Positions 1-64,000 of a stretch of 64,000 nucleotides of DNA are shown piece after piece; position 1 is the first letter of the stretch; each line of letters starts with the position of its first letter. The stretch covers positions 186,001-250,000 of the forward strand of contig NZ_LXYG01000018.1 of assembly GCF_001650905.1 (NCBI RefSeq), written 5' to 3'. The position numbers and the translations under genes were made by a program. Below the pieces are notes generated by a model. That model had not been told where the DNA came from. It saw only the letters and a program-made list of their open reading frames with translations, and made no database searches. This DNA is from Balneola sp. EhC07 (GTDB lineage Bacteria > Bacteroidota > Rhodothermia > Balneolales > Balneolaceae).

Positions 1-1
1 G

Positions 2-898
2 AACCTGCCGGCTTTTATTGCGCTTACAAATCCCAGATTCTCTCATACTCCAAAGATCATGTATATGCATGATAATCAGTTTACCAGACCTATTCCGGAA
101 GGAGAGAGCCGCGACCTTACCTTTTGCTATATAAACTATTTGAGTATGCTTGTAGCTGATAAATTGGTCTTTACTTCTCAGTTCCATATTGATGATCTGA
201 TGGAGGCGTTACCGAAGTTTTTGGATAATTATCCTGATGACAAACATTACAATACCGTAGAGCAGATCAGAGAAAAAAGTATAGTTTTACAGCCCGGTTT
301 AGACCTGAAGAGCTTTAACGAACAAGCTGATACCCGGTTGAAGAATGAAAATCCGGTTATTGTTTGGAATCAACGTTGGCAGTTTGATAGAAACCCGGCC
401 ATGTTCTTCAGAGTGTTGAACAGGTTGAATGATATTGACTTAAAATTCGATCTGATATTAGCAGGAGATACCAAACACGAGAAGCCGGAAGAATTTGAAA
501 AGGCCTGGCAGCGATATGGAACTCACATTACTCATTTCGGTTATGTAGACGACAAAGAAAACTACAGCAAGTTACTTCATTCGGGAGATATTGTAGTTTC
601 AACAGCGAGTTATGAATTTTTTTGCACGCCGATTTTAGAAGCTATTTATTGTGGATGTCACCCATTTGTGCCTAATGCTCTTCATTATCCCGAATTGATA
701 CCCGAATCGCTTCACAGTCCTCTTTTACATGCTCCGGTTCTTTATAACGATGAAGATGCTTTATTCAAACATATGAAGGATCTCTTGACCGGAAAGACCA
801 AGCCACTTCCAAAATCTTCTCTTCAGAATATTAATAAACATTTGGACTGGAGCAGAAAGATCAAAGATTATGATAAGTTGTTTGAAGAAATGATCTGA
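2..898 (+). CDS. tRNA-queuosine alpha-mannosyltransferase-like glycosyltransferase (DUF3524/GTDC1 family), 5' truncated by window edge
   Basis: The reading frame is open from base 2, so the first Met codon (59) is internal: the residues before it (NLPAFIALTNPRFSHTPKI) continue the family fold. Visible family signatures are YMHDNQFTRP with an arginine-rich RDLTFCYINYLS, the spaced EALPKFLDNYP, and VIVWNQRWQFDRNP opening the C-terminal glycosyltransferase half. A C-terminal EFFCTPILEAIYCGC segment resembles the nucleotide-sugar contact region of GT4 enzymes. The family is the one that contains animal GTDC1/QTMAN, which mannosylates queuosine in tRNA; that the bacterial protein does the same is inference. 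Its stop abuts the stop of the convergent M28 peptidase gene with no spacer. Confidence 0.8.
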   Translation, partial: NLPAFIALTNPRFSHTPKIMYMHDNQFTRPIPEGESRDLTFCYINYLSMLVADKLVFTSQFHIDDLMEALPKFLDNYPDDKHYNTVEQIREKSIVLQPGLDLKSFNEQADTRLKNENPVIVWNQRWQFDRNPAMFFRVLNRLNDIDLKFDLILAGDTKHEKPEEFEKAWQRYGTHITHFGYVDDKENYSKLLHSGDIVVSTASYEFFCTPILEAIYCGCHPFVPNALHYPELIPESLHSPLLHAPVLYNDEDALFKHMKDLLTGKTKPLPKSSLQNINKHLDWSRKIKDYDKLFEEMI

Positions 899-2191
899 TC
901 AAAGCTGATCAATGAACTCTACGATCAGCTTAAAATAATCTTCAAACTCAGTAAGTGGTAATGTTTCAGGTCTGTCATAAACATCATGATAGGCTTGAAT
1001 ACCACCCAATGTATAAATGTAGAATCCGGGAACATCTTGCTGGTCAAACATACAATGATCGCTGTTACAAGCCGCTCCTCTTATTTTGATGTTGGGAAGC
1101 AGATCCAACTCTTCATTAATCTGAACCAGTTCATCAAATTGTTTTCTGTATACAGAACCATTTACAACCTGTATACCTTCATCTCCGGTTCCGGCAAGAT
1201 CAAAATTCATGAGAAACTTTATTTCTGAAAGAGGGAAGAGAGGATTTTCAGTGAAATATTTAGAACCGATCAATCCCAGCTCTTCAGCTCCGAAAGCTAT
1301 AAATACTGTGTTATAATTCGGCTTGTTTTCTGAGTAGTGTTTAGCCAAACTTAGAAGCATAGCTGTTCCGCTTGCGTTGTCGTTTGCACCGTTAAAAGAA
1401 GCCTGAGGGCCTAACTTCCCCAAATGATCGTAATGAGCTATAAATACAATAGTGGAGTCCGTGTTTTTACCTTGCACATATCCGATCACATTCTGAGTTT
1501 GATACTTTTTGATAAAAGAACTCTTTATATCCAGCTTCAGAGACTTTAAAGAACCATTTAACGAATCGGAATGAATAATGATGGTAGGTTTAGGATGTTG
1601 TCTGACGGAGCCTGCCCATGTCAACTTATCGTTGGTGAGTATGATCGTTCCTTTGGATGGATTTTGTGGATGATACTTCAAAAAGTTGATCACTCCATTT
1701 AACTGCTCGTTTTGTTCTTTACTGAAATTAGATTTATCAAAAGGCAGAACAGCGATCAATTGTCCGGAAGAAACTCTGAGTTTGTTAACAAATTTAGCAT
1801 TATCCAGAATTTCATCTGCAGTCACAGTCATAACATCGAATGAACCCTTGAGAGAAGGAGAACCCGGATCCAATAAATAATCTTTTCCGGCTTCAAGCTC
1901 TTTTCCATTCACAATTACAGATTGTCGATCAGGAAAAGTATTTACAGAAGTTTCGAATTCCTGATAAAAACTACCATTGAATACCTGTAATCCAAACTTT
2001 TCGAATTCACTTCTGATAAAATCCGCAGCCAGTTTATCTCCGTTATCAACATAACCTCGGCCTTTGAGGCTGTCTGAAGCAAGAATATTTACTGCTTCCC
2101 GGGCATAATCTAAAGATTGAGCTGAAATTGATTCCGAAAGGATCAGAAAGGAGAATATTGCAAAAATGATCTTAAAAGGGTGAGAACTCAT
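899..2191 (-). CDS. secreted M28 family zinc peptidase
   Basis: A 430-residue protein with an N-terminal signal peptide (hydrophobic residues 8-22, cut near SAQ at 23-25). The M28 aminopeptidase domain has its complete metal set: H253 in AHYDHLG, D271 in GANDNASG, E303-E304 in FGAEELG, D331 in NFDLAG and H402 in YHDVYDRPE. It should release N-terminal amino acids from peptides in the periplasm or outside. The region between residues 90 and 230 would be the inserted PA-like domain. The start codon overlaps the stop of the upstream vapC by 4 bases (ATGA), so it is probably co-transcribed with the toxin-antitoxin pair, an odd partner for a peptidase. Confidence 0.88.
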   Translation of the reverse strand: MSSHPFKIIFAIFSFLILSESISAQSLDYAREAVNILASDSLKGRGYVDNGDKLAADFIRSEFEKFGLQVFNGSFYQEFETSVNTFPDRQSVIVNGKELEAGKDYLLDPGSPSLKGSFDVMTVTADEILDNAKFVNKLRVSSGQLIAVLPFDKSNFSKEQNEQLNGVINFLKYHPQNPSKGTIILTNDKLTWAGSVRQHPKPTIIIHSDSLNGSLKSLKLDIKSSFIKKYQTQNVIGYVQGKNTDSTIVFIAHYDHLGKLGPQASFNGANDNASGTAMLLSLAKHYSENKPNYNTVFIAFGAEELGLIGSKYFTENPLFPLSEIKFLMNFDLAGTGDEGIQVVNGSVYRKQFDELVQINEELDLLPNIKIRGAACNSDHCMFDQQDVPGFYIYTLGGIQAYHDVYDRPETLPLTEFEDYFKLIVEFIDQL

Positions 2192-2580
2192 GATTTACCT
2201 ACCAATTCAAAATTATAGATCTCGTTCATTAGCTCAAAGTGTTTATCTAGCGTATATAAAGTCATTTTTTCTTCTATAGCCTGTTGAAGAATCATCAAAT
2301 CGGGAATACCTACCTTATTAATTCCATTTTTAAGATTCATGAATTGATATTCTCTAATTAATTCCCAGTCGATCTTTAATGGTATCAGCTCCAGAGAATT
2401 TAAACTGTCTATTGCGACATAATGTTGTTGCTTTTTTAGGATAGGAATCAGCTCTGTTAAAATTAACTCATTTACACAGATTAAATTTTCTTCGATAAGG
2501 CGGTCAAGAATAGGAAGTTTACCTTTTTTGAAATACTGAATCCAAACAGAACTATCTACAAGAACTTTATATCTGGACAT
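2188..2580 (-). CDS. vapC: VapC-type PIN domain ribonuclease toxin
   Basis: A 130-residue PIN domain covers the whole protein. The four acidic catalytic residues expected for Mg-dependent RNase activity are visible: D9 in VLVDSSVW, E43 in LTEL, D94 in GIPDLMI and D112 in TLDKHF. The family cleaves RNA, often tRNA, and is silenced by its antitoxin. The gene starts 2 bases after the stop of the vapB antitoxin and ends overlapping the M28 peptidase start. VapC is the usual name; another PIN toxin subgroup cannot be excluded. Confidence 0.87.
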   Translation of the reverse strand: MSRYKVLVDSSVWIQYFKKGKLPILDRLIEENLICVNELILTELIPILKKQQHYVAIDSLNSLELIPLKIDWELIREYQFMNLKNGINKVGIPDLMILQQAIEEKMTLYTLDKHFELMNEIYNFELVGKS

Positions 2581-2582
2581 TT

Positions 2583-2774
2583 TTATCTGTTTCTTAGAGA
2601 ATCGAGATCAATGTCCAAATCAATGGTACCCTTCAAAGAAATCAACCTTTTTCTCTTTACCTCATCAATACGGGCTTGTAAAGCATCTTTGATCAACTGA
2701 CTTTTGGTTGTAGCTCCGGTAACTTCCATAGCTTCTTCAATCAGCTTTTTAGGTATATCTAAAGTAGTTCTCAT
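2583..2774 (-). CDS. vapB: VapB-type ribbon-helix-helix antitoxin
   Basis: A 63-residue protein. The N-terminal MRTTLDIPKKLIEEAM forms the DNA-binding ribbon and first helix, followed by the TTKSQLIKDALQARI helix typical of type II VapB (DUF2191-like) antitoxins. The C-terminal tail (LISLKGTIDLDIDLDSLR) resembles the toxin-wrapping segment that carries a conserved arginine near the end. It should neutralise the downstream VapC and repress the operon through the palindrome at 2784-2809, directly upstream of its start. Confidence 0.85.
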   Translation of the reverse strand: MRTTLDIPKKLIEEAMEVTGATTKSQLIKDALQARIDEVKRKRLISLKGTIDLDIDLDSLRNR

Positions 2775-2783
2775 GATTAATTA

Positions 2784-2809
2784 TGCATCAATGTTTAATA
2801 ATTGATGCA
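2784..2809 (-). promoter_or_regulatory. probable vapBC operator palindrome
   Basis: A perfect 9-base inverted repeat (tgcatcaat / attgatgca) is separated by 8 bases and lies 9-35 bases upstream of the vapB start on the minus strand. Ribbon-helix-helix antitoxins autoregulate by binding such palindromes over their promoter. The role is inferred from position. Confidence 0.6.
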
Positions 2810-2834
2810 ATTTAAATAAAAGAAACCAATTTAA

Positions 2835-4370
2835 CTAGAAAGGCGCATCCTCATCAGGTGCAGGATTATGTGGCATAGGCGGTGGCCCCGAACTTCCCTG
2901 ATCAAAGTTATCCGGCAATTGAGCCTGTCCCTGAGATTCGCCAAAGAATCCTCCGGAATCAGCCGTAGTTAGATTTTCAAAACGAGCATAGTCCTTAACG
3001 AAGTAATGCATTTTACTTCCAACCGGACCGTTTCTTTGCTTTCCAATGATCACTTCAGCAAGTCCGGCTGTAGACTGACCATCTTCCGTAGTTGTAATCT
3101 TATAGTACTCAGGACGATATAAAAACATCACAACATCAGCATCCTGCTCGATCGAACCTGATTCACGTAAGTCACTAAGCTGTGGTCGTTTATCACCACC
3201 ACGTTGTTCCACTGCACGACTCAACTGCGAGAGTGCAATAACCGGAACATCAAGTTCTTTGGCCAGTGCTTTAAGTCCACGGGAAATAGAAGCAATTTCC
3301 TGCTCACGATTCCCGGTGTCTTTGGTATTTCCCTGCATCAACTGCAGATAATCAATGATGATCAATCCAACATCATGCTCACTTTTTAGGCGTCGACATT
3401 TAGTACGAAGCTCCATCAATGTGATTGCCGGAGTATCATCAATAAAGATATCTGCTTCGTGTAAATTACTGGCAGCCTCGATCAATTGTTTGAAACTGTC
3501 GTCGTTCAGCGTTCCTTTTCGGGCTTCCGATGCATTTACACGAGCTTCCATAGTCAACAATCTCTGAACCAACGATTGATTCGACATCTCCAAACTGAAG
3601 AGAGCTACAGAAGTTCTTAGTTTTTCATCATGATGCATTGCAGCATTTCGGGCAGCCGTCAGTACAAAAGCCGTTTTACCCATAGAAGGTCGCGCTGCAA
3701 TAATGATCAGATCGCCTTTCTGCCATCCGGCCGTCATGGTATCGATAGATAATCCCGTAGGAACTCCGGTGATTCCGCCTTCTTTACCACGCATATCTTC
3801 CAGATACTCAAGAGTATCTTTCAGAATTTCAGATACAGGCTTTGAAGCATTCTTGGTCTTATTATTGGCAAGATCAAAAATTCGTTGCTCTGCGTCATCC
3901 AAAACATCGTACGCATCCGAAGCAGTGTCGTAAGAGTCTTTAATTACATCGGTACAATTCAGGATCAGATTTCGCTTAACCGCTTTCTCAATAATGATCT
4001 GAGAATGATATTCGATGTTTGCCGCTGAACTTACGGAGCGAGTCAGATCAGATAAATAGGAGGGACCACCACTTGCATCCAGTAAATTATTATCCCGAAG
4101 CTCGTTTTCTACCGTCAAAAGATCTAACGGATTATCTCTTTCGGAGAGATTCTTAATTGTTTCGAAAATATGGCGATGAGCAGGCTTATAGAAATCTTCA
4201 GCAACCAACATACCAAAAGCGATAATAGCAGCTCCGTTTTCGATCAGCATAGCGCCCAGAATTGCTTCCTCAACTTCAACTGCCTGAGGTGGTACTCGTC
4301 CTTGCTGCTCCAAAATCTTATTGGACTCTACGTAATTGTTTTTTTTGTATGCTGAACCGTTTGTTGCCAT
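2835..4370 (-). CDS. dnaB: replicative DNA helicase DnaB
   Basis: A 511-residue hexameric helicase that unwinds DNA at the replication fork. The N-terminal DnaB domain (PPQAVEVEEAILGAML, residues 27-43) is followed by a linker and the RecA-like ATPase domain. Walker A is ARPSMGKT (226-233), Walker B is IIIDYLQLM, and the conserved LRESGSIEQDADVV is present. The last 40 residues form a glycine/proline-rich acidic tail (GESQGQAQ to APDEDAPF), a common disordered extension. No intein is present. It is a single-gene unit: its 5' side faces a 205-bp repeat-containing spacer. Confidence 0.97.
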   Translation of the reverse strand: MATNGSAYKKNNYVESNKILEQQGRVPPQAVEVEEAILGAMLIENGAAIIAFGMLVAEDFYKPAHRHIFETIKNLSERDNPLDLLTVENELRDNNLLDASGGPSYLSDLTRSVSSAANIEYHSQIIIEKAVKRNLILNCTDVIKDSYDTASDAYDVLDDAEQRIFDLANNKTKNASKPVSEILKDTLEYLEDMRGKEGGITGVPTGLSIDTMTAGWQKGDLIIIAARPSMGKTAFVLTAARNAAMHHDEKLRTSVALFSLEMSNQSLVQRLLTMEARVNASEARKGTLNDDSFKQLIEAASNLHEADIFIDDTPAITLMELRTKCRRLKSEHDVGLIIIDYLQLMQGNTKDTGNREQEIASISRGLKALAKELDVPVIALSQLSRAVEQRGGDKRPQLSDLRESGSIEQDADVVMFLYRPEYYKITTTEDGQSTAGLAEVIIGKQRNGPVGSKMHYFVKDYARFENLTTADSGGFFGESQGQAQLPDNFDQGSSGPPPMPHNPAPDEDAPF

Positions 4371-4392
4371 TTACTGAACTAAAAAAATTTAA

Positions 4393-4498
4393 GTCATCCT
4401 GAATTTATTTCAGGATCTTAAGAAAAAGCTTTGATCTTAATCGTTGCAGAATATTGTTATTAACCTTCGCAAAGATCCCGAAACAAGTTCGGGATGAC
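4393..4498. repeat. paired palindromic repeat (REP-like, head-to-head)
   Basis: Two 28-base units in inverted orientation, 4393-4420 (gtcatcctgaatttatttca...) and 4471-4498 (reverse complement gtcatcccgaacttgtttcg...), differ at only a few positions. Each is itself a palindrome (atcctgaa/ttcaggat and atcccgaa/ttcgggat). The unit matches the kind of dispersed GTCATCC-CTGAA palindrome seen in many FCB and other genomes. It fills the spacer between dnaB and the uracil-DNA glycosylase gene. Confidence 0.75.
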
Positions 4499-4575
4499 CT
4501 CATTAAAGTAACTAAAAGTTTAAACGAATTTAGAGGAACTTTCGAACAACTTTTCTACAAAGTTATTAACATTTA

Positions 4576-5460
4576 TCAGGGTTTGCCGCCCAACTCATCG
4601 TATCGTTTGCGGAGTTTCTGAACGTCTTCCCAAGTAGGTCGCTTCCATTGCTGATTTCTGAGTAACGCCGCCGGGTGATAGGTTACCATCAACTCTCTGC
4701 CATTAAACTCATGAAATTTGGAACGCATATTTTTCAGAGAGTCGTCTTTACCTAATAAAGTAGTTCCGGAAACTCTGCCCACACACAAGATCAATTTCGG
4801 GTCAACAAGTTCGATCTGTTTTAATAAATAGGGCAGACTGTTTGCGCGTTCTTCTACCTTGGGATCTCGGTTTTCCGGTGGACGATGTTTCAAAATATTG
4901 GCGATGTAAATATCATCCCGCTTAAAATTGATGGCTGCCATGATCTTATCCAACAGCTGACCGGCTTCTCCAACAAAAGGCTCACCTTGTTTGTCCTCAT
5001 TAAATCCGGGAGCTTCGCCGATGATCATCAAGTCAGCATTCGGATTTCCAACTCCAAACACCAGATTAGTACCTTCCAGATCGGTTTTTAAAGTCTCTGC
5101 CTTTTCACACAGAGCTTTCAGCTCTTCTAAAGTTGAACACTGAGCGATAAGTTCTGCTTCGGTTAACTCAGGCTTAACTTCTTCAGTTTGATACTCTGTT
5201 TTCACTTCTTCAACAGAAACAGAAGTATCAGCTTCTACTTTTTCTTCAATATTTTCGTGCTTTTGAGATTCCGTGGCTGAAACCTCTTCTTGCTCAGAAA
5301 CTTCAGAAACTACTTTAACTTCGTTATTCTCTTTTTCGTGATTCTGTGTTTTTGTGGCTAAAGACTCTTCCTGCTTCACAGAAAAATCACCATACATTTC
5401 TTTTTGTTGATTCAGAAACCGAATCGTTCGGCTGATAAGATCATTTTCCGATTCAGCCAT
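4576..5460 (-). CDS. uracil-DNA glycosylase, family 4-like, lacking most Fe-S cysteines
   Basis: A base-excision repair enzyme. The catalytic half (residues about 130-294 counting from the ATG at 5460) has [28 protein letters not shown] and the C-terminal HPAALLRN. The N-terminal about 105 residues are a Glu/Lys-rich low-complexity segment. The ATG at 5460 is chosen over a TTG at 5475 because GGAG lies 8 bases upstream; the ATG overlaps the end of mtaB by 8 bases, so the two genes are coupled. Three of four expected cluster cysteines are replaced: CEKA instead of CxxC, KHRPP instead of KCRPP, and NSLPYL where AC-PFL is usual. Fold and active site look intact, so a cluster-free enzyme is inferred. 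Confidence 0.85.
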
Positions 5461-6790
5461 CAATGAGCTCCGCAATGGCTTGTTCTTCTTGTTGAACCGA
5501 TTCAGATAGTGTACTTAAAAAATGTCCTTCACTGGTGATCGAGGTCAATTCAATATCCTGAATGGTATTTACCAATCGCTCATTAAACGGGATAGCCACA
5601 CGCACATAATTGTTTGTCCATCCAAACATCAATCCGTCTTTTTCTGATTCTTCAAACAGGGCAGGGCGCACTTGGCCTTCAAATCGGGAATCGAAATTAA
5701 AACGCTTTTTCTTTGAAAGTCTTCTGAGCTTATGCGTTCGTTTCTTTCGCTCTTGTTTAGGGATCACGGGCTTTAGAGAAAGCGCATGGGTGTTTGGTCG
5801 CTCGGAATAAGTAAACACATGCAGATAAGAAACATCCAGTGAATTGATGAAATCAAACGATTCCTGAAACAATTCTTCTGTTTCGCCCGGGTGACCGGTA
5901 ATTACATCCACACCAATACATGCATCCGGAATCAATTCTCTGATCAATTCCACTCTGCTTCGGTACAGATCAGATTTATAACGTCTTCTCATGATCTTCA
6001 GCATTTCATCAGAGCCACTTTGTAGTGGGATATGGAAATGTGGCTGTAATTTCTTTGAAGTAGCAGCAAATCGGATGATCTCTTCGGTCAATAAATTCGG
6101 CTCGATGGAAGAAACACGTAATCGCTCCAATCCTTTAACTTCGTCCAGCGCTTGCAAAAGCATGTAGAAGTTCTCATCGGTTCCGTAACCGAAATCTCCG
6201 GAGTTCACGCCGGTAACAATAATTTCTTTGAATCCTTCGGCTACCAACTGCTCAGCGTTGCGAACTACCGTCGCGATCTTGGGACTTCTACTCGCTCCAC
6301 GAGCCAGCGGAATGGTACAAAACGAACATTTATAATTACAGCCGTCCTGAACCTTTAGAAAAGCGCGGGTTCGGTCGTCTGAAGAAAAGGCATTGTGGAA
6401 ATCTACTGCTTCATTCACATCGGTGTTGTGGATGATGGTCTTTTCCTGCTTCACAAAATCATCAAACAGATCCAGCAGGTGGAATTTATCTTTGGCACCA
6501 AGTACCACATCCACGCCTTCGATCTGAGCAATTTCTTCAGGCTCCAACTGAGCATAACAACCCACTACAGCCACAAAAGCATCGGGGTTTCTTCGGAGAG
6601 CTTGTCGGACGGTCTTTCTGCAGGCAGAATTGGCATCCAGAGTCACGGAACAGGTATTTATAACATACACATCAGCTTTATCATCGAACTCTTTGAGCTC
6701 AAAACCTTCGTCCTCGAAGTCTCTTCTCATGGAAGAGGTTTCCGAGAAATTTAACTTACAACCTAATGTTTCAAATGCGGCACTTTTCAT
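5453..6790 (-). CDS. mtaB: tRNA (N6-L-threonylcarbamoyladenosine(37)-C2)-methylthiotransferase MtaB
   Basis: A 445-residue radical-SAM methylthiotransferase that converts t6A37 to ms2t6A37 in tRNAs reading ANN codons. The N-terminal UPF0004 domain carries the first cluster on C11 (LGCKLN), C47 (NTCSVT) and C78 (VGCYAQ). The radical-SAM cluster is C151-x3-C155-x2-C158 (CNYKCSFCTIPLARG). PLQSGSDEMLKIMRRRY and a C-terminal TRAM-like segment follow. LGCKLN and the length separate it from MiaB and RimO. The uracil-DNA glycosylase gene overlaps its 3' end. Confidence 0.93.
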   Translation of the reverse strand: MKSAAFETLGCKLNFSETSSMRRDFEDEGFELKEFDDKADVYVINTCSVTLDANSACRKTVRQALRRNPDAFVAVVGCYAQLEPEEIAQIEGVDVVLGAKDKFHLLDLFDDFVKQEKTIIHNTDVNEAVDFHNAFSSDDRTRAFLKVQDGCNYKCSFCTIPLARGASRSPKIATVVRNAEQLVAEGFKEIIVTGVNSGDFGYGTDENFYMLLQALDEVKGLERLRVSSIEPNLLTEEIIRFAATSKKLQPHFHIPLQSGSDEMLKIMRRRYKSDLYRSRVELIRELIPDACIGVDVITGHPGETEELFQESFDFINSLDVSYLHVFTYSERPNTHALSLKPVIPKQERKKRTHKLRRLSKKKRFNFDSRFEGQVRPALFEESEKDGLMFGWTNNYVRVAIPFNERLVNTIQDIELTSITSEGHFLSTLSESVQQEEQAIAELIDG

Positions 6791-6911
6791 GCGTCAAAGA
6801 TAAGCAGAAAGAGGAGGGAATGCAGGGGGAATTTTTGGTTGAAGCTTAATTAGATTTAGACGGTTTTAAGATTTAAATGTGGTGGTATTTTTGTAAAGTG
6901 AATTCTGTAAT

Positions 6912-6961
6912 GGAAGTCATAGACTTCCTGAGCTTATACTTTCAAGTTACAAACTTGAAAG
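6912..6961. repeat. two adjacent perfect hairpins (REP-like)
   Basis: ggaagtc-ata-gacttcc (6912-6928) and ctttcaagtt-aca-aacttgaaag (6939-6961) are two perfect stems with 3-base loops, 10 bases apart. They lie between the mtaB start and the 3' end of the MORN-repeat gene. Either could help terminate transcription from the right, but the pairing of two unrelated hairpins looks more like a dispersed REP unit. Confidence 0.65.
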
Positions 6962-6980
6962 ATCTTGGGGTGTTGAAACT

Positions 6981-7613
6981 CTACTTGTCTCTTTCCCATT
7001 CTTCAATTAACAAACCTTTATCATCATAAGTTGAAGTTTTTATAAGCCAGCCTTTTTTGTTGTAGATTGAAATTTTTCTGATTTCGCCATTTCTATGATA
7101 TTGAGTCGAATTTATTTGAAAACCTTTTTTAGTATAGTTAGCAATCTCTTTGATTTCACCGTTTTCATAAAATCTCTTTAGCTCTCCAATGGCTAAACCC
7201 TTTTTAAAACTCCCCATCATTCTTAAAGAGCCATCTGTATAATAACTTTTTTCTACACCATGACTATTCTTGCCACAATTCTTAAATCTGTATGCATACT
7301 TGTCATGTGTAACGACAAATTCTTGAACTCTGGGAGCAATTAAGGTATCAGAATTTATAGCTTTACTTACATTCACTAATTTAGTTTCTGCATTAAATTT
7401 TGAATCCAACTCATAAACTCCAAAACTTGGAAGCAACAAAGTGCTATCATCAAGATAATACATTACAAATTCAATGGAGTCCTTTTTCATTGTAAAGAAA
7501 TCACTTTTTTCGATTTTGTCCTCACAAGGATCTATTATGAATAGGTTATATCTGATCTCCTGACCTTTCAAGGAGAAAAAAGGAATTAGTATTAGTAAGA
7601 TTGATAGTCTCAT
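6981..7613 (-). CDS. secreted MORN-variant repeat protein (YwqK-like)
   Basis: About 210 residues. The ATG at 7613 is chosen over the one at 7664 because AAGGAAA precedes it and it yields a clean signal peptide (MRLSILLILIPFFSLKG). The C-terminal half has at least three copies of a roughly 20-residue MORN_2 motif: DGSLRMMGSFKKG, NGEIKEIANYTKKG, and NGEIRKISIYNKKG followed by KTSTYDDKG. Such repeats occur in YwqK-family proteins, annotated as antitoxin-like in Bacillus but widespread as envelope proteins in this phylum. The substrate or partner is unknown. It stands alone beside the repeat island. Confidence 0.7.
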   Translation of the reverse strand: MRLSILLILIPFFSLKGQEIRYNLFIIDPCEDKIEKSDFFTMKKDSIEFVMYYLDDSTLLLPSFGVYELDSKFNAETKLVNVSKAINSDTLIAPRVQEFVVTHDKYAYRFKNCGKNSHGVEKSYYTDGSLRMMGSFKKGLAIGELKRFYENGEIKEIANYTKKGFQINSTQYHRNGEIRKISIYNKKGWLIKTSTYDDKGLLIEEWERDK

Positions 7614-7735
7614 TTTCCTTGCTGTGATTCTAATATCTGAAAATTGCTTATTTAAATATGCCAAAAGCTTATCTAAAAAACTAAATCCTTCTTTGAAGGG
7701 AGATTTGTTTCTTTTATGTTATTTAGAGCGGATGT

Positions 7736-7806
7736 GAGAAATTTAGAATTCTGCTTTGAAATCAATCTTTAGATTTCTCAGTCGACAAGCTCCTTCGAAA
7801 TGACAA
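7736..7806. repeat. REP-like palindromic unit
   Basis: gagaaatttag (7736-7746) pairs with the segment ending agatttctc (7767-7779), followed by cagtcgacaagctccttcg and aaatgacaa. The reverse complement, reading ttgtcatttcgaa then gagaaatct, resembles a dispersed palindrome family often found between genes in this group of bacteria. Family assignment is from memory, not a search. Confidence 0.5.
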
Positions 7807-7886
7807 GGTATTTAGAGATAGTTGTAAAAAAATTCGCCTTGTCTTTAAACCTGATTTTTTTAAAAGTCTCCAATTACACCGAACTT

Positions 7887-8035
7887 AGAATTATTGGCGA
7901 GCCAAGAACGTAATGAAATCGACGGCTCCGAAGGAGGAATCATTACACTTCTGGCTGATTCTTGAATGTGTATCATACTAGCGAAGACCTTTTGTAATGA
8001 TTAGTCGATGTAATGGAGTTCGCGCCAATAATTCT
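7887..8035. repeat. inverted repeat with 13-bp arms
   Basis: agaattattggcg (7887-7899) and its exact reverse complement (8023-8035) enclose 123 bases. The interior again contains related inverted pieces (taatga and tcatta). Together with the neighbouring hairpins it would fold as one large structure. Confidence 0.6.
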
Positions 8036-8050
8036 TGTCGGGAGCTTTTG

Positions 8051-8074
8051 GTACTTTTGTCGGTACAAAAGTAC
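8051..8074. repeat. perfect hairpin gtacttttgt-cggt-acaaaagtac
   Basis: A 10-bp perfect stem with a 4-base loop sits between the two larger inverted repeats of the island. It has no T-tract on either side, so it is unlikely to be a simple terminator. Confidence 0.65.
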
Positions 8075-8094
8075 ACAGAGCCAAGTAACTGAAT

Positions 8095-8280
8095 CCTATA
8101 AAAATTCGCCCTTAGTATTTTAGACGGGTTCACTGATCCTGCGCTGAATAATCCTAAAGGTCTTCGTTCGCTTAGATACATTTCTACATTTCTCACCGGA
8201 AAGGATTATTCCTGCTTCGCAGACGCATCCGGATCATGTTCTCTATTCCGTCTAAAATACTAAGGGCGAATTTTTATAGG
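8095..8280. repeat. 186-bp element with perfect 33-bp terminal inverted repeats
   Basis: The 33 bases at 8095-8127 (cctataaaaattcgccctta...) are the exact reverse complement of 8248-8280. The 120-base interior contains nested inverted segments: aataatcct pairs with aggattatt near 8205-8213, and gatcctgcg with the segment ending ccggatc. The whole could fold into a long branched hairpin. It has the size and architecture of a MITE, or of a structured non-coding RNA or DNA. No transposase lies nearby and no target-site duplication is obvious. Confidence 0.75.
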
Positions 8281-8339
8281 CGTAGCACTACTAAATTTTC
8301 AACCAATTATCTAAAACCCACAATGATAGCCCTGCTTTA

Positions 8340-8379
8340 GTGCCTTCGTGCTTCCGTGGCTCAAAATCAACTATCTATA
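8340..8379. repeat. 40-base dispersed 3'-flanking repeat, copy 1
   Basis: gtgccttcgtgcttccgtgg followed by ctatctata is nearly identical to the sequence at 10296-10336. Both copies lie immediately after the stop codon of a minus-strand gene. Read on the minus strand it is the GCCACGGAAGCACGAAGGCAC type of sequence often found downstream of genes. Confidence 0.65.
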
Positions 8380-8381
8380 AT

Positions 8382-10142
8382 CTAAACAGGAAGTCCTTCT
8401 TCGATCAATTCTAAACCATCTTCAATAAGTGATTTCAGCTTGGGAGAATCTACCGCTAGCTTATTCAAATGATCTCTTAAAAGTTGGTTAAGGGCTTCAT
8501 CTTTCGAAATTTCCAGAATCTCAAACATTAGCAGCCATTCTTCAGGATGTTCTGATTTCAATTCCTGAAATAGATTTTTAAGAAAAGCAGCGTCGTCTGA
8601 ATTCTTTTCTCTGTACTCTCTTATAGATTGATAGTGCTTTTCTAATTCGCTCAAAGAACCCGGCCGTTCTTTTTTTACAGTCAAAGTAGATGACTTGCTG
8701 TATAAGTTCGGAAATGAGCTGCTGTCTGCACTGCCGGCAAAAGCTGAAACAATATCTTTTCCGACTACCATATTATAGACGCCGTCTTCTGGAGTAAACA
8801 ATTCTTCATCATTGTAGGAAACGGTACAATCCTTTAGCTGAATCAACAATAACTTGCCTTGTAAGCTTCTGATACCGGTAACGTTTAATCCTTCGACTTT
8901 TATTCCGCTTTCAAATTCGAATGACAGATGCTTGCCATCGTAAAAATTATATGCTTTCAGATCCACCGGACCCATATCTTCAATGGCGAGATTGATGTTT
9001 TTTAATTTCCCGAGAGGAGAACTGAATCCATTCTTGTGAGTTTCTATTCCGTGCCCGATAAGTTCTTTTTCTCTGTAAGCCAAAGCTGTAGGTCCTTCGG
9101 TTTCAAAGAAAATAACTTCGCTATCTTCATCAAGTATAGTTCTGGAAAAATTTCCGGAAATCTGAAGTCCCGTACTCAACTCGATAGTGCCCACCATCTT
9201 TGAATTAATGAGTTTCTGTAAACCTTTGCTGCCACCTTTTCTCAAACTTAAATTGTTCGCAAACTCCTCCAAAACCTGCATTAAGTACGAAAAGTCAGGC
9301 GTTACAAACAGTTGAGGCTGTGGTTTAGTAACATCAAATTCCTGTGTTGCTGCTTCGATGGAATATGGATTTTTTTTCACGTCATCTTTTAAGCAGGAAA
9401 TACTTTCACCTATAGAAGATAAAAGACCTGCTCCATAGATCTTAGGATCGTCAATAGTACCAACCAGGCCATATTCAACTGTCCACCACTGCAAATTCCT
9501 GATCTTGGCCATTTCGGAAAGCTCGACTTTTTTCTCCTGTAGCGCTTCGATCTCAGATTCAGCGGCATCAATTTCTTCTTGAGGAGTACCTTTAGCTTCT
9601 TTCAAGATCGATAACTTTCTGACAGCTTCATAAACATCCATATCATGCTTCGAGAGAATCGCCTTTGCGCCAATAGCTCCTAATCTTCTCAAATACTCGG
9701 CGTAATCAGGATTTGCAATAATTGGAGCATGTCCCGCGGATTCATGGATAATATCCGGGGCAGGAGTGTACTGTATATTTTCTAATTGTCTGATATCAGA
9801 CGCAATTACTAAGATCTTGTACGCCTGAAATTCCATAAAAGCATTGGGAGGTATAAATCCATCCACAGCAACAGCGGCCCAACCAATTTCTTTTAGAATC
9901 CGATTCATTCCATACATACTTGGAATTTCATCAAGACTAACACCTGTTTTCTTTAATCCTTCCAAATATGAATCATGAGCTACTTTAGACAGATGACTAA
10001 CCAAACGTTTCATCACATAACGCCAAACAGCCTGATCAACCGGAGTGTAATCTTCGTAATTCTGTGGCTTGATGAACTGCTTTAAGTGCTCTGGCAGTCT
10101 GTCAATTAACTCGTTGCTTTCGTATTCAATATGATCAAGCAT
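8382..10142 (-). CDS. phenylalanine 4-monooxygenase-like aromatic amino acid hydroxylase with long C-terminal extension
   Basis: A 586-residue protein. The catalytic domain (about residues 30-290) binds one iron through H133 and H138 (PDIIHESAGHAP) and E223 (WWTVEYGLVGT), the signature of pterin-dependent Phe/Tyr/Trp hydroxylases. The likely reaction is Phe to Tyr. The remaining 290 residues are a beta-rich then helical extension (residues about 320-470 and 490-586) not present in short bacterial PhhA; this long form is known from Bacteroidota-type genomes, but I do not know its role. A TTGACA-like hexamer lies at 10238-10243 on the minus strand. It forms a single-gene unit. Confidence 0.88.
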   Translation of the reverse strand: MLDHIEYESNELIDRLPEHLKQFIKPQNYEDYTPVDQAVWRYVMKRLVSHLSKVAHDSYLEGLKKTGVSLDEIPSMYGMNRILKEIGWAAVAVDGFIPPNAFMEFQAYKILVIASDIRQLENIQYTPAPDIIHESAGHAPIIANPDYAEYLRRLGAIGAKAILSKHDMDVYEAVRKLSILKEAKGTPQEEIDAAESEIEALQEKKVELSEMAKIRNLQWWTVEYGLVGTIDDPKIYGAGLLSSIGESISCLKDDVKKNPYSIEAATQEFDVTKPQPQLFVTPDFSYLMQVLEEFANNLSLRKGGSKGLQKLINSKMVGTIELSTGLQISGNFSRTILDEDSEVIFFETEGPTALAYREKELIGHGIETHKNGFSSPLGKLKNINLAIEDMGPVDLKAYNFYDGKHLSFEFESGIKVEGLNVTGIRSLQGKLLLIQLKDCTVSYNDEELFTPEDGVYNMVVGKDIVSAFAGSADSSSFPNLYSKSSTLTVKKERPGSLSELEKHYQSIREYREKNSDDAAFLKNLFQELKSEHPEEWLLMFEILEISKDEALNQLLRDHLNKLAVDSPKLKSLIEDGLELIEEGLPV

Positions 10143-10295
10143 GTATTCTTTTTACTGAGGAGTTTTAATTCAATTTTAAAGTGTCAATAACAGGATTCAA
10201 ATATCAAAAAATGACGACAAAGAATGGTAATAAATTATGTCAAAATGATAATGAACTTCAGCTATTAAAAAGAGGATCGTAAGTACTTTACTTTT

Positions 10296-10336
10296 GTGCC
10301 TTCGTGTTTCCGTGGCTTTCAAAAAAACTATCTATA
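10296..10336. repeat. 41-base dispersed 3'-flanking repeat, copy 2
   Basis: gtgccttcgtgtttccgtgg followed by ctatctata matches the copy at 8340-8379 except for a substitution and a small indel. Its last bases overlap the TAG stop of the downstream glycosyltransferase gene, so the repeat seems to supply that stop codon. Confidence 0.65.
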
Positions 10337-11026
10337 GTTCAACATATTCGAATAAGCATGACACATCATTTCCTGGGATGCTCCGGCGAAATACATCATA
10401 AAAACGGTAAGGTTTGCGATCTGAACTCTGAAGTAGCCGTTGTCTTTATATTTTCGGGATGAAACGATCGCATCTTTTTGAATGATTCGGAAGCTGGATG
10501 ATTTCCGGATCTTTTCGATCAGATCGTAATCTTCCATAATTCTGTAATCTTCACGGAAGCCTCCAAGTTCATCAAACAAACTTCGGGTGATAAATAAGGT
10601 TTGGTCACCGCCACGAACCATAATTCGATCAAAACGAGTGCAATAGGAGTTTATTCGAAGCAATGGAGTGTAATAGTGATCGAATTTGTAGCGATAACAT
10701 CCTGATTGAAATCCTATTTCCAAAGATTCTGAAATATCATCAGCAAAAGAAGCAGGAGGGATGGAATCCGCATGAACAAAATACAGGATATTATTCTTTG
10801 AATGTTCTGCACCCACATTCATCTGAGCTGCACGTCCTTTTCGTTTGGAACGAATGCATGTGAATCCCAATTCGGAAACAAGTTTAACAGTGTTATCGGT
10901 ACTTCCGCCATCGATCACCAAAATTTCGGCGTCTTTCACGTGGTTAATTCCTGCAGAAAGATGAGCCAATAAATCCGGAACCGTTTTTTCTTCGTTATAT
11001 GTTGGGATAATGATACTTATCGCCAT
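10328..11026 (-). CDS. family 2 glycosyltransferase, TIGR04283 type
   Basis: A 232-residue GT-A enzyme without membrane segments. SIIIPTYNEEKTV opens the fold, VIDGGSTDNT follows, HAD at residues 85-87 stands in the DxD position, and KGRAAQMNVGA is characteristic of the TIGR04283 group. MVRGGDQTLFITRSLFDELGGF and MEDYDL complete the acceptor side. The group is linked in databases to arsenosugar synthesis and selenodomain radical-SAM loci. Neither arsM nor such a radical-SAM gene is in this window, so the substrate remains open. It is divergent from the DUF547 gene. Confidence 0.82.
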   Translation of the reverse strand: MAISIIIPTYNEEKTVPDLLAHLSAGINHVKDAEILVIDGGSTDNTVKLVSELGFTCIRSKRKGRAAQMNVGAEHSKNNILYFVHADSIPPASFADDISESLEIGFQSGCYRYKFDHYYTPLLRINSYCTRFDRIMVRGGDQTLFITRSLFDELGGFREDYRIMEDYDLIEKIRKSSSFRIIQKDAIVSSRKYKDNGYFRVQIANLTVFMMYFAGASQEMMCHAYSNMLNYR

Positions 11027-11112
11027 TAACTTATTTATAATTTTGTGATGATATTAAAAGCACTTTGGATGATATTAAATTACGAAGTTATTAGCGCAAC
11101 AGATTTCAATTA

Positions 11113-11931
11113 ATGAACAACCTAAATATGAAACCAATTTATATTCTGTTTTTAACCATTTTTGTGCTTTTTTCTGGACCAAACCTTCAAGCTCAGGAAA
11201 TGGATAGCCTGAATAAGGACACCTCTTTTGCCGAGCTGTCTATGATCCTGTTGCAAAACGTACGGGACGGCAAACCAACAAAACAGATTGAAAGTAAACT
11301 TGCTGAGGTTTCCCAAGAGGAATTAAATGTTGATCTGGATACAGAATCTGAGAAAAAAGCTTTTTGGTTGAATATCTACAATGCATACGTGCAGATCTTG
11401 TTGCTTGATAAGCCCGAATTGTTTGAAGACAGAAACTCCTGGTTTGGTTACAATTTCTTTTCGTCGCCACAGGTCACCATAGCCGGAAAAGAACTGAGTT
11501 TTGATACCATCGAGCATGGAATCATTCGTCATTCCAAGATCAAACTTTCTATGGGCTATTGGGATAAATGGTTTCCAAGTGATTATGAAGTGATGTTCAG
11601 GTGGGAAGAAGTTGATCCACGGGTTCACTTTGCGTTGAATTGCGGAGCTAAAGCGTGTCCGTTTATTGCTATTTATGATCCTGAAAGGGTAGAGGAGCAA
11701 CTCGATATCTCCTCCAAACAATATCTGGAAAAGACTACAGAATACGATGTGGATAAAGACAAAGTGAAGGTAAATGCACTTATGAGTTGGTTTCGTGCCG
11801 ACTTTGGTGGCAAATCCGGAGCAGTAGAAATGTTAAAGAAGTATGATATCATTCCACAGGATGCCGATCCTTCAGTAAGTTTTCTGGAATACGACTGGAC
11901 TCTGGAATTGGATAATTACAAAGACATCTAA
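11113..11931 (+). CDS. secreted DUF547 domain protein
   Basis: 272 residues with a signal peptide (from Met1 or Met6, the latter at 11128: MKPIYILFLTIFVLFSG, ending near LQAQ). The DUF547 domain shows KKAFWLNIYNAYVQ, the IEHGIIRH helix, and HFALNCGAKACPF with its two cysteines. Biochemical function is unknown; the fold resembles papain-like enzymes in some descriptions, which I cannot confirm here. It is divergent from the TIGR04283 glycosyltransferase, a neighbour seen with DUF547 in other bacteria as I recall it, and its stop overlaps the convergent histidine kinase by 4 bases. Confidence 0.83.
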   Translation: MNNLNMKPIYILFLTIFVLFSGPNLQAQEMDSLNKDTSFAELSMILLQNVRDGKPTKQIESKLAEVSQEELNVDLDTESEKKAFWLNIYNAYVQILLLDKPELFEDRNSWFGYNFFSSPQVTIAGKELSFDTIEHGIIRHSKIKLSMGYWDKWFPSDYEVMFRWEEVDPRVHFALNCGAKACPFIAIYDPERVEEQLDISSKQYLEKTTEYDVDKDKVKVNALMSWFRADFGGKSGAVEMLKKYDIIPQDADPSVSFLEYDWTLELDNYKDI

Positions 11932-13154
11932 TTCTTTTGATCGAAGATCTTTACCGGAAGATGTACCAGAATTTCAGTTCCTTTGTTGAGCTCTGATTTA
12001 ATTTCAATAGTTCCTTTCAATGTATTTACCAGATGCTTTGAAAGTCGAAAACCAAAGCCAAAACCACGCTCATCATTTGTTCCGGGAGTCGATTGTGCCT
12101 GATGGTTGAGCATTTGTTCAATTTGCTTATCAGTCATTCCAACGCCGTCATCTTTAACACTGAAGTTTAATTGTGCTCTGGAATCTTTGATTTCTCCAAA
12201 ACCCAAATTTACAACAACATTTCCACTCGGATTGGTGAACTTTATTGCGTTAGAGATCATATTCCCGAAGATCTGAAGCATTTTGTTTTTGGGGAACAAC
12301 AGCTCTTTGTTTACAATTTCGATCTGAACTCTGAAGTCAATGTCTTTAAGCTGTGCCTGTGGCTTGTACAGATCAATGAGTTTCTCTTTAAGAGTAGAAA
12401 GATCAAATGATTCTCTTTTAAAATCCGGCTTCTCATCACTTTTTCTATGCGTTGAGAGGATTTCATCAGCCAGCTCAAGAACAGTTTTTCCACCTTTGTT
12501 GATCATTTCGATCAATTCAACAATATTGGAAATATCCTGCTCTTCAGCATTATCTCTTATGATCTGAGATAAACCTATAATTCCACCAATAGGTCCGCGA
12601 ATATCATGACTTACTTTACGAGAAACATCGTCTGCTTCTTCCAGCTTTTCTCTTAGATCTTTGACTAATTTATAATGCTCCAGTCGTCTCATAACTTCAT
12701 CAGCTATGATCTTGAACATCTCTATCTTTTCAGGAGGGAAGTAGTGATTAGTTTGATCCATCACACAAATGGCGCCTATGTTAATGCCATCTTTAGTGCG
12801 CAAAGGTATCCCAAAATAATACTTCAAATTAGGCTCACCGGCTATATAAGGCTTATCTTTGAATTCCTCGCTTTTATGCAGATCAGAAAGCTCTAAATAT
12901 TCCTCTTCATAAATGGTATGATCACAAATCGAATCTTTTCGGGGCATCTGATCTTGCTCAATTCCGTAATCTGAAATCGACCACTGAGTGTTGGCTCCGA
13001 TCAGATTGATCAATGAAATTGGTGTTCCCGAAATATGAGCAGCAAGCTTTGACAGGTCATCCAGATCTTCAAAATCTTTGGAATAATCTATGTCGAATTC
13101 AGCTAGTCTGGTAAGGCGATCAAGTTCTTTTTGTTCGTCTTCGATGTGTATCAT
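11928..13154 (-). CDS. soluble GAF-domain sensor histidine kinase
   Basis: 408 residues with no membrane segment. A GAF domain (about 20-155; SLINLIGANTQWSISDYG, FGIPLRTKDGINIGAICVMD) is followed by a coiled segment and the HisKA box with phospho-acceptor H183 in SHDIRGPIGGI. The HATPase domain (280-405) shows MISNAIKF (N box), VKDDGVGMT (G1) and GFGFRLSKHLV (G2). GAF ligand and partner regulator are unknown; no response regulator is adjacent. It probably acts in the cytoplasm with one of the orphan regulators (16581 or 45130). Confidence 0.88.
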   Translation of the reverse strand: MIHIEDEQKELDRLTRLAEFDIDYSKDFEDLDDLSKLAAHISGTPISLINLIGANTQWSISDYGIEQDQMPRKDSICDHTIYEEEYLELSDLHKSEEFKDKPYIAGEPNLKYYFGIPLRTKDGINIGAICVMDQTNHYFPPEKIEMFKIIADEVMRRLEHYKLVKDLREKLEEADDVSRKVSHDIRGPIGGIIGLSQIIRDNAEEQDISNIVELIEMINKGGKTVLELADEILSTHRKSDEKPDFKRESFDLSTLKEKLIDLYKPQAQLKDIDFRVQIEIVNKELLFPKNKMLQIFGNMISNAIKFTNPSGNVVVNLGFGEIKDSRAQLNFSVKDDGVGMTDKQIEQMLNHQAQSTPGTNDERGFGFGFRLSKHLVNTLKGTIEIKSELNKGTEILVHLPVKIFDQKN

Positions 13155-13212
13155 TAATTAGATCAACAGGTTAATTTATCTATTGTTACTATGTTAATTA
13201 CTGTGAACAGAT

Positions 13213-14106
13213 TTAGTTCCGGGAGTATCCCCAGAAATCTACACGATTGAGCGCAATGTAAGGAACAGCAATGATCTTATTGGTTCTGTCGATGCCAATA
13301 TCTGCGGGTCTGCCAATGGTATGGATCAGTATCTTGTTTGAACTACCGTCATGTACACGAATGCTTTGGTCGACCTGACTTGCAACCAATAACATGCCTT
13401 CATCAAATTCTAAGCCATCGAAGTTCCCACCTTGGAAGGTGTAGTGTTCTTCCACTTCTTTAGTTATTCTGAATGAATAAAACGTAGTGTCACCACGCCA
13501 AGGAGCGAGGACAAACTCGTTTTTCAGAAGACTAAATGTAATTCCATTCGGATATACAGGGAGAGAGTCCAAGAATACAGAAGGAGAGTCGTTTTCTATT
13601 TTATAAACGATCGGTTTTCCGGTGTCAGTTACATAAATACTTCCGGAGCCATCTCCTGAAACATCATTAAGGAAACCCGGCTGAAATGATGTGAAATCTA
13701 TGAATTTTTGTTGAGCTCCTGTTTTGGTGTCAAAGACATGAACACCTGTTACATCGGCTACCCAAAGAGATCCTTTTTCGATATACATCCCTCGTGGAGC
13801 ATGAAATGGATATTCATCTGTTCCGGTCATGAATTGCATCTCTATAACATTTCCTTCAGCATCTACTTTGGTAATAAAGCCGTTGCTGTCAAGATCATTT
13901 CCGCCACCATTGAAATTCGAAATGAAATACACATTTTGAGATTCATCGTATCGAACCGCTTCAGGTTGGCTGAGTCCTTCTACAGAAAATAGGATGGAGG
14001 TAGAATCCTGAACGGTTTCAAAATCGGCTGTGATGTGTTGCTTTTTTTGCGTTGTACAGGATACAGCTGTGAAAAGAGCCAGTAGAATTAAAGAAAGTGA
14101 TTTCAT
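13213..14106 (-). CDS. SMP-30/NHL-like beta-propeller lipoprotein
   Basis: 297 residues with a lipoprotein signal ending in the lipobox FTAVSC (Cys17). The mature part has repeated propeller blades such as PEAVRYDESQNVYFISN, PRGMYIEKGSLWVADVTGVHVFD, GSGSIYVTDTGKPIVYKIE and PNGITFSLLKNEFVLAPW, as in SMP-30/gluconolactonase-like domains. The enzymatic metal site is not convincingly conserved, so it may be a binding protein. It is preceded by the repeat-bearing spacer and stands alone. Confidence 0.75.
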   Translation of the reverse strand: MKSLSLILLALFTAVSCTTQKKQHITADFETVQDSTSILFSVEGLSQPEAVRYDESQNVYFISNFNGGGNDLDSNGFITKVDAEGNVIEMQFMTGTDEYPFHAPRGMYIEKGSLWVADVTGVHVFDTKTGAQQKFIDFTSFQPGFLNDVSGDGSGSIYVTDTGKPIVYKIENDSPSVFLDSLPVYPNGITFSLLKNEFVLAPWRGDTTFYSFRITKEVEEHYTFQGGNFDGLEFDEGMLLVASQVDQSIRVHDGSSNKILIHTIGRPADIGIDRTNKIIAVPYIALNRVDFWGYSRN

Positions 14107-14233
14107 CGAGTAATTTTTGAGTTAATTGAAAGTCACCTTCTTATCTAAGATTTACAAGTACTGCTAAGAAAGAGTTTGTAAATGTTTGATGCTGGTTTTT
14201 CCTGAACAGGTGTATGTTTAGGCTATTCCTTGT

Positions 14234-14363
14234 TCCGATGCTCTGCGTCGGAACAAATCGGATAAGCTTTAATCTCTAAATATAGAGACCATATTAAGAA
14301 GATCTATTTGTCTTGATGGTAATTTGAAGGACCACAAAATACGCTCCGACGCAGAGCATCGGA
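14234..14363. repeat. inverted pair of tccgatgctctgcgtcgga
   Basis: 19 bases at 14234-14252 recur as the exact reverse complement at 14345-14363, enclosing 92 bases. Each copy is itself a short hairpin (tccga/tcgga). The pair fills the spacer between the propeller lipoprotein start and the orphan antitoxin stop and resembles a dispersed MITE-like unit. Confidence 0.7.
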
Positions 14364-14383
14364 GCGAGGTAAAAAAAGGCATT

Positions 14384-14617
14384 TTAAGACTGTATTTTCT
14401 TATTCAGCTCTTTTTTTATATCTATCCAAGAAGTTGATGATGATTTCTTAGCTTTATAATTGACTTCTCTTTCTCGAGCGATTTCCAGCCATTCATCTTC
14501 ATATAACAGTGTCTTATTTCTGTCCAAACTCTCTACAAGGGATTGTAAAAGTTCAATTCGGTCTTTTTCATCAAGATTAAGAGCAGACGTTTTAATTTCT
14601 TTAAGTGTACTCTTCAT
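14384..14617 (-). CDS. orphan addiction-module antitoxin (TIGR02574/Unstab_antitox-like)
   Basis: 77 residues. The N-terminal half, KTSALNLDEKDRIELLQSLV, and then YEDEWLEIAREREVNYKA match the small unstable antitoxin family that usually precedes a RelE/ParE-type toxin. No toxin gene follows: downstream is only the inverted-repeat spacer, and upstream is bioB. It is therefore either a solitary antitoxin or the remnant of a lost pair. Confidence 0.72.
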   Translation of the reverse strand: MKSTLKEIKTSALNLDEKDRIELLQSLVESLDRNKTLLYEDEWLEIAREREVNYKAKKSSSTSWIDIKKELNKKIQS

Positions 14618-14671
14618 AGCTTTAGGATTAGTTATCTCAATCTATATAAAATCAAATTTATGATCAACAAA

Positions 14672-15664
14672 TCAAACATTAACCGGCACATGCTCCGGCT
14701 TCGCATTCTTGTAAGAAGGTCGTGGCTTCAAGCCAAATAACTCAAACATATGCATGTCTTCGTCCAGCTCATTGTTGTCCGTAGTTAGAAGTTTCTCTCC
14801 TGTAAAAATCGAGTTAGCTCCCGCCATAAAACATAGCGCCTGTTCTTCGAAGTTCATTCGAACACGTCCTGCAGAAAGACGAACCATAGATTGCGGCATC
14901 AAAATTCTGGCGGTGGCGATCATTCGAGCCATATCCCAACTTGGTACTTTGGGCTGATTTTCCATCGGAGTTCCTTTTACGGCGATCAAAGCATTTACAG
15001 GAACTGATTCCGGATGCTGATCTAAGTTAGACAGTGTATAAAGCAATCCAATTCTGTCTTCATGTGTTTCGCCCATTCCAATAATTCCACCGGAGCAAAC
15101 CGAAATATTGTTGTCCTGAACTTTTTTGATGGTGTCTAAGCGATCGTCATAAGAACGGGTAGTAATGATCTTTTTATAAAAATCTTCGCTGGAATCTAGA
15201 TTGTGATTGTAAGCATATAATCCGGCTTCTTTAAGTTGAGCAGCTTGTTCATCATTCAGCATTCCCAAAGTGGCGCACACTTCAAGTCCCATATCAGCTA
15301 CAGAAGAAACCACATCTAAAACTTCATCAAAATCTTTGTTTCGTCTGGCACTTCTCCAGGCTGCACCCATACAAAAACGAGTACTTCCGGCTTCTTTAGC
15401 TCTCTCAGCTGAAGCAAGGATCATTTCTTTAGGCATCAGTTTCTCAGAGTCAACGCCGGTATCGTAGCGGGCAGATTGAGGGCAATAAGCGCAGTCTTCA
15501 GAACAACCACCTGTTTTAATCGAAAGAAGGGTACAAACCTGAACTTCGCCTGTTTCATGATATTCGCGATGGACTGTAGCAGCTCTGTATATTAACTCCA
15601 TCAGCGGAGTGTTATAAATCTCTGAGATTTCTTCTTCGGTCCAATCGTTGCGAATCACTGACAT
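14672..15664 (-). CDS. bioB: biotin synthase BioB
   Basis: A 330-residue radical-SAM enzyme that inserts sulfur into dethiobiotin. The cluster motif is C54-x3-C58-x2-C61 (GGCSEDCAYCPQS). Also visible are ARYDTGVDSEKLM, AGSTRFCMGAAWR, YNHNLDSS, VCSGGIIGMGE and SAGRVRMNFEEQALCFMAGANSIF, all typical BioB blocks including the second-cluster cysteines and the conserved arginine of SAGRVR. No other bio genes are adjacent. Confidence 0.97.
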   Translation of the reverse strand: MSVIRNDWTEEEISEIYNTPLMELIYRAATVHREYHETGEVQVCTLLSIKTGGCSEDCAYCPQSARYDTGVDSEKLMPKEMILASAERAKEAGSTRFCMGAAWRSARRNKDFDEVLDVVSSVADMGLEVCATLGMLNDEQAAQLKEAGLYAYNHNLDSSEDFYKKIITTRSYDDRLDTIKKVQDNNISVCSGGIIGMGETHEDRIGLLYTLSNLDQHPESVPVNALIAVKGTPMENQPKVPSWDMARMIATARILMPQSMVRLSAGRVRMNFEEQALCFMAGANSIFTGEKLLTTDNNELDEDMHMFELFGLKPRPSYKNAKPEHVPVNV

Positions 15665-15784
15665 AAGTTTATTTTTTCTGATGATGATTTACTCATCCAA
15701 AAGTAAGAGGTATCGCCTCAAATGCCAATCCATAATTACATTTATTAAAAGGAATAAAAGTGCTATCGTAAGACTAAAAATTAT

Positions 15785-16474
15785 ATGAAAGAAGTTTTGA
15801 TTTCCGGTAAGGCGTCCTTCAAAATAGAAGTGCCGTATAAATTGTATGAGACAGGGGAAAAAGGAAAAAAGCCTTTAATTGTCTATTTACACGGATTTAA
15901 TCAAAATATTGATCGCTTTGAGAAAATAGTGAACCCATTAACTGAGTTGAAAGCTTATCATTTATTTATTCAGGCACCTTATCCCTTATATGACCAGACA
16001 CGCACTAAAAAAGTAGAAGATTGGGGCAGGAGCTGGTATTTGTATGATGGAGAGCAGCAACAGTTTGTTAGATCTATGGAGCTGTCATCCGAATTCATTC
16101 AGGAGATCATCGATAATTTATTACCAAACATAGAAGTAAGCAGATTATGTTTATTTGGGTATTCTATGGGTGGATATCTGGCCGGCTATTTTATGCTTTC
16201 AAGGTGGAAGCATGTGAATGAGGCAATTATAATTGGAGCCAGAATAAAAACGGAAGTTTTCACTGATAGACTACAAGAAGCTAAACATATTAATGTTTTG
16301 GCTCTCCATGGATCCGGAGATACGAGTGTTTTTCCAGAACCACAACAGAAAGAAATCGAAAAGCTAAAAGAGGAAGGATTTAACGCACGTTTTAAATCAA
16401 TAGAAGCGCAACATAAGCTCTCGCAACCGTTTATAGCAGAAAGTGAGCTCTGGCTTAAGGAAAACGGGTACTAA
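15785..16474 (+). CDS. alpha/beta hydrolase, phospholipase/carboxylesterase type
   Basis: 229 residues, cytoplasmic, no signal peptide. The triad is visible: S127 in GYSMGG, D179 in HGSGDTSV and H210 in EAQHKLS. The oxyanion-hole HGFNQN is at 36-41. Size and motif spacing fit the small esterase/predicted esterase family (PF02230-like). The natural substrate is unknown. The gene is divergent from bioB with a 120-bp spacer; a BioH-like pimeloyl esterase role is conceivable but not supported by sequence alone. Confidence 0.8.
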   Translation: MKEVLISGKASFKIEVPYKLYETGEKGKKPLIVYLHGFNQNIDRFEKIVNPLTELKAYHLFIQAPYPLYDQTRTKKVEDWGRSWYLYDGEQQQFVRSMELSSEFIQEIIDNLLPNIEVSRLCLFGYSMGGYLAGYFMLSRWKHVNEAIIIGARIKTEVFTDRLQEAKHINVLALHGSGDTSVFPEPQQKEIEKLKEEGFNARFKSIEAQHKLSQPFIAESELWLKENGY

Positions 16475-16498
16475 TTTCTAATAAATATTATGAGTAGT

Positions 16499-16554
16499 TA
16501 GGTTTTCTTTCTAATGTTTGTTAATTTTTTCTAACTAACATTAAAGAGTAACCT
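16499..16554. promoter_or_regulatory. long imperfect hairpin upstream of the OmpR-type regulator
   Basis: aggttttctttctaatg... (16499-16523) pairs with 16532-16554 over about 23 positions with a few mismatches; the inner 12 bases (taatgtttgtta/taactaacatta) differ at one position. It lies between the hydrolase stop and the regulator start, 26 bases before the ATG. It could be a terminator, although no T-tract follows, or an operator or leader structure. Confidence 0.4.
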
Positions 16555-16580
16555 GATCAGTCAACTAATTTAAATCGCAT

Positions 16581-17252
16581 ATGAAAATTCTTGTTGTTGA
16601 AGACGATCCTTCAGTTAGAACGCTTGTAAAAGCAGTTTTAGAACATAACGACAATACCGTAATAACTGCTGAAACTGCTAAGGATGGTCAGGCCCTAGCG
16701 ACAGGCGAAAATTTTGAAATGATCGTACTCGATCTTGGTTTACCGGATGGTGACGGATACGAAGTATGTAAACAGATCAGAGATGAGGGAGTAGTTACTC
16801 CGGTTCTTATTCTTTCCGGTGAACAAGAAACAGATGTTAAAGTAAAATGCCTCAAAGTCGGTGCTGATGACTACCTGACAAAGCCATTTAATACTGAAGA
16901 ATTACTGGCAAGGATGGAAGCTATTCAACGAAGAACAGAATCTTCAGGAGATCAAACGCTTACCTGTGGTGAAATTAATGTTCATTTATTGAAAAGGGAA
17001 TGCACTGTAAATGATAACAAGCTTCAGCTCACCAATAACGAGTTTAATCTGCTTGTTTATTTTATAAAGAATAAAAACAGAATAATCACACAGGAAGAAC
17101 TCGCTGAAAAAGTGTGGGATATTCATTTTGATACTCAAACAAATTATATAAACGTATATATCAGTTATCTGAGAAAGAAAATTCGTGAATATACTGAAAC
17201 TGATTACATCGAAACGATCCGAAAGAAAGGATTTACTTTTCGTTGTAACTGA
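16581..17252 (+). CDS. OmpR/PhoB-family response regulator
   Basis: 223 residues. The receiver domain has the acidic pocket ED at 7-8, phospho-acceptor D51 (VLDLGLPDGDGYEV), S79 in LILSGE and K101 in DYLTKPF. The C-terminal winged helix (about 125-223) carries NEFNLLVYFIKNKNRIITQEELAEKVW and NYINVYISYLRKKI, the OmpR recognition region. No histidine kinase is adjacent, so the partner is unassigned. A rho-independent terminator follows at 17269-17302. Confidence 0.92.
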   Translation: MKILVVEDDPSVRTLVKAVLEHNDNTVITAETAKDGQALATGENFEMIVLDLGLPDGDGYEVCKQIRDEGVVTPVLILSGEQETDVKVKCLKVGADDYLTKPFNTEELLARMEAIQRRTESSGDQTLTCGEINVHLLKRECTVNDNKLQLTNNEFNLLVYFIKNKNRIITQEELAEKVWDIHFDTQTNYINVYISYLRKKIREYTETDYIETIRKKGFTFRCN

Positions 17253-17268
17253 TAAAATAGACTTTACT

Positions 17269-17302
17269 AAAGCCGTTTCTGAATAAGAGACGGCTTTTTT
17301 TA
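17269..17302 (+). terminator. rho-independent terminator after the response regulator
   Basis: The stem aaagccgtttct / agagacggcttt (one wobble pair) has a short loop (gaata) and is followed by a run of T. It separates the regulator from trmH. Confidence 0.85.
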
Positions 17303-17316
17303 TTTACATTATACAC

Positions 17317-17997
17317 ATGAACAAACAATTAATTGAATATCTGAAGCAGTTTATCTCCGAAGCCAGATGGAACCGTATCAATGAAGTCCTTGATAAAAGA
17401 ACTGAACACATCACTGTCGTTTTGGAAGATATTTATCAACCGCATAATGCGAGTGCTGTTTTAAGAAGCTGCGATGGTTTTGGAATTCAGGATGTTCATG
17501 TGATTGAAAATAATAATGTTTTTGATGCGTCATCAGAAGTTACTATTGGGGCCGATCAATGGCTTTCATTACACCGTTATAAAAATCCTGATTCAGATAA
17601 CGTTTCTGATTGTTTCGAAGTTCTAAGACAAAAGGGATACCAAATTGTTGCTACAACACCTCATGAAAACGATCATAATTTAGACGAATTGGATATTTCT
17701 AAACCTACCGCTTTGGTTTTTGGTACAGAATTGGAAGGCGTTACTGATCAGGTTATGGATCAGGCTGATGCTTTTGTAAAAATTGCGATGTCAGGTTTTA
17801 GCGAAAGCTTTAATATATCCGTGAGTGCAGCAATCTGTTTGTATGATACTTCAACCAGATTACGCAGATCCGTTCCTGAATCTGAATGGGCTTTATCTGA
17901 AAACAGGAGGGAAGAACTCCTGCTTGAGTGGGTTAAAAAATCCATCAAAGCAGGAGATCAGCTTGCAGAAAAATGGTTAGCTGAAAACAGATCCTAA
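17317..17997 (+). CDS. trmH: tRNA (guanosine(18)-2'-O)-methyltransferase TrmH
   Basis: A 226-residue SpoU-class knotted methyltransferase that makes Gm18 in the tRNA D-arm. Motif 1 is EDIYQPHNASAVLRSCDGFG with the conserved N and R, motif 2 ALVFGTELEGVTD, and motif 3 VKIAMSGFSESFNISVSAAI. The C-terminal helix with SEWALSENRREELLLEW matches TrmH rather than TrmL or RlmB. Its stop overlaps the convergent M28 peptidase stop by 4 bases. Confidence 0.92.
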   Translation: MNKQLIEYLKQFISEARWNRINEVLDKRTEHITVVLEDIYQPHNASAVLRSCDGFGIQDVHVIENNNVFDASSEVTIGADQWLSLHRYKNPDSDNVSDCFEVLRQKGYQIVATTPHENDHNLDELDISKPTALVFGTELEGVTDQVMDQADAFVKIAMSGFSESFNISVSAAICLYDTSTRLRRSVPESEWALSENRREELLLEWVKKSIKAGDQLAEKWLAENRS

Positions 17998-19367
17998 CGG
18001 GGTAATCTTACATCCAGATCTGCAACAGCAAATGCAAATACAGCCATTGTAGCCACGCACTCATTAAAATCATCAATATTTAGCTTGTCGATCGTATCAA
18101 CCGCTGTATGATGAAACCAAAAGTATTTGCTACCATCAACATTCAATCCCATTCCGGGAACGCCATTTCTCATTAATGGACCAATGTCAGCACCTCCACC
18201 ACCTTTTCTTACTTCACCTGAGTCAGCAGATTTGAGCATTTTACCAATCTCGACAAGTATTTTATAAGCATCATCACTTCCGCTAAATCCAAAACCAATA
18301 GGATCAAAAACTCCGGCATCCGATTCCATAGCCAGAATATGATTATCTAATGATTTCTCATCCTCTTGTACCCATCTTAAATATTCATTTGCGCCTCTCA
18401 AACCATTTTCTTCATTTGTCCATAAGACAACTCGGATGGTTCTTTTAGGACGTACACCTGTTTCTTTTATCAACCTTAAAGCTTCCCAGGCAGCAACACA
18501 TCCACCGCCGTCATCCATAGCTCCGTGTCCGTTATCCCAGGCGTCAATATGTCCGCCCATTACAATGATCTCTTCCGGAAACTCACTTCCTTTAATTTCA
18601 GCAATCACATTTCTGGATTGGGCATCGGGTAAGTTTTTGGCTTCCATTTTTAAAGTAAGAGTAACGGTCTCACCACGTTTTATAAATCGTTCTATCAGGT
18701 TAGCATCTTCGGTAGTTAGAGCTGCATGGGGAATTTTCTTTACTCCTTCTTCATAACTCATAGTTCCTGTGTGAGGAGTTTGCATAGAATAGGATGCAAC
18801 TGATGCCAAAGCGCTTGCAACAGCTCCGTGCTTAGCAGCCGCAGAAGCACCGTTAACTCTATACTGAACAGTTTGTCCGTAAGTAGTAAATGGAACATTG
18901 AAGAGTACGATCTTTCCGTTTGCTTCAGCGCTTCTTTTTTCAAGATCTTCAAAACTCTTTACCAACATAACTTCGGCAGTAATTCCTTCCTCAGGAGTTC
19001 CAACGCTTCCACCCAAACTAGCCATCGGTAATTCTTTTTGGATAGGAGCATCAAGAGTAGCAGATTCCTTTCCTCGAACCCAATGAGGAACAGTCACAGG
19101 CTGCGTCCATATTCTGTCAAAGCCGTCTTTTTCCATTTCCTGAACTACCCAATCAATACCTTGTTCAAGAACTTCTGAGCCACTTAATCTGGGGCCATAA
19201 TAGTCTGTTAAGTGAGCCAATCTTTCAAAACCCAAGTCATTAGCCAGTGCAGATTTTATAAGTTTATCGGATGTTTCTTTGATGTTTTGCTTAACCAGAG
19301 GTTGACTTACTCCGGGAATTGCTACTAATAAAGCAAATAGGGTGAAGTAGAATTTGTTCAGTTTCAT
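17994..19367 (-). CDS. secreted M28 zinc carboxypeptidase (PGCP-like)
   Basis: 457 residues with signal peptide (1-21, ending GVSQP). The M28 metal site is complete: H273 in GGHIDAWD, D285 in HGAMDDGGG, E319-E320 in WTNEENGLRGANEYL, D350 in MESDAGV and a C-terminal HHTAVDTIDKL. A PA-like insert lies at about 120-240. It resembles plasma glutamate carboxypeptidase-type dipeptidases, cleaving small peptides in the periplasm. It differs clearly from the other M28 protein at 899-2191 and is not a recent duplicate. Confidence 0.9.
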   Translation of the reverse strand: MKLNKFYFTLFALLVAIPGVSQPLVKQNIKETSDKLIKSALANDLGFERLAHLTDYYGPRLSGSEVLEQGIDWVVQEMEKDGFDRIWTQPVTVPHWVRGKESATLDAPIQKELPMASLGGSVGTPEEGITAEVMLVKSFEDLEKRSAEANGKIVLFNVPFTTYGQTVQYRVNGASAAAKHGAVASALASVASYSMQTPHTGTMSYEEGVKKIPHAALTTEDANLIERFIKRGETVTLTLKMEAKNLPDAQSRNVIAEIKGSEFPEEIIVMGGHIDAWDNGHGAMDDGGGCVAAWEALRLIKETGVRPKRTIRVVLWTNEENGLRGANEYLRWVQEDEKSLDNHILAMESDAGVFDPIGFGFSGSDDAYKILVEIGKMLKSADSGEVRKGGGGADIGPLMRNGVPGMGLNVDGSKYFWFHHTAVDTIDKLNIDDFNECVATMAVFAFAVADLDVRLPR

Positions 19368-19451
19368 GAATACAACTTAAGATTTGAAATTTGATTCAAG
19401 AAAAAGAAAAGGGAGGACTTATGCTTATTGGAATTGCAAAATAATGTGCAA

Positions 19452-20426
19452 TTAGTCCATTGATTTAGTGTTCTTTCTGGCTATTTCCTGGAAGAGGAGA
19501 TATTCTTCAGGTGAGATATCGGCAAAAAGATAATTGATAGGATTCACTTTCTGATTATTCAAATGAATCTCGTAATGGAGATGAGGACCTTCGGTTAATC
19601 CTGAGTTACCTGAGTAACCTATTAATTGTCCTCTTTCTACTTCAGTACCACGTTTAATGTCTTTAGGTACAGTGGACAAATGAGCATAAAGGGTTTCATA
19701 TCCGTAGCCATGATCTATTACAATTATACGACCAAGAGTTCCTCGGAGTCCTACATATTTGATCTTCCCATTTGCGGTAGAATATACAGAACTGCCAATA
19801 TCAGCGCGAAAATCCGCACCACCATGCGTTCTGGTATAGCCTAAAACAGGATGCTCTCTCATTCCAAAACTACTCAGCAAAATACCGGCGGTTGGTTTTA
19901 TTGCAGGTAAGTGTTGTAGTTTATCCTTATTGGTGTTGTAAGACTGTTTAAGTTCTTCAAAACTAATTTTTTGAATACTGATACGCCGTTCCAGGTTGTC
20001 AATTTTTGAAGATGTCCATCTCAAGAGTTCTGCTGTTGATTGATTATAAACATCGAATTCCGGATTCGGGGTACCTCCACCGGAACCTGCTTCGCGCTCA
20101 TCAGTAGAAATTTCTTCCAGACCTAACACAGAACGATAAACTTCATTGTCAGCTTCTGCAATTTCTTTGAGCTGGCTATCAATATCTAAAATTGATTTTT
20201 TGGTGGTTTCAAGCTGCTTATAAAGAATTTCATTTTCAGCTTTGAGAGCCAATTCAGCCGGTGTACCGACATAACTGGAAAGAAAAATAATACCCAGTCC
20301 GGATAAAAACACACCGGTTAATATCCAGATAGATAAGTTATAGATGATTTGCTCTGCCTTATTATACTCCATTGGTATAAATTCGCAGCTTTCCTCGTCG
20401 TAGTAATAATGATTATGTAGTGACAT
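19452..20426 (-). CDS. membrane-anchored M23 family peptidase
   Basis: 324 residues. One transmembrane helix at about 30-52 follows a cytoplasmic N-terminus, then a coiled coil (about 60-175) precedes the LytM/M23 domain: RTHGGADFRAD (first Zn ligands), YAHLS, and GPHLHYEIHLN (last Zn ligands). It should cut peptide cross-bridges in peptidoglycan, or, like related cell-shape proteins, act as a scaffold or hydrolase. It lies 73 bases downstream of hprK on the same strand, possibly within the xer-raiA-hprK unit. Confidence 0.9.
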   Translation of the reverse strand: MSLHNHYYYDEESCEFIPMEYNKAEQIIYNLSIWILTGVFLSGLGIIFLSSYVGTPAELALKAENEILYKQLETTKKSILDIDSQLKEIAEADNEVYRSVLGLEEISTDEREAGSGGGTPNPEFDVYNQSTAELLRWTSSKIDNLERRISIQKISFEELKQSYNTNKDKLQHLPAIKPTAGILLSSFGMREHPVLGYTRTHGGADFRADIGSSVYSTANGKIKYVGLRGTLGRIIVIDHGYGYETLYAHLSTVPKDIKRGTEVERGQLIGYSGNSGLTEGPHLHYEIHLNNQKVNPINYLFADISPEEYLLFQEIARKNTKSMD

Positions 20427-20499
20427 ATCCTATTTTATAAACCCGTCAAAGTTACACACTAGTAGTTTCCTAGTCAAAGAGTAACCAAACATTCTAATG

Positions 20500-21531
20500 T
20501 TACTCAACATCTCCTTCAAAGTATTCGATCGCTCTTCTTGGAGTAGGATCGAAATCCCCGGTTTTACTTGCTATTTTTGACTGGATCCTGTCCTGGAATG
20601 CTTTTGCGGGATCGTAGCCATAATGTTTCAATAAATAATTCATGGCAATCACTTCGGCGATTACGGTTATATTTTTACCGGGAGTGATAGGAAGGTGGAT
20701 TAAAGGAATATCCAGACCTAATATAGAGACAGAATCGTGATTGAGTCCTGTTCGCTCAACATCACGGGCTTCATCCCAAAGTGTGAGTTCTAATACAACT
20801 TCCAGTCTTTTTTGATAACGGATTGAGCGAATGCCAAACATCGACATCACATCTACAATACCAAGTCCACGGATTTCCATAAAATGTTTACTCATTTCAG
20901 TTGCAGAAGACATGAGCACGTTACTTTTCTTGGTAAGCATAACCACATCATCAGCCACCAAACGATGGCCACGTTCAATAAGATCAAGTGCTACTTCACT
21001 TTTACCTATTCCGGATTTTCCTGCTATTAAAATCCCAATTCCGTACACATCTACCATAGCGCCATGCACCATAGTTTGGGTTGCAAATTGATCTTCCAGA
21101 AAATCCCGAAGTAAAAACATAAACCGAGTAGTTTCTACAGGAGTGGAGTAGATAGGAATGGAAGCTTTCTCTGCAATTTTGATTAAATCATCTGAAAGCT
21201 TGTTACCATCCGTTAAAAAGATCACCGGCAGGTCAAAACCGGTAATATTTTCAAATGCTTTTATCTGTTCAGAATTTGGAAGATGATCCAGAAATTGAGT
21301 TTCAGTGTTTCCTATGATCTGGATTCTCTTATAAGTAAAAAGGTCGGTATAGCCGGCAAGAGCCATCCCCGGTCTGTGAAGATCAACTTCATAAACGAAT
21401 TTGTATTCAGAACAATCACCGGAAGTACAAGCGGTTAGATTGAGCTGAACACGTTCCCTTAGTTTTTGAACTAGATAAGAGACACTGATCTTTTCTTTAC
21501 GAGGAATAGGCTCGCTGGCAGTAAATGGCAT
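20500..21531 (-). CDS. hprK: HPr(Ser) kinase/phosphorylase
   Basis: 343 residues. The N-terminal DRTGG-like domain precedes the kinase core: H156 (MVHGAMV), P-loop GKSGIGKS (171-178), D194-D195 (RLVADDVV) and the signature EIRGLGIVDVMSMFGI. It phosphorylates and dephosphorylates Ser46 of HPr to link carbon status to regulation. No HPr gene is in the window. It overlaps the stop of raiA by one base, as expected for an operon. Confidence 0.95.
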   Translation of the reverse strand: MPFTASEPIPRKEKISVSYLVQKLRERVQLNLTACTSGDCSEYKFVYEVDLHRPGMALAGYTDLFTYKRIQIIGNTETQFLDHLPNSEQIKAFENITGFDLPVIFLTDGNKLSDDLIKIAEKASIPIYSTPVETTRFMFLLRDFLEDQFATQTMVHGAMVDVYGIGILIAGKSGIGKSEVALDLIERGHRLVADDVVMLTKKSNVLMSSATEMSKHFMEIRGLGIVDVMSMFGIRSIRYQKRLEVVLELTLWDEARDVERTGLNHDSVSILGLDIPLIHLPITPGKNITVIAEVIAMNYLLKHYGYDPAKAFQDRIQSKIASKTGDFDPTPRRAIEYFEGDVE

Positions 21532-21830
21532 TAATATGCTTCTTGTAGTTTTTGTTTATATCGTTTTAGCTGACGCGTTGCTACATCCACTGCAACGGCC
21601 ACTGCTTTTTCGTAAGACTCTGCTTTTTCATTCACGGCAATTACCTTTCTGGGTACTTTAATTATTAATTCTGCTTTCTGAGGATGTTTGGGATCAGATG
21701 TAGGCTCCAGAACAATATCGCAAGATACTATACGGTCGTAAAAGTGTTCTAATTTCTCAACACTTCCTTTACTAAATTCTTTAAGATTTTCGCTTGCATC
21801 AAAATGTCTTGAGGTGAATGAAATATTCAT
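21531..21830 (-). CDS. raiA: ribosome hibernation-promoting factor, short form
   Basis: 99 residues, a single S30AE/YfiA domain: NISFTSRHFDASENLKEF, VEKLEHFYDRIVSCDIVLE and the terminal TRQLKRYKQKL. The short length lacks the C-terminal dimerisation domain of long HPF. It binds the 30S decoding site to inactivate ribosomes in slow growth. The gene lies between the recombinase gene (18-base spacer) and hprK (1-base overlap). Confidence 0.92.
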   Translation of the reverse strand: MNISFTSRHFDASENLKEFSKGSVEKLEHFYDRIVSCDIVLEPTSDPKHPQKAELIIKVPRKVIAVNEKAESYEKAVAVAVDVATRQLKRYKQKLQEAY

Positions 21831-21847
21831 TTGTTCTCCTATTAGTT

Positions 21848-22792
21848 TTACGTTTTAGCTCTTGGATGTGCATTCTCATACACATTTTTGAGTCTCTCTA
21901 CACTGGTATGAGTGTAGATCTGGGTTGCTGCTAAATTGGCGTGACCCAAAAACTCTTTAATTATTCTGATGTCTGCCCCGTTATCAAGCATGTGTGTTGC
22001 AAAACTATGCCTTAATACGTGAGGGCTCTTTTGTGTTACCTCGCTAGTTTTAGTTAAATATTTCTCTACTATTCGTTGAGCGTTTCTTGCATACATCCGT
22101 TGCCCGTGTGCTGAATGAAATAATCCTTTTACAGCATCTCTGTCTGTTTGGCTTCCAAATAATTTCTCTTTTGTCTCAAGATGATCCTTTAACGCCGTAA
22201 TAGCTTTATTACCTAATGGAATAATCCGCTGTTTATTACCTTTTCCGGTAACATTTATTTGATTATTTCTAAGGTCAACTTGTTCACGGTTTAAATTTAT
22301 TAACTCGCTTAAACGAATTCCGGTTCCGTAAAATAATTCAAGCAAAGCTTTATCTTGTCTTCCAGAAGGAGTATCGGTATTTATTGAATCCATCATTCGT
22401 TCAATATCGGCCGAGTTTACCGTTTTAGGCAGCGTTCTGTCTTTTTTTGGGACCACTAATAATTGTGCAGGATTTTTGTCGATGTGGCCTCGCTTAAAAC
22501 AATATTTAAAAAAAGATCTGAGCGTGGCTACTTTTCGAGCAATTGAACTCTTTGCCATTCCTTTTTCTGAAAGTTCACCAAGCCAAAGCCGGATTGTTAA
22601 CCGTGTTATAGAGTGAACCGAAATCTTTTCTGGATCTGAATCCTCCTGTTGTGCACAAAACTCTAAAAAAGATGTAAGATCATTGCCATATGAAGTGATG
22701 GTGTGAGGTGAAGCATTCTTCTCAACAGCCAGGTATTTGAGGTATTTCTCGATGATCACTTTCATTGATGGAATATGTATATCCGACATCAA
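21848..22792 (-). CDS. Xer-type tyrosine recombinase
   Basis: 314 residues with the SAM-like core-binding domain (about 12-105) and the catalytic domain. The catalytic set is complete: R160 (GTGIRLSEL), K184, H258-R261 (PHVLRHSFATHML), H284 (LGHANL) and nucleophile Y293 (QIYTHTS). Size and motifs match XerC/XerD, which resolve chromosome dimers at dif. The operon context with raiA and hprK points to a housekeeping Xer rather than an integrase. Whether it is XerC, XerD or a single-Xer system cannot be decided here. Confidence 0.9.
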   Translation of the reverse strand: MMSDIHIPSMKVIIEKYLKYLAVEKNASPHTITSYGNDLTSFLEFCAQQEDSDPEKISVHSITRLTIRLWLGELSEKGMAKSSIARKVATLRSFFKYCFKRGHIDKNPAQLLVVPKKDRTLPKTVNSADIERMMDSINTDTPSGRQDKALLELFYGTGIRLSELINLNREQVDLRNNQINVTGKGNKQRIIPLGNKAITALKDHLETKEKLFGSQTDRDAVKGLFHSAHGQRMYARNAQRIVEKYLTKTSEVTQKSPHVLRHSFATHMLDNGADIRIIKEFLGHANLAATQIYTHTSVERLKNVYENAHPRAKT

Positions 22793-22829
22793 AAAAGAAA
22801 ACTTTTATGAAAATAATATGAAGAAATTT

Positions 22830-23987
22830 CTAGTCTAAATTTCTTCCTTTCCAGCTAACTGATTTTCCTGTAAAATGATCTATCAGACACTGTATTCCAA
22901 GTGTCTGAAACCAAAGCACTCCAATTGCATGCGTGAAAGAAGAATAGATATCCCACTTGAATATAAAATTAAGTACGGCTCGTTGCGAAAATATCAGAAT
23001 CAATGAGATTGATGACCAAATAAGTAGTTCAACAGAATTGACTTGAAACCCATAGACAAAAGTGAAAATAGGAGCTACAAATACAATAAGGTGTAAAACA
23101 GACATCAATAAAAAGAGAACAGTATTCTTACCAAAGCCCACAAAAAAGTTTTTTCTGAGTCCATTCCATAATTCACTGTCAGAGGAATACATCCTGCAAA
23201 ATACTGACCCAACACCATGGAGCATTTTTAAAGTTAATCCACTACTCTTGATGTTTTTAGCTAATTCAACATCTTCAATGATTTGATCTTTTACAGATTC
23301 ATGACCATTTATTTTTGAGTAGGCATTTTTATTGAAAGCTATAAACTGTCCACAGGCTGCTGCGAATTTTGGTGCAAATTTCTTTCTTAAAAAGGGGGGA
23401 AGCCATTTCGGAGTTTGTTCCACATATCGAGACGGAAGAAGTGTATACAATGCAAAATAGACCAAAGGGATAACCTGTTTTTCCCAAAAAGACTCTACGA
23501 TTTGTTCCGGCCATACTGTTATTACATCTACATCAGAAAGCTCTGCAACTGCTTTAGGAATTGCATCCTCGTCTAACCAAACATCTGCATCGATGAAAAT
23601 TAAAATCTCGCCGGAAGCTGCTTCACTAAGCTGATGGCAAGCCCATGGTTTCCCGAGCCATTCATTTGGTTTTTCTTTTCCTTTGATGTGTATCAGGTTA
23701 TTAATGATTCCCGAAAGCTTATCTAAAATTTCTCCTGTGCCATCAGTAGATTGATCATCCAGAACCAGAACTTCAAAATTGGGATAGTTTTGTTTTAGAG
23801 CCGAAGTCACACATCGCTCTATTACCGAAGCTTCATTTCTTGCAGGTATACAAATACTGACTTTTGGTTTTTCAGGAGAATCGGGAACGATTGTGTTCTT
23901 TAAACCTTTAAAATCAATCAAATTCATTCCAAGTATAAAACACGTATAAATCAAAAAGCCTACTGATATGTATAAAAGGATCATCAT
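22830..23987 (-). CDS. membrane family 2 glycosyltransferase, CruC-like (carotenoid glycosylation)
   Basis: 385 residues. A TM helix (about 3-22) leads to a GT-A domain with SICIPARNEASVI, VLDDQSTDGT, LGKPWACHQL and DAD at 133-135 (FIDADVW), followed by GQFIAFNKNAYSKINGH, IIEDVELAK and three C-terminal TM helices (about 285-365). This layout matches CruC-type glycosyltransferases, which add glucose to the hydroxyl at C-1' of carotenoids in green sulfur bacteria and relatives, and also HpnB-like enzymes. Divergent from a carotenoid hydratase-like gene 56 bases away, which favours CruC. Confidence 0.78.
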   Translation of the reverse strand: MMILLYISVGFLIYTCFILGMNLIDFKGLKNTIVPDSPEKPKVSICIPARNEASVIERCVTSALKQNYPNFEVLVLDDQSTDGTGEILDKLSGIINNLIHIKGKEKPNEWLGKPWACHQLSEAASGEILIFIDADVWLDEDAIPKAVAELSDVDVITVWPEQIVESFWEKQVIPLVYFALYTLLPSRYVEQTPKWLPPFLRKKFAPKFAAACGQFIAFNKNAYSKINGHESVKDQIIEDVELAKNIKSSGLTLKMLHGVGSVFCRMYSSDSELWNGLRKNFFVGFGKNTVLFLLMSVLHLIVFVAPIFTFVYGFQVNSVELLIWSSISLILIFSQRAVLNFIFKWDIYSSFTHAIGVLWFQTLGIQCLIDHFTGKSVSWKGRNLD

Positions 23988-24043
23988 TTAGTGATGGAAG
24001 TTAATGAAGCTGAGGTTGTAGTTCACTCAAAAGATTCTGATAA

Positions 24044-25120
24044 TTGCCCATGAATATTTCTACAGATCATTTTGACGAAAACCCTTTTCCAAATAAGCCA
24101 TCCGGAGGATACGAGTGGTGGTATTTTGATGCATTGAGTGAAGATGGAAATTGGTCTTTTGTTATCATTTTCTATCAGGGAAATCCTTTTTCTCCGGAAT
24201 ACATTCGAAATATCGAAAATAAATCTTCAGTTCCTGATGAATTTCCCGGAGTCAGTATCTCGATCTATAACCGAAATAAAACAGAGTTCTATAGCTTTGC
24301 GGAATATTCAGCTGATGATTTTAACTGGGTCAAGGAGTCAGACACTTGTTCGATAGGTCCTCATAGCTTCTCAAAATCTGAAAATGATTCAAAGTTGGTT
24401 TATTCGATCGTGTTGAATGATATTTTACCGTCAGGTCATTCCATTAAAGCAGAGCTCGAATTCAACAGTTCTATAATTACTGAACCATCAATCGATTCAA
24501 AAAATCCGAACGAGCATCATTTCTGGAATTTAATTCAGCCAAAATCAGAAGTATCAGGTTCAATTGAGATTAATGGGAAATCAGGCTTTCAAAAGATCAC
24601 TTTTAATGGTTCCGGTTATCACGATCATAATGTTGGTTTAGAACCTATGAAAGAAGATTTTAAGGATTGGTACTGGGGAAGATATCATTTTGATAACTCC
24701 ACTCTGATCTATTACGTGATGAATAGAACAAATGAAAAGCAGTATAAAGCGTGGTTGATTTCAAATGAAAACGGAGAGGTAATAGATGAATTCTCATCTG
24801 TTGAGACGGAAGGATTTCTCAGAAATATGTTTGGCTTACGTTCAGCCAGAAAAATAACTTTGAAGTCGAGGGACAGTGAGGTCACTGTACAGGCGGCTTT
24901 ACCTCTGGATGACGGACCTTTTTACCAACGTTTTTTAGGTCAGGCTATAATACACAAAGATGGAAAGGTTTCAGTGGCTGAAGGAATTTCAGAATACATC
25001 TATCCTGAAAATATTTACTCCAAAAAGTTTTGGCCCGCAGTAAAAATGCGTCTGAGATTTGCGAATCAAAAGCCTCATTGGGTTCAAAGGTTTAAGATGT
25101 TCTATGAATGGACATGGTGA
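24044..25120 (+). CDS. crtC: carotenoid 1,2-hydratase-like protein (CrtC/CruF-type)
   Basis: 358 residues of a lipocalin-like beta fold. The N-terminal GGYEWWYFDA (21-30) and the central FNGSGYHDHNVG (H193, D194, H195) are the signatures of CrtC hydratases, which add water across the terminal double bond of acyclic carotenoid ends. FKDWYWGRYHFDN supports this. The following glycosyltransferase and acyltransferase would then decorate the new hydroxyl. No transmembrane segment is present. A bidirectional hairpin (25124-25159) lies after its stop. Confidence 0.85.
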   Translation: MPMNISTDHFDENPFPNKPSGGYEWWYFDALSEDGNWSFVIIFYQGNPFSPEYIRNIENKSSVPDEFPGVSISIYNRNKTEFYSFAEYSADDFNWVKESDTCSIGPHSFSKSENDSKLVYSIVLNDILPSGHSIKAELEFNSSIITEPSIDSKNPNEHHFWNLIQPKSEVSGSIEINGKSGFQKITFNGSGYHDHNVGLEPMKEDFKDWYWGRYHFDNSTLIYYVMNRTNEKQYKAWLISNENGEVIDEFSSVETEGFLRNMFGLRSARKITLKSRDSEVTVQAALPLDDGPFYQRFLGQAIIHKDGKVSVAEGISEYIYPENIYSKKFWPAVKMRLRFANQKPHWVQRFKMFYEWTW

Positions 25121-25123
25121 TAT

Positions 25124-25159
25124 AAAGCTAACAGCTATTTGCTGTTAGCTGTTAGCTTT
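25124..25159. terminator. bidirectional hairpin between the hydratase and acyltransferase genes
   Basis: agctaacagc-tattt-gctgttagct is a perfect 10-bp stem; an alternative pairing joins aaagctaac (25124-25132) with gttagcttt (25151-25159), ending in TTTT. It lies exactly at the junction of two convergent genes and overlaps the last codons of the acyltransferase gene. Confidence 0.7.
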
Positions 25160-25817
25160 TCTCAAACCGCTCATCAGTAAAACCCGCAACTTTTCTGGTT
25201 TCTTTGAGCAATTCATGTACATTCTTCTCGAAATCAGTAGTTAATTCTGATTTTGACAGAGAACGATCAATATTCAATGCTGTACCAATATTGATATAGA
25301 GCTCCGACTTGCTGTCACGGAATGTATGGGTATAAAAAGCTATGGGCACAAAATCGATTTCTATATCCGTATTTTGATACAACCAAGCTAATCCATTCTT
25401 AAACTCTGGTTTTGAAGCTGAAACAGGAGTGATTTCTCCTTCGGGATAAATGTATAAACTTGAACTCGGCTTATTCAAACTATCAACAGCGAATCTTAGT
25501 GATCTTAAGGTGGATCGGGGATCAGAAAGGTTTATAGAAAAAGCACCAATTTTAGAAAAAAACCGATGTTTACGCATCTGCTTATCCTCCATAAAAGCCC
25601 GTGCTGTTTGATGAAAAATATTTCTGCTCAAGTAAAGTGGAAGTAAACCATCCCACCACAAATTGTGATTAATGAAGTAGACAGTCTTTGTATCAGTTTC
25701 TGGTTTATAATCCTGCTTAATAAAAATATTCTTAAACCGACGTCTAAGTAACCAACGGGTATACAGGTCAAAAAACCAGATCAAAAAACGGGATTCTTTA
25801 GCAGGGATAAAATTCAA
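25152..25817 (-). CDS. PlsC-like acyltransferase, candidate CruD (carotenoid glycoside acylation)
   Basis: 221 residues. The HX4D active-site motif is H51-NLWW-D56 (INHNLWWDGLLP), followed by the acceptor motif IYPEGEITP. These define the 1-acylglycerol-3-phosphate acyltransferase superfamily. The N-terminus is hydrophobic and basic (membrane association) without a clear signal. The neighbouring hydratase and CruC-like genes suggest that it esterifies the sugar of a carotenoid glycoside, as CruD does in Chlorobaculum; a phospholipid role remains possible. Confidence 0.7.
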   Translation of the reverse strand: MNFIPAKESRFLIWFFDLYTRWLLRRRFKNIFIKQDYKPETDTKTVYFINHNLWWDGLLPLYLSRNIFHQTARAFMEDKQMRKHRFFSKIGAFSINLSDPRSTLRSLRFAVDSLNKPSSSLYIYPEGEITPVSASKPEFKNGLAWLYQNTDIEIDFVPIAFYTHTFRDSKSELYINIGTALNIDRSLSKSELTTDFEKNVHELLKETRKVAGFTDERFEKS

Positions 25818-25865
25818 TTCAATTCTTTTTGGTGATGATAGGGTGTTCTGCCTTATCTTTCAATT

Positions 25866-26525
25866 ATGAAGAAGCACAGAGACAAACCAATCGTTCAAAT
25901 TACGAATCCTGAAATTGATAAATATTCGGAAGTTCATACAAGTCCCGAAAGTAAGGATATTCAAAATCTGATCAACTCCAGCGATGAAGAACTCCAATAC
26001 ATAGACATGCTGAGCGGGAGAGTGGTTGGGCAACTACTTAAAATGCTGGTAAAGATATCAGGCGCAAAGCGAATTCTTGAGATTGGTACTTTTACAGGGT
26101 ATTCAGCAGTAATGATGGCAGAAGCTTTACCTGAAGATGGAGAAGTGATCACTTTGGAGATGAACCTGAAGTACCAGAAAATAGCTCAGAATCACTTTGA
26201 TAAAAGCAAAGCAGGGCATAAGGTTAAAATGATCTGCGGAAATGCTCAGAACACAATTAAAGAACTAAACGGTACATTCGATCTGGTTTACCTGGATGGA
26301 GATAAATTGAGATACTCGTTTTATTTTGAACAGGTAATGCCATTGCTAAATTCGGGCGGGCTCATTATTGCTGATAATGTACTTTGGGATGGAACCGTTC
26401 TTGATCCGGAAGACAAAAAAGCAGAAGCGATATCTGAGTTCAACAAACTTGTAGCTGAGGATAAAAGGGTAGAGCAAGTATTACTTCCGGTAAGAGATGG
26501 CGTTAATGTGATCAGGAAAATTTAA
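25866..26525 (+). CDS. class I SAM-dependent O-methyltransferase (family 3)
   Basis: 219 residues. AKRILEIGTFTGYSAVMMAEALP is SAM motif I, VITLEMN motif II, FDLVYLDGDKLRYSFYFEQVMPLL matches the caffeoyl-CoA OMT/YrrM-like family, and GGLIIADNVLWDG the metal-proximal block. Substrate unknown; bacterial members act on small catechols or modified tRNA nucleosides. Here the usual DADK is DGDK, which changes a metal contact. It is divergent from the acyltransferase gene and convergent with the creatininase-like operon. Confidence 0.85.
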   Translation: MKKHRDKPIVQITNPEIDKYSEVHTSPESKDIQNLINSSDEELQYIDMLSGRVVGQLLKMLVKISGAKRILEIGTFTGYSAVMMAEALPEDGEVITLEMNLKYQKIAQNHFDKSKAGHKVKMICGNAQNTIKELNGTFDLVYLDGDKLRYSFYFEQVMPLLNSGGLIIADNVLWDGTVLDPEDKKAEAISEFNKLVAEDKRVEQVLLPVRDGVNVIRKI

Positions 26526-26569
26526 CAAAAGATAATTTCTCCGGATTCTAAAACAAGGAAATTGATACC

Positions 26570-27334
26570 TTATTCGTAAAGATCATCAACATCAGCCTTG
26601 CTAAGATCTATAAAAAGTTGAGCCATTTTCTTGCATACATCCTTAAAGAATTGCTCTCCTTTTTCAGCTGTAGAAGCTTTTGGATCACCAATTCCGGTAT
26701 CTTTTGTAACCTTAGACCAGGGGCGTTCACTCCAAGCCCAGTCTTCATTAAAAGCTGCTATTTTGTTTTTTCTTTCAGCTCCATCGCCCCATTCTTTCGC
26801 CGGTAATACTAAGTGCTGTTCAAGATGAAGGATTAAACTGGTTTCCATTTCGTCGGCATGATCTCCGGGATCAGTAAAATATTTATGCCGATCCAACATT
26901 TTTGGCCAGAAAGTTACGCAGATAAACATATCCGGATACAAAAGTCCAAGCTCCCGAACCATTGACTTAAAGTCGTTACCACCATGACTGTTTAGGATCA
27001 TAAACTTATGAATACCCTGCCTGTTCAGCACTTCAATGATATCTTTTAGTATTTGAAACTGAGTACTTGGATTTAGATTGATATCCAGATAGATATCAGA
27101 CTGGCCGGTATTTACACCGAATGGAATATTCGGTAATACAATTACAATAGCATCATTTTCCCAGGCAATCCTCGCTGATTCTTCAGCAATTGCTTTGCCT
27201 TCAATGTTATCAGTAGAGTAGGGCAGATGGTAATTATGCGCTTCCGTAGCTCCCCAGGGAAGTACAGCAAGTTCAATATCCGCATCTTTTAAATGCTTCC
27301 AGTTGGTTTCAGCTAAGATGTATGGTCTGATCAT
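26570..27334 (-). CDS. creatininase family amidohydrolase
   Basis: 254 residues. The metal site is in AVLPWGATEAHNYHLPYSTD (E31, H33, H36, D42 region), with NSHGGND and HADEMETSLI supplying further ligands. Family members hydrolyse cyclic or linear amides: creatinine, FAPy-type amides, and the mycofactocin peptide in MftE. No signal peptide. It is the last gene of the five-gene operon, 14 bases after rlmG. Here the substrate is unknown, but context with a GS-like ligase suggests turnover of an amide. Confidence 0.87.
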   Translation of the reverse strand: MIRPYILAETNWKHLKDADIELAVLPWGATEAHNYHLPYSTDNIEGKAIAEESARIAWENDAIVIVLPNIPFGVNTGQSDIYLDINLNPSTQFQILKDIIEVLNRQGIHKFMILNSHGGNDFKSMVRELGLLYPDMFICVTFWPKMLDRHKYFTDPGDHADEMETSLILHLEQHLVLPAKEWGDGAERKNKIAAFNEDWAWSERPWSKVTKDTGIGDPKASTAEKGEQFFKDVCKKMAQLFIDLSKADVDDLYE

Positions 27335-27348
27335 TATTCCTCAATTAT

Positions 27349-28437
27349 CTATTTCAAGCACTCATAAACTACAAATTTATCGTTCTCTGCAGTAATGGAG
27401 CAGTTTATAAACAATTTATCTAAATGAGTTTTATAGTTCAGATGTTTATTTGCTACCAAAACAAATCTTCCGGCTTCTTTTAAAGAGTTCTGAACCTGAG
27501 TAAACAGGCTAATTGTTACTTCAATGTTGGTTTCGTGTTCAAAATGGAAAGGAGGATTGGATACTACCAGATCAAGAGATCCATCTTCAAAATCTTCCAG
27601 AGAATCATTCCAATGGAAATGAGCGCTTTCATTTACATTCATTTTTGAGGATTCGACCGCAAGGAAAGAGTCGTCCACTAAATGAATTTCAGCGTTCGGT
27701 TGCTGAATAAGTATATGATCCGCTATCACACCATTTCCTGAAGCCAGATCAAGGATATTAATTTCTGATTCTTTGACTGTAAGATGTTCTAAAAGGAATT
27801 GAGTAGCATAGTCAATATGATCGGAAGAAAAAACTCCCGGGTACTGTTTGTATACTTTATCGCCAAATTTGATGTCGAGCGTAACTGCTTGTTGCTCAAC
27901 TTCTTTCTTATTTTTTAGAATGAGTAAACGGGATTTTTTCTTAGCTTTTGATTGCTCAATATCTACAAAATATTTACTGCTGATTTCGAGCAATTGTGGT
28001 GTAAAGTATTTGGTCATAAATCCACAAACGATGACGCCATTTTCTTTTAATGAGTTGTGTAATAACTGAAGATAGAACTCAAAAGCTTCCAATGATTTAG
28101 GACTCTTTATCACTCCTATATCGGTATCAGGAAGTGACCCCAAAGGAGATTTAATTGTGCGTGATTTCAATACTAAGGAGTTGATAACATAATTCCTTTC
28201 AATAGCTTTTTGATGACTCTTGTAATCTACTACTGAAAGCGGTTGCAACTTGAAAAGGGTAGTGGCAAGAAAACCAAAGCGATCGTTTAGCAACACTGAA
28301 GATTCATACTCATCACTCAGGTCGCTTATATACTCAAGGATCAGTTCATCAGCTGCATTCCAGGGTTGTAGCGATCTGTTTGTAGTTGACGGATAGCGTT
28401 TAATACCAAAGTCACGATCATTGTAAGTGTATTTCAT
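27349..28437 (-). CDS. rlmG: 23S rRNA (guanine(1835)-N2)-methyltransferase RlmG-like
   Basis: 362 residues with the duplicated RsmC/RlmG architecture. The degenerate N-terminal domain has RSLQPWNAADELILEY and LNDRFGFLATTL, while the active C-terminal domain has SAM motif ILDLASGNGVIADHI (about 228-242), VDDSFLAVESSKMNVN and the catalytic NPPFH (294-298). The run VFSSDHIDYATQFLLEHL and the ending VVYECLK match RlmG rather than RsmC. It modifies the 50S subunit. Overlaps the HAD gene by 4 bases; no functional link to its operon partners is obvious. Confidence 0.87.
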   Translation of the reverse strand: MKYTYNDRDFGIKRYPSTTNRSLQPWNAADELILEYISDLSDEYESSVLLNDRFGFLATTLFKLQPLSVVDYKSHQKAIERNYVINSLVLKSRTIKSPLGSLPDTDIGVIKSPKSLEAFEFYLQLLHNSLKENGVIVCGFMTKYFTPQLLEISSKYFVDIEQSKAKKKSRLLILKNKKEVEQQAVTLDIKFGDKVYKQYPGVFSSDHIDYATQFLLEHLTVKESEINILDLASGNGVIADHILIQQPNAEIHLVDDSFLAVESSKMNVNESAHFHWNDSLEDFEDGSLDLVVSNPPFHFEHETNIEVTISLFTQVQNSLKEAGRFVLVANKHLNYKTHLDKLFINCSITAENDKFVVYECLK

Positions 28438-29279
28438 TCCATAATGGATTTACAGACGAAATCAGGAATAATACCCGTAGATCGAATCTGTGATTCGTAA
28501 TTATCTTCACGAGTATTTCCCGAAAGAACCAGCATTGTTTTAACTCCAAACTTATTGCCACCCAATATATCAGTACGTAATGTATCACCAACCATAAGGA
28601 TATCATTTTTGTTTATATACTCATCTTGAATAAGCTGTTCATAAGCATACATGAACATTTGAGAATCCGGCTTTCCGAAATGGATGAATTTTTTTCCAAG
28701 CATATTTTCGACCAGTTTTGCTACACCACCGGTAGCAATGGCAATATCGTTATGTGAAACAGGGTAGTAATAGTCAGAATTAGCCAAAATAACAGGCATA
28801 TTTTTCTTTCTAAGGAGGTTTACTACTTTGTTGATGTCAATATTCCAATCGAAGCCTTCATCGTCTAAGAACACACAAGCTGATATATCATCAATATTGT
28901 TCAGATCAACATCGGCAACTGCAATATGCTCCAAACCTGCTTGCAGTATATAATCCGCTGAGTTTTCAGTCCCCAGATAAGCGATTTTACCACTGGTTAT
29001 CTTTTGCTCAAGAAAATGCTTCGCCATCATCCCGGATGTTATCATTTCATGAAGCTGAATACCCGGCAGACCTAATTCTACATATTTATCAACCTGTTGC
29101 TGTGGGCTTCGGGACGCATCATTTGTAAGAATCCTGAATAGTTTTTTCTGTTCACGGATAAAAGCCAGAGTTTTATCAGCACCTTTAATTAATCCGTTGT
29201 GATTTTTGACTACGCCGTACGAGTCCAGCATAATAACTTTAAATTGTTCTGCAATATCGAAAAAAGAAGGGTAGCTCAT
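28434..29279 (-). CDS. HAD superfamily phosphatase, subclass IIA (TIGR01459-like)
   Basis: 281 residues. The nucleophile D19 is in VIMLDSYGVVKNH; the usual second Asp of DxD is Tyr21, as in the TIGR01459 group where an aromatic residue replaces it. FRILTNDASRS gives the motif II Thr, PVILANSDYYYPV belongs to the class IIA cap, FIHFGKPDSQMF gives the motif III Lys, and ILMVGDTLRTDILGGNKFG is motif IV. It probably removes phosphate from a small metabolite; the Tyr may alter general acid catalysis. 3-base spacer from the kinase gene upstream. Confidence 0.85.
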   Translation of the reverse strand: MSYPSFFDIAEQFKVIMLDSYGVVKNHNGLIKGADKTLAFIREQKKLFRILTNDASRSPQQQVDKYVELGLPGIQLHEMITSGMMAKHFLEQKITSGKIAYLGTENSADYILQAGLEHIAVADVDLNNIDDISACVFLDDEGFDWNIDINKVVNLLRKKNMPVILANSDYYYPVSHNDIAIATGGVAKLVENMLGKKFIHFGKPDSQMFMYAYEQLIQDEYINKNDILMVGDTLRTDILGGNKFGVKTMLVLSGNTREDNYESQIRSTGIIPDFVCKSIME

Positions 29280-29282
29280 TTA

Positions 29283-30326
29283 TTATAGTTCTAAAGCGTT
29301 AAGTAATGGTTCAGCGTCAAATTTTTCATCCAGAGTGGGTAAATGAATTTCTAATGCCTCTTTCTGAAGTTTAGTGGCAAATATCTCATGAAAGAAAAAT
29401 CGGCCATATTTAATCACATAAGTGAGAATAAAAAAACGATATGATTCCTTAAGAAAGTGAATCTCAAGTTCTGAAAGTGGAAAGATCTTATGGTATGCTT
29501 TTAGAAAGATGATAAAACGTTCTTCCATCATAACATCCACATTGTAGCTAAACACGGTTTTATCGCCAATATCAGAAGCTACACGACTAAAGAAATAGAA
29601 ATCAAGCATTCGGGTACTCATCCGGAACCAATCGTAATCCCATCTTGAAAAAAGCTTAAAATTCGGTGTTACTGAAAAGTTGCCAATATTCCAGTCTACA
29701 AATACAGGAATGGTTTCCAGTTCGTCTCCACCTAAGGATTTATAGTTATCTAAAAAGAGGTGACAATGATCTCTGATCAAAGATCTGTGAACAGGGTATT
29801 CATATTTAGTGGATTTATCATCCAGAATCTCGAGAAGATCATTAACATCGTCCTGCATGGTTTTAGAAGATCTTGGTAAAGTAGCTTTTACAGTATCACA
29901 AGCTTTATGGAAGTGAGCTGTTTGCTGAGCTAACTTTACTATCTCATTCTTGTTCAGACGTTTAGGAAGTTTATTTTTAATGTGAATAGGTCTGTAAAAA
30001 ACCACCCAGGCATCTATAACTTCACTTTTATAACGATGAACAAACAACTTGTTTCCTTTCATCAAAGATCTGGCCAGAAAGTTTTCAAAAGGAGAGGGCA
30101 GATTATTGGAAAGTGTGTTTATAATGCTGTGATCTTCAACAAAGTGTTCGAACTTTCCGAAATAGGAAAGCTTGGCTACTATATAATTTTTGTCCTTAAG
30201 CGAAATCCTGTACACATGATTTGTAGAAACTTTCGCGCTTATATCCACGATGTGTGCTATTTCTCTGGAGATATCGTAGCTGTTCCAAGCCTCTCGAATT
30301 ATTGTATCAAAGTCGATGAATGCCAT
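29283..30326 (-). CDS. aminoglycoside-phosphotransferase-fold kinase-like protein
   Basis: 347 residues from the ATG at 30326, chosen because it forms a TAATG stop-start junction with the upstream ligase gene (the alternative at 30359 is a TTG deep in that gene). TNHVYRISLKDKNYIVAKLSYFG resembles the nucleotide-binding Lys strand, PVFVDWNIGNFSV the catalytic loop (VDWNIGN for HxDxxxxN, so the usual His is missing) and FSRWDYDWFRMST the metal loop. It probably phosphorylates a small molecule, but the altered catalytic loop leaves this uncertain. No close named family is recognised. Confidence 0.65.
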   Translation of the reverse strand: MAFIDFDTIIREAWNSYDISREIAHIVDISAKVSTNHVYRISLKDKNYIVAKLSYFGKFEHFVEDHSIINTLSNNLPSPFENFLARSLMKGNKLFVHRYKSEVIDAWVVFYRPIHIKNKLPKRLNKNEIVKLAQQTAHFHKACDTVKATLPRSSKTMQDDVNDLLEILDDKSTKYEYPVHRSLIRDHCHLFLDNYKSLGGDELETIPVFVDWNIGNFSVTPNFKLFSRWDYDWFRMSTRMLDFYFFSRVASDIGDKTVFSYNVDVMMEERFIIFLKAYHKIFPLSELEIHFLKESYRFFILTYVIKYGRFFFHEIFATKLQKEALEIHLPTLDEKFDAEPLLNALEL

Positions 30327-31681
30327 TAAACGATCTCGAAATATCTTTTTAATTCCCAATTAGCCTGCTGAGGATCATATTGCTTCCATTCCCATTCCCG
30401 CGTTTTTATAAAATGATCTGTGAATTCCTCACCAAAAAGTTCATTAGCTATATCTGATTCTTTCATTGCTTTAGTTGCTTTATGAAGATTTGTTGCTAAT
30501 GGTTCAGTAGTTGTGTTGTCGTATTCATTTCCTTTTGTAACAGGAATCTCAAGTTTTAAGTTATTCTTGATACCGTATAAACCCGAAGCGAGACTTGCTG
30601 ACATACTTAAATAAGGATTTGCATCCGATCCCGGCACTCGGTTTTCAACTCTTATTGCTTCCTGAGAACTTCTTATTACTCTAAAAGCTGTTGTTCTGTT
30701 GTCAATCCCAAAGCTTACAGTTGTAGGAGCCCAGGAGCCTTCTACAAATCGTTTATAGCTATTTACAGTTGGCGCAAACATTGGCAAGATAAAAGGCAAG
30801 CAATGAAGCTGACCTGCTATGTAAGATTCCATTAGTGAACTCATCTTGCTTTCTGATGATTGTTCGAAGAATAAGTTCTTTTTGCTTTCAATATCCCAAA
30901 GACTCTGATGAATATGCCCACTGCATCCGGGTAATTCTTTATTCCATTTCGCCATAAAACTAGCCATTACTCCTTCCTGATAGGCAATTTCTTTTACAGA
31001 AGATTTGAAAAGAACAGCTTTGTCTGCAGCTGATAGAATATTATCGTACTTGATACAGGCTTCATAAACACCCGGGCCTGTTTCAGTATGCAATCCTTCA
31101 ACAGGAATATCAAAATCATGCAAGGAATCGAAAATGGAATTCACGAAATGGCTGTGTTGTGACGATCTTAAAATTGAATACCCAAACATTCCGGGTGTAA
31201 GGGGTACTGGTGCCATATAATTTTTGTGCTGCAAGGTATGCGGTGATTCTACAAACGTGAACCATTCAAACTCATTACTAAAATTGGGTAAATAACCTAA
31301 ATCATTGCACTCCTTTTGGATACGCTTCAGTAAACTTCGGGGACAAACTTTATTCAGATCTTCTGAATGCTCAAAATCACCTAGAAAAAAAAGCTTGTCA
31401 TCATCCCAGGGAATTTTTCTCAATGTGTTTATATCAATAGTAGATAAGCTGTCTGGATAACCTGTTTGCCAACCGCTTACCATAGTATTTGTGTAGGTTG
31501 CATCATTTATATCCCATCCAAAAACCACATTACAAAACCCTAAACCATTATCTAGAGATTTTAAAAATTTCTCCTTACTTATCAGTTTTCCTCTCAGAAC
31601 TCCATCAATGTCTGTAACAGCGAACTTAATGCTGTTACTTTCTTGTTGGTTGATATGTGATATAATTTCTTCTTTGTTCAA
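30326..31681 (-). CDS. glutamine synthetase-family amide ligase (PuuA-like)
   Basis: 451 residues. The GS signatures are all present: EFEWFTFVE (metal Glu pair), GLHTETGPGVYEACI, GCSGHIHQSLWD, NSYKRFVEGSWAP, NRTTAFRV and RVENRVPGSDANPYLSM. The N-terminal beta-grasp domain (IKFAVTDIDGVLRGKL) is kept. Length and divergence fit the gamma-glutamylpolyamine/gamma-glutamyl amide ligases rather than housekeeping GlnA. It should join the gamma carboxylate of glutamate (or similar) to an amine using ATP. First gene of the five-gene operon; divergent from fni with an 81-bp shared promoter region. Confidence 0.85.
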   Translation of the reverse strand: MNKEEIISHINQQESNSIKFAVTDIDGVLRGKLISKEKFLKSLDNGLGFCNVVFGWDINDATYTNTMVSGWQTGYPDSLSTIDINTLRKIPWDDDKLFFLGDFEHSEDLNKVCPRSLLKRIQKECNDLGYLPNFSNEFEWFTFVESPHTLQHKNYMAPVPLTPGMFGYSILRSSQHSHFVNSIFDSLHDFDIPVEGLHTETGPGVYEACIKYDNILSAADKAVLFKSSVKEIAYQEGVMASFMAKWNKELPGCSGHIHQSLWDIESKKNLFFEQSSESKMSSLMESYIAGQLHCLPFILPMFAPTVNSYKRFVEGSWAPTTVSFGIDNRTTAFRVIRSSQEAIRVENRVPGSDANPYLSMSASLASGLYGIKNNLKLEIPVTKGNEYDNTTTEPLATNLHKATKAMKESDIANELFGEEFTDHFIKTREWEWKQYDPQQANWELKRYFEIV

Positions 31682-31762
31682 ATCCTTACATTTATCTTTT
31701 ACAATATAGGAAAGCTATGCTTACTATAAATTTCAAAAATTTTCACAGTTCCCAAAATACAT

Positions 31763-32788
31763 ATGAGTGAAATAAGAGACCGCAAAAAAGATCATATAAA
31801 GTTTACTGTTGATCAGCAAGCTCAATATGATCAATCAACTGGATTTGAAAGATATCAATTTATACATAATGCTCTTCCTGAAGTAAATCTAGACGATATA
31901 TCAACAGAGGCGGTATTGCTTGGACGTACATTTTCTTTTCCATTATTTATTTCTTCGATGACAGGCGGTTACTCTGAAGCAGGTCAGGTTAATGCTATTA
32001 TAGCAGAATTTTGCAATGAGAAGAATCTACCTTTCGGAGTTGGGAGCCAAAGAGCGATGCTGGAAGATGACTCTTTAACGGAGACTTTTTCCATAGTCCG
32101 GAAGAAAGCTCCAAATACTTTTATTTGTTCTAATATCGGTGGTGTTCAGCTAATAGGAGGTTTACAAAAAGATTCTTTAAGAAGTATGATTGATAGTATT
32201 GAAGCTGATGCTGTTATCGTACATTTAAACCCGTTGCAGGAGCTTATGCAACCCGAAGGAGATAGAAATTTCAAAGGAGTACTGGATGGGATTGAGCATT
32301 TAGTTACAAAAACTTCAATTCCTGTGTTGGTAAAGGAAACCGGAGCCGGAATTTCACAATCAGTTGCAAGAAAACTAATTAATGTTGGGGTTTCTGTTAT
32401 TGATGTAGCCGGAGCAGGAGGCACCAGCTGGGCAAAAGTGGAAAATCTTCGTGATTCTAATCTTGATCCTAATTTTGATTTCGATGAATGGGGAATCAGC
32501 ACAACTGATTGTTTAATTGATATAAATAAGCTCAAGAAGGATCATAAGTTTGAATTAATTTCTTCAGGTGGTATAAGATCCGCTTTCGATATAGCTAAAT
32601 CTTTATGTCTTGGAGCCGATTTTACCGCTAGCGCACAACCTTTTATTAAAGCAATTTCAGTTAATGGTTTAGAGGGAGCTGAAGAGTTATTTTTAAAATG
32701 GGAAAAAGATCTGAAAACCATTCTTACACTACTTGGTTGCAAATCTTTAGAAGATCTCAATCATTCACATTTAAAACTCAAATCCTAG
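31763..32788 (+). CDS. fni: isopentenyl-diphosphate delta-isomerase type 2
   Basis: 341 residues of a FMN-binding TIM barrel that interconverts IPP and DMAPP. RKKDHIKFTVDQQAQYD, FPLFISSMTGGYSEA, GVGSQRAMLED, HLNPLQELMQPEGDRNF, VKETGAGISQSVARKL, VAGAGGTSW and SSGGIRSAFDIAKSL are hallmark blocks. Followed 55 bases later by the polyprenyl synthase gene, so both supply the isoprenoid/carotenoid route. Confidence 0.95.
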   Translation: MSEIRDRKKDHIKFTVDQQAQYDQSTGFERYQFIHNALPEVNLDDISTEAVLLGRTFSFPLFISSMTGGYSEAGQVNAIIAEFCNEKNLPFGVGSQRAMLEDDSLTETFSIVRKKAPNTFICSNIGGVQLIGGLQKDSLRSMIDSIEADAVIVHLNPLQELMQPEGDRNFKGVLDGIEHLVTKTSIPVLVKETGAGISQSVARKLINVGVSVIDVAGAGGTSWAKVENLRDSNLDPNFDFDEWGISTTDCLIDINKLKKDHKFELISSGGIRSAFDIAKSLCLGADFTASAQPFIKAISVNGLEGAEELFLKWEKDLKTILTLLGCKSLEDLNHSHLKLKS

Positions 32789-32843
32789 CTTTTTAGGTGT
32801 ATAAGAATCCTTATATTCTCTCAAATTATTCTCCAGAGACGTC

Positions 32844-33839
32844 TTGGCACAAACCGAATTACACCAAAATCTTTACACACTTATAGAGAAAGAAATTTCA
32901 GAATTACAAATTCCGAAATTACCTGTGACTCTCTACGCCCCGTATTCTTACACAATGGAAACGGGAGGGAAGAGGATTCGTCCTTTTTTAGTGCTATTAG
33001 CGTGCGGTATCTGTAAAGGAGATGTTTTAGATGCAATTCCTTCAGCCCTAGCTGTTGAAATCTTGCATAATTTCACTCTTGTTCATGATGACATAATGGA
33101 CAGTGCAGAAACCCGGCGGGGTAACCCAAGTGTTTTTAATAAATGGGATCAAAACACCGCTATTCTTTCAGGCGATGTCATGTTTGCTGATGCATTCAGA
33201 CAATTAGAATTTTATGGTTCCAACGATTCTTTCTCAAAACAAGAATACGCTGAAATCAACAAAACATTTACCAAAGCAACCATTACAGTTTGCGAAGGTC
33301 AGGCTTTGGATATGGATTTTGTGGACAGATCAGATGTAGATCATCATGAATATATTCAGATGATCAAAGGTAAGACCTCAGCTCTGCTGGCATGTTCGCT
33401 TAAGCTTGGAGCTATTTCAGCTCATGCTACTGAATCTCAATCTGATATTCTTTTCAGTTTAGGGACAGAAATGGGAATTGCTTTTCAGATACAGGATGAC
33501 CTTTTAGATGCAATTGCCGACCCGGGAAAATTTGGAAAAAGAGTTTGTGGAGATATTTATGAAGGAAAGAAAACATATCTTACAATACTTGCGTTAGAAC
33601 GAGCAGATAAAGAACAGAAAGAGTTCATTGAAAGTGTTTTATCGGAAGAAAATTCGAAAGAAAAAGAAGTCGACGCTGTATTACAATTGATGAAAGAGTT
33701 GGAAGTTATTGCTGATACTGCTCTTAAAGTTGAACAACATTACAACAAAGCCATTGATTCATTGAATAATTTTGAAGACTCAGAATACAAACAAGAGCTT
33801 AAAAATCTTCTTATCTTTCTAAAAAACAGAGATCATTAA
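32844..33839 (+). CDS. polyprenyl (probably geranylgeranyl or farnesyl) diphosphate synthase
   Basis: 331 residues with a TTG start. The first aspartate-rich motif is D82-D86 (LVHDDIMD), the second is QIQDDLLDAIADPG; GGKRIRPFLVLLA and KTSALLACSLKLGA are typical. It elongates DMAPP with IPP. The residues before the first motif (FTLVH) do not fix chain length with certainty; GGPP is favoured because carotenoid genes are nearby. Located between fni and bamD on the same strand. Confidence 0.88.
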   Translation: MAQTELHQNLYTLIEKEISELQIPKLPVTLYAPYSYTMETGGKRIRPFLVLLACGICKGDVLDAIPSALAVEILHNFTLVHDDIMDSAETRRGNPSVFNKWDQNTAILSGDVMFADAFRQLEFYGSNDSFSKQEYAEINKTFTKATITVCEGQALDMDFVDRSDVDHHEYIQMIKGKTSALLACSLKLGAISAHATESQSDILFSLGTEMGIAFQIQDDLLDAIADPGKFGKRVCGDIYEGKKTYLTILALERADKEQKEFIESVLSEENSKEKEVDAVLQLMKELEVIADTALKVEQHYNKAIDSLNNFEDSEYKQELKNLLIFLKNRDH

Positions 33840-33853
33840 TTATAAACTCACTA

Positions 33854-34684
33854 ATGAAAAAGAATTCATATTTATTTTTAACTGTAATTTTATTATTCAC
33901 TGCTTGTAAAAGCTCGAGATTAGTAAACCCGGGTGATACAGTTCAGGAAGCTTATCAAAAAGGTATTACGAAATTTGAAGAAGGAAGCTATGGCGATGCA
34001 GCTGAGATCTTTGAAACTGTTACAAGAGTAGGAAGAGGTAGTGAGTACGCTCAGGAAGCCCAATATTATTTAGCAGAAAGTTATTTTAATCAGGAAAGAT
34101 ATATCCTTGCTGAAGCTGAGTATAATAGATTTATCACTTTTTATCCCAGAGACTCAAAGCGTCAAGAAGTAGATTATAAAAAAGCTCTGAGTATCTATCA
34201 TCAAAGTCCGAGGTACAGACTGGATCAAAGTGCTACAAGAAGAGCTATCGAAGAATTTCAATTGTTTAACAGCAGATACCCTGATTCCAGGTTTGTAACA
34301 GAGTCTGCAGGTAAAATAAATGAGTTGAGAGAAAAACTTGCCAGAAAGTATTACGAGTCTGCTCAGTTTTATTCCAGAACGGATCAGTATAAAGCAGCAA
34401 CAATTTACTATGATCTGGTTATTGACAGATACCCGGAATCTAAATGGGCAGAAACAGCTTTGCTAAACCAGATTGACACATATAACGAATATGCAGTCAA
34501 TAGTATCCTTAACAAGCAAGTAGAAAGATATAATTTAGCAATATCTTCTTACGAGAAATTTATTCAGTTATTTCCACAAAGCAATGCTCGTTCCGAAGCA
34601 GAAACTTTTAGAGATGAAGCCGAACAAGGAGTCAAAGATGCTCAAGAACAATTGCGACAAAGAGAAACTAACCAAGGTAATTAA
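33854..34684 (+). CDS. bamD: outer membrane assembly lipoprotein BamD
   Basis: 276 residues. Lipoprotein signal with lipobox LLFTAC (Cys18), then five TPR-like repeats: AYQKGITKFEEGSYGDAAEIFE, then AEYNRFITFYPRDS, FQLFNSRYPDSRF, YDLVIDRYPESKWAE and YEKFIQLFPQSNA. The FxxxYPxS repeats are diagnostic of BamD, which works with BamA to insert beta-barrel proteins. It lies 14 bases after the prenyl synthase and 6 bases before nadD. Confidence 0.92.
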   Translation: MKKNSYLFLTVILLFTACKSSRLVNPGDTVQEAYQKGITKFEEGSYGDAAEIFETVTRVGRGSEYAQEAQYYLAESYFNQERYILAEAEYNRFITFYPRDSKRQEVDYKKALSIYHQSPRYRLDQSATRRAIEEFQLFNSRYPDSRFVTESAGKINELREKLARKYYESAQFYSRTDQYKAATIYYDLVIDRYPESKWAETALLNQIDTYNEYAVNSILNKQVERYNLAISSYEKFIQLFPQSNARSEAETFRDEAEQGVKDAQEQLRQRETNQGN

Positions 34685-34690
34685 CCTGAT

Positions 34691-35269
34691 TTGAGAAAAA
34701 TCGGTCTACTCGGCGGTACTTTTGACCCTGTTCATAACGGACATATTGAAATCGCGTATTCATTTATAAATTCAGGTTTTATAGATGAATTATGGATTTT
34801 GTTAACTCCATTTCCTCCTCATAAACTGGGTGAAAAGCATGTTCCGTACGAGAAAAGACTTTCGATGCTTAAGGCTGCTTTTTCAGATACTGACTTTAAG
34901 ATACTTTCTATCGAAAAAGAATTACCGAAACCTTCGTACACATACCGAACCATTCAGATTTTAAAAGAAAACAACCCTGATACTTTTTTTTATTTTTGTT
35001 TAGGGGAAGATAGTCTTGCTCAATTCCATACCTGGAAACATTTTGAGGAGATTTTAGATGAAGCTGAACTTTTAGTTGCCAAAAGACCTCAGTCTGATCA
35101 CAAAAATGTCGATAATGAAATTCTAAGCAAAACTACTTTTGTGGAACATACCCCAATTGAAGTTTCGTCTTCAGCTATTAGGGACCGTATTTCGGAGATC
35201 AAGTTTCTGAAATCAAATATTCCTGAACAAGTTTATTCAATTATTGAAAAAGAGAATTTATATCGCTAA
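34691..35269 (+). CDS. nadD: nicotinate-nucleotide adenylyltransferase NadD
   Basis: 192 residues with a TTG start (AAGG-like sequence about 12 bases upstream). GGTFDPVHNGH (8-18, H15 and H18) is the nucleotidyltransferase motif; TPFPPHK, EDSLAQFHTWK and SSSAIRDRI (the ISSTxxR-like motif) complete the NaMN adenylyltransferase site. It makes NaAD in NAD synthesis. 6-base spacer from bamD indicates an operon. Confidence 0.93.
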   Translation: MRKIGLLGGTFDPVHNGHIEIAYSFINSGFIDELWILLTPFPPHKLGEKHVPYEKRLSMLKAAFSDTDFKILSIEKELPKPSYTYRTIQILKENNPDTFFYFCLGEDSLAQFHTWKHFEEILDEAELLVAKRPQSDHKNVDNEILSKTTFVEHTPIEVSSSAIRDRISEIKFLKSNIPEQVYSIIEKENLYR

Positions 35270-35293
35270 TTACTGCGAACTTAAAATTCTCTT

Positions 35294-36316
35294 ATGTCAT
35301 TATCCCGAAAACAATTTCTAAAAAATACAAGTCTGGCTTCTCTCGGTTTAGTTGGATTATCAAAAAACTCTTGTGAAGAGGAAAAAACCGAGGTTAATGA
35401 GTTGATTCTTCCCAATGCTATAAGCTGGGGTTCTACCATCGGTTTAATAGCACCGGCAAGCCCCATTTATGACGCTTCTCAGTTTGATGAGATGATAATT
35501 ACTTTAAAAAGTCTCGGCTTTAATCTGAAGCTGGGTAAACATGTTCAGGATCAGTATGGTTACCTGGCCGGATCTGATGAAGACAGAGCAGCAGATCTGG
35601 TTGATATGTTTAAGGATTCTGAAATAGATGCTATTCTTTGTGTTCGTGGAGGATGGGGTTGTAACAGAATACTCGACCTGATCGATTATGAAGCCATAAA
35701 AAGTAATCCAAAACCTCTTATCGGATTTAGTGATATAACCTCACTTCATAATGCAGTTTTATCTAAAACAGGATTAGTTAGTTTTCATGGGCCTGTTGGA
35801 AAATCAGATTGGAATGATTTCACAAAAGAAAGTTTCGAAAAGGTCTTGATCAAAAAGGAAAAACAGAAATATTCACTTCCAAGTAACCAAGCTGATGCTT
35901 TTACAATAACATCAGGAGTAGCAGAGGGTCAACTTCTAGGAGGTAATCTTTCCGTACTTGTGGCAATGATGGGATCAGAGTACCTGCCTGACTTTACAAA
36001 TGCTATACTTTTTCTCGAAGATGTTGGGGAAGATGTTTACAGATTGGATCGTATGCTTACTCAATTAAAATTGAATGGTATACTGGATGTAATTTCAGGA
36101 TTTATCTTTGGGAAGTGTACGAATTGCGACGCAGGAGCTAATAGCTTAACCCTTCCACAGCTTTTAAATGATACGATAAAACCTTTGAAAATTCCTGCAT
36201 TTTATGGAGCAATGATAAGCCACGAAGAACTTAACATAACAATACCGGTTGGTTTACGTGGCAGAATGGATGCTGATAACAAGTCATTCGAAGTTTTATC
36301 AGCAGCTGTTAAATAG
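35294..36316 (+). CDS. exported S66 family LD-carboxypeptidase
   Basis: 340 residues. The N-terminus (SRKQFLKNTSLASLGLVGLSKNSC) is a signal peptide with a possible lipidation Cys27 and an RK pair weakly Tat-like. GLIAPASP, ILCVRGGWGCNRILDLID and PLIGFSDITSLHNAVL (catalytic Ser146 in the SDIT motif) identify the LD-carboxypeptidase family. The final EDVGEDVYRLDRMLTQL segment and IPVGLRGRMD fit the C-terminal domain. It trims the terminal D-Ala from peptidoglycan tetrapeptides, here from outside the cytoplasm. Confidence 0.9.
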   Translation: MSLSRKQFLKNTSLASLGLVGLSKNSCEEEKTEVNELILPNAISWGSTIGLIAPASPIYDASQFDEMIITLKSLGFNLKLGKHVQDQYGYLAGSDEDRAADLVDMFKDSEIDAILCVRGGWGCNRILDLIDYEAIKSNPKPLIGFSDITSLHNAVLSKTGLVSFHGPVGKSDWNDFTKESFEKVLIKKEKQKYSLPSNQADAFTITSGVAEGQLLGGNLSVLVAMMGSEYLPDFTNAILFLEDVGEDVYRLDRMLTQLKLNGILDVISGFIFGKCTNCDAGANSLTLPQLLNDTIKPLKIPAFYGAMISHEELNITIPVGLRGRMDADNKSFEVLSAAVK

Positions 36317-36387
36317 ACATTTTTTTACTCTAATTTCACGTGGAAATTTGTTTATTTCCAATGAAAACTCTCACCAAAACTAATTAC

Positions 36388-39300
36388 ATGAATAAGCTAA
36401 ACCGCTACGGCAAAACAAAGGGGACCTTTTTGGTACTTTTTTTAAGTGTTTTTCCAACATTATTGTTTGCTCAAGTAACAGGAAGTTCAAACTTTGTTGA
36501 ACTTCATTCTGATACAACAGACACTAATAAAATTGAAAAGAAATCAAAAAACTTACCTCTTAATCCGGGTAGGTTGATAGAAGTAAATTCTACAGAAGCT
36601 ACTTGGATGTCATTAGATGTAAGCCCTGATGGATCTAAAATCGCATTTGATTTCATGGGAGACTTATATGAGATACCATTTTCGGGTGGTGAGGCTAAGC
36701 AATTGACGGATGGAATGGCTTTTGATTCTCATCCAAGATACAGCCCGGATGGAAAATATTTGCTCTATGTTTCTGATGCCCATGGTGCTGATAATTTATA
36801 CTACATAAACTTAGAAGATACATCAGATGTAACTCAGGTCACCAAAGGCAAATCCAGCGGTTATGCTTCAGGTGAATGGACAACAGATGGCGAATATATA
36901 ATAGGAGCCAAAGGAAAAGGAGTTCCTAAACTCTGGATGTACCATAAAGATGGTGGAAGTGGTACAGCGCTAATCTCATCTCCGAATGGACTTAAAACAA
37001 CCGATCCGGCTGTAGGTCATACAGGACGTTATATATATTTCTCACAAAGAAACGGATCATGGAATTATAATGCTCAATTCCCTCAATATCAGATTGGAAG
37101 ATATGATCGTGAAACAGGAGAACGTACTTCTGTAACATCCAGATATGGATCAGCATTTACACCAGTTCTTTCAAGTGATGGCAAATGGATGGTTTATGGA
37201 AGTAGATTTGAAGACAAAACAGGACTTGTTCTTCGTGACATGGATTCAGGTTCTGAAAACTGGTTGGCTTATCCGGTTCAAAGAGATGATATGGAATCTC
37301 AAGCAACTCTTGGTGTACTTCCTGCAATGTCGTTTACTCCTGATAACAATCATCTAATAGTTTCTTATGGTGGTAAGATCCATAAAATTCCAGTTGATGG
37401 TAGTGAAGCTACGAAAATTCCATTTGAGGTTACTACCGAACTCGAAATGGGACCTGAAGTTCTTTTCAAATATCCGATCAGTGATGAAACTGAAATGATT
37501 GCTACACAGATCAGAGACGCTGTTCCTTCACCTGACGGAAAGTGGTTGGCATTTACAGTATTGAATGATTTGTATATACAGGAATTACCTGAAGGAGAAC
37601 CTAAACGACTAACAAATTCAGGAGATACCGAAGCACAACCAACCTGGTCTCCTGATGGTAAGAAGTTGGCTTATGTAACCTGGAATTCTACAGAAGGAGG
37701 GGCTATAGTTTCTGTTGACCCTTTCGCTAGAAGATTCCGTCCAACAAAATTAACCAATAAAACAGGTATTTATACAAACCCGGTTTATTCCGGAGATGGA
37801 AGCAAGATCGTTGCTTTTAGAAATGATAAACAAGTTTACGACGATTCTTACGGCCCAGGATTTTCAGGTGCTTTAACGGATATAGTTTGGATACCTTCAA
37901 ACGGTGGGGAAGTTTCTGTCATTGACAGAGCTAAAGGTCGCTCAAATCCACATTTTGTAAAATCAGACGATCGTATTTACCTGAACAGATCCGGAACTTT
38001 AGTATCGATCAGATGGGATGGTACGGATGAAAAAGAACATGTAGCTGTTACCGGTATTACAACTTATTCACCATTCAACCTTGAAACTGCTTTAAAAGAA
38101 GCAGAAGTTTGGAAAACACCTGCAGAAATTCTTCATCCTGATGGAGATCATGATCATGCCAAAGAAAACAATCCCCCTTCACGGGCTGCTTTTATTCAAA
38201 TGGCTCCGGAGGGTGATCAAGCTTTGGCTCAGGTAAACAATAATATTTATGTGGTCACTGTACCTGTTACAGGTGGAAGTACTCCTTCAATATCTGTTGC
38301 CAATGCAGCATCTGCACCATTTCCTTCAAAAAAGCTGACTACTATTGGTGGGCAATTTCCAACATGGAGTGCTGACGCTAAACAAGTTCACTGGTCAATA
38401 GGTAATGGCCATTTCATATATAATTTTGATGATGCAGAAGCTTTCGAAGACAGTGTGAAAGCGGCAAAAAAGCTTGAAGAAGAAAAGAAAAAAGAAGAAG
38501 CTGAGAAAAAAGCTGAAGAAGATGAAGATTCTGATGAGGATAAGGATGAAGGTGATAATGAAGGCGATGAGGACAAAGAAAAATCATCTGACAAAAAAGA
38601 AAAAAAGAAAGATGATACATTTAAACCCATTGAGCTTTCTATAGATGTAACCATAGAAAAAGATATTCCCGAATCATCCATACTTCTGAAGAACGCCAGA
38701 ATTATTACAGCAAATGGCAATGAAGTTATTGAAGGAGGGGATATCCTGATCAGAAATAACAGAATTGTTGAAGTTGGAAAAAACCTCTCTGCTAACGGTG
38801 CTCAGGAAATGGATATGACCGGAAAAACCATAACTCCGGGATTTGTCGATACTCATGCGCATATGTGGCCGAACTGGGGAATTCATAAAGAAGAGATCTT
38901 TAATTACGCTGCAAATCTTGCCTATGGGGTTACTACAACAAGAGATCCTCAAACTGCAACTACAGATGTTCTTACTTATTCTGATATGGTTGAAACGGGA
39001 AGAATGCTCGGTCCAAGAGTATATTCTACTGGACCAGGTTTTGGGTACTGGGCGTATAACGTAAAAAGCTTAGAAGAAGCTCAGAATGTGATGAAGCAGT
39101 ACAGTAAATATTACGATACCAAGACTATCAAAATGTATTTAGCAGGTAACCGTGAGCAACGACAGTGGATCATTCAGGCAGCTCGTGAGCAAAAGATAAT
39201 GCCAACTACTGAAGGCGCATTAGACTGGAAACTAAATATGACACAACTCATTGATGGTTATCCGGGGCATGAACATTCTCTGCCAATTTATCCGGTCTAC

Positions 39301-39927
39301 AATGATGTAGTGGATGTAATAGCTCAATCCAAAATGGCTGTTACTCCAACGCTACTGGTGTCTTATGGAGGGCCTTGGGCTGAGAATTTTTACTACTCTC
39401 GTGAAAATCCATATGACGATTCTAAATTGAATAAATATACTCCTTATTCTGTACTGGCAAGTAAAACAAGAAGGAGACCGGGTTGGTTCAGAGACGATGA
39501 GCATGTTTTCCAAAAGCACGCTGAAACTATGACCAAAATTGTAGAAGCAGGCGGTCTAGCCGGTGTAGGAAGCCACGGTCAGTTAGAAGGGCTTGGATAT
39601 CATTGGGAACTATGGTCGGTAGCTGCGGGTGGAATGAGTAATATTGATGCTATCAGAGTTGCTACCATTCTTGGTGCTGAATCTATTGGGCTTGATGGAG
39701 ATCTTGGGTCGATTGAAGAAGGAAAATTAGCAGATCTGGTTATTCTTTCCGAGAATCCTCTTGATGATCTGAGAAATACAAATACAGTTACTCATGTTAT
39801 GAAAAATGGTCGTTTGTACGATGCGAATAATCTGAATGAGGTTTACCCGAGAAAAGTAAAAGCAAAGCCATTTAGTTGGAACGATCCAAAGCCTCAAAGC
39901 TTAGGTTTGCCGGGAACGAATAAATAA
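36388..39927 (+). CDS. secreted PD40 (TolB-like) beta-propeller amidohydrolase
   Basis: About 1180 residues from the ATG at 36388, chosen because it gives a good signal peptide (MNKLNRYGKTKG, hydrophobic core, LLFAQ); ATGs at 36340 and 36361 are alternatives. The N-terminal two thirds hold PD40/TolB blades (DVSPDGSKIAFDFMGDLYEI, HPRYSPDGKYLLYVSD, TWSPDGKKLAYV). A Lys/Glu/Asp-rich linker (about 38455-38620) follows, then an amidohydrolase domain with GFVDTHAHMW, GHEHSLP and GVGSHGQLEGLGYHWE, and the closing EEGKLADLVILSENPL. The substrate is unknown; it is a family widespread in FCB bacteria. Confidence 0.88.
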   Translation: MNKLNRYGKTKGTFLVLFLSVFPTLLFAQVTGSSNFVELHSDTTDTNKIEKKSKNLPLNPGRLIEVNSTEATWMSLDVSPDGSKIAFDFMGDLYEIPFSGGEAKQLTDGMAFDSHPRYSPDGKYLLYVSDAHGADNLYYINLEDTSDVTQVTKGKSSGYASGEWTTDGEYIIGAKGKGVPKLWMYHKDGGSGTALISSPNGLKTTDPAVGHTGRYIYFSQRNGSWNYNAQFPQYQIGRYDRETGERTSVTSRYGSAFTPVLSSDGKWMVYGSRFEDKTGLVLRDMDSGSENWLAYPVQRDDMESQATLGVLPAMSFTPDNNHLIVSYGGKIHKIPVDGSEATKIPFEVTTELEMGPEVLFKYPISDETEMIATQIRDAVPSPDGKWLAFTVLNDLYIQELPEGEPKRLTNSGDTEAQPTWSPDGKKLAYVTWNSTEGGAIVSVDPFARRFRPTKLTNKTGIYTNPVYSGDGSKIVAFRNDKQVYDDSYGPGFSGALTDIVWIPSNGGEVSVIDRAKGRSNPHFVKSDDRIYLNRSGTLVSIRWDGTDEKEHVAVTGITTYSPFNLETALKEAEVWKTPAEILHPDGDHDHAKENNPPSRAAFIQMAPEGDQALAQVNNNIYVVTVPVTGGSTPSISVANAASAPFPSKKLTTIGGQFPTWSADAKQVHWSIGNGHFIYNFDDAEAFEDSVKAAKKLEEEKKKEEAEKKAEEDEDSDEDKDEGDNEGDEDKEKSSDKKEKKKDDTFKPIELSIDVTIEKDIPESSILLKNARIITANGNEVIEGGDILIRNNRIVEVGKNLSANGAQEMDMTGKTITPGFVDTHAHMWPNWGIHKEEIFNYAANLAYGVTTTRDPQTATTDVLTYSDMVETGRMLGPRVYSTGPGFGYWAYNVKSLEEAQNVMKQYSKYYDTKTIKMYLAGNREQRQWIIQAAREQKIMPTTEGALDWKLNMTQLIDGYPGHEHSLPIYPVYNDVVDVIAQSKMAVTPTLLVSYGGPWAENFYYSRENPYDDSKLNKYTPYSVLASKTRRRPGWFRDDEHVFQKHAETMTKIVEAGGLAGVGSHGQLEGLGYHWELWSVAAGGMSNIDAIRVATILGAESIGLDGDLGSIEEGKLADLVILSENPLDDLRNTNTVTHVMKNGRLYDANNLNEVYPRKVKAKPFSWNDPKPQSLGLPGTNK

Positions 39928-39933
39928 TTAGTT

Positions 39934-39959
39934 AAAAGGCTCTTTCGGGAGCCTTTTTT
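39934..39959 (+). terminator. rho-independent terminator after the amidohydrolase gene
   Basis: aaaaggctc-tttcg-ggagcctttttt forms an 8-9 bp stem ending in a T run. It lies 7 bases after the amidohydrolase stop and touches the stop codon of the convergent gene. Confidence 0.85.
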
Positions 39960-41043
39960 ATATCCTCTTTTCGGAAAGGTGGGATATTCTCTCATCATCT
40001 GTAGTTAAGTAAGTGCCCATCAAATCAGCAGTTAAACAAGAGTGAATTGGAAGTATTGTAATGAGATCTCCGGGTTCTGTATCGCTGAAAAATTCATCTG
40101 AGCATTTTACTATTCCATGCTCTTGTGATACAGTCTTCAAATAACATTCTTCAATCGGTTTTCCCCATCCTTTGTTCAGAGTTGGAACAACTTGACCAAA
40201 ATAAGGCTCTCCACTTTCTAGGAGATCATGATCTTTAGAAAAGTGGACAGCTCCTCCATGAATTAACAATTCATTTCTGGACGGATATTTAGCAACTACA
40301 GGACATTTCATTGCAATGGCTATATCTTTCGGATCGCAAGAACCGATCTGTGTCTGAATCCAATCATAAAAAACAAAATTACCGGGACTTAGCTCATCTA
40401 TTGCTCCAAAGTTTTTTAGAACAGAGCAGGAGGGAGTGTCTCCAAAACAAATTGGCAGGTCGTATTTATTCTTTATTTGACTTAAACTGTCAATAATAGG
40501 CTTGGAGAATCGTGCTATATCATTTGATGATCTGCATTTATATGAATGACCTGCATGTGAATAAAAACCATGGAGCGTTAATTTCTCAGAATTATTTACA
40601 GCCAATATCAGATTGCCGATCTGTTCAGTATCATTAAGATGAATTCCACTTCTTCCATAATTGGGATCTATTTCGATATAAACAGATACATCTGATGTTA
40701 AGTTCTTATCTAATTCTATAGCTGATTCAGAGTCAACCACCAAGATTCTTAAATCTATTTTTGAAGCCAGAGCGTTAATTTCTTTTATATCAAGAATATT
40801 AAAAGGAAATGCTACTGTAATACTTTCCCATCCATCCGATGCAAAATATTTTGCCATTTTTAGAGAAGAGACAGTAATTCCGTCAATGGGAAATTCTTTA
40901 AACCAATTACCAATTTCTAAAGACTGATGTGTTTTAAAATGGGGGCGGAATTTTAAACCGAGTTTCGAAACTTTTGAAGACATTTTCTTAATGTTCTCAA
41001 GGGCTTTATTTCTATCCAGAACCAGAGTAGGGGATGTAATCAC
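39958..41043 (-). CDS. D-threonine aldolase/D-serine dehydratase-like PLP enzyme
   Basis: 361 residues with the fold-type III (alanine racemase N-terminal) barrel. K37 in KFRPHFKTHQS is the pyridoxal lysine; YIEIDPNYGRSG, FYSHAGHSY and FGDTPSCS continue the barrel. The C-terminal domain has LPIHSCLTAD, the His-Cys pair of the zinc site in D-serine dehydratase-like enzymes. It should act on D-beta-hydroxy amino acids, cleaving D-Thr to Gly or deaminating D-Ser. The stop of the upstream barrel gene overlaps its start by 4 bases. Confidence 0.85.
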   Translation of the reverse strand: MITSPTLVLDRNKALENIKKMSSKVSKLGLKFRPHFKTHQSLEIGNWFKEFPIDGITVSSLKMAKYFASDGWESITVAFPFNILDIKEINALASKIDLRILVVDSESAIELDKNLTSDVSVYIEIDPNYGRSGIHLNDTEQIGNLILAVNNSEKLTLHGFYSHAGHSYKCRSSNDIARFSKPIIDSLSQIKNKYDLPICFGDTPSCSVLKNFGAIDELSPGNFVFYDWIQTQIGSCDPKDIAIAMKCPVVAKYPSRNELLIHGGAVHFSKDHDLLESGEPYFGQVVPTLNKGWGKPIEECYLKTVSQEHGIVKCSDEFFSDTEPGDLITILPIHSCLTADLMGTYLTTDDERISHLSEKRI

Positions 41044-41606
41044 TGAAAAAAATTAGGTTTAAAGGAATACCCTAAAGATACACCAAACCAAGGATGTATT
41101 TTATTATTTTTAATAAAAGGGGTGAACGATAATCTTATAGAGGATCCTTTTTCTTTATTAGTTAAAAACCTGTAACCGATATTAGCGAAAAGAGAAGGTG
41201 CTCCGGGAACGTCTTCAGTTTCAATATCTCCTAATGCGATACCCAAGCCTGTTTCTAACGAGTGAGGTGAACTTGAAAACTTGATCAACTTTGAATAAGA
41301 GATTATACCTACAACAGTCAAATCATCACTATTAGATTCAATGGTCCTATTGGAATTCATAGATGGTTGAAATATAGTTGGTGCGGCTCCAAACCTTAAA
41401 ACCGATGACCTGTTGATTATAAGATCGTAATTGATAGTAAAGTATGTTCCTGCTCCTCCAAATTCCAAATAAACTGAATTTATATAATCATTATCGGAAT
41501 ATTGCACTATAGCTGCTTGAGTCTGTGCAAATATCAAATTTGAAAAGAAAGTTAGAAATAAAATAGTAGAAACTATTATCAACAAACCTTTTTTAAGCAT
41601 ACTCAT
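41040..41606 (-). CDS. small outer-membrane beta-barrel protein of unknown function
   Basis: 188 residues from the ATG at 41606; the longer frame to 41636 would add ten polar residues before the signal peptide (MSMLKKGLLIIVSTILFLTFFSN... ending FAQ). The mature part alternates hydrophobic and polar residues with many aromatic turns (YLEFGGAGTYFTINYDL, LFANIGYRFL, IHPWFGVSLGYSF), as in 8-stranded barrels of this phylum. No named family is recognised. Coupled to the D-threonine aldolase-like gene. Confidence 0.6.
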   Translation of the reverse strand: MSMLKKGLLIIVSTILFLTFFSNLIFAQTQAAIVQYSDNDYINSVYLEFGGAGTYFTINYDLIINRSSVLRFGAAPTIFQPSMNSNRTIESNSDDLTVVGIISYSKLIKFSSSPHSLETGLGIALGDIETEDVPGAPSLFANIGYRFLTNKEKGSSIRLSFTPFIKNNKIHPWFGVSLGYSFKPNFFQ

Positions 41607-41698
41607 TTTAACAGATCGATTATAAATATATTGCAAAGGTTTAATAAAATAGAGTTCAGAAAGTGAAGATCAATTAATAATGAGTTATCTTTGTAGAA

Positions 41699-42142
41699 AT
41701 GAAGAAAAAGAAAAAAGAAACTATTGGCAGACTGGAAATTGTAGATTTGCCAAAATGGGATATTAAAGAAATAGAAGCTAAAATTGACACCGGAGCTTAT
41801 TCTTCAAGTTTACATTGTCACAATATTAAAGAATATGAGAAGAACGGTGCTAAATGGGTGAAATTTAACCTGTTAGACCCGGAACACCCTTCATATAATG
41901 AACGCTTATTTTCTTTGCCCGTATCAGACATAAGGGAGGTAAAAAGTTCAAACGGCCAAACTGAGTTACGAGTTTTTGTTAAAACTAAAATTATCTTTTT
42001 TAATAAAGAGCATGATATTGAATTATCACTTACTAATCGTTCAGAAATGAAATACCCGATCTTAGTAGGGCGCAAGTTTTTAAAAACCAAATTTCTTGTA
42101 GATGTTTCTAAAAAATACTTATCCAATAAAGAGGAAAACTAA
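41699..42142 (+). CDS. rimB: RimB-like retropepsin-type protease (ATP-dependent zinc protease family)
   Basis: 147 residues. D30-T31-G32-A33 in AKIDTGAYSSSLHC is the aspartic-protease motif, and the family signatures RLEIVDLPKW and NRSEMKYPILVGRKFL follow. The family (PF05618) contains RimB, which removes the C-terminal glutamate tails that RimK adds to ribosomal protein S6. The rimK homologue starts 6 bases downstream, supporting the assignment. No secretion signal; a Lys-rich N-terminus. Confidence 0.85.
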   Translation: MKKKKKETIGRLEIVDLPKWDIKEIEAKIDTGAYSSSLHCHNIKEYEKNGAKWVKFNLLDPEHPSYNERLFSLPVSDIREVKSSNGQTELRVFVKTKIIFFNKEHDIELSLTNRSEMKYPILVGRKFLKTKFLVDVSKKYLSNKEEN

Positions 42143-42148
42143 ATAAAT

Positions 42149-43072
42149 ATGAAAATAGGAATACTTTCGAGAAACGCTAATCTATACTCTACCAAAAGAC
42201 TTGTTGAAGCAATAGAAGCAAAAGGTCATGAAGCAAAGGTTATTGATCATTTAAAATGTGATATAGTAATTGAACAGGATAAACCCACCATTTTTTATAA
42301 AGGAGAACAACTATCTGATCTTGATGCAGTTATTCCTCGTATTGGTGCTTCCGTAACTTTTTATGGAACGGCAGTGGTTCGTCAGTTTGAAATGATGAAC
42401 ATCTTTAGTGCTGTTGAATCTCAGGCTTTGGTACGCTCTAGAGATAAACTGAGAAGCTTACAAATTCTAGCTAAAGCCGGAGTCGGACTTCCGAAAACTG
42501 TATTTACAAACTACTCTAAAGAGGTTGATAAATTAATTGATTCGGTTGGTGGAGCGCCTTTGATTGTAAAATTGCTTGAAGGTACTCAGGGTTATGGGGT
42601 TGTGTTAGCTCCAACAAAAAAAGCAGCCCAATCAATGATAGAAGCATTTCACAGCATGAAAGCACGTGTTATTGTTCAGGAATTTATTAAAGAAAGTAAG
42701 GGAGCCGATATAAGAGTCTTTGTCGTAAATGGAAAAGTAGCAGGAGCAATGAAGCGCCAGGGAAAAGAAGGGGAGTTCAGGTCTAATTTACATCAAGGTG
42801 GTTCCGGGAGCTTAATTAAGCTATCAAAAAAGGAGAGAGAAGCGGCTCTTACTGCTGCTCAGGCAATGGGATTACCAATAGCCGGAGTAGATATGTTACA
42901 ATCCGAAAGAGGTCCTTTAATTTTAGAAGTAAATTCATCACCTGGGTTGGAGGGTATTGAAAAATCAACCGGTAAAGATATCGCAGGCAATATTATCAAG
43001 TATGTTACCACGGCTGTAGAAGCCCAGAGAAATAACCCTTCAAAGCGTCGCAAAATAAAAAGTAATGCCTAG
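42149..43072 (+). CDS. rimK: RimK-type alpha-L-glutamate ligase
   Basis: 307 residues of ATP-grasp fold. [20 protein letters not shown] is the first lid, [18 protein letters not shown] the ATP clamp, [18 protein letters not shown] and [17 protein letters not shown] the metal-binding end. Length and PxIGAS-like opening ([13 protein letters not shown]) match RimK, which adds glutamates to the C-terminus of ribosomal protein S6. Overlaps the following aspartoacylase-like gene by 8 bases. A lysine/arginine C-terminal tail (KRRKIKS) is present. Confidence 0.93.
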
Positions 43073-44009
43073 TAGCATCACAATAAATAAAGAAAAAATA
43101 AGGCCGGGCGAAAACAAAATTATCAATTTTGATATTGCAAGCTTGCCAACCAGAACATCAATAAGTCTTCCTGTTCACGTTTACAGGTCAGAAAATGATG
43201 GACCTACGATTTTGTTAACCGGTGGTTTACACGGTGATGAGCTAAATGGCGTTGAGATTATAAGACGATTGATCGATTCAGGTGATGTAATTCCTGATCG
43301 GGGAACAGTTATCGCTATTCCTATAGTGAATATCTATGGCTTTATTCAAAATTCAAGAGGGCTTCCTGATGGAAAGGATATAAATCGTAGTTTTCCGGGC
43401 GTTAGAAAGGGAGGTTCGTTAGCTAAGCTTTTAGCCTACACTATTATGAAAAATATAATCCCACATATAGATTGTGGTATAGATTTTCATACCGGTGGTG
43501 CTAGTAGATCTAATTATCCACAGATAAGAGTAGATCTGTCTAATGATGAAGCTCTTGATCTTGCAAAAGCATTTCAACCGCCTTTAATAATTAACTCAAA
43601 GTTAATTCCTAAGTCATTTAGAAGCGCTTCATTTAGAAAAGGAAAAAATATTTTGGTTTATGAGACAGGAGAATCATTAAGATTCGATGAGTTCGGAATT
43701 AAAGAAGCTTTAAATGGTACATTAAGACTAATGAATCATTTAGGGATGGTAGACTTTAAAAAGGAGGGACATAGCACTGAAATTTATAGTTCCTCTAGCT
43801 GGATCAGGTCTAGTTATGCAGGTCTGTTTTCACCGTCAATAAAACTCGGAGAAACTTTTAAGAAAAAACAGCCTCTTGGATATATCAATGGAGCCTATGG
43901 AGAACTTCATGCCAAAATATTAGCCCCTAAAGAGGGTAGGGTTATTGGTTTAAACTATTGTCCTGTAGTAAATAAGGGCGATGCAATTATACACTATTCA
44001 TATAATTAA
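43065..44009 (+). CDS. succinylglutamate desuccinylase/aspartoacylase family protein
   Basis: 314 residues of M14-like fold. [14 protein letters not shown] supplies Zn ligands H56 and E59, [11 protein letters not shown] is the Asn-Arg substrate motif, GIDFHTGG holds the third ligand, and [12 protein letters not shown] a catalytic Glu. The family removes acyl groups from N-acyl amino acids, or trims glutamate in some proposals. It follows rimB-rimK, a frequent order in proteobacteria and FCB bacteria, which suggests a role linked to glutamate-modified substrates. Confidence 0.9.
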
Positions 44010-44014
44010 AAGAA

Positions 44015-44362
44015 ATGGATTACGATTTACTATTTACTGTAATTGACGATCAAAACTGGAAAGAAATTGCTTCTGAAGGAACATTTCATCCAAAAAGTCT
44101 AGACGAACTCGGCTTTATTAAATGTATTGATGAGAAGGATTTAGAGAATTATGTAAACCTGGATATCCACAAACATAAGGACTTGATCCTAGTAGTTATT
44201 GACCCACTAAGAGTAAAGAATTCCATTAAAACAGAAAAAGAAGGGGATTTTAAAATAATTAAACTGTTTGGAAGCCTAACCTTAGATGCTATAATCGATA
44301 AAATAGATCTTAAACCGTCCAAAAAAGGAGATTACAGCATTAAAATAAAGCACTACGACTAG
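44015..44362 (+). CDS. DUF952 family protein
   Basis: 115 residues. LLFTVIDDQNWKEIASEGTF, the following HPKSLDELGFIKC and LILVVIDPLRV match DUF952 with its conserved FIHC-like turn (here FIKC, so the usual His is Lys). The family resembles ADP-ribosyltransferase or glutathione S-transferase-related folds in some descriptions, but no activity is established. It follows the aspartoacylase-like gene by 5 bases and closes the rim cluster. Confidence 0.75.
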   Translation: MDYDLLFTVIDDQNWKEIASEGTFHPKSLDELGFIKCIDEKDLENYVNLDIHKHKDLILVVIDPLRVKNSIKTEKEGDFKIIKLFGSLTLDAIIDKIDLKPSKKGDYSIKIKHYD

Positions 44363-44436
44363 AGTTCTAGATTTCTGTTTTTGAGTCTGTAATTCATCAT
44401 TTCTTCATAATTCTGTTTTAATTTCAGATAAGAATT

Positions 44437-44444
44437 AAGGAGGT
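44437..44444 (+). promoter_or_regulatory. perfect Shine-Dalgarno sequence before tonB
   Basis: aaggaggt lies 4 bases before the ATG at 44449. A full anti-SD match is uncommon in core Bacteroidota and suggests that this organism uses SD-guided initiation for at least some genes. Confidence 0.8.
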
Positions 44445-44448
44445 TAAG

Positions 44449-45126
44449 ATGAAAAATCACAGATCTATAAAATTCCGCAAAATCAATCTTAAGAAAAACT
44501 ATCTTCTTTTTTTTGAGACTGGTTTAATACTTTCTCTTGGTATTTTGAATTTGTTAACCCGAATTGATATTTCTTCTAACGAAATTATTAAAACTAATTT
44601 CGAGCAACATGAAGAAATAGTTTTTTTAGAGAAAACTATTCAAACTAAACAAGAGCTTAAAGTGCCGCCACCTCCAAGACCAGTGGTTCCTATCGAAGTA
44701 CCCAATGATGAGATCATTGAAGATGAAATTATTTTCATGAGCTCAGAAATTGATTTCGATCAGATCATAACTTTAGGGCCACCGCCTTTGCCACAAAATG
44801 AAAATGATACAGAAGAAGAACAGGTTTTTGTAGTAGTAGAACAACCACCGGTTTTAATTAACGGTCTTCGTGACCTTCAATCTAAAGTAATTTATCCTAA
44901 TGTGGCTGTGCAAGCAAATATAGAAGGCAGAGTAGTCGTTCAGTTTGTAATTAGCAAAGAGGGTAATGTTACAAAACCGATTGTATTACGAGGCATCGGA
45001 GGTGGTTGTGATGAGGAGGCACTAAGAGTAATAAAGCTAGCTAAATTCAAACCCGGTATGCAACGCGGCAAACCAGTGCCTGTAAAGTATACGATCCCTA
45101 TTTTATTTAAAATGGCTAAAGACTAA
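44449..45126 (+). CDS. tonB: energy transducer TonB
   Basis: 225 residues. A cytoplasmic basic stretch and one TM helix (about 19-38) are followed by a Pro-rich periplasmic spacer (KVPPPPRPVVPIEVPN, GPPPLPQNEND) and the C-terminal TonB domain (PNVAVQANIEGRVVVQFVIS, GGGCDEEALRVIKLAKFKPG, PVPVKYTIPILF). It transmits proton-motive force to outer-membrane receptors. No exbB, exbD or receptor gene is adjacent. Confidence 0.92.
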   Translation: MKNHRSIKFRKINLKKNYLLFFETGLILSLGILNLLTRIDISSNEIIKTNFEQHEEIVFLEKTIQTKQELKVPPPPRPVVPIEVPNDEIIEDEIIFMSSEIDFDQIITLGPPPLPQNENDTEEEQVFVVVEQPPVLINGLRDLQSKVIYPNVAVQANIEGRVVVQFVISKEGNVTKPIVLRGIGGGCDEEALRVIKLAKFKPGMQRGKPVPVKYTIPILFKMAKD

Positions 45127-45129
45127 TTA

Positions 45130-45483
45130 CTAAATCTTTTCGATAGTATTTTTAAGATCGTCTAAGCTTATAGGTTTAACCAAATAGTCTATATGGTCGG
45201 TAGAATTTGCTCTCTCTCTGTTATAAGAGTCAGAATTTCCAGTTATAAAGATAACTTTAGATGTAGTATTAGTTTTTTGAAACTCTTTGGTAGCTTCAAT
45301 TCCATCGATATCATCTTCTAACATTATATCCATTAAGACTAGATCGGGATCAAGCTCTTGAACTTTAGTAATCGCATCTGATCCTTTAGCGTATATTCCG
45401 ACTACTCGATAATTCAATCTCTCAACCATCTTGGATAACAACAGTGATAATACTTTGTCGTCTTCTATAATTAATACATTCAT
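45130..45483 (-). CDS. receiver-only response regulator
   Basis: 117 residues, a single REC domain. Acidic pocket ED at 7-8, phospho-acceptor D52 in LVLMDIMLEDDIDG, T80 in VIFITGN and the lysine in YLVKPIS. There is no output domain, so it works as a diffusible phospho-relay or by binding a partner. Convergent with tonB (3-base gap). Confidence 0.88.
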   Translation of the reverse strand: MNVLIIEDDKVLSLLLSKMVERLNYRVVGIYAKGSDAITKVQELDPDLVLMDIMLEDDIDGIEATKEFQKTNTTSKVIFITGNSDSYNRERANSTDHIDYLVKPISLDDLKNTIEKI

Positions 45484-45612
45484 AGGAGTCTCTTAGTTAA
45501 TTTTAAATATACACTGTTTGCAGCTAAGTAAATGTTAAGGCTCGTTTAAGTATGTTAGATTTAATTCATATGATACAACAAGTGTCGTATAATATATATT
45601 ATGTAAAGTTAA

Positions 45613-46083
45613 TCAATTTAACTTCATTAACTCTTCTTCTATTTTCTGAAAATTTGGTAGTTCATTCGCGTTTTCTAATATCTCAGTATGAACAATTATT
45701 CCTTCTTTATTAATAATGAATACAGATCTTTTTGAAACTCCTTTCATACCAAAAAAATCTTCGTATAAAACATCATATTTTAGTGAGGCTTCTTTATTGA
45801 AATCGCTCAAAAGTTGGAAGTTAATGTTTTGTGATTCTTTAAATTCTTTAAGTGTAAAGAAAGTATCTATACTTATTCCAAGTATCTCAGCGTCTAAAGA
45901 ATTGTACATCTTTAGATTATCTCGTGTATGGCACAATTCTTTTGTACAAGTACTGGTAAATGCCAAAGGAAAAAATAATAGAACTACATTCTTCTCCCCT
46001 TCATAATCTTTAAGGTTTATCTTTTCACCTTTGGTGTTTTGTAATGTAAAGTCAGGAGCACTTTTATATAATAGATCGGCCAT
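45613..46083 (-). CDS. peroxiredoxin (AhpE/Bcp-like)
   Basis: 156 residues, cytoplasmic. Peroxidatic C46 is in [15 protein letters not shown], with C51 placed as the resolving cysteine of the alpha-2 type. [34 protein letters not shown] and [15 protein letters not shown] are thioredoxin-fold peroxiredoxin blocks. It reduces hydroperoxides. Its start overlaps the stop region of the upstream 7-TM protein gene by 20 bases, so the two are translationally coupled. Confidence 0.9.
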
Positions 46084-46678
46084 TTGGATTATTTAATTGA
46101 GATTTTTTCGTTCCAAGCGAGATCAGTAACACGCCTGCAATCAATAGTAATTCTGTAACCACGGTACTTTGTATATCTGTCAATGGGATCATCCAAAAGA
46201 AAATGAATGCAATTAAACATACTAAAGTACCAATAATCAGTAGTGAGTAATTCTTCTCGTTTTTTTGATTTATTGAGAAAATCAAAATTGAGACAATAAG
46301 TGCCCCTCCTTGAAACGTGCCTAATATCAGGTTATAGATAACTGACTGATCCAGAATTAAAGGGATGAACAGAAGAATTACAAAAGGCAGATAACCTAAA
46401 ATTGTTGGAAACCTGGCGAATATTGGTTTTGATTCCCGTATCAGATTAAATAATGCACTTAGTATGCAAACTAAACTTGCGGTATTCAGGAAGCGAATGG
46501 TTATAACTAGTGCATCATCAATTAAATAGATAACATTTGAAATCAAATAAGTTAGTAGTGCAGAACTCAAAAGAATCAAAAAAGAAGATTTTTTAACGAT
46601 GATAACATTGACAAGCTGAAATAATGAAAACAGTAGCACTAATACATTTAGAAGACTTAACCAACTTGATAGATCCAT
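46064..46678 (-). CDS. multi-span membrane protein of unknown function
   Basis: 204 residues with about seven hydrophobic segments (roughly 6-26, 32-53, 57-76, 92-110, 117-137, 144-165 and 170-190) joined by very short loops and a basic tail ([12 protein letters not shown]). No conserved motif is recognised. It overlaps the peroxiredoxin gene by 20 bases and lies 3 bases after the helical protein gene at 46682-47206, so these three genes form one unit. Confidence 0.65.
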
Positions 46679-46681
46679 AAA

Positions 46682-47206
46682 TTAATGCTTGGGTCTTGAG
46701 GCTATTTCTCTCTGGAATTGTTTATCAGACTGATAAGTGAGCACTAGTTGAGCTATTTCTTTCAAGGATTTTCTTTCTTCAGTAACCATAGCCCATAAAA
46801 CATCTAAAACTGAAACGGTTTTAGATTCCTCAGTCATTTCAATTTCAAAATAAGATGGTGGTTTATCTCTAAGAAATTTAATTAAATCCGTTCTAAGTAC
46901 TTCAATGTCCTTTAAAACAGTAGAAACACTTAGGTTCTCAACTTCTTCTTCTGTGAGCTCTACCCTATCAAAAATTAAGAAGTCTTCTAACTCTAATCCT
47001 TCTCCCTGTTTTTTTAATGCTTCTAGTACAGTTGCAATTCTGGATTGTGTAGAATTGATAGATAATAAGTTCTCAATTATAGATTCCCCACCTAAAGGTT
47101 TCCGGGAATAAGGAACAAAGCTTATGACTTTATTAAGCGACTGTATTTCATATTTGAGATACTCAATATCATTTATGAGATGATCAAGCTGTTGCTGATT
47201 TATCAA
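46682..47206 (-). CDS. helical cytoplasmic protein, possibly DinB-like, function unknown
   Basis: 174 residues, almost entirely predicted helix, no signal or TM. Pieces such as DIEYLKYEIQSLNKVISF near the start and SVLDVLWAMVTEERKSLKEI near the end recall DinB/YfiT four-helix bundles, but the three metal histidines are absent, so the likeness is weak. It is the first gene of the peroxiredoxin unit, 21 bases after nuoI ends. Confidence 0.55.
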   Translation of the reverse strand: MINQQQLDHLINDIEYLKYEIQSLNKVISFVPYSRKPLGGESIIENLLSINSTQSRIATVLEALKKQGEGLELEDFLIFDRVELTEEEVENLSVSTVLKDIEVLRTDLIKFLRDKPPSYFEIEMTEESKTVSVLDVLWAMVTEERKSLKEIAQLVLTYQSDKQFQREIASRPKH

Positions 47207-47227
47207 ACTAACCAGGTTAGATTTAAA

Positions 47228-47914
47228 TTATTTCCAAGTCTTAGATGCCGGAGCAGCGTCGTTTTTGTCTTGAGTTTTAATCATATCTACTAAAGAAAGT
47301 CCGGTATTCCAATCTGTATCTCTGTCTCGAACAGAATGAATATTATTTTCTTCCTGAAAGTCCCAAAAATTACCAAACTGAGTATTTTTGTAAGTTTTTA
47401 AGTACTCAAGTCTTTCTTCCAGATCTTCTTTTGGTACAAGCAATCGTTCTTTATCGTAAACTGCATCCTCTCTGGATTCAAAAACTATATCATAGTCTTT
47501 ACTCATTACAATTGCCTCTTCCGGGCAAACTTCTTCACAGTATCCGCAGTAGATGCACCTTAACATATTTATTTCGAAGAAATCCGGGAAACGTTCTTTT
47601 TCATCTTCCGTCTCCGAAGCCTGCATACTTATAGCGAGAGGCGGGCAAGCGCGAGCACACAATCCACATGCTACACAACGTTCTTTACCATGATCTTCAA
47701 CCAAAACAGGTCTTCCTCTGAAAATTGCAGGTGGAGTCCATTTCTCTTCAGGATAGTTCATTGTAAACCTTGGCTGAAACATTTGTTTGAATGTGTACCA
47801 AAGCCCTTTGAATATCTCAGGTAAATATATTCTTTCTAAGAAATTAAGCTTTCGCTCATTCTTTTGATTGCTACTTAAAGCATTTAAAACTGGTTTCTCG
47901 AGATTCTTAGCCAT
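47228..47914 (-). CDS. nuoI: NADH-quinone oxidoreductase subunit I (lone gene)
   Basis: 228 residues with two [4Fe-4S] sites: C80, C83, C86, C90 ([12 protein letters not shown]) and C120, C123, C126, C130 ([12 protein letters not shown]). The [15 protein letters not shown] lead and [14 protein letters not shown] match NuoI, the subunit passing electrons to N2 in complex I. The 30-residue N-terminus and C-terminal 45 residues extend beyond the core. No other nuo gene is near, which is unusual, since the complex is normally encoded in one operon. Confidence 0.9.
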
Positions 47915-48002
47915 CTAAATTGGTCAGAAGTATAGTTCGAATTTATATTCAAAAATAAACCTTTGTAACATCAGCTTCAAAGATTATTCCTGTTTTTATC
48001 AA

Positions 48003-49310
48003 TTATTTTTGACGGAACACCATTGTTATTGGAACACCTTTGAATCCATACCGTTCACGCAGCTGATTTTCTATGAATCTTCTGTAGTTTGGAGGAAGAT
48101 CTTGAGGGCTGTTCATGAAAAATTTAAATACGGGTGGATTTGATTTTACTTGAGTTCCATACTGAATTTTAAGTTGCCGGCCTCTTTTCATTGGTAATGG
48201 CCTCATCGATAACATGTCTTCAATGAAATTGTTGAATTCTGAAGTGCCTATCTCCTTTTTCCTCTCCTGAATTACTTCTTCTACAACATCCATTACTTTG
48301 TGGACTCTTTTTTTATTCAGTGCTGAAATAGTAAGAATAGGAACATAATCTAACTGTGGCGTAGATTCATAAATATAATTTTCGAAATCCTTAACAGTAT
48401 GGGTATCCTTTTCTGTTACTAAGTCCCACTTATTCAATAGTATAATCAGCGCTTTATTATACTTTTCAGCTTCTCTTAAAACTCTTTTATCCTGATCTTC
48501 AAAGCCCCTCATAGCATCTAAGATAAGGACGGCAACATCACATTCCTGAATTGCTCTTGCAGTTCTTACTGTACTGTAGAACTCAATGTTTTCCTTCACT
48601 TTAGTTCGTTTACGAAGTCCAGCTGTATCCACTAACACGTAATCTTTACCATTAAAATTCAATTTACTGTTAATGGTATCTCTTGTAGTTCCGGCTATAT
48701 CGGTTACAATGCATCGTTCATCATCTAATAAGGCGTTTACCAGACTACTTTTACCAACATTTGGGCGACCAATAAAAGCGACTTTTGGTGATGGGTCTTC
48801 TTCTTCTTTTATAGCTTCGGGGAGTAGATCTGTAACTTTATCTAAAAGGTCTCCGGTTCCGATGCCGCTTATTCCGGAAATAGGAAATATTTCATCAAAC
48901 CCTAATTCATAGAATTCTGATGCATTTAACCTTCTCATTTCATTATCGGCTTTATTGGCTACTAAAAGTACAGGCTTCTCTTGCTGGCGCAGCAGTTGGG
49001 ATACTGACCTATCTAAGGTGTTTATTCCATGCTCTGCATCAACTACAAACAGAATCACATCAGATTCTTCCAAAGCTATGTGAACCTGTTCACGGATACC
49101 TACAACCATCACATTCATATCATCAGGCAGATAACCTCCAGTATCTATCACATTAAAATCTATACCGTTCCAATAAGATTGCCCGTAGTGTCTATCTCGG
49201 GTCACACCGTATTCGTCATGAACTATTGCTTTTCTTTTACCTATTAATCTGTTAAATATAGTTGATTTACCTACATTAGGTCTTCCAACAATGGAAACTA
49301 CTGGGAGCAT
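48003..49310 (-). CDS. der: ribosome-associated GTPase Der (EngA)
   Basis: 435 residues. The two G domains each have the P-loop: GRPNVGKSTIFNRL near the N-terminus and GRPNVGKSSLVNALL near residue 180. NKAD (first) and NKWD (second) are the G4 motifs, and DTGGYLPDD and DTAGLRKRTK the G3 motifs. The C-terminal KH-like domain (MRPLPMKRGRQLKIQYGTQV, FMNSPQDLPPNYRRFIENQLRE) is complete. Required for 50S maturation. Confidence 0.97.
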   Translation of the reverse strand: MLPVVSIVGRPNVGKSTIFNRLIGKRKAIVHDEYGVTRDRHYGQSYWNGIDFNVIDTGGYLPDDMNVMVVGIREQVHIALEESDVILFVVDAEHGINTLDRSVSQLLRQQEKPVLLVANKADNEMRRLNASEFYELGFDEIFPISGISGIGTGDLLDKVTDLLPEAIKEEEDPSPKVAFIGRPNVGKSSLVNALLDDERCIVTDIAGTTRDTINSKLNFNGKDYVLVDTAGLRKRTKVKENIEFYSTVRTARAIQECDVAVLILDAMRGFEDQDKRVLREAEKYNKALIILLNKWDLVTEKDTHTVKDFENYIYESTPQLDYVPILTISALNKKRVHKVMDVVEEVIQERKKEIGTSEFNNFIEDMLSMRPLPMKRGRQLKIQYGTQVKSNPPVFKFFMNSPQDLPPNYRRFIENQLRERYGFKGVPITMVFRQK

Positions 49311-49370
49311 TTATGAATTTGTCTTTATAAATTAGAACAGTAAATATACAACTATTATAGCCCAACTTAT

Positions 49371-49628
49371 ATGTTAAAAACATTCTACACTGAAATAGGA
49401 TTTTTAGGAGCTTTGGTTCTCGCGTTAGGTCTTTTTGTTTTATTTATACTTTGGGTTGCAGGCATTGCAGGTATAACTTTACCTGTTGACGGAGGAAAGC
49501 CAAGAGGTTCTAAAACCGAGATCGCTATTGCTATTTTCTTTCCAATATACCCTGTTTTATGGCTTTTTTATGAAATGTATCATCAAAGAGAGTTCCTGAA
49601 AAAAGATAACAACGACTTAATTGTTTAA
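49371..49628 (+). CDS. small two-span membrane protein, unknown
   Basis: 85 residues with two hydrophobic segments (about 9-35 and 49-68) around a short loop with GGKPRGSKTE. No family is recognised. It is divergent from der (60-base spacer) and its end overlaps the convergent helicase gene by 12 bases. The residue pattern (YPVLWLFYEMYHQ) and coding character look real. Confidence 0.6.
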   Translation: MLKTFYTEIGFLGALVLALGLFVLFILWVAGIAGITLPVDGGKPRGSKTEIAIAIFFPIYPVLWLFYEMYHQREFLKKDNNDLIV

Positions 49629-51638
49629 CTTTTTTGGGTCGCTTAGTTCGGCTAACTCAGGAGTTTTTTCTTCTTCAAGTTGCCACTCTTCTATAGTATC
49701 TTTCTCTAGCTCTTTTAGAAATCTTGAAGGGTTTGTAAAGTAGTCTCCATAAGCTGATTGTGCGAGCATAGGATAAGTGTAGTATAACATCTCTTCTGCC
49801 CGCGTTGTTGCCACGTACAATAATCGTAGTTCCTCATCCAGTTTTTCATCATCCTCTACTGAGTATGCAGAAGGAATTATTCCATCTAAGCATTGAATTA
49901 TAAAAACATGTTTCCACTCTAAACCTTTAGCTGAATGAATTGTACTTAATACAAGGGGCGCTTCTTCATGCACCTTTTCTTCAGTATCAACTGCAGTGGC
50001 AGAAATTGGATCCAGCGCCAGTTCTTCTAACATTTTTGAGAGCGAACTAAATCCGGTTGAAATATTAACAAAAGCTTCCAGGTCTTTTAACCTCTTAGGA
50101 TAATCGTCGTATCTTTTTTCACAGAAAACTCTGTAATATTCTACTATGTTTTCTATTACTTCTGACACAGAGTATTCAGAGTTTTTGAAAGATTGAAGAA
50201 GTTTACTCAATTTTTCCATCTGCTTTAAGTAAGATTTACTTACTGTATCAGCCATACCAAGATCGTAGGGGTTTTTTGCCAATCTTATCCATTCAAAAAG
50301 ATCTTGCGCTGTTTTAGGACCTATTCCGTCAATTAGCATTAAAACTCTGTTCCACGCTATTGTATCCATAGGATTAACGATAACCCGAACGTGTGCTAAT
50401 ACATCTTTTATGTGAGCTGCCTCGGTAAATTTTTGACCACCAAACTTTACAAAGGGAATGTTTTTCCTATTCAATTCAACTTCCAGATCGTAAGAATCTC
50501 TGCCACTTCTGAATAAAACTGCAATTTCGTTTAAATCTATATCCTGCTCTCTTAAATGCAATATCACCTGTGAAATAAAACGACTTTGATCATGCTCACT
50601 GGGCGCTTGCACCAGAGCCGGCAAATCTGAATCTTCTTTTTTTGAATACAATTCTTTATCAAATTTAAAAGAAGCCTGCTTTAATAGGTTATTAGCAGCA
50701 TTTAACACTTGTGGAGTGGATCTGTAATTTTCTTCAAGCTTTATGATCGTCGTATTATCAAAAATGTCCGGAAACTCCATTATATTTTGATGATCAGCAC
50801 CACGAAATGAATAAATACTTTGAGCATCATCTCCTACGGCCATTACATTTTTATGGACACTTGAAAATAGTTTAGTCAGGTCTGCTTGAAGCTGATTTGT
50901 ATCCTGGTACTCATCTACCATTACAAATTTATGGTCAGAAGCTATTTTAATTCTTATATCTTCATGCTGTTCAAGAAGTTGCGTAGTTTTTATGAGAAGG
51001 TCATCAAAGTCCATAACAAAGTTTTTTTCTTTGTATTCGGAATATCCAACTGCAACGTCTTCTATCTTATCTATGGCTTCAGCAAATTGTGGATATTGAT
51101 CCATAACAACCACTCGAAGATCTAAATGCTTATTTACAGCAGTACTAATTATTTTTAAAAGAGTATTTTTATTTGGGAAGCGTTTATTCTTTTTATGAAG
51201 ATTGAGTTTAGTTCGTATAAACTGAATGACTTCTAAAGCATCTGCTGAATCTATGATCGTGAAATTGTTGGGATATCCTATTCTTTCAGCATAGCGATGA
51301 AGGATCTGGCTACAATAAAAATGAAACGTCCCTCCTTTTACTCTTTTGCATCTGTCGTCGAGAATATTGCTTGCCCGATTTAGCATTTCTTTTGCAGAAT
51401 GTCTTGTAAACGTTAATAAAAGAATATTCGATGGATCAATCCCACTTTCAACCAATCGTGCTACACGATAGACTAAAGTTCTGGTTTTTCCGGTTCCGGC
51501 TCCTGCTATGATCAATGCCGGTCCTTTATCGAAGAATACAGCACTTAATTGCTTCTCATTAAGCAATTCTGAGTATGGAATAGAAAACTCTTCAGGTCGA
51601 AGCTTTAGCTCTTCTTTCTTTAAAACGAATTTCTTCAT
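49617..51638 (-). CDS. UvrD/Rep-family ATP-dependent DNA helicase
   Basis: 673 residues, a superfamily 1A 3'-5' helicase. Q motif LNEKQLSAVFF, Walker A AGAGTGKTRTLVYRV, motif II VDEYQDTNQ, motif III VGDDAQSIYSFRGA, motif IV LEENYRS, motif V STIHSAKGLEWKHVFI and motif VI EELRLLYVATTRAEE are all present. It lacks the C-terminal RecB-like nuclease. It could be UvrD, Rep or PcrA-like; length fits Rep/PcrA. The gene follows the Omp85-like barrel gene after a terminator. Confidence 0.93.
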   Translation of the reverse strand: MKKFVLKKEELKLRPEEFSIPYSELLNEKQLSAVFFDKGPALIIAGAGTGKTRTLVYRVARLVESGIDPSNILLLTFTRHSAKEMLNRASNILDDRCKRVKGGTFHFYCSQILHRYAERIGYPNNFTIIDSADALEVIQFIRTKLNLHKKNKRFPNKNTLLKIISTAVNKHLDLRVVVMDQYPQFAEAIDKIEDVAVGYSEYKEKNFVMDFDDLLIKTTQLLEQHEDIRIKIASDHKFVMVDEYQDTNQLQADLTKLFSSVHKNVMAVGDDAQSIYSFRGADHQNIMEFPDIFDNTTIIKLEENYRSTPQVLNAANNLLKQASFKFDKELYSKKEDSDLPALVQAPSEHDQSRFISQVILHLREQDIDLNEIAVLFRSGRDSYDLEVELNRKNIPFVKFGGQKFTEAAHIKDVLAHVRVIVNPMDTIAWNRVLMLIDGIGPKTAQDLFEWIRLAKNPYDLGMADTVSKSYLKQMEKLSKLLQSFKNSEYSVSEVIENIVEYYRVFCEKRYDDYPKRLKDLEAFVNISTGFSSLSKMLEELALDPISATAVDTEEKVHEEAPLVLSTIHSAKGLEWKHVFIIQCLDGIIPSAYSVEDDEKLDEELRLLYVATTRAEEMLYYTYPMLAQSAYGDYFTNPSRFLKELEKDTIEEWQLEEEKTPELAELSDPKKLNN

Positions 51639-51694
51639 ACATCAAAATAGCAAACTTTAACTATATGTAAAAATTATGTAATGAAGTAAAAAGA

Positions 51695-51722
51695 AAAAGC
51701 CAACCAGGATGGTCAGCTTTTA
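51695..51722 (-). terminator. rho-independent terminator after the barrel gene
   Basis: AAAAGC...GCTTTT with inner ACC/GGT pairs and a two-base internal mismatch; on the minus strand the stem is followed by a T-rich tract. It lies between the barrel gene stop (51742) and the helicase start (51638). Confidence 0.7.
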
Positions 51723-51741
51723 AAGAGTTTTGATATAAATA

Positions 51742-53004
51742 TCAGAATGTAGGATTTAATCTAACCCAAAGAGAAGTAAACCCGTCCGAACCTGCTATCG
51801 GTGTAGCGACTTCGAGTCTGATAAATCCAGTACCAATACCGGCTCCAATGTTATGAGTTAGTGTCTTAACTCCTAATGACTCAAATCCTGAAAAAGGATC
51901 ATTAGAATTTGAGTCCACAAAATCGGTCCAACCAGAATCCAAAAATAGTGTTAAGTAAAGTCCGTCTATTTCAAGTTCACCATCATCGTAGTCCCATAGA
52001 TCACCAAAAACTACCTCTGCGTTACTCATAAACATTCTGTTTCCTCTGTAGAATTTATATCCTGTAGCGCGTAGTGAGCCAATTCCACCTAAAGCAAAGT
52101 TTTTAAATTCAGGTACTTCACCTGTGATCGAACCAGCTTTAACTCTCAATTTAAAAAGAGTATGATCATCAAGTTTTAAGTAGTTTAGAGTAGTTATCTC
52201 AAATTTATTATAGTTGAAATCATTAGCAAAACCTGCGTCAGAAAGCTCAGCCTCTGCTAAAAACTTACTGGTTATAATTCCTTTTGTATAACCTTTCTTG
52301 TTTAAAGTAAGTCTCAGACCAATACTTTCCTGATCGATCATATCTGTTGAAGGGTCAATTGCTGGATTTAATCGACCTATATTTCCATCTCCAAAAAATG
52401 AATACTCCGTGTTATTTTCTAAGGTACTATAAGTAGTGTAATTATAACTTGCGCCAAGACTTATAAGTCTTCCCAAATTAATCTCAGAAAATACTCCGTA
52501 ACCCTCAGCTTTATAATAGTCGTGGTAATCATACCCGGCTACTAATGTAGTGATAGAATTTTCAGAAAGCCCTGTTCTCCAGAGATCATTAGTGGCAGAA
52601 CTACTCGTTAATTCTCCCCCAAATAAAATCCAATTTCCAAATGTTTTAGTAGCAGAAGCTCTGTACTGCCAGTCTTTTTGACCGGTTGAGTATCCTATGA
52701 ATCCATCAAAATCAACTCCACCAATATTTAAAATTTCAGAGTTCGGATCAGTAAAATCTGAACCTACCCCAACAAAAAGAGCATCCACTCTGTTATACCG
52801 AATTGATTGAAGTGTTGGTAAATACCGATAAGCACCAAATTGATTGTCATACTCATATTCATCGAACAGATCGTAATGAAGACCATTCGTTTGATAAAAA
52901 ACTTTATGATTGGTATGAGAGTAATTAGTGCTATAATTTTGAGCAGAGACTGAATAGCTAGTTACTATTACAATCAGACAAGAGAGAATTGATATCTGTT
53001 TCAT
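51742..53004 (-). CDS. outer-membrane beta-barrel protein with Omp85/BamA-like C-terminus, no POTRA
   Basis: 420 residues with a signal peptide (hydrophobic 4-21, SVSAQN). The remainder is a beta-barrel with alternating pattern and aromatic girdles. The block FALGGIGSLRATGYKFYRGN matches the L6-loop LGG..SLRGY signature of the Omp85 barrel, and the protein ends in Phe (LWVRLNPTF) as OMPs do. POTRA domains are missing. It could be a translocon-like barrel or a related surface-antigen family protein. A single-gene unit with a terminator. Confidence 0.72.
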   Translation of the reverse strand: MKQISILSCLIVIVTSYSVSAQNYSTNYSHTNHKVFYQTNGLHYDLFDEYEYDNQFGAYRYLPTLQSIRYNRVDALFVGVGSDFTDPNSEILNIGGVDFDGFIGYSTGQKDWQYRASATKTFGNWILFGGELTSSSATNDLWRTGLSENSITTLVAGYDYHDYYKAEGYGVFSEINLGRLISLGASYNYTTYSTLENNTEYSFFGDGNIGRLNPAIDPSTDMIDQESIGLRLTLNKKGYTKGIITSKFLAEAELSDAGFANDFNYNKFEITTLNYLKLDDHTLFKLRVKAGSITGEVPEFKNFALGGIGSLRATGYKFYRGNRMFMSNAEVVFGDLWDYDDGELEIDGLYLTLFLDSGWTDFVDSNSNDPFSGFESLGVKTLTHNIGAGIGTGFIRLEVATPIAGSDGFTSLWVRLNPTF

Positions 53005-53117
53005 AACTAATTCTACTTAAGTTAGAGGATAGAACAATTAACTTAATTTAGAGCAATTTTCAAAAAATTCCATTTGATTCTAATATTTTGAAAGATAGAC
53101 TGAACCTAGTCTTTTGT

Positions 53118-53654
53118 TTAAGAAAATACGGATATCAAAAAGGATATATGATCATTCAGTTCTTTATTGATGAGTTCAGCACCTTTTTTAATGTCATCTC
53201 TGGGTACACTTTCAGCGAATTTTAAAGTTTTGAGTTTTTTATTTACCGATTTCACTTTCATTCCTTCAAAACCTGTAGGACGCATCAATGACACTGCATG
53301 CATAAATCCCGAAAGCTCATCACATGCAAAGAGATATCGTTCAATTTCTGCCTCAGGAGCTTTACCGGTTCTTTCAGGTGCATGTGCTTTAATGGCATCG
53401 ATGACTTCCTTTGAATAATCGTGAGCAGGTAAAATATCATTTATAGCTTTATTTGGATGTTCATCAGGAAATTTTTCCCAATCCAGATCATGAAGAAGTC
53501 CTGCTGTCCACCACTCTTCAACTACGGTAGCTTCTTTTCCTAGTTCTGTTGCATAAGCTTCCATTGCTTTTGCAACCATTTTAGAATGATGTAACAGGCT
53601 CTCTCCTTCTATATATTGATTTAAAAGGTTTAAAGATTCGTTTCTGTTCGGCAT
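53118..53654 (-). CDS. HD-domain phosphohydrolase
   Basis: 178 residues. The HD motif is H55-D56 in AGLLHDLDWEKFPDEHP with a first His at 22-23 (LLHHSKMV) and a later Asp in FACDELSGF, matching the H...HD...D metal set. The family cleaves phosphate from nucleotides; this small type is close to annotated HDIG-containing hydrolases. KVKSVNKKLKTLKFAESVPRD is the C-terminal cap. It is divergent from tdk. Confidence 0.82.
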   Translation of the reverse strand: MPNRNESLNLLNQYIEGESLLHHSKMVAKAMEAYATELGKEATVVEEWWTAGLLHDLDWEKFPDEHPNKAINDILPAHDYSKEVIDAIKAHAPERTGKAPEAEIERYLFACDELSGFMHAVSLMRPTGFEGMKVKSVNKKLKTLKFAESVPRDDIKKGAELINKELNDHISFLISVFS

Positions 53655-53795
53655 ATTAGTTTCTTGTTTAGCATTTTTCAGATAGAAAGTCAGAGTTATA
53701 TATTAATCTAACATCTAAATATCAGATTTCCTTTCCTTTTGTTATTCGCCCTAATATATTACAACGATTGGCAATCTCTCTAAAAGAAGATAAAA

Positions 53796-54455
53796 TTGAT
53801 GATTAATGAACCCTCGTTTGCTCCCAGAGAATATGGATGGATTGAAGTTGTTTGTGGAGGAATGTTTAGTGGAAAAACGGAAGAACTGATACGTCGGGCT
53901 AAACGAGCTCATATAGCAGGGCAAGAAGTTGTAGTTGTAAAACCGGCTATTGATAAAAGATACAGTGATACAGAAGTTGTTTCTCATAATGAAACTGCAC
54001 TCCCAAGCATTTTGGTGGACACTGCAGATCAAATAGTATTACTCACATCTAATGCCAAAGTAGTTTGTATAGACGAGGCTCAGTTCTTTGATGAACGAAT
54101 TGTTGATATTGTAAATGTGCTCGCTAATGATGGCAAAAGAGTTATAGTAGCCGGACTTGATATGGATTTTGAAGGAAAACCCTTTGGACCTATGCCCTAT
54201 CTTTTAGCTGTTGCAGAATATGTTACAAAGCTCCATGCTGTTTGTGCGGAAAGTGGAACAATGGCAAATTTCTCTCAAAGAGTAATAGAAGATACCAACA
54301 AAGTGTTGGTAGGAGAATACGATGCCTATGAGCCTCGTGCCAGGCATTGTTTCCGTCCTTCTGTAGATAGAAGGCGCGGGAGGCCGATCAGACCGTTTTT
54401 ACAACCAAAAGTCGCACCTCAGGAAGAAGATAATTTAAACTTAGAAAACTCTTAA
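53796..54455 (+). CDS. tdk: thymidine kinase, type II, with degenerate zinc site
   Basis: 219 residues. P-loop GGMFSGKTEELIRR (residues 21-34, with K27-T28), the DEAQFF catalytic motif (E94), AGLDMDFEGKPFG lasso and YDAYEPR end are those of bacterial thymidine kinase. The zinc site, normally CxxC...CxxC, is degenerate: C150-AES instead of CxxC, and A182-RH-C185 instead of CRxC, so two of four cysteines are lost. The C-terminal tail is basic (SVDRRRGRPIRPF). The gene is followed by nupC with a 1-base overlap, forming a nucleoside-salvage pair. Confidence 0.92.
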   Translation: MMINEPSFAPREYGWIEVVCGGMFSGKTEELIRRAKRAHIAGQEVVVVKPAIDKRYSDTEVVSHNETALPSILVDTADQIVLLTSNAKVVCIDEAQFFDERIVDIVNVLANDGKRVIVAGLDMDFEGKPFGPMPYLLAVAEYVTKLHAVCAESGTMANFSQRVIEDTNKVLVGEYDAYEPRARHCFRPSVDRRRGRPIRPFLQPKVAPQEEDNLNLENS

Positions 54456-55786
54456 TGGAAAATATATTACGCGGGATACTTGGAATGGTAGCAATTATTG
54501 GAATTGCTTTTCTGTTCTCAAATAACAAAAAAAGAATTAACTGGCGTTTAGTAGGAACAGGACTCAGTATCCAGTTTATTTTAGCTATTTTTATTCTTAA
54601 ATCTGATCAGATAGAAGCGATCTTTTCACCACTAGGGTGGCCAAAATTACTTTTTAAACAAATTGCGAGCTTCTTTGTTATTGTTTTGCAGTATACGACC
54701 GAAGGAGCTTCTTTCTTGTTTAGCTTTCTCGGAAAAGGTCCGGAATATCAGGAAAGCTTGGGAGTAATATTTGCGTTTCAGGTTTTACCTACCATTATCT
54801 TCTTTGCTTCCTTAACCGCCCTTCTCTATCATTATGGGGTGCTGCAATTTATAGTAAGAGTACTATCAAAAGGTATGCAGAAATTGCTTGGAACTTCAGG
54901 AGCTGAAACATTGTCGGTTATTTCTAATATTTTCGTAGGACAAACAGAAGCGCCTTTAGTGATCAAGCCTTTCATAAGTAAAATGACCAAGTCCGAACTA
55001 CTCGCTGTTATGACAGGTGGAATGGCAACAATTGCCGGAGGAGTTATGGCCGCGTATGTAGCTATGCTTGGAACCTCATTTGCGGCTGCTAATGGTCTTG
55101 AAATTCAAGTTGCCCAACAACTGTTTGCCGAACGATTATTAGGTGCTAGTTTGATGGCTGCCCCTGCTGCATTGGTAATTGCTAAAATTCTTTATCCTGA
55201 AACAGAAGAAGCAGCCACTGCCGGTGATGTATCAATTACAGTTGAAAAAACAGATGCTAACGGAATCGATGCCGCTGCTACCGGAGCTAGTGTAGGCTTA
55301 AAACTAGCTTTAAATGTAGGCGCTATGCTATTGGCGTTCATAGCATTACTAGCAATGTTTAATGGGTTTTTCGGTTGGATCTCTGACTTAACCGGTTTAA
55401 CAGGTTTGCTGGGAGCTCAACTGAGTATCGAAATGGTTTTAGGCTGGATTCTCGCTCCCATCGCCTGGATAATTGGTGTTGAATGGGCTGACGCAACTAC
55501 CATGGGAAGTTTAATAGGTACTAAAATTGTTTTGAATGAGTTTGTTGCATATCTCAAATTGGCAGATGAAGTATCAGCCGCAAATATTTCACCTAAAACT
55601 ATTGCAATGGCAACTTTTGCGTTATGTGGTTTTGCTAATTTTTCTTCAATTGCTATTCAGATCGGAGGAATTGGTGGTATTGCTCCGGACAGAAAATCTG
55701 ATTTAGCTAAATTCGGAATAAAAGCTGTTTTTGCAGGTACTATGGCAACGATGATGACAGCAACTATTGCAGGAATGCTTTTTTAA
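54455..55786 (+). CDS. nupC: concentrative nucleoside transporter NupC-type
   Basis: 443 residues with 9-10 TM segments. GVIFAFQVLPTIIFFASLTALLYHY, SNIFVGQTEAPLVIKPFI and MTGGMATIAGGVMAAYVAML are the CNT-family signatures of cation-coupled nucleoside import. The ATG overlaps the TAA of tdk (TAATG). Together they import and phosphorylate thymidine. C-terminal FALCGFANFSSIAIQIGGIGGIAP matches family conserved helices. Confidence 0.94.
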   Translation: MENILRGILGMVAIIGIAFLFSNNKKRINWRLVGTGLSIQFILAIFILKSDQIEAIFSPLGWPKLLFKQIASFFVIVLQYTTEGASFLFSFLGKGPEYQESLGVIFAFQVLPTIIFFASLTALLYHYGVLQFIVRVLSKGMQKLLGTSGAETLSVISNIFVGQTEAPLVIKPFISKMTKSELLAVMTGGMATIAGGVMAAYVAMLGTSFAAANGLEIQVAQQLFAERLLGASLMAAPAALVIAKILYPETEEAATAGDVSITVEKTDANGIDAAATGASVGLKLALNVGAMLLAFIALLAMFNGFFGWISDLTGLTGLLGAQLSIEMVLGWILAPIAWIIGVEWADATTMGSLIGTKIVLNEFVAYLKLADEVSAANISPKTIAMATFALCGFANFSSIAIQIGGIGGIAPDRKSDLAKFGIKAVFAGTMATMMTATIAGMLF

Positions 55787-55823
55787 AAATAAAGACTAAC
55801 ATCAAAAAAATATGATTTCTTAA

Positions 55824-57755
55824 ATGAACGGACTAGATAGAAAGCTAGGCTTATGCCTTTTAATTATTTCAATTTGTTCAACTCTTTCAATTTCCCAATC
55901 TAAAAACGATAAAACTGTTGTTGGAACAGTCGGGAAAGAAAAGATAACTTACGGAGAGCTTAAAGCGAATGTCAATACATTCCCAAACAGTTCTCCTTCA
56001 CTTAAAGAATTGGAAGATTTTTTACCCATCTATCTGGAGTATAAAGCTAAAATTCAGTTTGCTGAAAAAGAAGGTATCCTGAAAGATGAGCAGCTTCTGA
56101 GTGAACTGGGACAATACTCAAAACAAGCATCATACTCTTATTGGTTAGAAAACAAAATTAAAGAGACGGAGTTTGAAAAGTATTACGACAGAGCTTCAAA
56201 TGAACTTAAGAGTGAACATATACTAATTGCATTAAATAATAATGCATCACCGGAAGATACTCTTGAAGCCTATCAAAAATTAATTGAAGCTCGTAATAAA
56301 TTTCTTAATGGAACTGATTTTTCAGAGCTTGACCGCCAATATTCGAGTACTCAAAATGGACGGTCAATGGGCGGCGATCTACCTTGGTTTAGTATAGGAA
56401 CTACCGTAAAAGAATTTGAGGACCAAATATTCAGTTTAAAGATTGGTGAAGTTTCTATGCCATTCAGAACTCAATTCGGTTACCATATTGTTCATCTTCA
56501 GGATAAAAGATCCCGAACCTTATCTCGTGAAGTATCTCATATATTTACCCGGGCAGGATCACAAGCTTCTAAAGAGAAAGTAGATACTGCCTTTGAAAAG
56601 TTGGAAGCCGGATGGCCTTGGAGCGAGGTTGTATTAGAATTTAGTGATGACGGTCTTTCTGCTCCAAATGGAGGAAAAATAGGCTGGGTTAATTATGGTA
56701 GATATCAAACTGGTTTTGTTGACTCTGTAATGGCACTGGATACCGAAATAGATTATTCTAAACCAATACAAACATCTTATGGGTATCACATCTTCCGAAT
56801 CGATTCTGTGCAATCTTTCGGAAATGAAGAAGAGAAAAAGAAAACGTATATGAAAGAGTTTTTAGATTCTCCAAATTTCAAAAAAAGTAATTCATTTGTT
56901 ATTAATTGGTTGATGAATAATTATAGGAACAGTGTGAATCAGCAGGTTTTGGAAAATTTCAATACCAAAATTGCTCAGTCTGATACTCTTAAGATCAGTA
57001 ATATCGAATTTCCTGAGACTAATACAAACCTTTTCAGCTTTAGAGATTACAAGTTTACAGATACGGATTATCATAATTATCTGGATGCAACTCATCCTGA
57101 AGCATCTGCGAAATCATATTCAGATAAATGGTTTAGTGATTTTAAGACTTATGCTATAGATAGTGTACTAGTGAAACTTACGGTTTCTGAATTTCCTGAA
57201 TTTCAGAAAACACTGGATAATTATCAGAAAGGTTTGGCTGTATATCAAGTGAATGACACCTACTTATGGAGCGCTGCTACAGTTGATACGTCTGAATTAG
57301 TAAAGATCTACGAAAATAATGAGGCTGAATATTCTTTCCCGAAAAGACATTTTTACTATCTCTTAAGTTCGTTTGCGGATACTTCGCTAGCTAAAGGTAT
57401 AGATTTCATTAAGAATGGAAATCATCCTGATAGTTTAAGGTCTTATTACCCTAGAGTGTCAGTAGTTAAAGATTCTACAGGTGTTTTTACTGATGATCCA
57501 TTTGATAAATTAGAGCAAATGAGTCCGGGTAGTTTTTCTGAACCATTTGATTATAGACAAAGAACCGCAGTCTTTTATTTAAAAGAAATTTTACCCTCGC
57601 GTAAAATGAATTTTGAAGAAGCATTTAATCGATTGCTGGCAAGCTATCAACCTAAAAGAGAGGATCTTTGGTTAAATGAGCTAAAGAAAAGATTTAAAAT
57701 TAAAGCAGATTACAAAAAATTACGAAACGCTTTTAAAAATGATGAAAAGCTTTAG
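55824..57755 (+). CDS. periplasmic peptidyl-prolyl isomerase/chaperone with two PpiC domains
   Basis: 643 residues with a signal peptide (about 1-25, SLSISQS). A SurA-N-like helical part (about 30-105) is followed by two parvulin domains: SEHILIALNNNA to GEVSMPFRTQFGYHIVHLQD, and REVSHIFTRAGS to PIQTSYGYHIFRI. The C-terminal about 300 residues are a long helical segment without a known domain. It should assist outer-membrane protein folding. It is the first of three consecutive SurA-like genes, followed directly by the next gene with no spacer. Confidence 0.85.
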   Translation: MNGLDRKLGLCLLIISICSTLSISQSKNDKTVVGTVGKEKITYGELKANVNTFPNSSPSLKELEDFLPIYLEYKAKIQFAEKEGILKDEQLLSELGQYSKQASYSYWLENKIKETEFEKYYDRASNELKSEHILIALNNNASPEDTLEAYQKLIEARNKFLNGTDFSELDRQYSSTQNGRSMGGDLPWFSIGTTVKEFEDQIFSLKIGEVSMPFRTQFGYHIVHLQDKRSRTLSREVSHIFTRAGSQASKEKVDTAFEKLEAGWPWSEVVLEFSDDGLSAPNGGKIGWVNYGRYQTGFVDSVMALDTEIDYSKPIQTSYGYHIFRIDSVQSFGNEEEKKKTYMKEFLDSPNFKKSNSFVINWLMNNYRNSVNQQVLENFNTKIAQSDTLKISNIEFPETNTNLFSFRDYKFTDTDYHNYLDATHPEASAKSYSDKWFSDFKTYAIDSVLVKLTVSEFPEFQKTLDNYQKGLAVYQVNDTYLWSAATVDTSELVKIYENNEAEYSFPKRHFYYLLSSFADTSLAKGIDFIKNGNHPDSLRSYYPRVSVVKDSTGVFTDDPFDKLEQMSPGSFSEPFDYRQRTAVFYLKEILPSRKMNFEEAFNRLLASYQPKREDLWLNELKKRFKIKADYKKLRNAFKNDEKL

Positions 57756-58649
57756 ATGAAAACTTTGTTGTATCTAATACTTTCAGGTTCACTTTTTGTA
57801 GGTTGCAAAACAAACCAAAACTCTGATAATATTATATTAGCTGAAGTGAATGGGTCTGTTTTAACTATGGAGGAGGCTAAAGCCGGTATACCCTCGAGTG
57901 AATTCCAATCAGATAGCGTATTATCATATAATAATTTCATTGAAAAGTGGATTGAAAAGCAGTTGATACTTCAGGAGTCTGAACGTTTGAAAATCCCTGA
58001 TTCGCCCGAAATTAAAAAAAGGATTGAAAGAGCCAGACAAGATATGATTGCTATTTCATTTCAGGAAGCTGTTCTAAATAATTTGAATAGTAAGATCATC
58101 GTTACTGAAGAAGAAGTTCAGGATTATTATCAGCAAAATAAGGATCAGTTTCTGTTGGATGAACGGTATATCAGGTTCAGGCATCTTATAGCTTCTTCAT
58201 TAGTAGACGCACAAAATGCTAAAAGAGATCTTATGCAAGGCCATACTTGGGAAAGAGTAGCTCAAAACTATTCTCTTCAACCTGAAATGGTTATTAAAAA
58301 CGCATCTCGTTTTTGGCCGGAATCAAATGCGTTAAAGGAATTTGATACTTTAAACCGTTATTTAAGACTCATAGGTGTGACTGAAATTTCGATTATCGAA
58401 AACATTAACGGGAAGTACCATTTTGTTCAGTTACTTGAAGAAAAGGCCGTTGGTGAACATCCCGATTTGGAATGGTTATTAATTCAAATAAAAGAATGGT
58501 TAATACTCGAAAAAAAACGCATTGCTTACAATACCTATGTAAAGAATCTTTATCTTGCAGCAGAAGCGAATAATGAAATACGAACTTACAACGTTCTACC
58601 AAATAATATTAATAAGGAAATTACTTCCGATTCATTGAACTCAAATTAA
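57756..58649 (+). CDS. SurA-like lipoprotein with degenerate parvulin domain
   Basis: 297 residues with a lipoprotein signal (Cys17, GSLFVGC). The N-terminal helical part (LAEVNGSVLTMEEAK, KWIEKQLILQESE) resembles SurA-N; the later YIRFRHLIASSLVDAQNAK suggests a parvulin-like domain, but the GG-x-L-G and GYH signatures are missing, so isomerase activity is doubtful. It lies between two PpiC-type genes, directly after the TAG of the first and 3 bases before the next. Confidence 0.72.
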   Translation: MKTLLYLILSGSLFVGCKTNQNSDNIILAEVNGSVLTMEEAKAGIPSSEFQSDSVLSYNNFIEKWIEKQLILQESERLKIPDSPEIKKRIERARQDMIAISFQEAVLNNLNSKIIVTEEEVQDYYQQNKDQFLLDERYIRFRHLIASSLVDAQNAKRDLMQGHTWERVAQNYSLQPEMVIKNASRFWPESNALKEFDTLNRYLRLIGVTEISIIENINGKYHFVQLLEEKAVGEHPDLEWLLIQIKEWLILEKKRIAYNTYVKNLYLAAEANNEIRTYNVLPNNINKEITSDSLNSN

Positions 58650-58652
58650 ATA

Positions 58653-60020
58653 ATGAGATATTTAAAACTAATTTTACTTCTGTCATTTTTAACCCCTGTT
58701 TCTGTTTTTGCTCAACAGAAAAACTCTCCTCAGTCAGCTGATAAAATTGTAGCATTGGTTAACGATCAAATTATACTCAAATCTGACATCGATCAGAGCG
58801 TATCAGACTACATAAGACAAGCTAGTTTTAACCAACAAAATGTTCCTTTCACAAAAGAACTTTGGTATTCTTTCTTAGAATCTGAAATTGATAATAAATT
58901 GTTATTGGAAAAAGCTAAGATTGACTCTGTTACGATTTCAGACGAACAAGTTAATCAGCAAATGGATGCCAGAGTATCCCAACTAATACAACAAGCCGGT
59001 AGTGAACAAGCTCTCGAAGATGCTTTTGGTAAGTCAATTATCCAACTAAAGGCCGATTTCAGGGATAACTTCAGACAGCAAATGACTGCAAATCAAATGC
59101 AGCAGATCAAGTTCAGCGAAATACAGATCACAAGACCCGAAGTGAAAGAGTTTTTCGAGGCGATTCCCAAAGACTCCCTCCCTACTATTCCGGAACAAGT
59201 TGCTTTATCTCATATTGTTAAGCTGCCAAAAGCCAAAACGGATGCAAAAGATGCTTCGCTAAAATTCGCAGAATCTCTTAGAGACTCCGTTCTTAACCAT
59301 GGTGTAGCATTTGAGGAATTAGCAAAACGACATGGTATGGATGGTTCCTCAGAACGTGGAGGTCAACTTCCAATGATGGGGTTAAACGAATTGGTATCTG
59401 AATATTCAGCAGCAGCAGCGGCATTGCAACCAGGTCAAATTTCCGAGGTTGTTGAAACTGAATTCGGGTTTCATATTATCAGGTTAGACGAGAGGGTTGG
59501 AAACAGGATCAAAACAAGTCACATTCTTATTAGAATTGATGCAGAGCAGCTCGATGACGAAACTGCAATACAAGAGTTGACTACAATTAGAGATAGCCTG
59601 TTAAACAATGAGAATATTACTTTTTCAGGGATGGCAATCAGAAATAGTGAAGATCCTTCTACTGCTAAATCAGGAGGTAAGATTGTTGATGTACAATCAG
59701 GAGAACGACTTATTCCGCTAACCAGACTAGACCCCTCCCTTTACCGAATTGTATTATTGATGGATGAAGTAGGGTCTATTTCTGAACCTAAGCTTTTTAA
59801 TCCTAATAATGCTAACGCCGGAAAGGCATATCGTATCGTTCGATTAGACAGACAAATTCCGGAGCATGTTGCAAGTTTAGACGTTGATTACCAGAGAATT
59901 AAAAATATTGCTCTTCAACAAAAGCAGACAAGAATATTTCAGAAATGGTTACGTGAACTGCGTGAGGAAATATATGTGGAGTACAGAATTCCTAAATTAG
60001 AATCTGTAGTTGCAAGGTAA
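58653..60020 (+). CDS. surA: periplasmic chaperone SurA
   Basis: 455 residues with signal peptide (about 1-21, SVFAQQ). SurA-N segment ([37 protein letters not shown]), then two parvulin domains: [16 protein letters not shown] to [19 protein letters not shown] with RGGQLPMMG, and [15 protein letters not shown] to the AYRIVRLD end with SGGKIVD. It escorts outer-membrane proteins to the BAM complex. Last gene of the chaperone trio and overlapping the MoxR start by 1 base. Confidence 0.88.
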
Positions 60021-61015
60021 TGACGAAAGAGAATAAAGATTCAGTTGAAGCCGCTAACGAGTTTACGGAAACCTTTAATGCCATTAAAAAGGAAGTCCAT
60101 AAGATCATAATTGGTCAGGATGAGATCATTAACCTTCTTTTGATCTCACTTTTTTCACGTGGACATTGTGTTTTGATCGGAGTTCCCGGCTTAGCAAAGA
60201 CGCTTTTGATCAATACTCTAGCCGATACGTTAGGACTTTCCTTTAACCGAATTCAGTTTACACCTGACCTTATGCCCGGGGATATTACAGGTACAGAGAT
60301 CATTGAGGAAGAAAGAGAATCAGGTAAGAAAGCTTTCAAGTTTGTTAAAGGACCAATATTCGCCAACATTGTTCTCGCCGATGAGATTAACAGAACACCG
60401 CCTAAAACACAGGCAGCTTTATTGGAAGGAATGCAAGAGTATAATGTCACTACTGCAGGACAAACCTACCACTTAGACACTCCTTTTTTTGTTCTTGCAA
60501 CGCAAAATCCGATTGAACAGGAAGGAACTTATCCTCTTCCGGAAGCTCAGTTAGACCGCTTTATGTTCAATATTTGGGTTGATTATCCTACCTTTGACGA
60601 AGAAAAGAAGATTGTCAGCCAAACAACTTCCACTAAAAAGGAAAAGCTTTCTCCAATTCTGGATAAATCTAAGATCGAAGAGTTGCAGGATCTAGTAAGG
60701 AAAGTTCCCGTACCAGAAACTGTTCTTGATTATGCTGTTAAATTGGTAGGGTGTACAAGACCTGATTCTGAACAAGCACCGGATTTTGTAAAGAAATACT
60801 TAAGCTGGGGAGCAGGTCCCAGAGCTTCACAATACCTTATACTTGGAGGAAAAGCCCGTGCCCTCTCCGAAGGTAGATTTAATGTGACTATAGAAGATAT
60901 TCAAGCGTTAGCAGTACCAGTTCTAAGGCACAGAATTGTCAATAATTATGCTGCTGAAGCCGAAGGGTTTACTACTGTTAAAATAATTGAAATGATTATT
61001 GAGAAGTTGAAGTAA
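60020..61015 (+). CDS. MoxR family AAA+ ATPase
   Basis: 331 residues. Walker A GVPGLAKT (54-61), Walker B-like [24 protein letters not shown], sensor 1 [25 protein letters not shown] and the C-terminal lid [22 protein letters not shown] match the MoxR class. The family acts as a chaperone for metal or complex assembly with von Willebrand A proteins, one of which follows by 1 base. Starts in TAATG overlap with surA. Confidence 0.93.
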
Positions 61016-61016
61016 A

Positions 61017-63101
61017 GTGGAATTTCAAGGGTTACAGAATACTATTCCTGTTTTTGTAACTGTAATTGTTGCACTACTGATTTGTTTTCTTTCCTGGTTC
61101 TCTTATAAAAAGTACTCTACTATTTCATTAGCATGGAAGCTTAGTTTAAGTTCGTTAAGAGCTATCTCTTTAATTGTTTTATTGTTTTTATTTCTAAATC
61201 CCTTTTTTAAAACAATTGAAGAAATCATAGTAAATCCGAAAATTGCTGTTTTATTAGACGGATCTGAAAGTACTTCCATTCAAAAAGGAGATTATAATGG
61301 CGAGGAGAGTTATCAAAATGTAATTGCTAATCTTAGAGATGCTCCGAATAACACTGACTTGGTATTCTTTAATTTTGGAGAAACAATTCAAAGTGTAGAT
61401 CCGGATGAGTTCTCAGTTACTTATCCACTCACTAACATTTTTAACGCTGTTGAAACTATCACTACTGCTGACGAAGATTTTTCTTCGGTAATTCTTATAA
61501 GTGACGGAATAATTACTTCCGGCAAGAATCCGGTTCTTATAGCAAGAAACTCTTCAATTCCTATCCATACCATAGCAATTGGTGATACAACTAAAGTTAA
61601 AGATATTTCTATACAGAATATCTCTACTAATGGCACTGGTTTTACTAATACTATGCATCAGGTTTTAGTTGATATATCTCAATTCGGATTTGATAACAGA
61701 TCTGTTACTGTAAATTTAAAATCAGATGACCGAGTATTAGATTCTAAATCTCTTTCTCTCTCAAAAGATAAAGAAATATATGAACTTCAATTTGAAATGG
61801 AGTTAACTGAACCCGGATTAAAGCAATTTCGAATAGAAATCAATTCAGGACTAGAAGAATGGTCATCCGAAAATAATACTGCTTTTTTTTCAATTGATGT
61901 TTTAGATAGTAAAAAGAGAATTCTTCATATTGCCTCTGCTGTTCACCCGGATGTAAAGGCCCTCAGGTCTATTTTAATGTCAGATGAAAATATTGAATTG
62001 AGTACCTACACTTCTTTAGGTCCAATTTCCGGATTAAAAAACCTGAACGAATCTGGTGAATATGATCTGATTATTTATCATGGGAAACCTTCGGAAAATG
62101 TATTTTCAGAACTTGGATTAAAAAATAAAGAAACCTCTACCCTCTTTATTTTATTACCTGATCGCGAGTCCATTATTTCTTCTGAAGCTTTTAATATAAT
62201 TGGCAATGATTCACCCAACATTTTTAATGTTCAAATGGAGGTTTCATCACAGGGTTCGGATCATCCTATCTTAGATCTAGTAGAATCAAATCTCAATACT
62301 TTTGCGCCTGTTCAATCTTCTATAAATGCTTACAATGAATACCCTGAAGCTTCTCTGTTGTTAACATCCAGATATCAGAATATATCTACAAACTCTCCCT
62401 TGCTCTCAACTCTGGAGCAAGGAAATATCCGGAAAAGCGATCTGAATGCTTCAGGTTGGTATAAACTGTACCTAAGTCCTAACAGCAATGAACGAGCATT
62501 TATTACACAATTGATTATCAACCTTGTAGATTGGACTTCATCGAACCCCGACAATAGATTGTTGAAGATAAAGCCTTTAAAAAATGCTTTTAATTCAGGA
62601 GAATCTTCTATGATAAATGCCAGTTTGATTAATGAAACCGGAGACATTGAAAGTAATGCTGTAATTGAATTCACATTAAATAGTGATGATTACGCCGCTA
62701 ATTATACAATGGATAATCTTGGAAATGGCAATTACCAACTTCAGATACCGAATTTAATGGAAGGGAATTATAAGTTCTCGGCCACAGCCAGAAAAGGAAA
62801 CAGGGAGATTGATACCGAAACCGGCGAATTTTTAGTTTCACAGTCAAGTATTGAGCTTGCTAACACTGTTAGAAATGATGAAATGCTTAATAATATTTCG
62901 ACCGGCTCAGGAGGTAGTTTTTTTGATTTTGGATCGGCTAATGAATTCTGGGAAACAAGTGAGATCGTTTCAAACCTACAGTCCAGAACAGAAATAAAGG
63001 AGAGCTATATATATCCAGTTAGATATGTATTTTGGTTTGTACTAGTTCTTACACTTCTGGGTACAGAATGGTTGATCAGGAAGAAATTCGCTCTTCCTTA
63101 A
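61017..63101 (+). CDS. membrane protein with vWA-like domain, MoxR partner
   Basis: 694 residues with a GTG start. Two N-terminal TM helices (about 9-29 and 42-62) precede a vWA-like domain with the MIDAS DxSxS motif (D81, S83, S85 in VLLDGSESTS) and the later SVILISDGIITSGKNP. The central region is beta-rich (about 200-600) and the C-terminal helix (about 668-686) is a third TM. Operon with moxR supports a MoxR-vWA chaperone-type complex in the inner membrane facing the periplasm. Function is unknown. Confidence 0.78.
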   Translation: MEFQGLQNTIPVFVTVIVALLICFLSWFSYKKYSTISLAWKLSLSSLRAISLIVLLFLFLNPFFKTIEEIIVNPKIAVLLDGSESTSIQKGDYNGEESYQNVIANLRDAPNNTDLVFFNFGETIQSVDPDEFSVTYPLTNIFNAVETITTADEDFSSVILISDGIITSGKNPVLIARNSSIPIHTIAIGDTTKVKDISIQNISTNGTGFTNTMHQVLVDISQFGFDNRSVTVNLKSDDRVLDSKSLSLSKDKEIYELQFEMELTEPGLKQFRIEINSGLEEWSSENNTAFFSIDVLDSKKRILHIASAVHPDVKALRSILMSDENIELSTYTSLGPISGLKNLNESGEYDLIIYHGKPSENVFSELGLKNKETSTLFILLPDRESIISSEAFNIIGNDSPNIFNVQMEVSSQGSDHPILDLVESNLNTFAPVQSSINAYNEYPEASLLLTSRYQNISTNSPLLSTLEQGNIRKSDLNASGWYKLYLSPNSNERAFITQLIINLVDWTSSNPDNRLLKIKPLKNAFNSGESSMINASLINETGDIESNAVIEFTLNSDDYAANYTMDNLGNGNYQLQIPNLMEGNYKFSATARKGNREIDTETGEFLVSQSSIELANTVRNDEMLNNISTGSGGSFFDFGSANEFWETSEIVSNLQSRTEIKESYIYPVRYVFWFVLVLTLLGTEWLIRKKFALP

Positions 63102-63635
63102 TTATTTTTTAATAGCTGAAGATTTAACTTCGACTGTTCCTTTCCCTACTTCTTTAGATTTCACAATAAACACATCATCGTAGGCTGATTCATCCAGTTG
63201 AACAAACTTTTCTTCTCCAATTACCATGTTAACCAGAAACGGAGTAGTATTTGAATGGCCAACTATAAGCACTACTTCTCCCTGATGATCTTTAACGAGT
63301 TTTTTTATAAATACTTTTGGGGCTCTTGGATCGTAACTTTGTATTTCTAGATCAAATTCCTTTGATGTAGGAAGAGCTGTCAATTCCGTCCTTTTATATT
63401 CCGTTGAATAAACTGCATCTACTTTTGAATAAGCTTTTTTCAACATTGCTTTTATACGTTCTGCTCTTGCTTCGCCTTCCTTTGTTAATGGTGGATTTCT
63501 TGTACCATCGTCTGCTTTTTCAGCGTGTCTGACAAAAATAAGCGTAGCTGAATCTGAAGTACCTAATATATTCTGAGCATTCAAACCGGAAAGAGACAGT
63601 ACAGCAAACAGGAAAAAGAACAGTAATTTTTTCAT
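63102..63635 (-). CDS. secreted histidine phosphatase superfamily protein
   Basis: 177 residues with a signal peptide (1-20, SGLNAQ). The phosphatase motif RHAEKAD (R36, H37) and the C-terminal VLIVGHSNTTP (second His) define the branch 1 histidine phosphatase family. LTKEGEARAERI and STEYKRTELTA fit SixA/phosphoglycerate mutase-like proteins. Stop abuts the end of the MoxR partner gene (no spacer). The substrate is unknown. Confidence 0.87.
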   Translation of the reverse strand: MKKLLFFFLFAVLSLSGLNAQNILGTSDSATLIFVRHAEKADDGTRNPPLTKEGEARAERIKAMLKKAYSKVDAVYSTEYKRTELTALPTSKEFDLEIQSYDPRAPKVFIKKLVKDHQGEVVLIVGHSNTTPFLVNMVIGEEKFVQLDESAYDDVFIVKSKEVGKGTVEVKSSAIKK

Positions 63636-63660
63636 AAAAGAGACCTTTTTGATCAGTATA

Positions 63661-63691
63661 AAAAAAGACTAGTCTATTGACTAGCCTTTTT
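63661..63691 (-). terminator. rho-independent terminator of the small membrane protein gene
   Basis: aaaaagactagtc-tatt-gactagccttttt is an almost perfect stem flanked by A and T runs, directly downstream of the gene ending at 63711 on the minus strand. Confidence 0.8.
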
Positions 63692-63710
63692 CGAATTTTA
63701 TGATAACTTT

Positions 63711-64000
63711 TTACTTAACAACCAATGCTATTATCAAGCCAATGATTGCAAGCAGTCCTATTCCAAATATAATGAGCAAACTTGTTGGAAAAGGTTCTGA
63801 GCTGTCTCCCCAGTTGTCAACCTTACCGTCTATAGTAGCTATTTGTGATGCAGTTAACACATCTGATTCTACTAAGTAGTTGTTCCACTCATCCATAACT
63901 TTGGTAGTCCAGAACTCACTAAATGTCTTAAAATCTTCGTATGTACTGCTGCTGATTATCTCTTCATCACTTTTTTTGGAAGCTTTAGAGACAAAACTAT
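63711..64000 (-). CDS. small membrane protein with C-terminal TM helix, 5' end beyond the window
   Basis: The frame is open to base 64000 on the minus strand with no stop, so the ATG at 63896 need not be the start. Visible residues begin SFVSKASKKSDEE and continue EIISSSTYEDFKTFSEFWTT, then MDEWNNYLVESDVLTASQ and a C-terminal TM helix of about 22 residues (SLLIIFGIGLLAIIGLIIALVVK). No family is recognised. The terminator at 63661-63691 follows it. Confidence 0.55.
   Translation of the reverse strand, partial: SFVSKASKKSDEEIISSSTYEDFKTFSEFWTTKVMDEWNNYLVESDVLTASQIATIDGKVDNWGDSSEPFPTSLLIIFGIGLLAIIGLIIALVVK

Follow-up and report, generated by a model that had tools for sequence, protein, structure and literature searches.

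Five coupled genes occupy positions 26570–31681 on the minus strand of a 64,000-nucleotide stretch of the Balneola sp. EhC07 genome (the whole stretch analyzed, hereafter the window), and the question that they raise is whether they form one pathway and, if not, which of them belong together and what they might do. The first encodes a predicted gamma-glutamyl amide ligase resembling glutamine synthetase I (30326–31681, 451 aa; PF00120, 309.3 bits). It overlaps by 1 base (TAATG) with the gene for a predicted APH-fold kinase of no assigned family (29283–30326, 347 aa; VDWNIGN and SRWDYDWFR motifs), the start of which is best placed at the ATG at 30326, the ORF listing having an earlier TTG start. 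A 3-base gap separates the kinase from a HAD-IIA hydrolase (28434–29279, 281 aa), which overlaps by 4 bases (ATGA) with the gene for an RlmG/RsmC-like methyltransferase (27349–28437, 362 aa; PF05175, 152.8 bits); after a further 14 bases follows a creatininase-like amidohydrolase (26570–27334, 254 aa). Read against the DNA, this arrangement, junctions included, is exactly that described by the first-pass annotation. Promoter-like sites numbered 15, with 19.3 in shuffled sequence, and terminator-like sites 6, with 2.8 (sd 1.7) in shuffles. Viral carriage of the locus was rejected, the scan having given one pattern match and no relative. A role in anti-phage defence was rejected as well, since the sole match was that of the RlmG-like protein to general methyltransferase-type models (mad2, 1.7e-13; oMTase, 3.9e-4).

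Comparison with other genomes separates a core from its neighbors. Among 97 relatives searched, the kinase was present in 30, the EhC07 genome included. The HAD gene followed it in all 29 of the other loci fetched, and the ligase preceded it in 25; in the remaining four, the upstream position held glutamine synthetase II (GSII) in three cases and a contig end in one. The RlmG-like gene was found at the kinase locus in 5 of the 29, all from the source genus, and the creatininase-like gene in 4, all from close congeners within that genus. Even among eight congeners (G000–G007) the creatininase-like gene was at the locus in only five, being absent in G003, G005, and G006. Both genes also occur elsewhere: creatininase-like relatives (E ≤ 1e-30) were found in 23 of 58 genomes searched, away from the kinase locus in 18 of them, 15 of which lack the kinase, while RlmG-like relatives were found in 16 of the 58, unlinked in 10, six of these without the kinase. 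A five-gene pathway is rejected on these grounds. By sequence comparison, the ligase, kinase, and HAD genes are a conserved module of many Bacteroidota and the five genes are not one pathway; the RlmG-like and creatininase-like genes are both probable passengers. The suspicion that RlmG was a misfit was thus borne out, whereas the inclusion of the amidohydrolase in the pathway was not. The expected conservation of gene order held for the three-gene core, which was found beyond the species and the genus; the five-gene set was seen only in close congeners and was not found outside the source genus. The RlmG-like protein scores 157.9 bits against NF011577, below the cut-off of 468 for RlmG itself, and the creatininase-like protein belongs to the creatininase superfamily (PF02633, 180.9 bits; cut-off, 31.3), scores below the cut-off of the creatininase equivalog (TIGR04448, 62.5 bits; cut-off, 235), and has 3lub as its nearest solved chain.

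The pairing of the kinase with the HAD protein is the firmest feature of the core. Among 392 evenly drawn Bacteroidota genomes (in the GTDB sense), the kinase profile matched 43. One of these, G318, held a spurious stop-containing fragment scoring 18.6 bits and was left out. The HAD profile matched 42 at E ≤ 1e-60, and these are the same 42 genomes (hypergeometric 1.7e-57, uncorrected for descent). A separate scan of named genomes confirmed at least 528 relatives among at least 596 stretches, of which the best 80 were kept; according to their record titles, these 80 come from Balneola, Balneolaceae, Chitinophagaceae, Saprospiraceae, Spirosomataceae, Cyclobacteriaceae, Sporocytophaga, and others. 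Together the two sources yielded 106 non-redundant kinase loci (duplicates being those with identical last 300 kinase residues), 45 from the Bacteroidota sample plus the window and 61 from the best 80 of the at least 528 named-genome relatives. The HAD gene lies downstream of the kinase on the same strand in 104 of the 106. At L152 the first 33 residues of the HAD protein are present, reaching the contig end, and at L126 the first 27, the match stopping there with about 400 bases of contig still to come. Kinase-HAD spacing is 0.9–2.3 kb in five loci. The ligase is directly upstream of the kinase in 60 of the 106, separated by no more than 28 bases or overlapping in 42 of those, and is not directly upstream in the other 46, four of which are contig ends. 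As judged by comparison across these loci, the genes for the putative kinase and the HAD protein are inherited together, usually accompanied by that for the ligase.

What the ligase may do is indicated by its active site. Its scores are below the cut-offs of the assimilatory GSI model (TIGR00653, GlnA; 215.1 bits, cut-off 429.15), of gamma-glutamylputrescine synthetase (NF045547; 197.1 bits, cut-off 650), and of the type III model TIGR03105. Residue equivalences were taken from alignment to solved enzymes and from the portion of PMC6529630 drawn on here. The presumptive metal, glutamate, and ATP residues (E137, E139, E200, E207, H256, H258, E346, R311, R334, and R348) are invariant, and the D50 place holds Asp in 46 of 76 kinase-linked ligases, the alignment being uncertain there. 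In the flap, the PGYEAP of solved enzymes aligns with EGSWAPT, so that Glu is replaced by Trp317; this position corresponds to E327 of Salmonella glutamine synthetase and is Trp in 76 of 76 kinase-linked ligases (62 distinct). In the same portion of the literature, the flap position is given as Trp296 in PauA7 and as Phe331 in the ethanolamine ligase GlnA4, in both cases six residues after the glutamate-binding Arg, which is the spacing of R311 and W317 here (PMC6529630). The ligase thus resembles GlnA4 of Streptomyces coelicolor, and also PauA7, in its glutamine synthetase fold, its catalytic residues, and its non-polar residue in place of the flap Glu. It differs from them in being linked to a kinase and a HAD gene and not to a permease, dehydrogenases, or a hydrolase (PMC6529630). 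In the ethanolamine gamma-glutamylation operons of Phaeobacter, C. salexigens, and A. tumefaciens, as far as the available part of the source describes them, a ligase performs the first step, as it would here, but transporter and oxidation genes are present where the window has a kinase and a phosphatase-like gene (PMC10132767).

Relatives of the ligase that are not beside a kinase extend the parallel with GlnA4 and PauA7. The ligase profile (E ≤ 1e-80) matched 52 of the 392 genomes, 41 at 600 bits or more (termed close) and 11 at 344 bits or less; a close ligase is present in 35 of the 42 kinase genomes, compared with 6 of the 350 others. Seven of the 42 kinase genomes lack a close ligase. 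The glutamine synthetase of G034 and G042 is distantly paralogous (32–34% identity). Seven close ligases stand apart from the kinase, six in kinase-less genomes and one in G200, where kinase and HAD are on a different contig. All seven adjoin a permease scoring above the cut-off of the ethanolamine permease model TIGR00908, all seven neighborhoods hold genes that cluster with an Fe-dependent alcohol dehydrogenase and with an aldehyde dehydrogenase (families HMM-tested on L092) and a C26-type match, and all seven ligases carry the flap Trp and retain the catalytic residues. In a tree of 68 ligases, from which L033–L036 and sixteen named-genome loci hand-listed as duplicates of loci in the sample were omitted, the seven group as a single clade (99/91) within the kinase-linked ligases; with a midpoint root, the kinase-linked label needs two changes, one being the distant outgroup. 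The flap Trp, together with these relatives beside ethanolamine permeases, therefore indicates that the ligase is probably not the assimilatory glutamine synthetase, in line with the original description of a gamma-glutamyl-type enzyme. W246 is the sole column kept in more than 90% of kinase-linked ligases and absent from all seven ethanolamine-linked ones, so the acceptor may differ. The second-best solved chain for the ligase is 5dm3, which we take to be Csal_0679 of C. salexigens. A PF06094 gamma-glutamylcyclotransferase-like gene (tested on L077) adjoins the ligase at five loci, all from a single other genus.

The HAD protein belongs to the HAD-IIA class (TIGR01460, 121.5 bits; cut-off, 100.15). 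The usual phosphatases of this class are defined by a D-x-D motif I, from which the window protein departs with D-S-Y. The aromatic residue in place of the second Asp, already remarked on from the window sequence, proved to be family-wide: by script, 100 distinct HAD proteins comprised 73 with D-x-Y and 24 with D-x-F, and the other three were one DSYG missed by the pattern and two whose called ORFs lack the motif over residues 1–80; D-x-D was found in none of the 100. An alignment of 18 members has Tyr or Phe at this position in all 18, and the nucleophile Asp19, Thr52, Lys203, Asp232, and Asp237 are invariant in it. The nearest solved chain, 2hx1, presumably from Cytophaga hutchinsonii, shares the nucleophile Asp, the later Thr, Lys, and Asp motifs, and an aromatic in motif I (D-A-F); a literature search found no paper on it. 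LHPP-type HAD proteins, which have D-x-S and cleave P-N bonds, may offer a parallel.

The kinase is recognizable mainly through its predicted structure. Neither Pfam nor NCBIfam matches the window protein at E ≤ 0.01, and a sequence search of the PDB found nothing at E ≤ 1; profile matches to the PDB are at chance level only (1.2 and 2.1). PF01636 does not match it either, and matches 3 of 20 family members weakly at E ≤ 1, the best at 0.0081. The structure predicted from a 20-row alignment (pLDDT 87.3, pTM 0.88) has the APH fold. Its best fold match is 6sum (Z 20.8, rmsd 3.8 Å, 310 residues), and others are YihE (20.3, 3.7 Å, 295), NahK (20.2, 4.3 Å, 327), homoserine kinase (19.7, 4.5 Å, 300), aminopropanol kinase (19.6, 4.1 Å, 300), Plasmodium choline kinase (18.8, 3.9 Å, 298), and ethanolamine kinase (18.1, 3.7 Å, 299). 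The 50 matches listed thus include aminopropanol, homoserine, choline, and ethanolamine kinases, span antibiotic, sugar, amino-acid, and protein (YihE) kinases as well, and therefore single out no substrate; no HipA entry is among the 50. The APH fold agrees with the first-pass annotation. APH-type catalytic loops usually carry a His; VDWNIGN has another residue in its place but retains the catalytic Asp and the metal Asn. The altered loop, noted at the outset, is a constant of the family (all 106 distinct kinases have [VILM]DWNIGN); 102 of them carry SRWDYDWFR unaltered, and 94 have the lysine pattern. The protein therefore shares fold, catalytic Asp and Asn, and DxD with APH-fold kinases (AmiN, YihE, NahK, homoserine kinase, aminopropanol kinase 6ef6, and the choline and ethanolamine kinases), but differs from them in its 9–15% identity in the rows listed, the lost loop His, and the lack of a Pfam family.

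An association that the first-pass annotation had not foreseen ties the pair to GSII. Called with NF041605 at E ≤ 1e-60, with all matches below the model's curated cut-off, GSII is present in 76 of the 392 genomes, including all 42 with the kinase (7.5e-36, uncorrected for descent); in this sample, comparison shows the kinase-HAD pair to be restricted to GSII genomes. The source family contributes 48 genomes to the draw: the 29 with the kinase have GSII in every case and glutamine synthetase III (GSIII) in 2, and the 19 without it have GSIII in 18 and GSII in 1 (G011, genus g5). Kinase and GSII agree in every sampled genome of three genera holding both states, g4 (4 v 4; within-genus Fisher 0.029), g7 (3 v 7; 0.008), and g19 (6 v 4; 0.005), which, provided that the genera are natural groups, calls for three or more matched changes. 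GSII is also a neighbor, no more than four genes upstream or five downstream of the kinase, in 24 of 106 loci (14 of Balneolaceae type, 4 of family f21, and 6 of Chitinophagaceae type) in differing arrangements, and GSIII is near the kinase in 6 of 106. In the EhC07 genome GSII is on another contig, in G056 it is about 146 kb from the set, and in others it is adjacent, so linkage as it stands today is not enough to account for the match, behind which an old shared cassette may lie. In a GSII tree of 62 chosen sequences (42 with the kinase, 20 without), the kinase label needs six changes, three of them forced by starred branches.

This association bears on one reading of the pair, in which kinase and HAD would control nitrogen assimilation by reversible phosphorylation of GSII or a partner, the ligase being a co-regulated client. 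The presence of GSII in all 42 kinase genomes, its alternation with GSIII in the source family, the agreement within the three genera, and its varied proximity to the kinase are all consistent with it, as are kinase-HAD pairs that persist without the ligase and close ligases in three genomes without GSII (G221, G231, and G352). However, GSII can do without the pair, which 34 of the 76 GSII genomes (including G011) lack; no Ser, Thr, His, or Tyr among the 62 GSII sequences is kept in more than 95% of kinase genomes and less than 70% of others; and co-inheritance as one old cassette could yield the same pattern. We consider this reading unlikely. Somewhat less doubtful, though still improbable, is that kinase and HAD belong to a small-molecule pathway of their own, for example of an amino sugar or hydroxy amino acid, and that the ligase is only co-expressed. 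The 46 loci with no ligase directly upstream (four of them contig ends) and the N-acetylhexosamine and homoserine kinases among the fold matches listed would fit, but ligase, GSII, and GSIII neighbors recur in different families.

A role in ethanolamine metabolism as such must also be weighed. An ordinary ethanolamine-utilization system of the GlnA4 kind is suggested by the ligase residues and the nested ethanolamine-linked relatives, but is very improbable: the operon has no permease and no alcohol or aldehyde dehydrogenase, the EhC07 genome has no TIGR00908 match at E ≤ 1e-40, and the strongest of its weak C26 matches reaches 42.9 bits, in a 520-residue frame. In 28 chosen genomes, TIGR00908 scored above cut-off in 12 (6 of 18 with the kinase, 6 of 10 without), and in none of the nine source-family kinase genomes tested. 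Kinase and HAD are missing from six of the seven genomes with an ethanolamine-linked ligase, so the ethanolamine route does not need them.

We tentatively favor, as a possibility still short of an even chance, a three-gene nitrogen-scavenging module with a kinase-HAD core, performing gamma-glutamyl and phosphoryl chemistry on an amino alcohol. The ligase most probably activates glutamate with ATP and joins it to a primary amine larger than ammonia; less strongly supported is the idea that this amine is a small amino alcohol of the ethanolamine kind. Most speculatively, the kinase might phosphorylate a hydroxyl, either on this amine or on the gamma-glutamyl amide made from it, and the HAD protein might remove phosphate in the same pool, its D-x-Y/F motif perhaps suiting easily leaving or unusual phosphoryl substrates. 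Amine nitrogen would in this way be stored and then given up again under ammonia shortage. The RlmG-like and creatininase-like genes would be passengers. Such a scavenging module is consistent with the identical kinase and HAD genome sets, the adjacent ligase, the flap Trp, the nested ethanolamine-linked clade, a TIGR00908 permease about 14 kb from the kinase in G255, the PF06094 neighbor, and the amino-alcohol kinases among the fold matches listed. Against it stand the lack at the locus of any gene known to consume a phosphorylated amide, the missing TIGR00908 match and weak C26 matches in EhC07, the seven kinase genomes without a close ligase, the kinase-less ethanolamine route, the W246 difference, and the mixed fold matches. 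Apparent ethanolamine permeases beside the kinase in L143 and L144, grouped by single linkage, were rejected, neither matching TIGR00908 at E ≤ 1e-30.

That no named pathway has this exact gene set, as first stated, agrees with our literature searches (one query very broad), which found no paper on the set. An annotation of "glutamine synthetase" here would probably hide an amine ligase. To our knowledge, the tuning of nitrogen assimilation in Bacteroidota with GSII, a eukaryote-type enzyme, is little described. It is conceivable, if rather doubtful, that an apparently undescribed kinase-HAD pair, working solely alongside GSII, reversibly phosphorylates a protein or a gamma-glutamyl metabolite and thereby controls nitrogen assimilation, or feeds it, across Bacteroidota, and that lineages switch between this set and GSIII. 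With its identical distribution, its strict association with GSII in the sample, and its two well-kept altered active sites, the pair is a concrete candidate for such a nitrogen tuner.

Two genes at window positions 31763-33839 run divergently from the operon. The product of the first exceeds the TIGR02151 cut-off for type 2 isopentenyl-diphosphate isomerase, and the second, from a reading of its sequence, encodes a putative polyprenyl synthase.

Among loci fetched from other genomes, inserts of 0.9-2.3 kb separate the APH-fold kinase and HAD genes in L075, L122, L170, L172, and L178, with both genes remaining on the same strand; the L172 insert holds an Rpn-like ORF that scores under the Rpn model cut-off. 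At L126 (5152-5232), the HAD match stops after 27 residues, approximately 400 bases short of the contig end; either the gene is disrupted there or the contig is misassembled. Genes for both GSII and GSIII lie next to the kinase-HAD pair in L110, L112, L116, L125, L130, and L136, which are Balneolaceae- and Chitinophagaceae-type loci (GSIII identity as tested by HMM on L110). Two kinase genomes without a close ligase (profile score of at least 600 bits) carry a distant GS paralogue (L089:5995-7350 and L090:6080-7399; 32-34% for the two), adjoined by an ORF that clusters with aldehyde dehydrogenase and by another that clusters with a gene reading as a short-chain dehydrogenase.

The ligase itself is adjoined in L076-L080 by a gamma-glutamylcyclotransferase-like gene on the opposite strand (PF06094, tested on L077). 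In L091-L097 (families f24 and f32), it sits alongside genes for an ethanolamine permease, Fe-ADH, a C26-type hydrolase, and ALDH, a set that is likely a catabolic operon for gamma-glutamyl ethanolamine in Bacteroidota.
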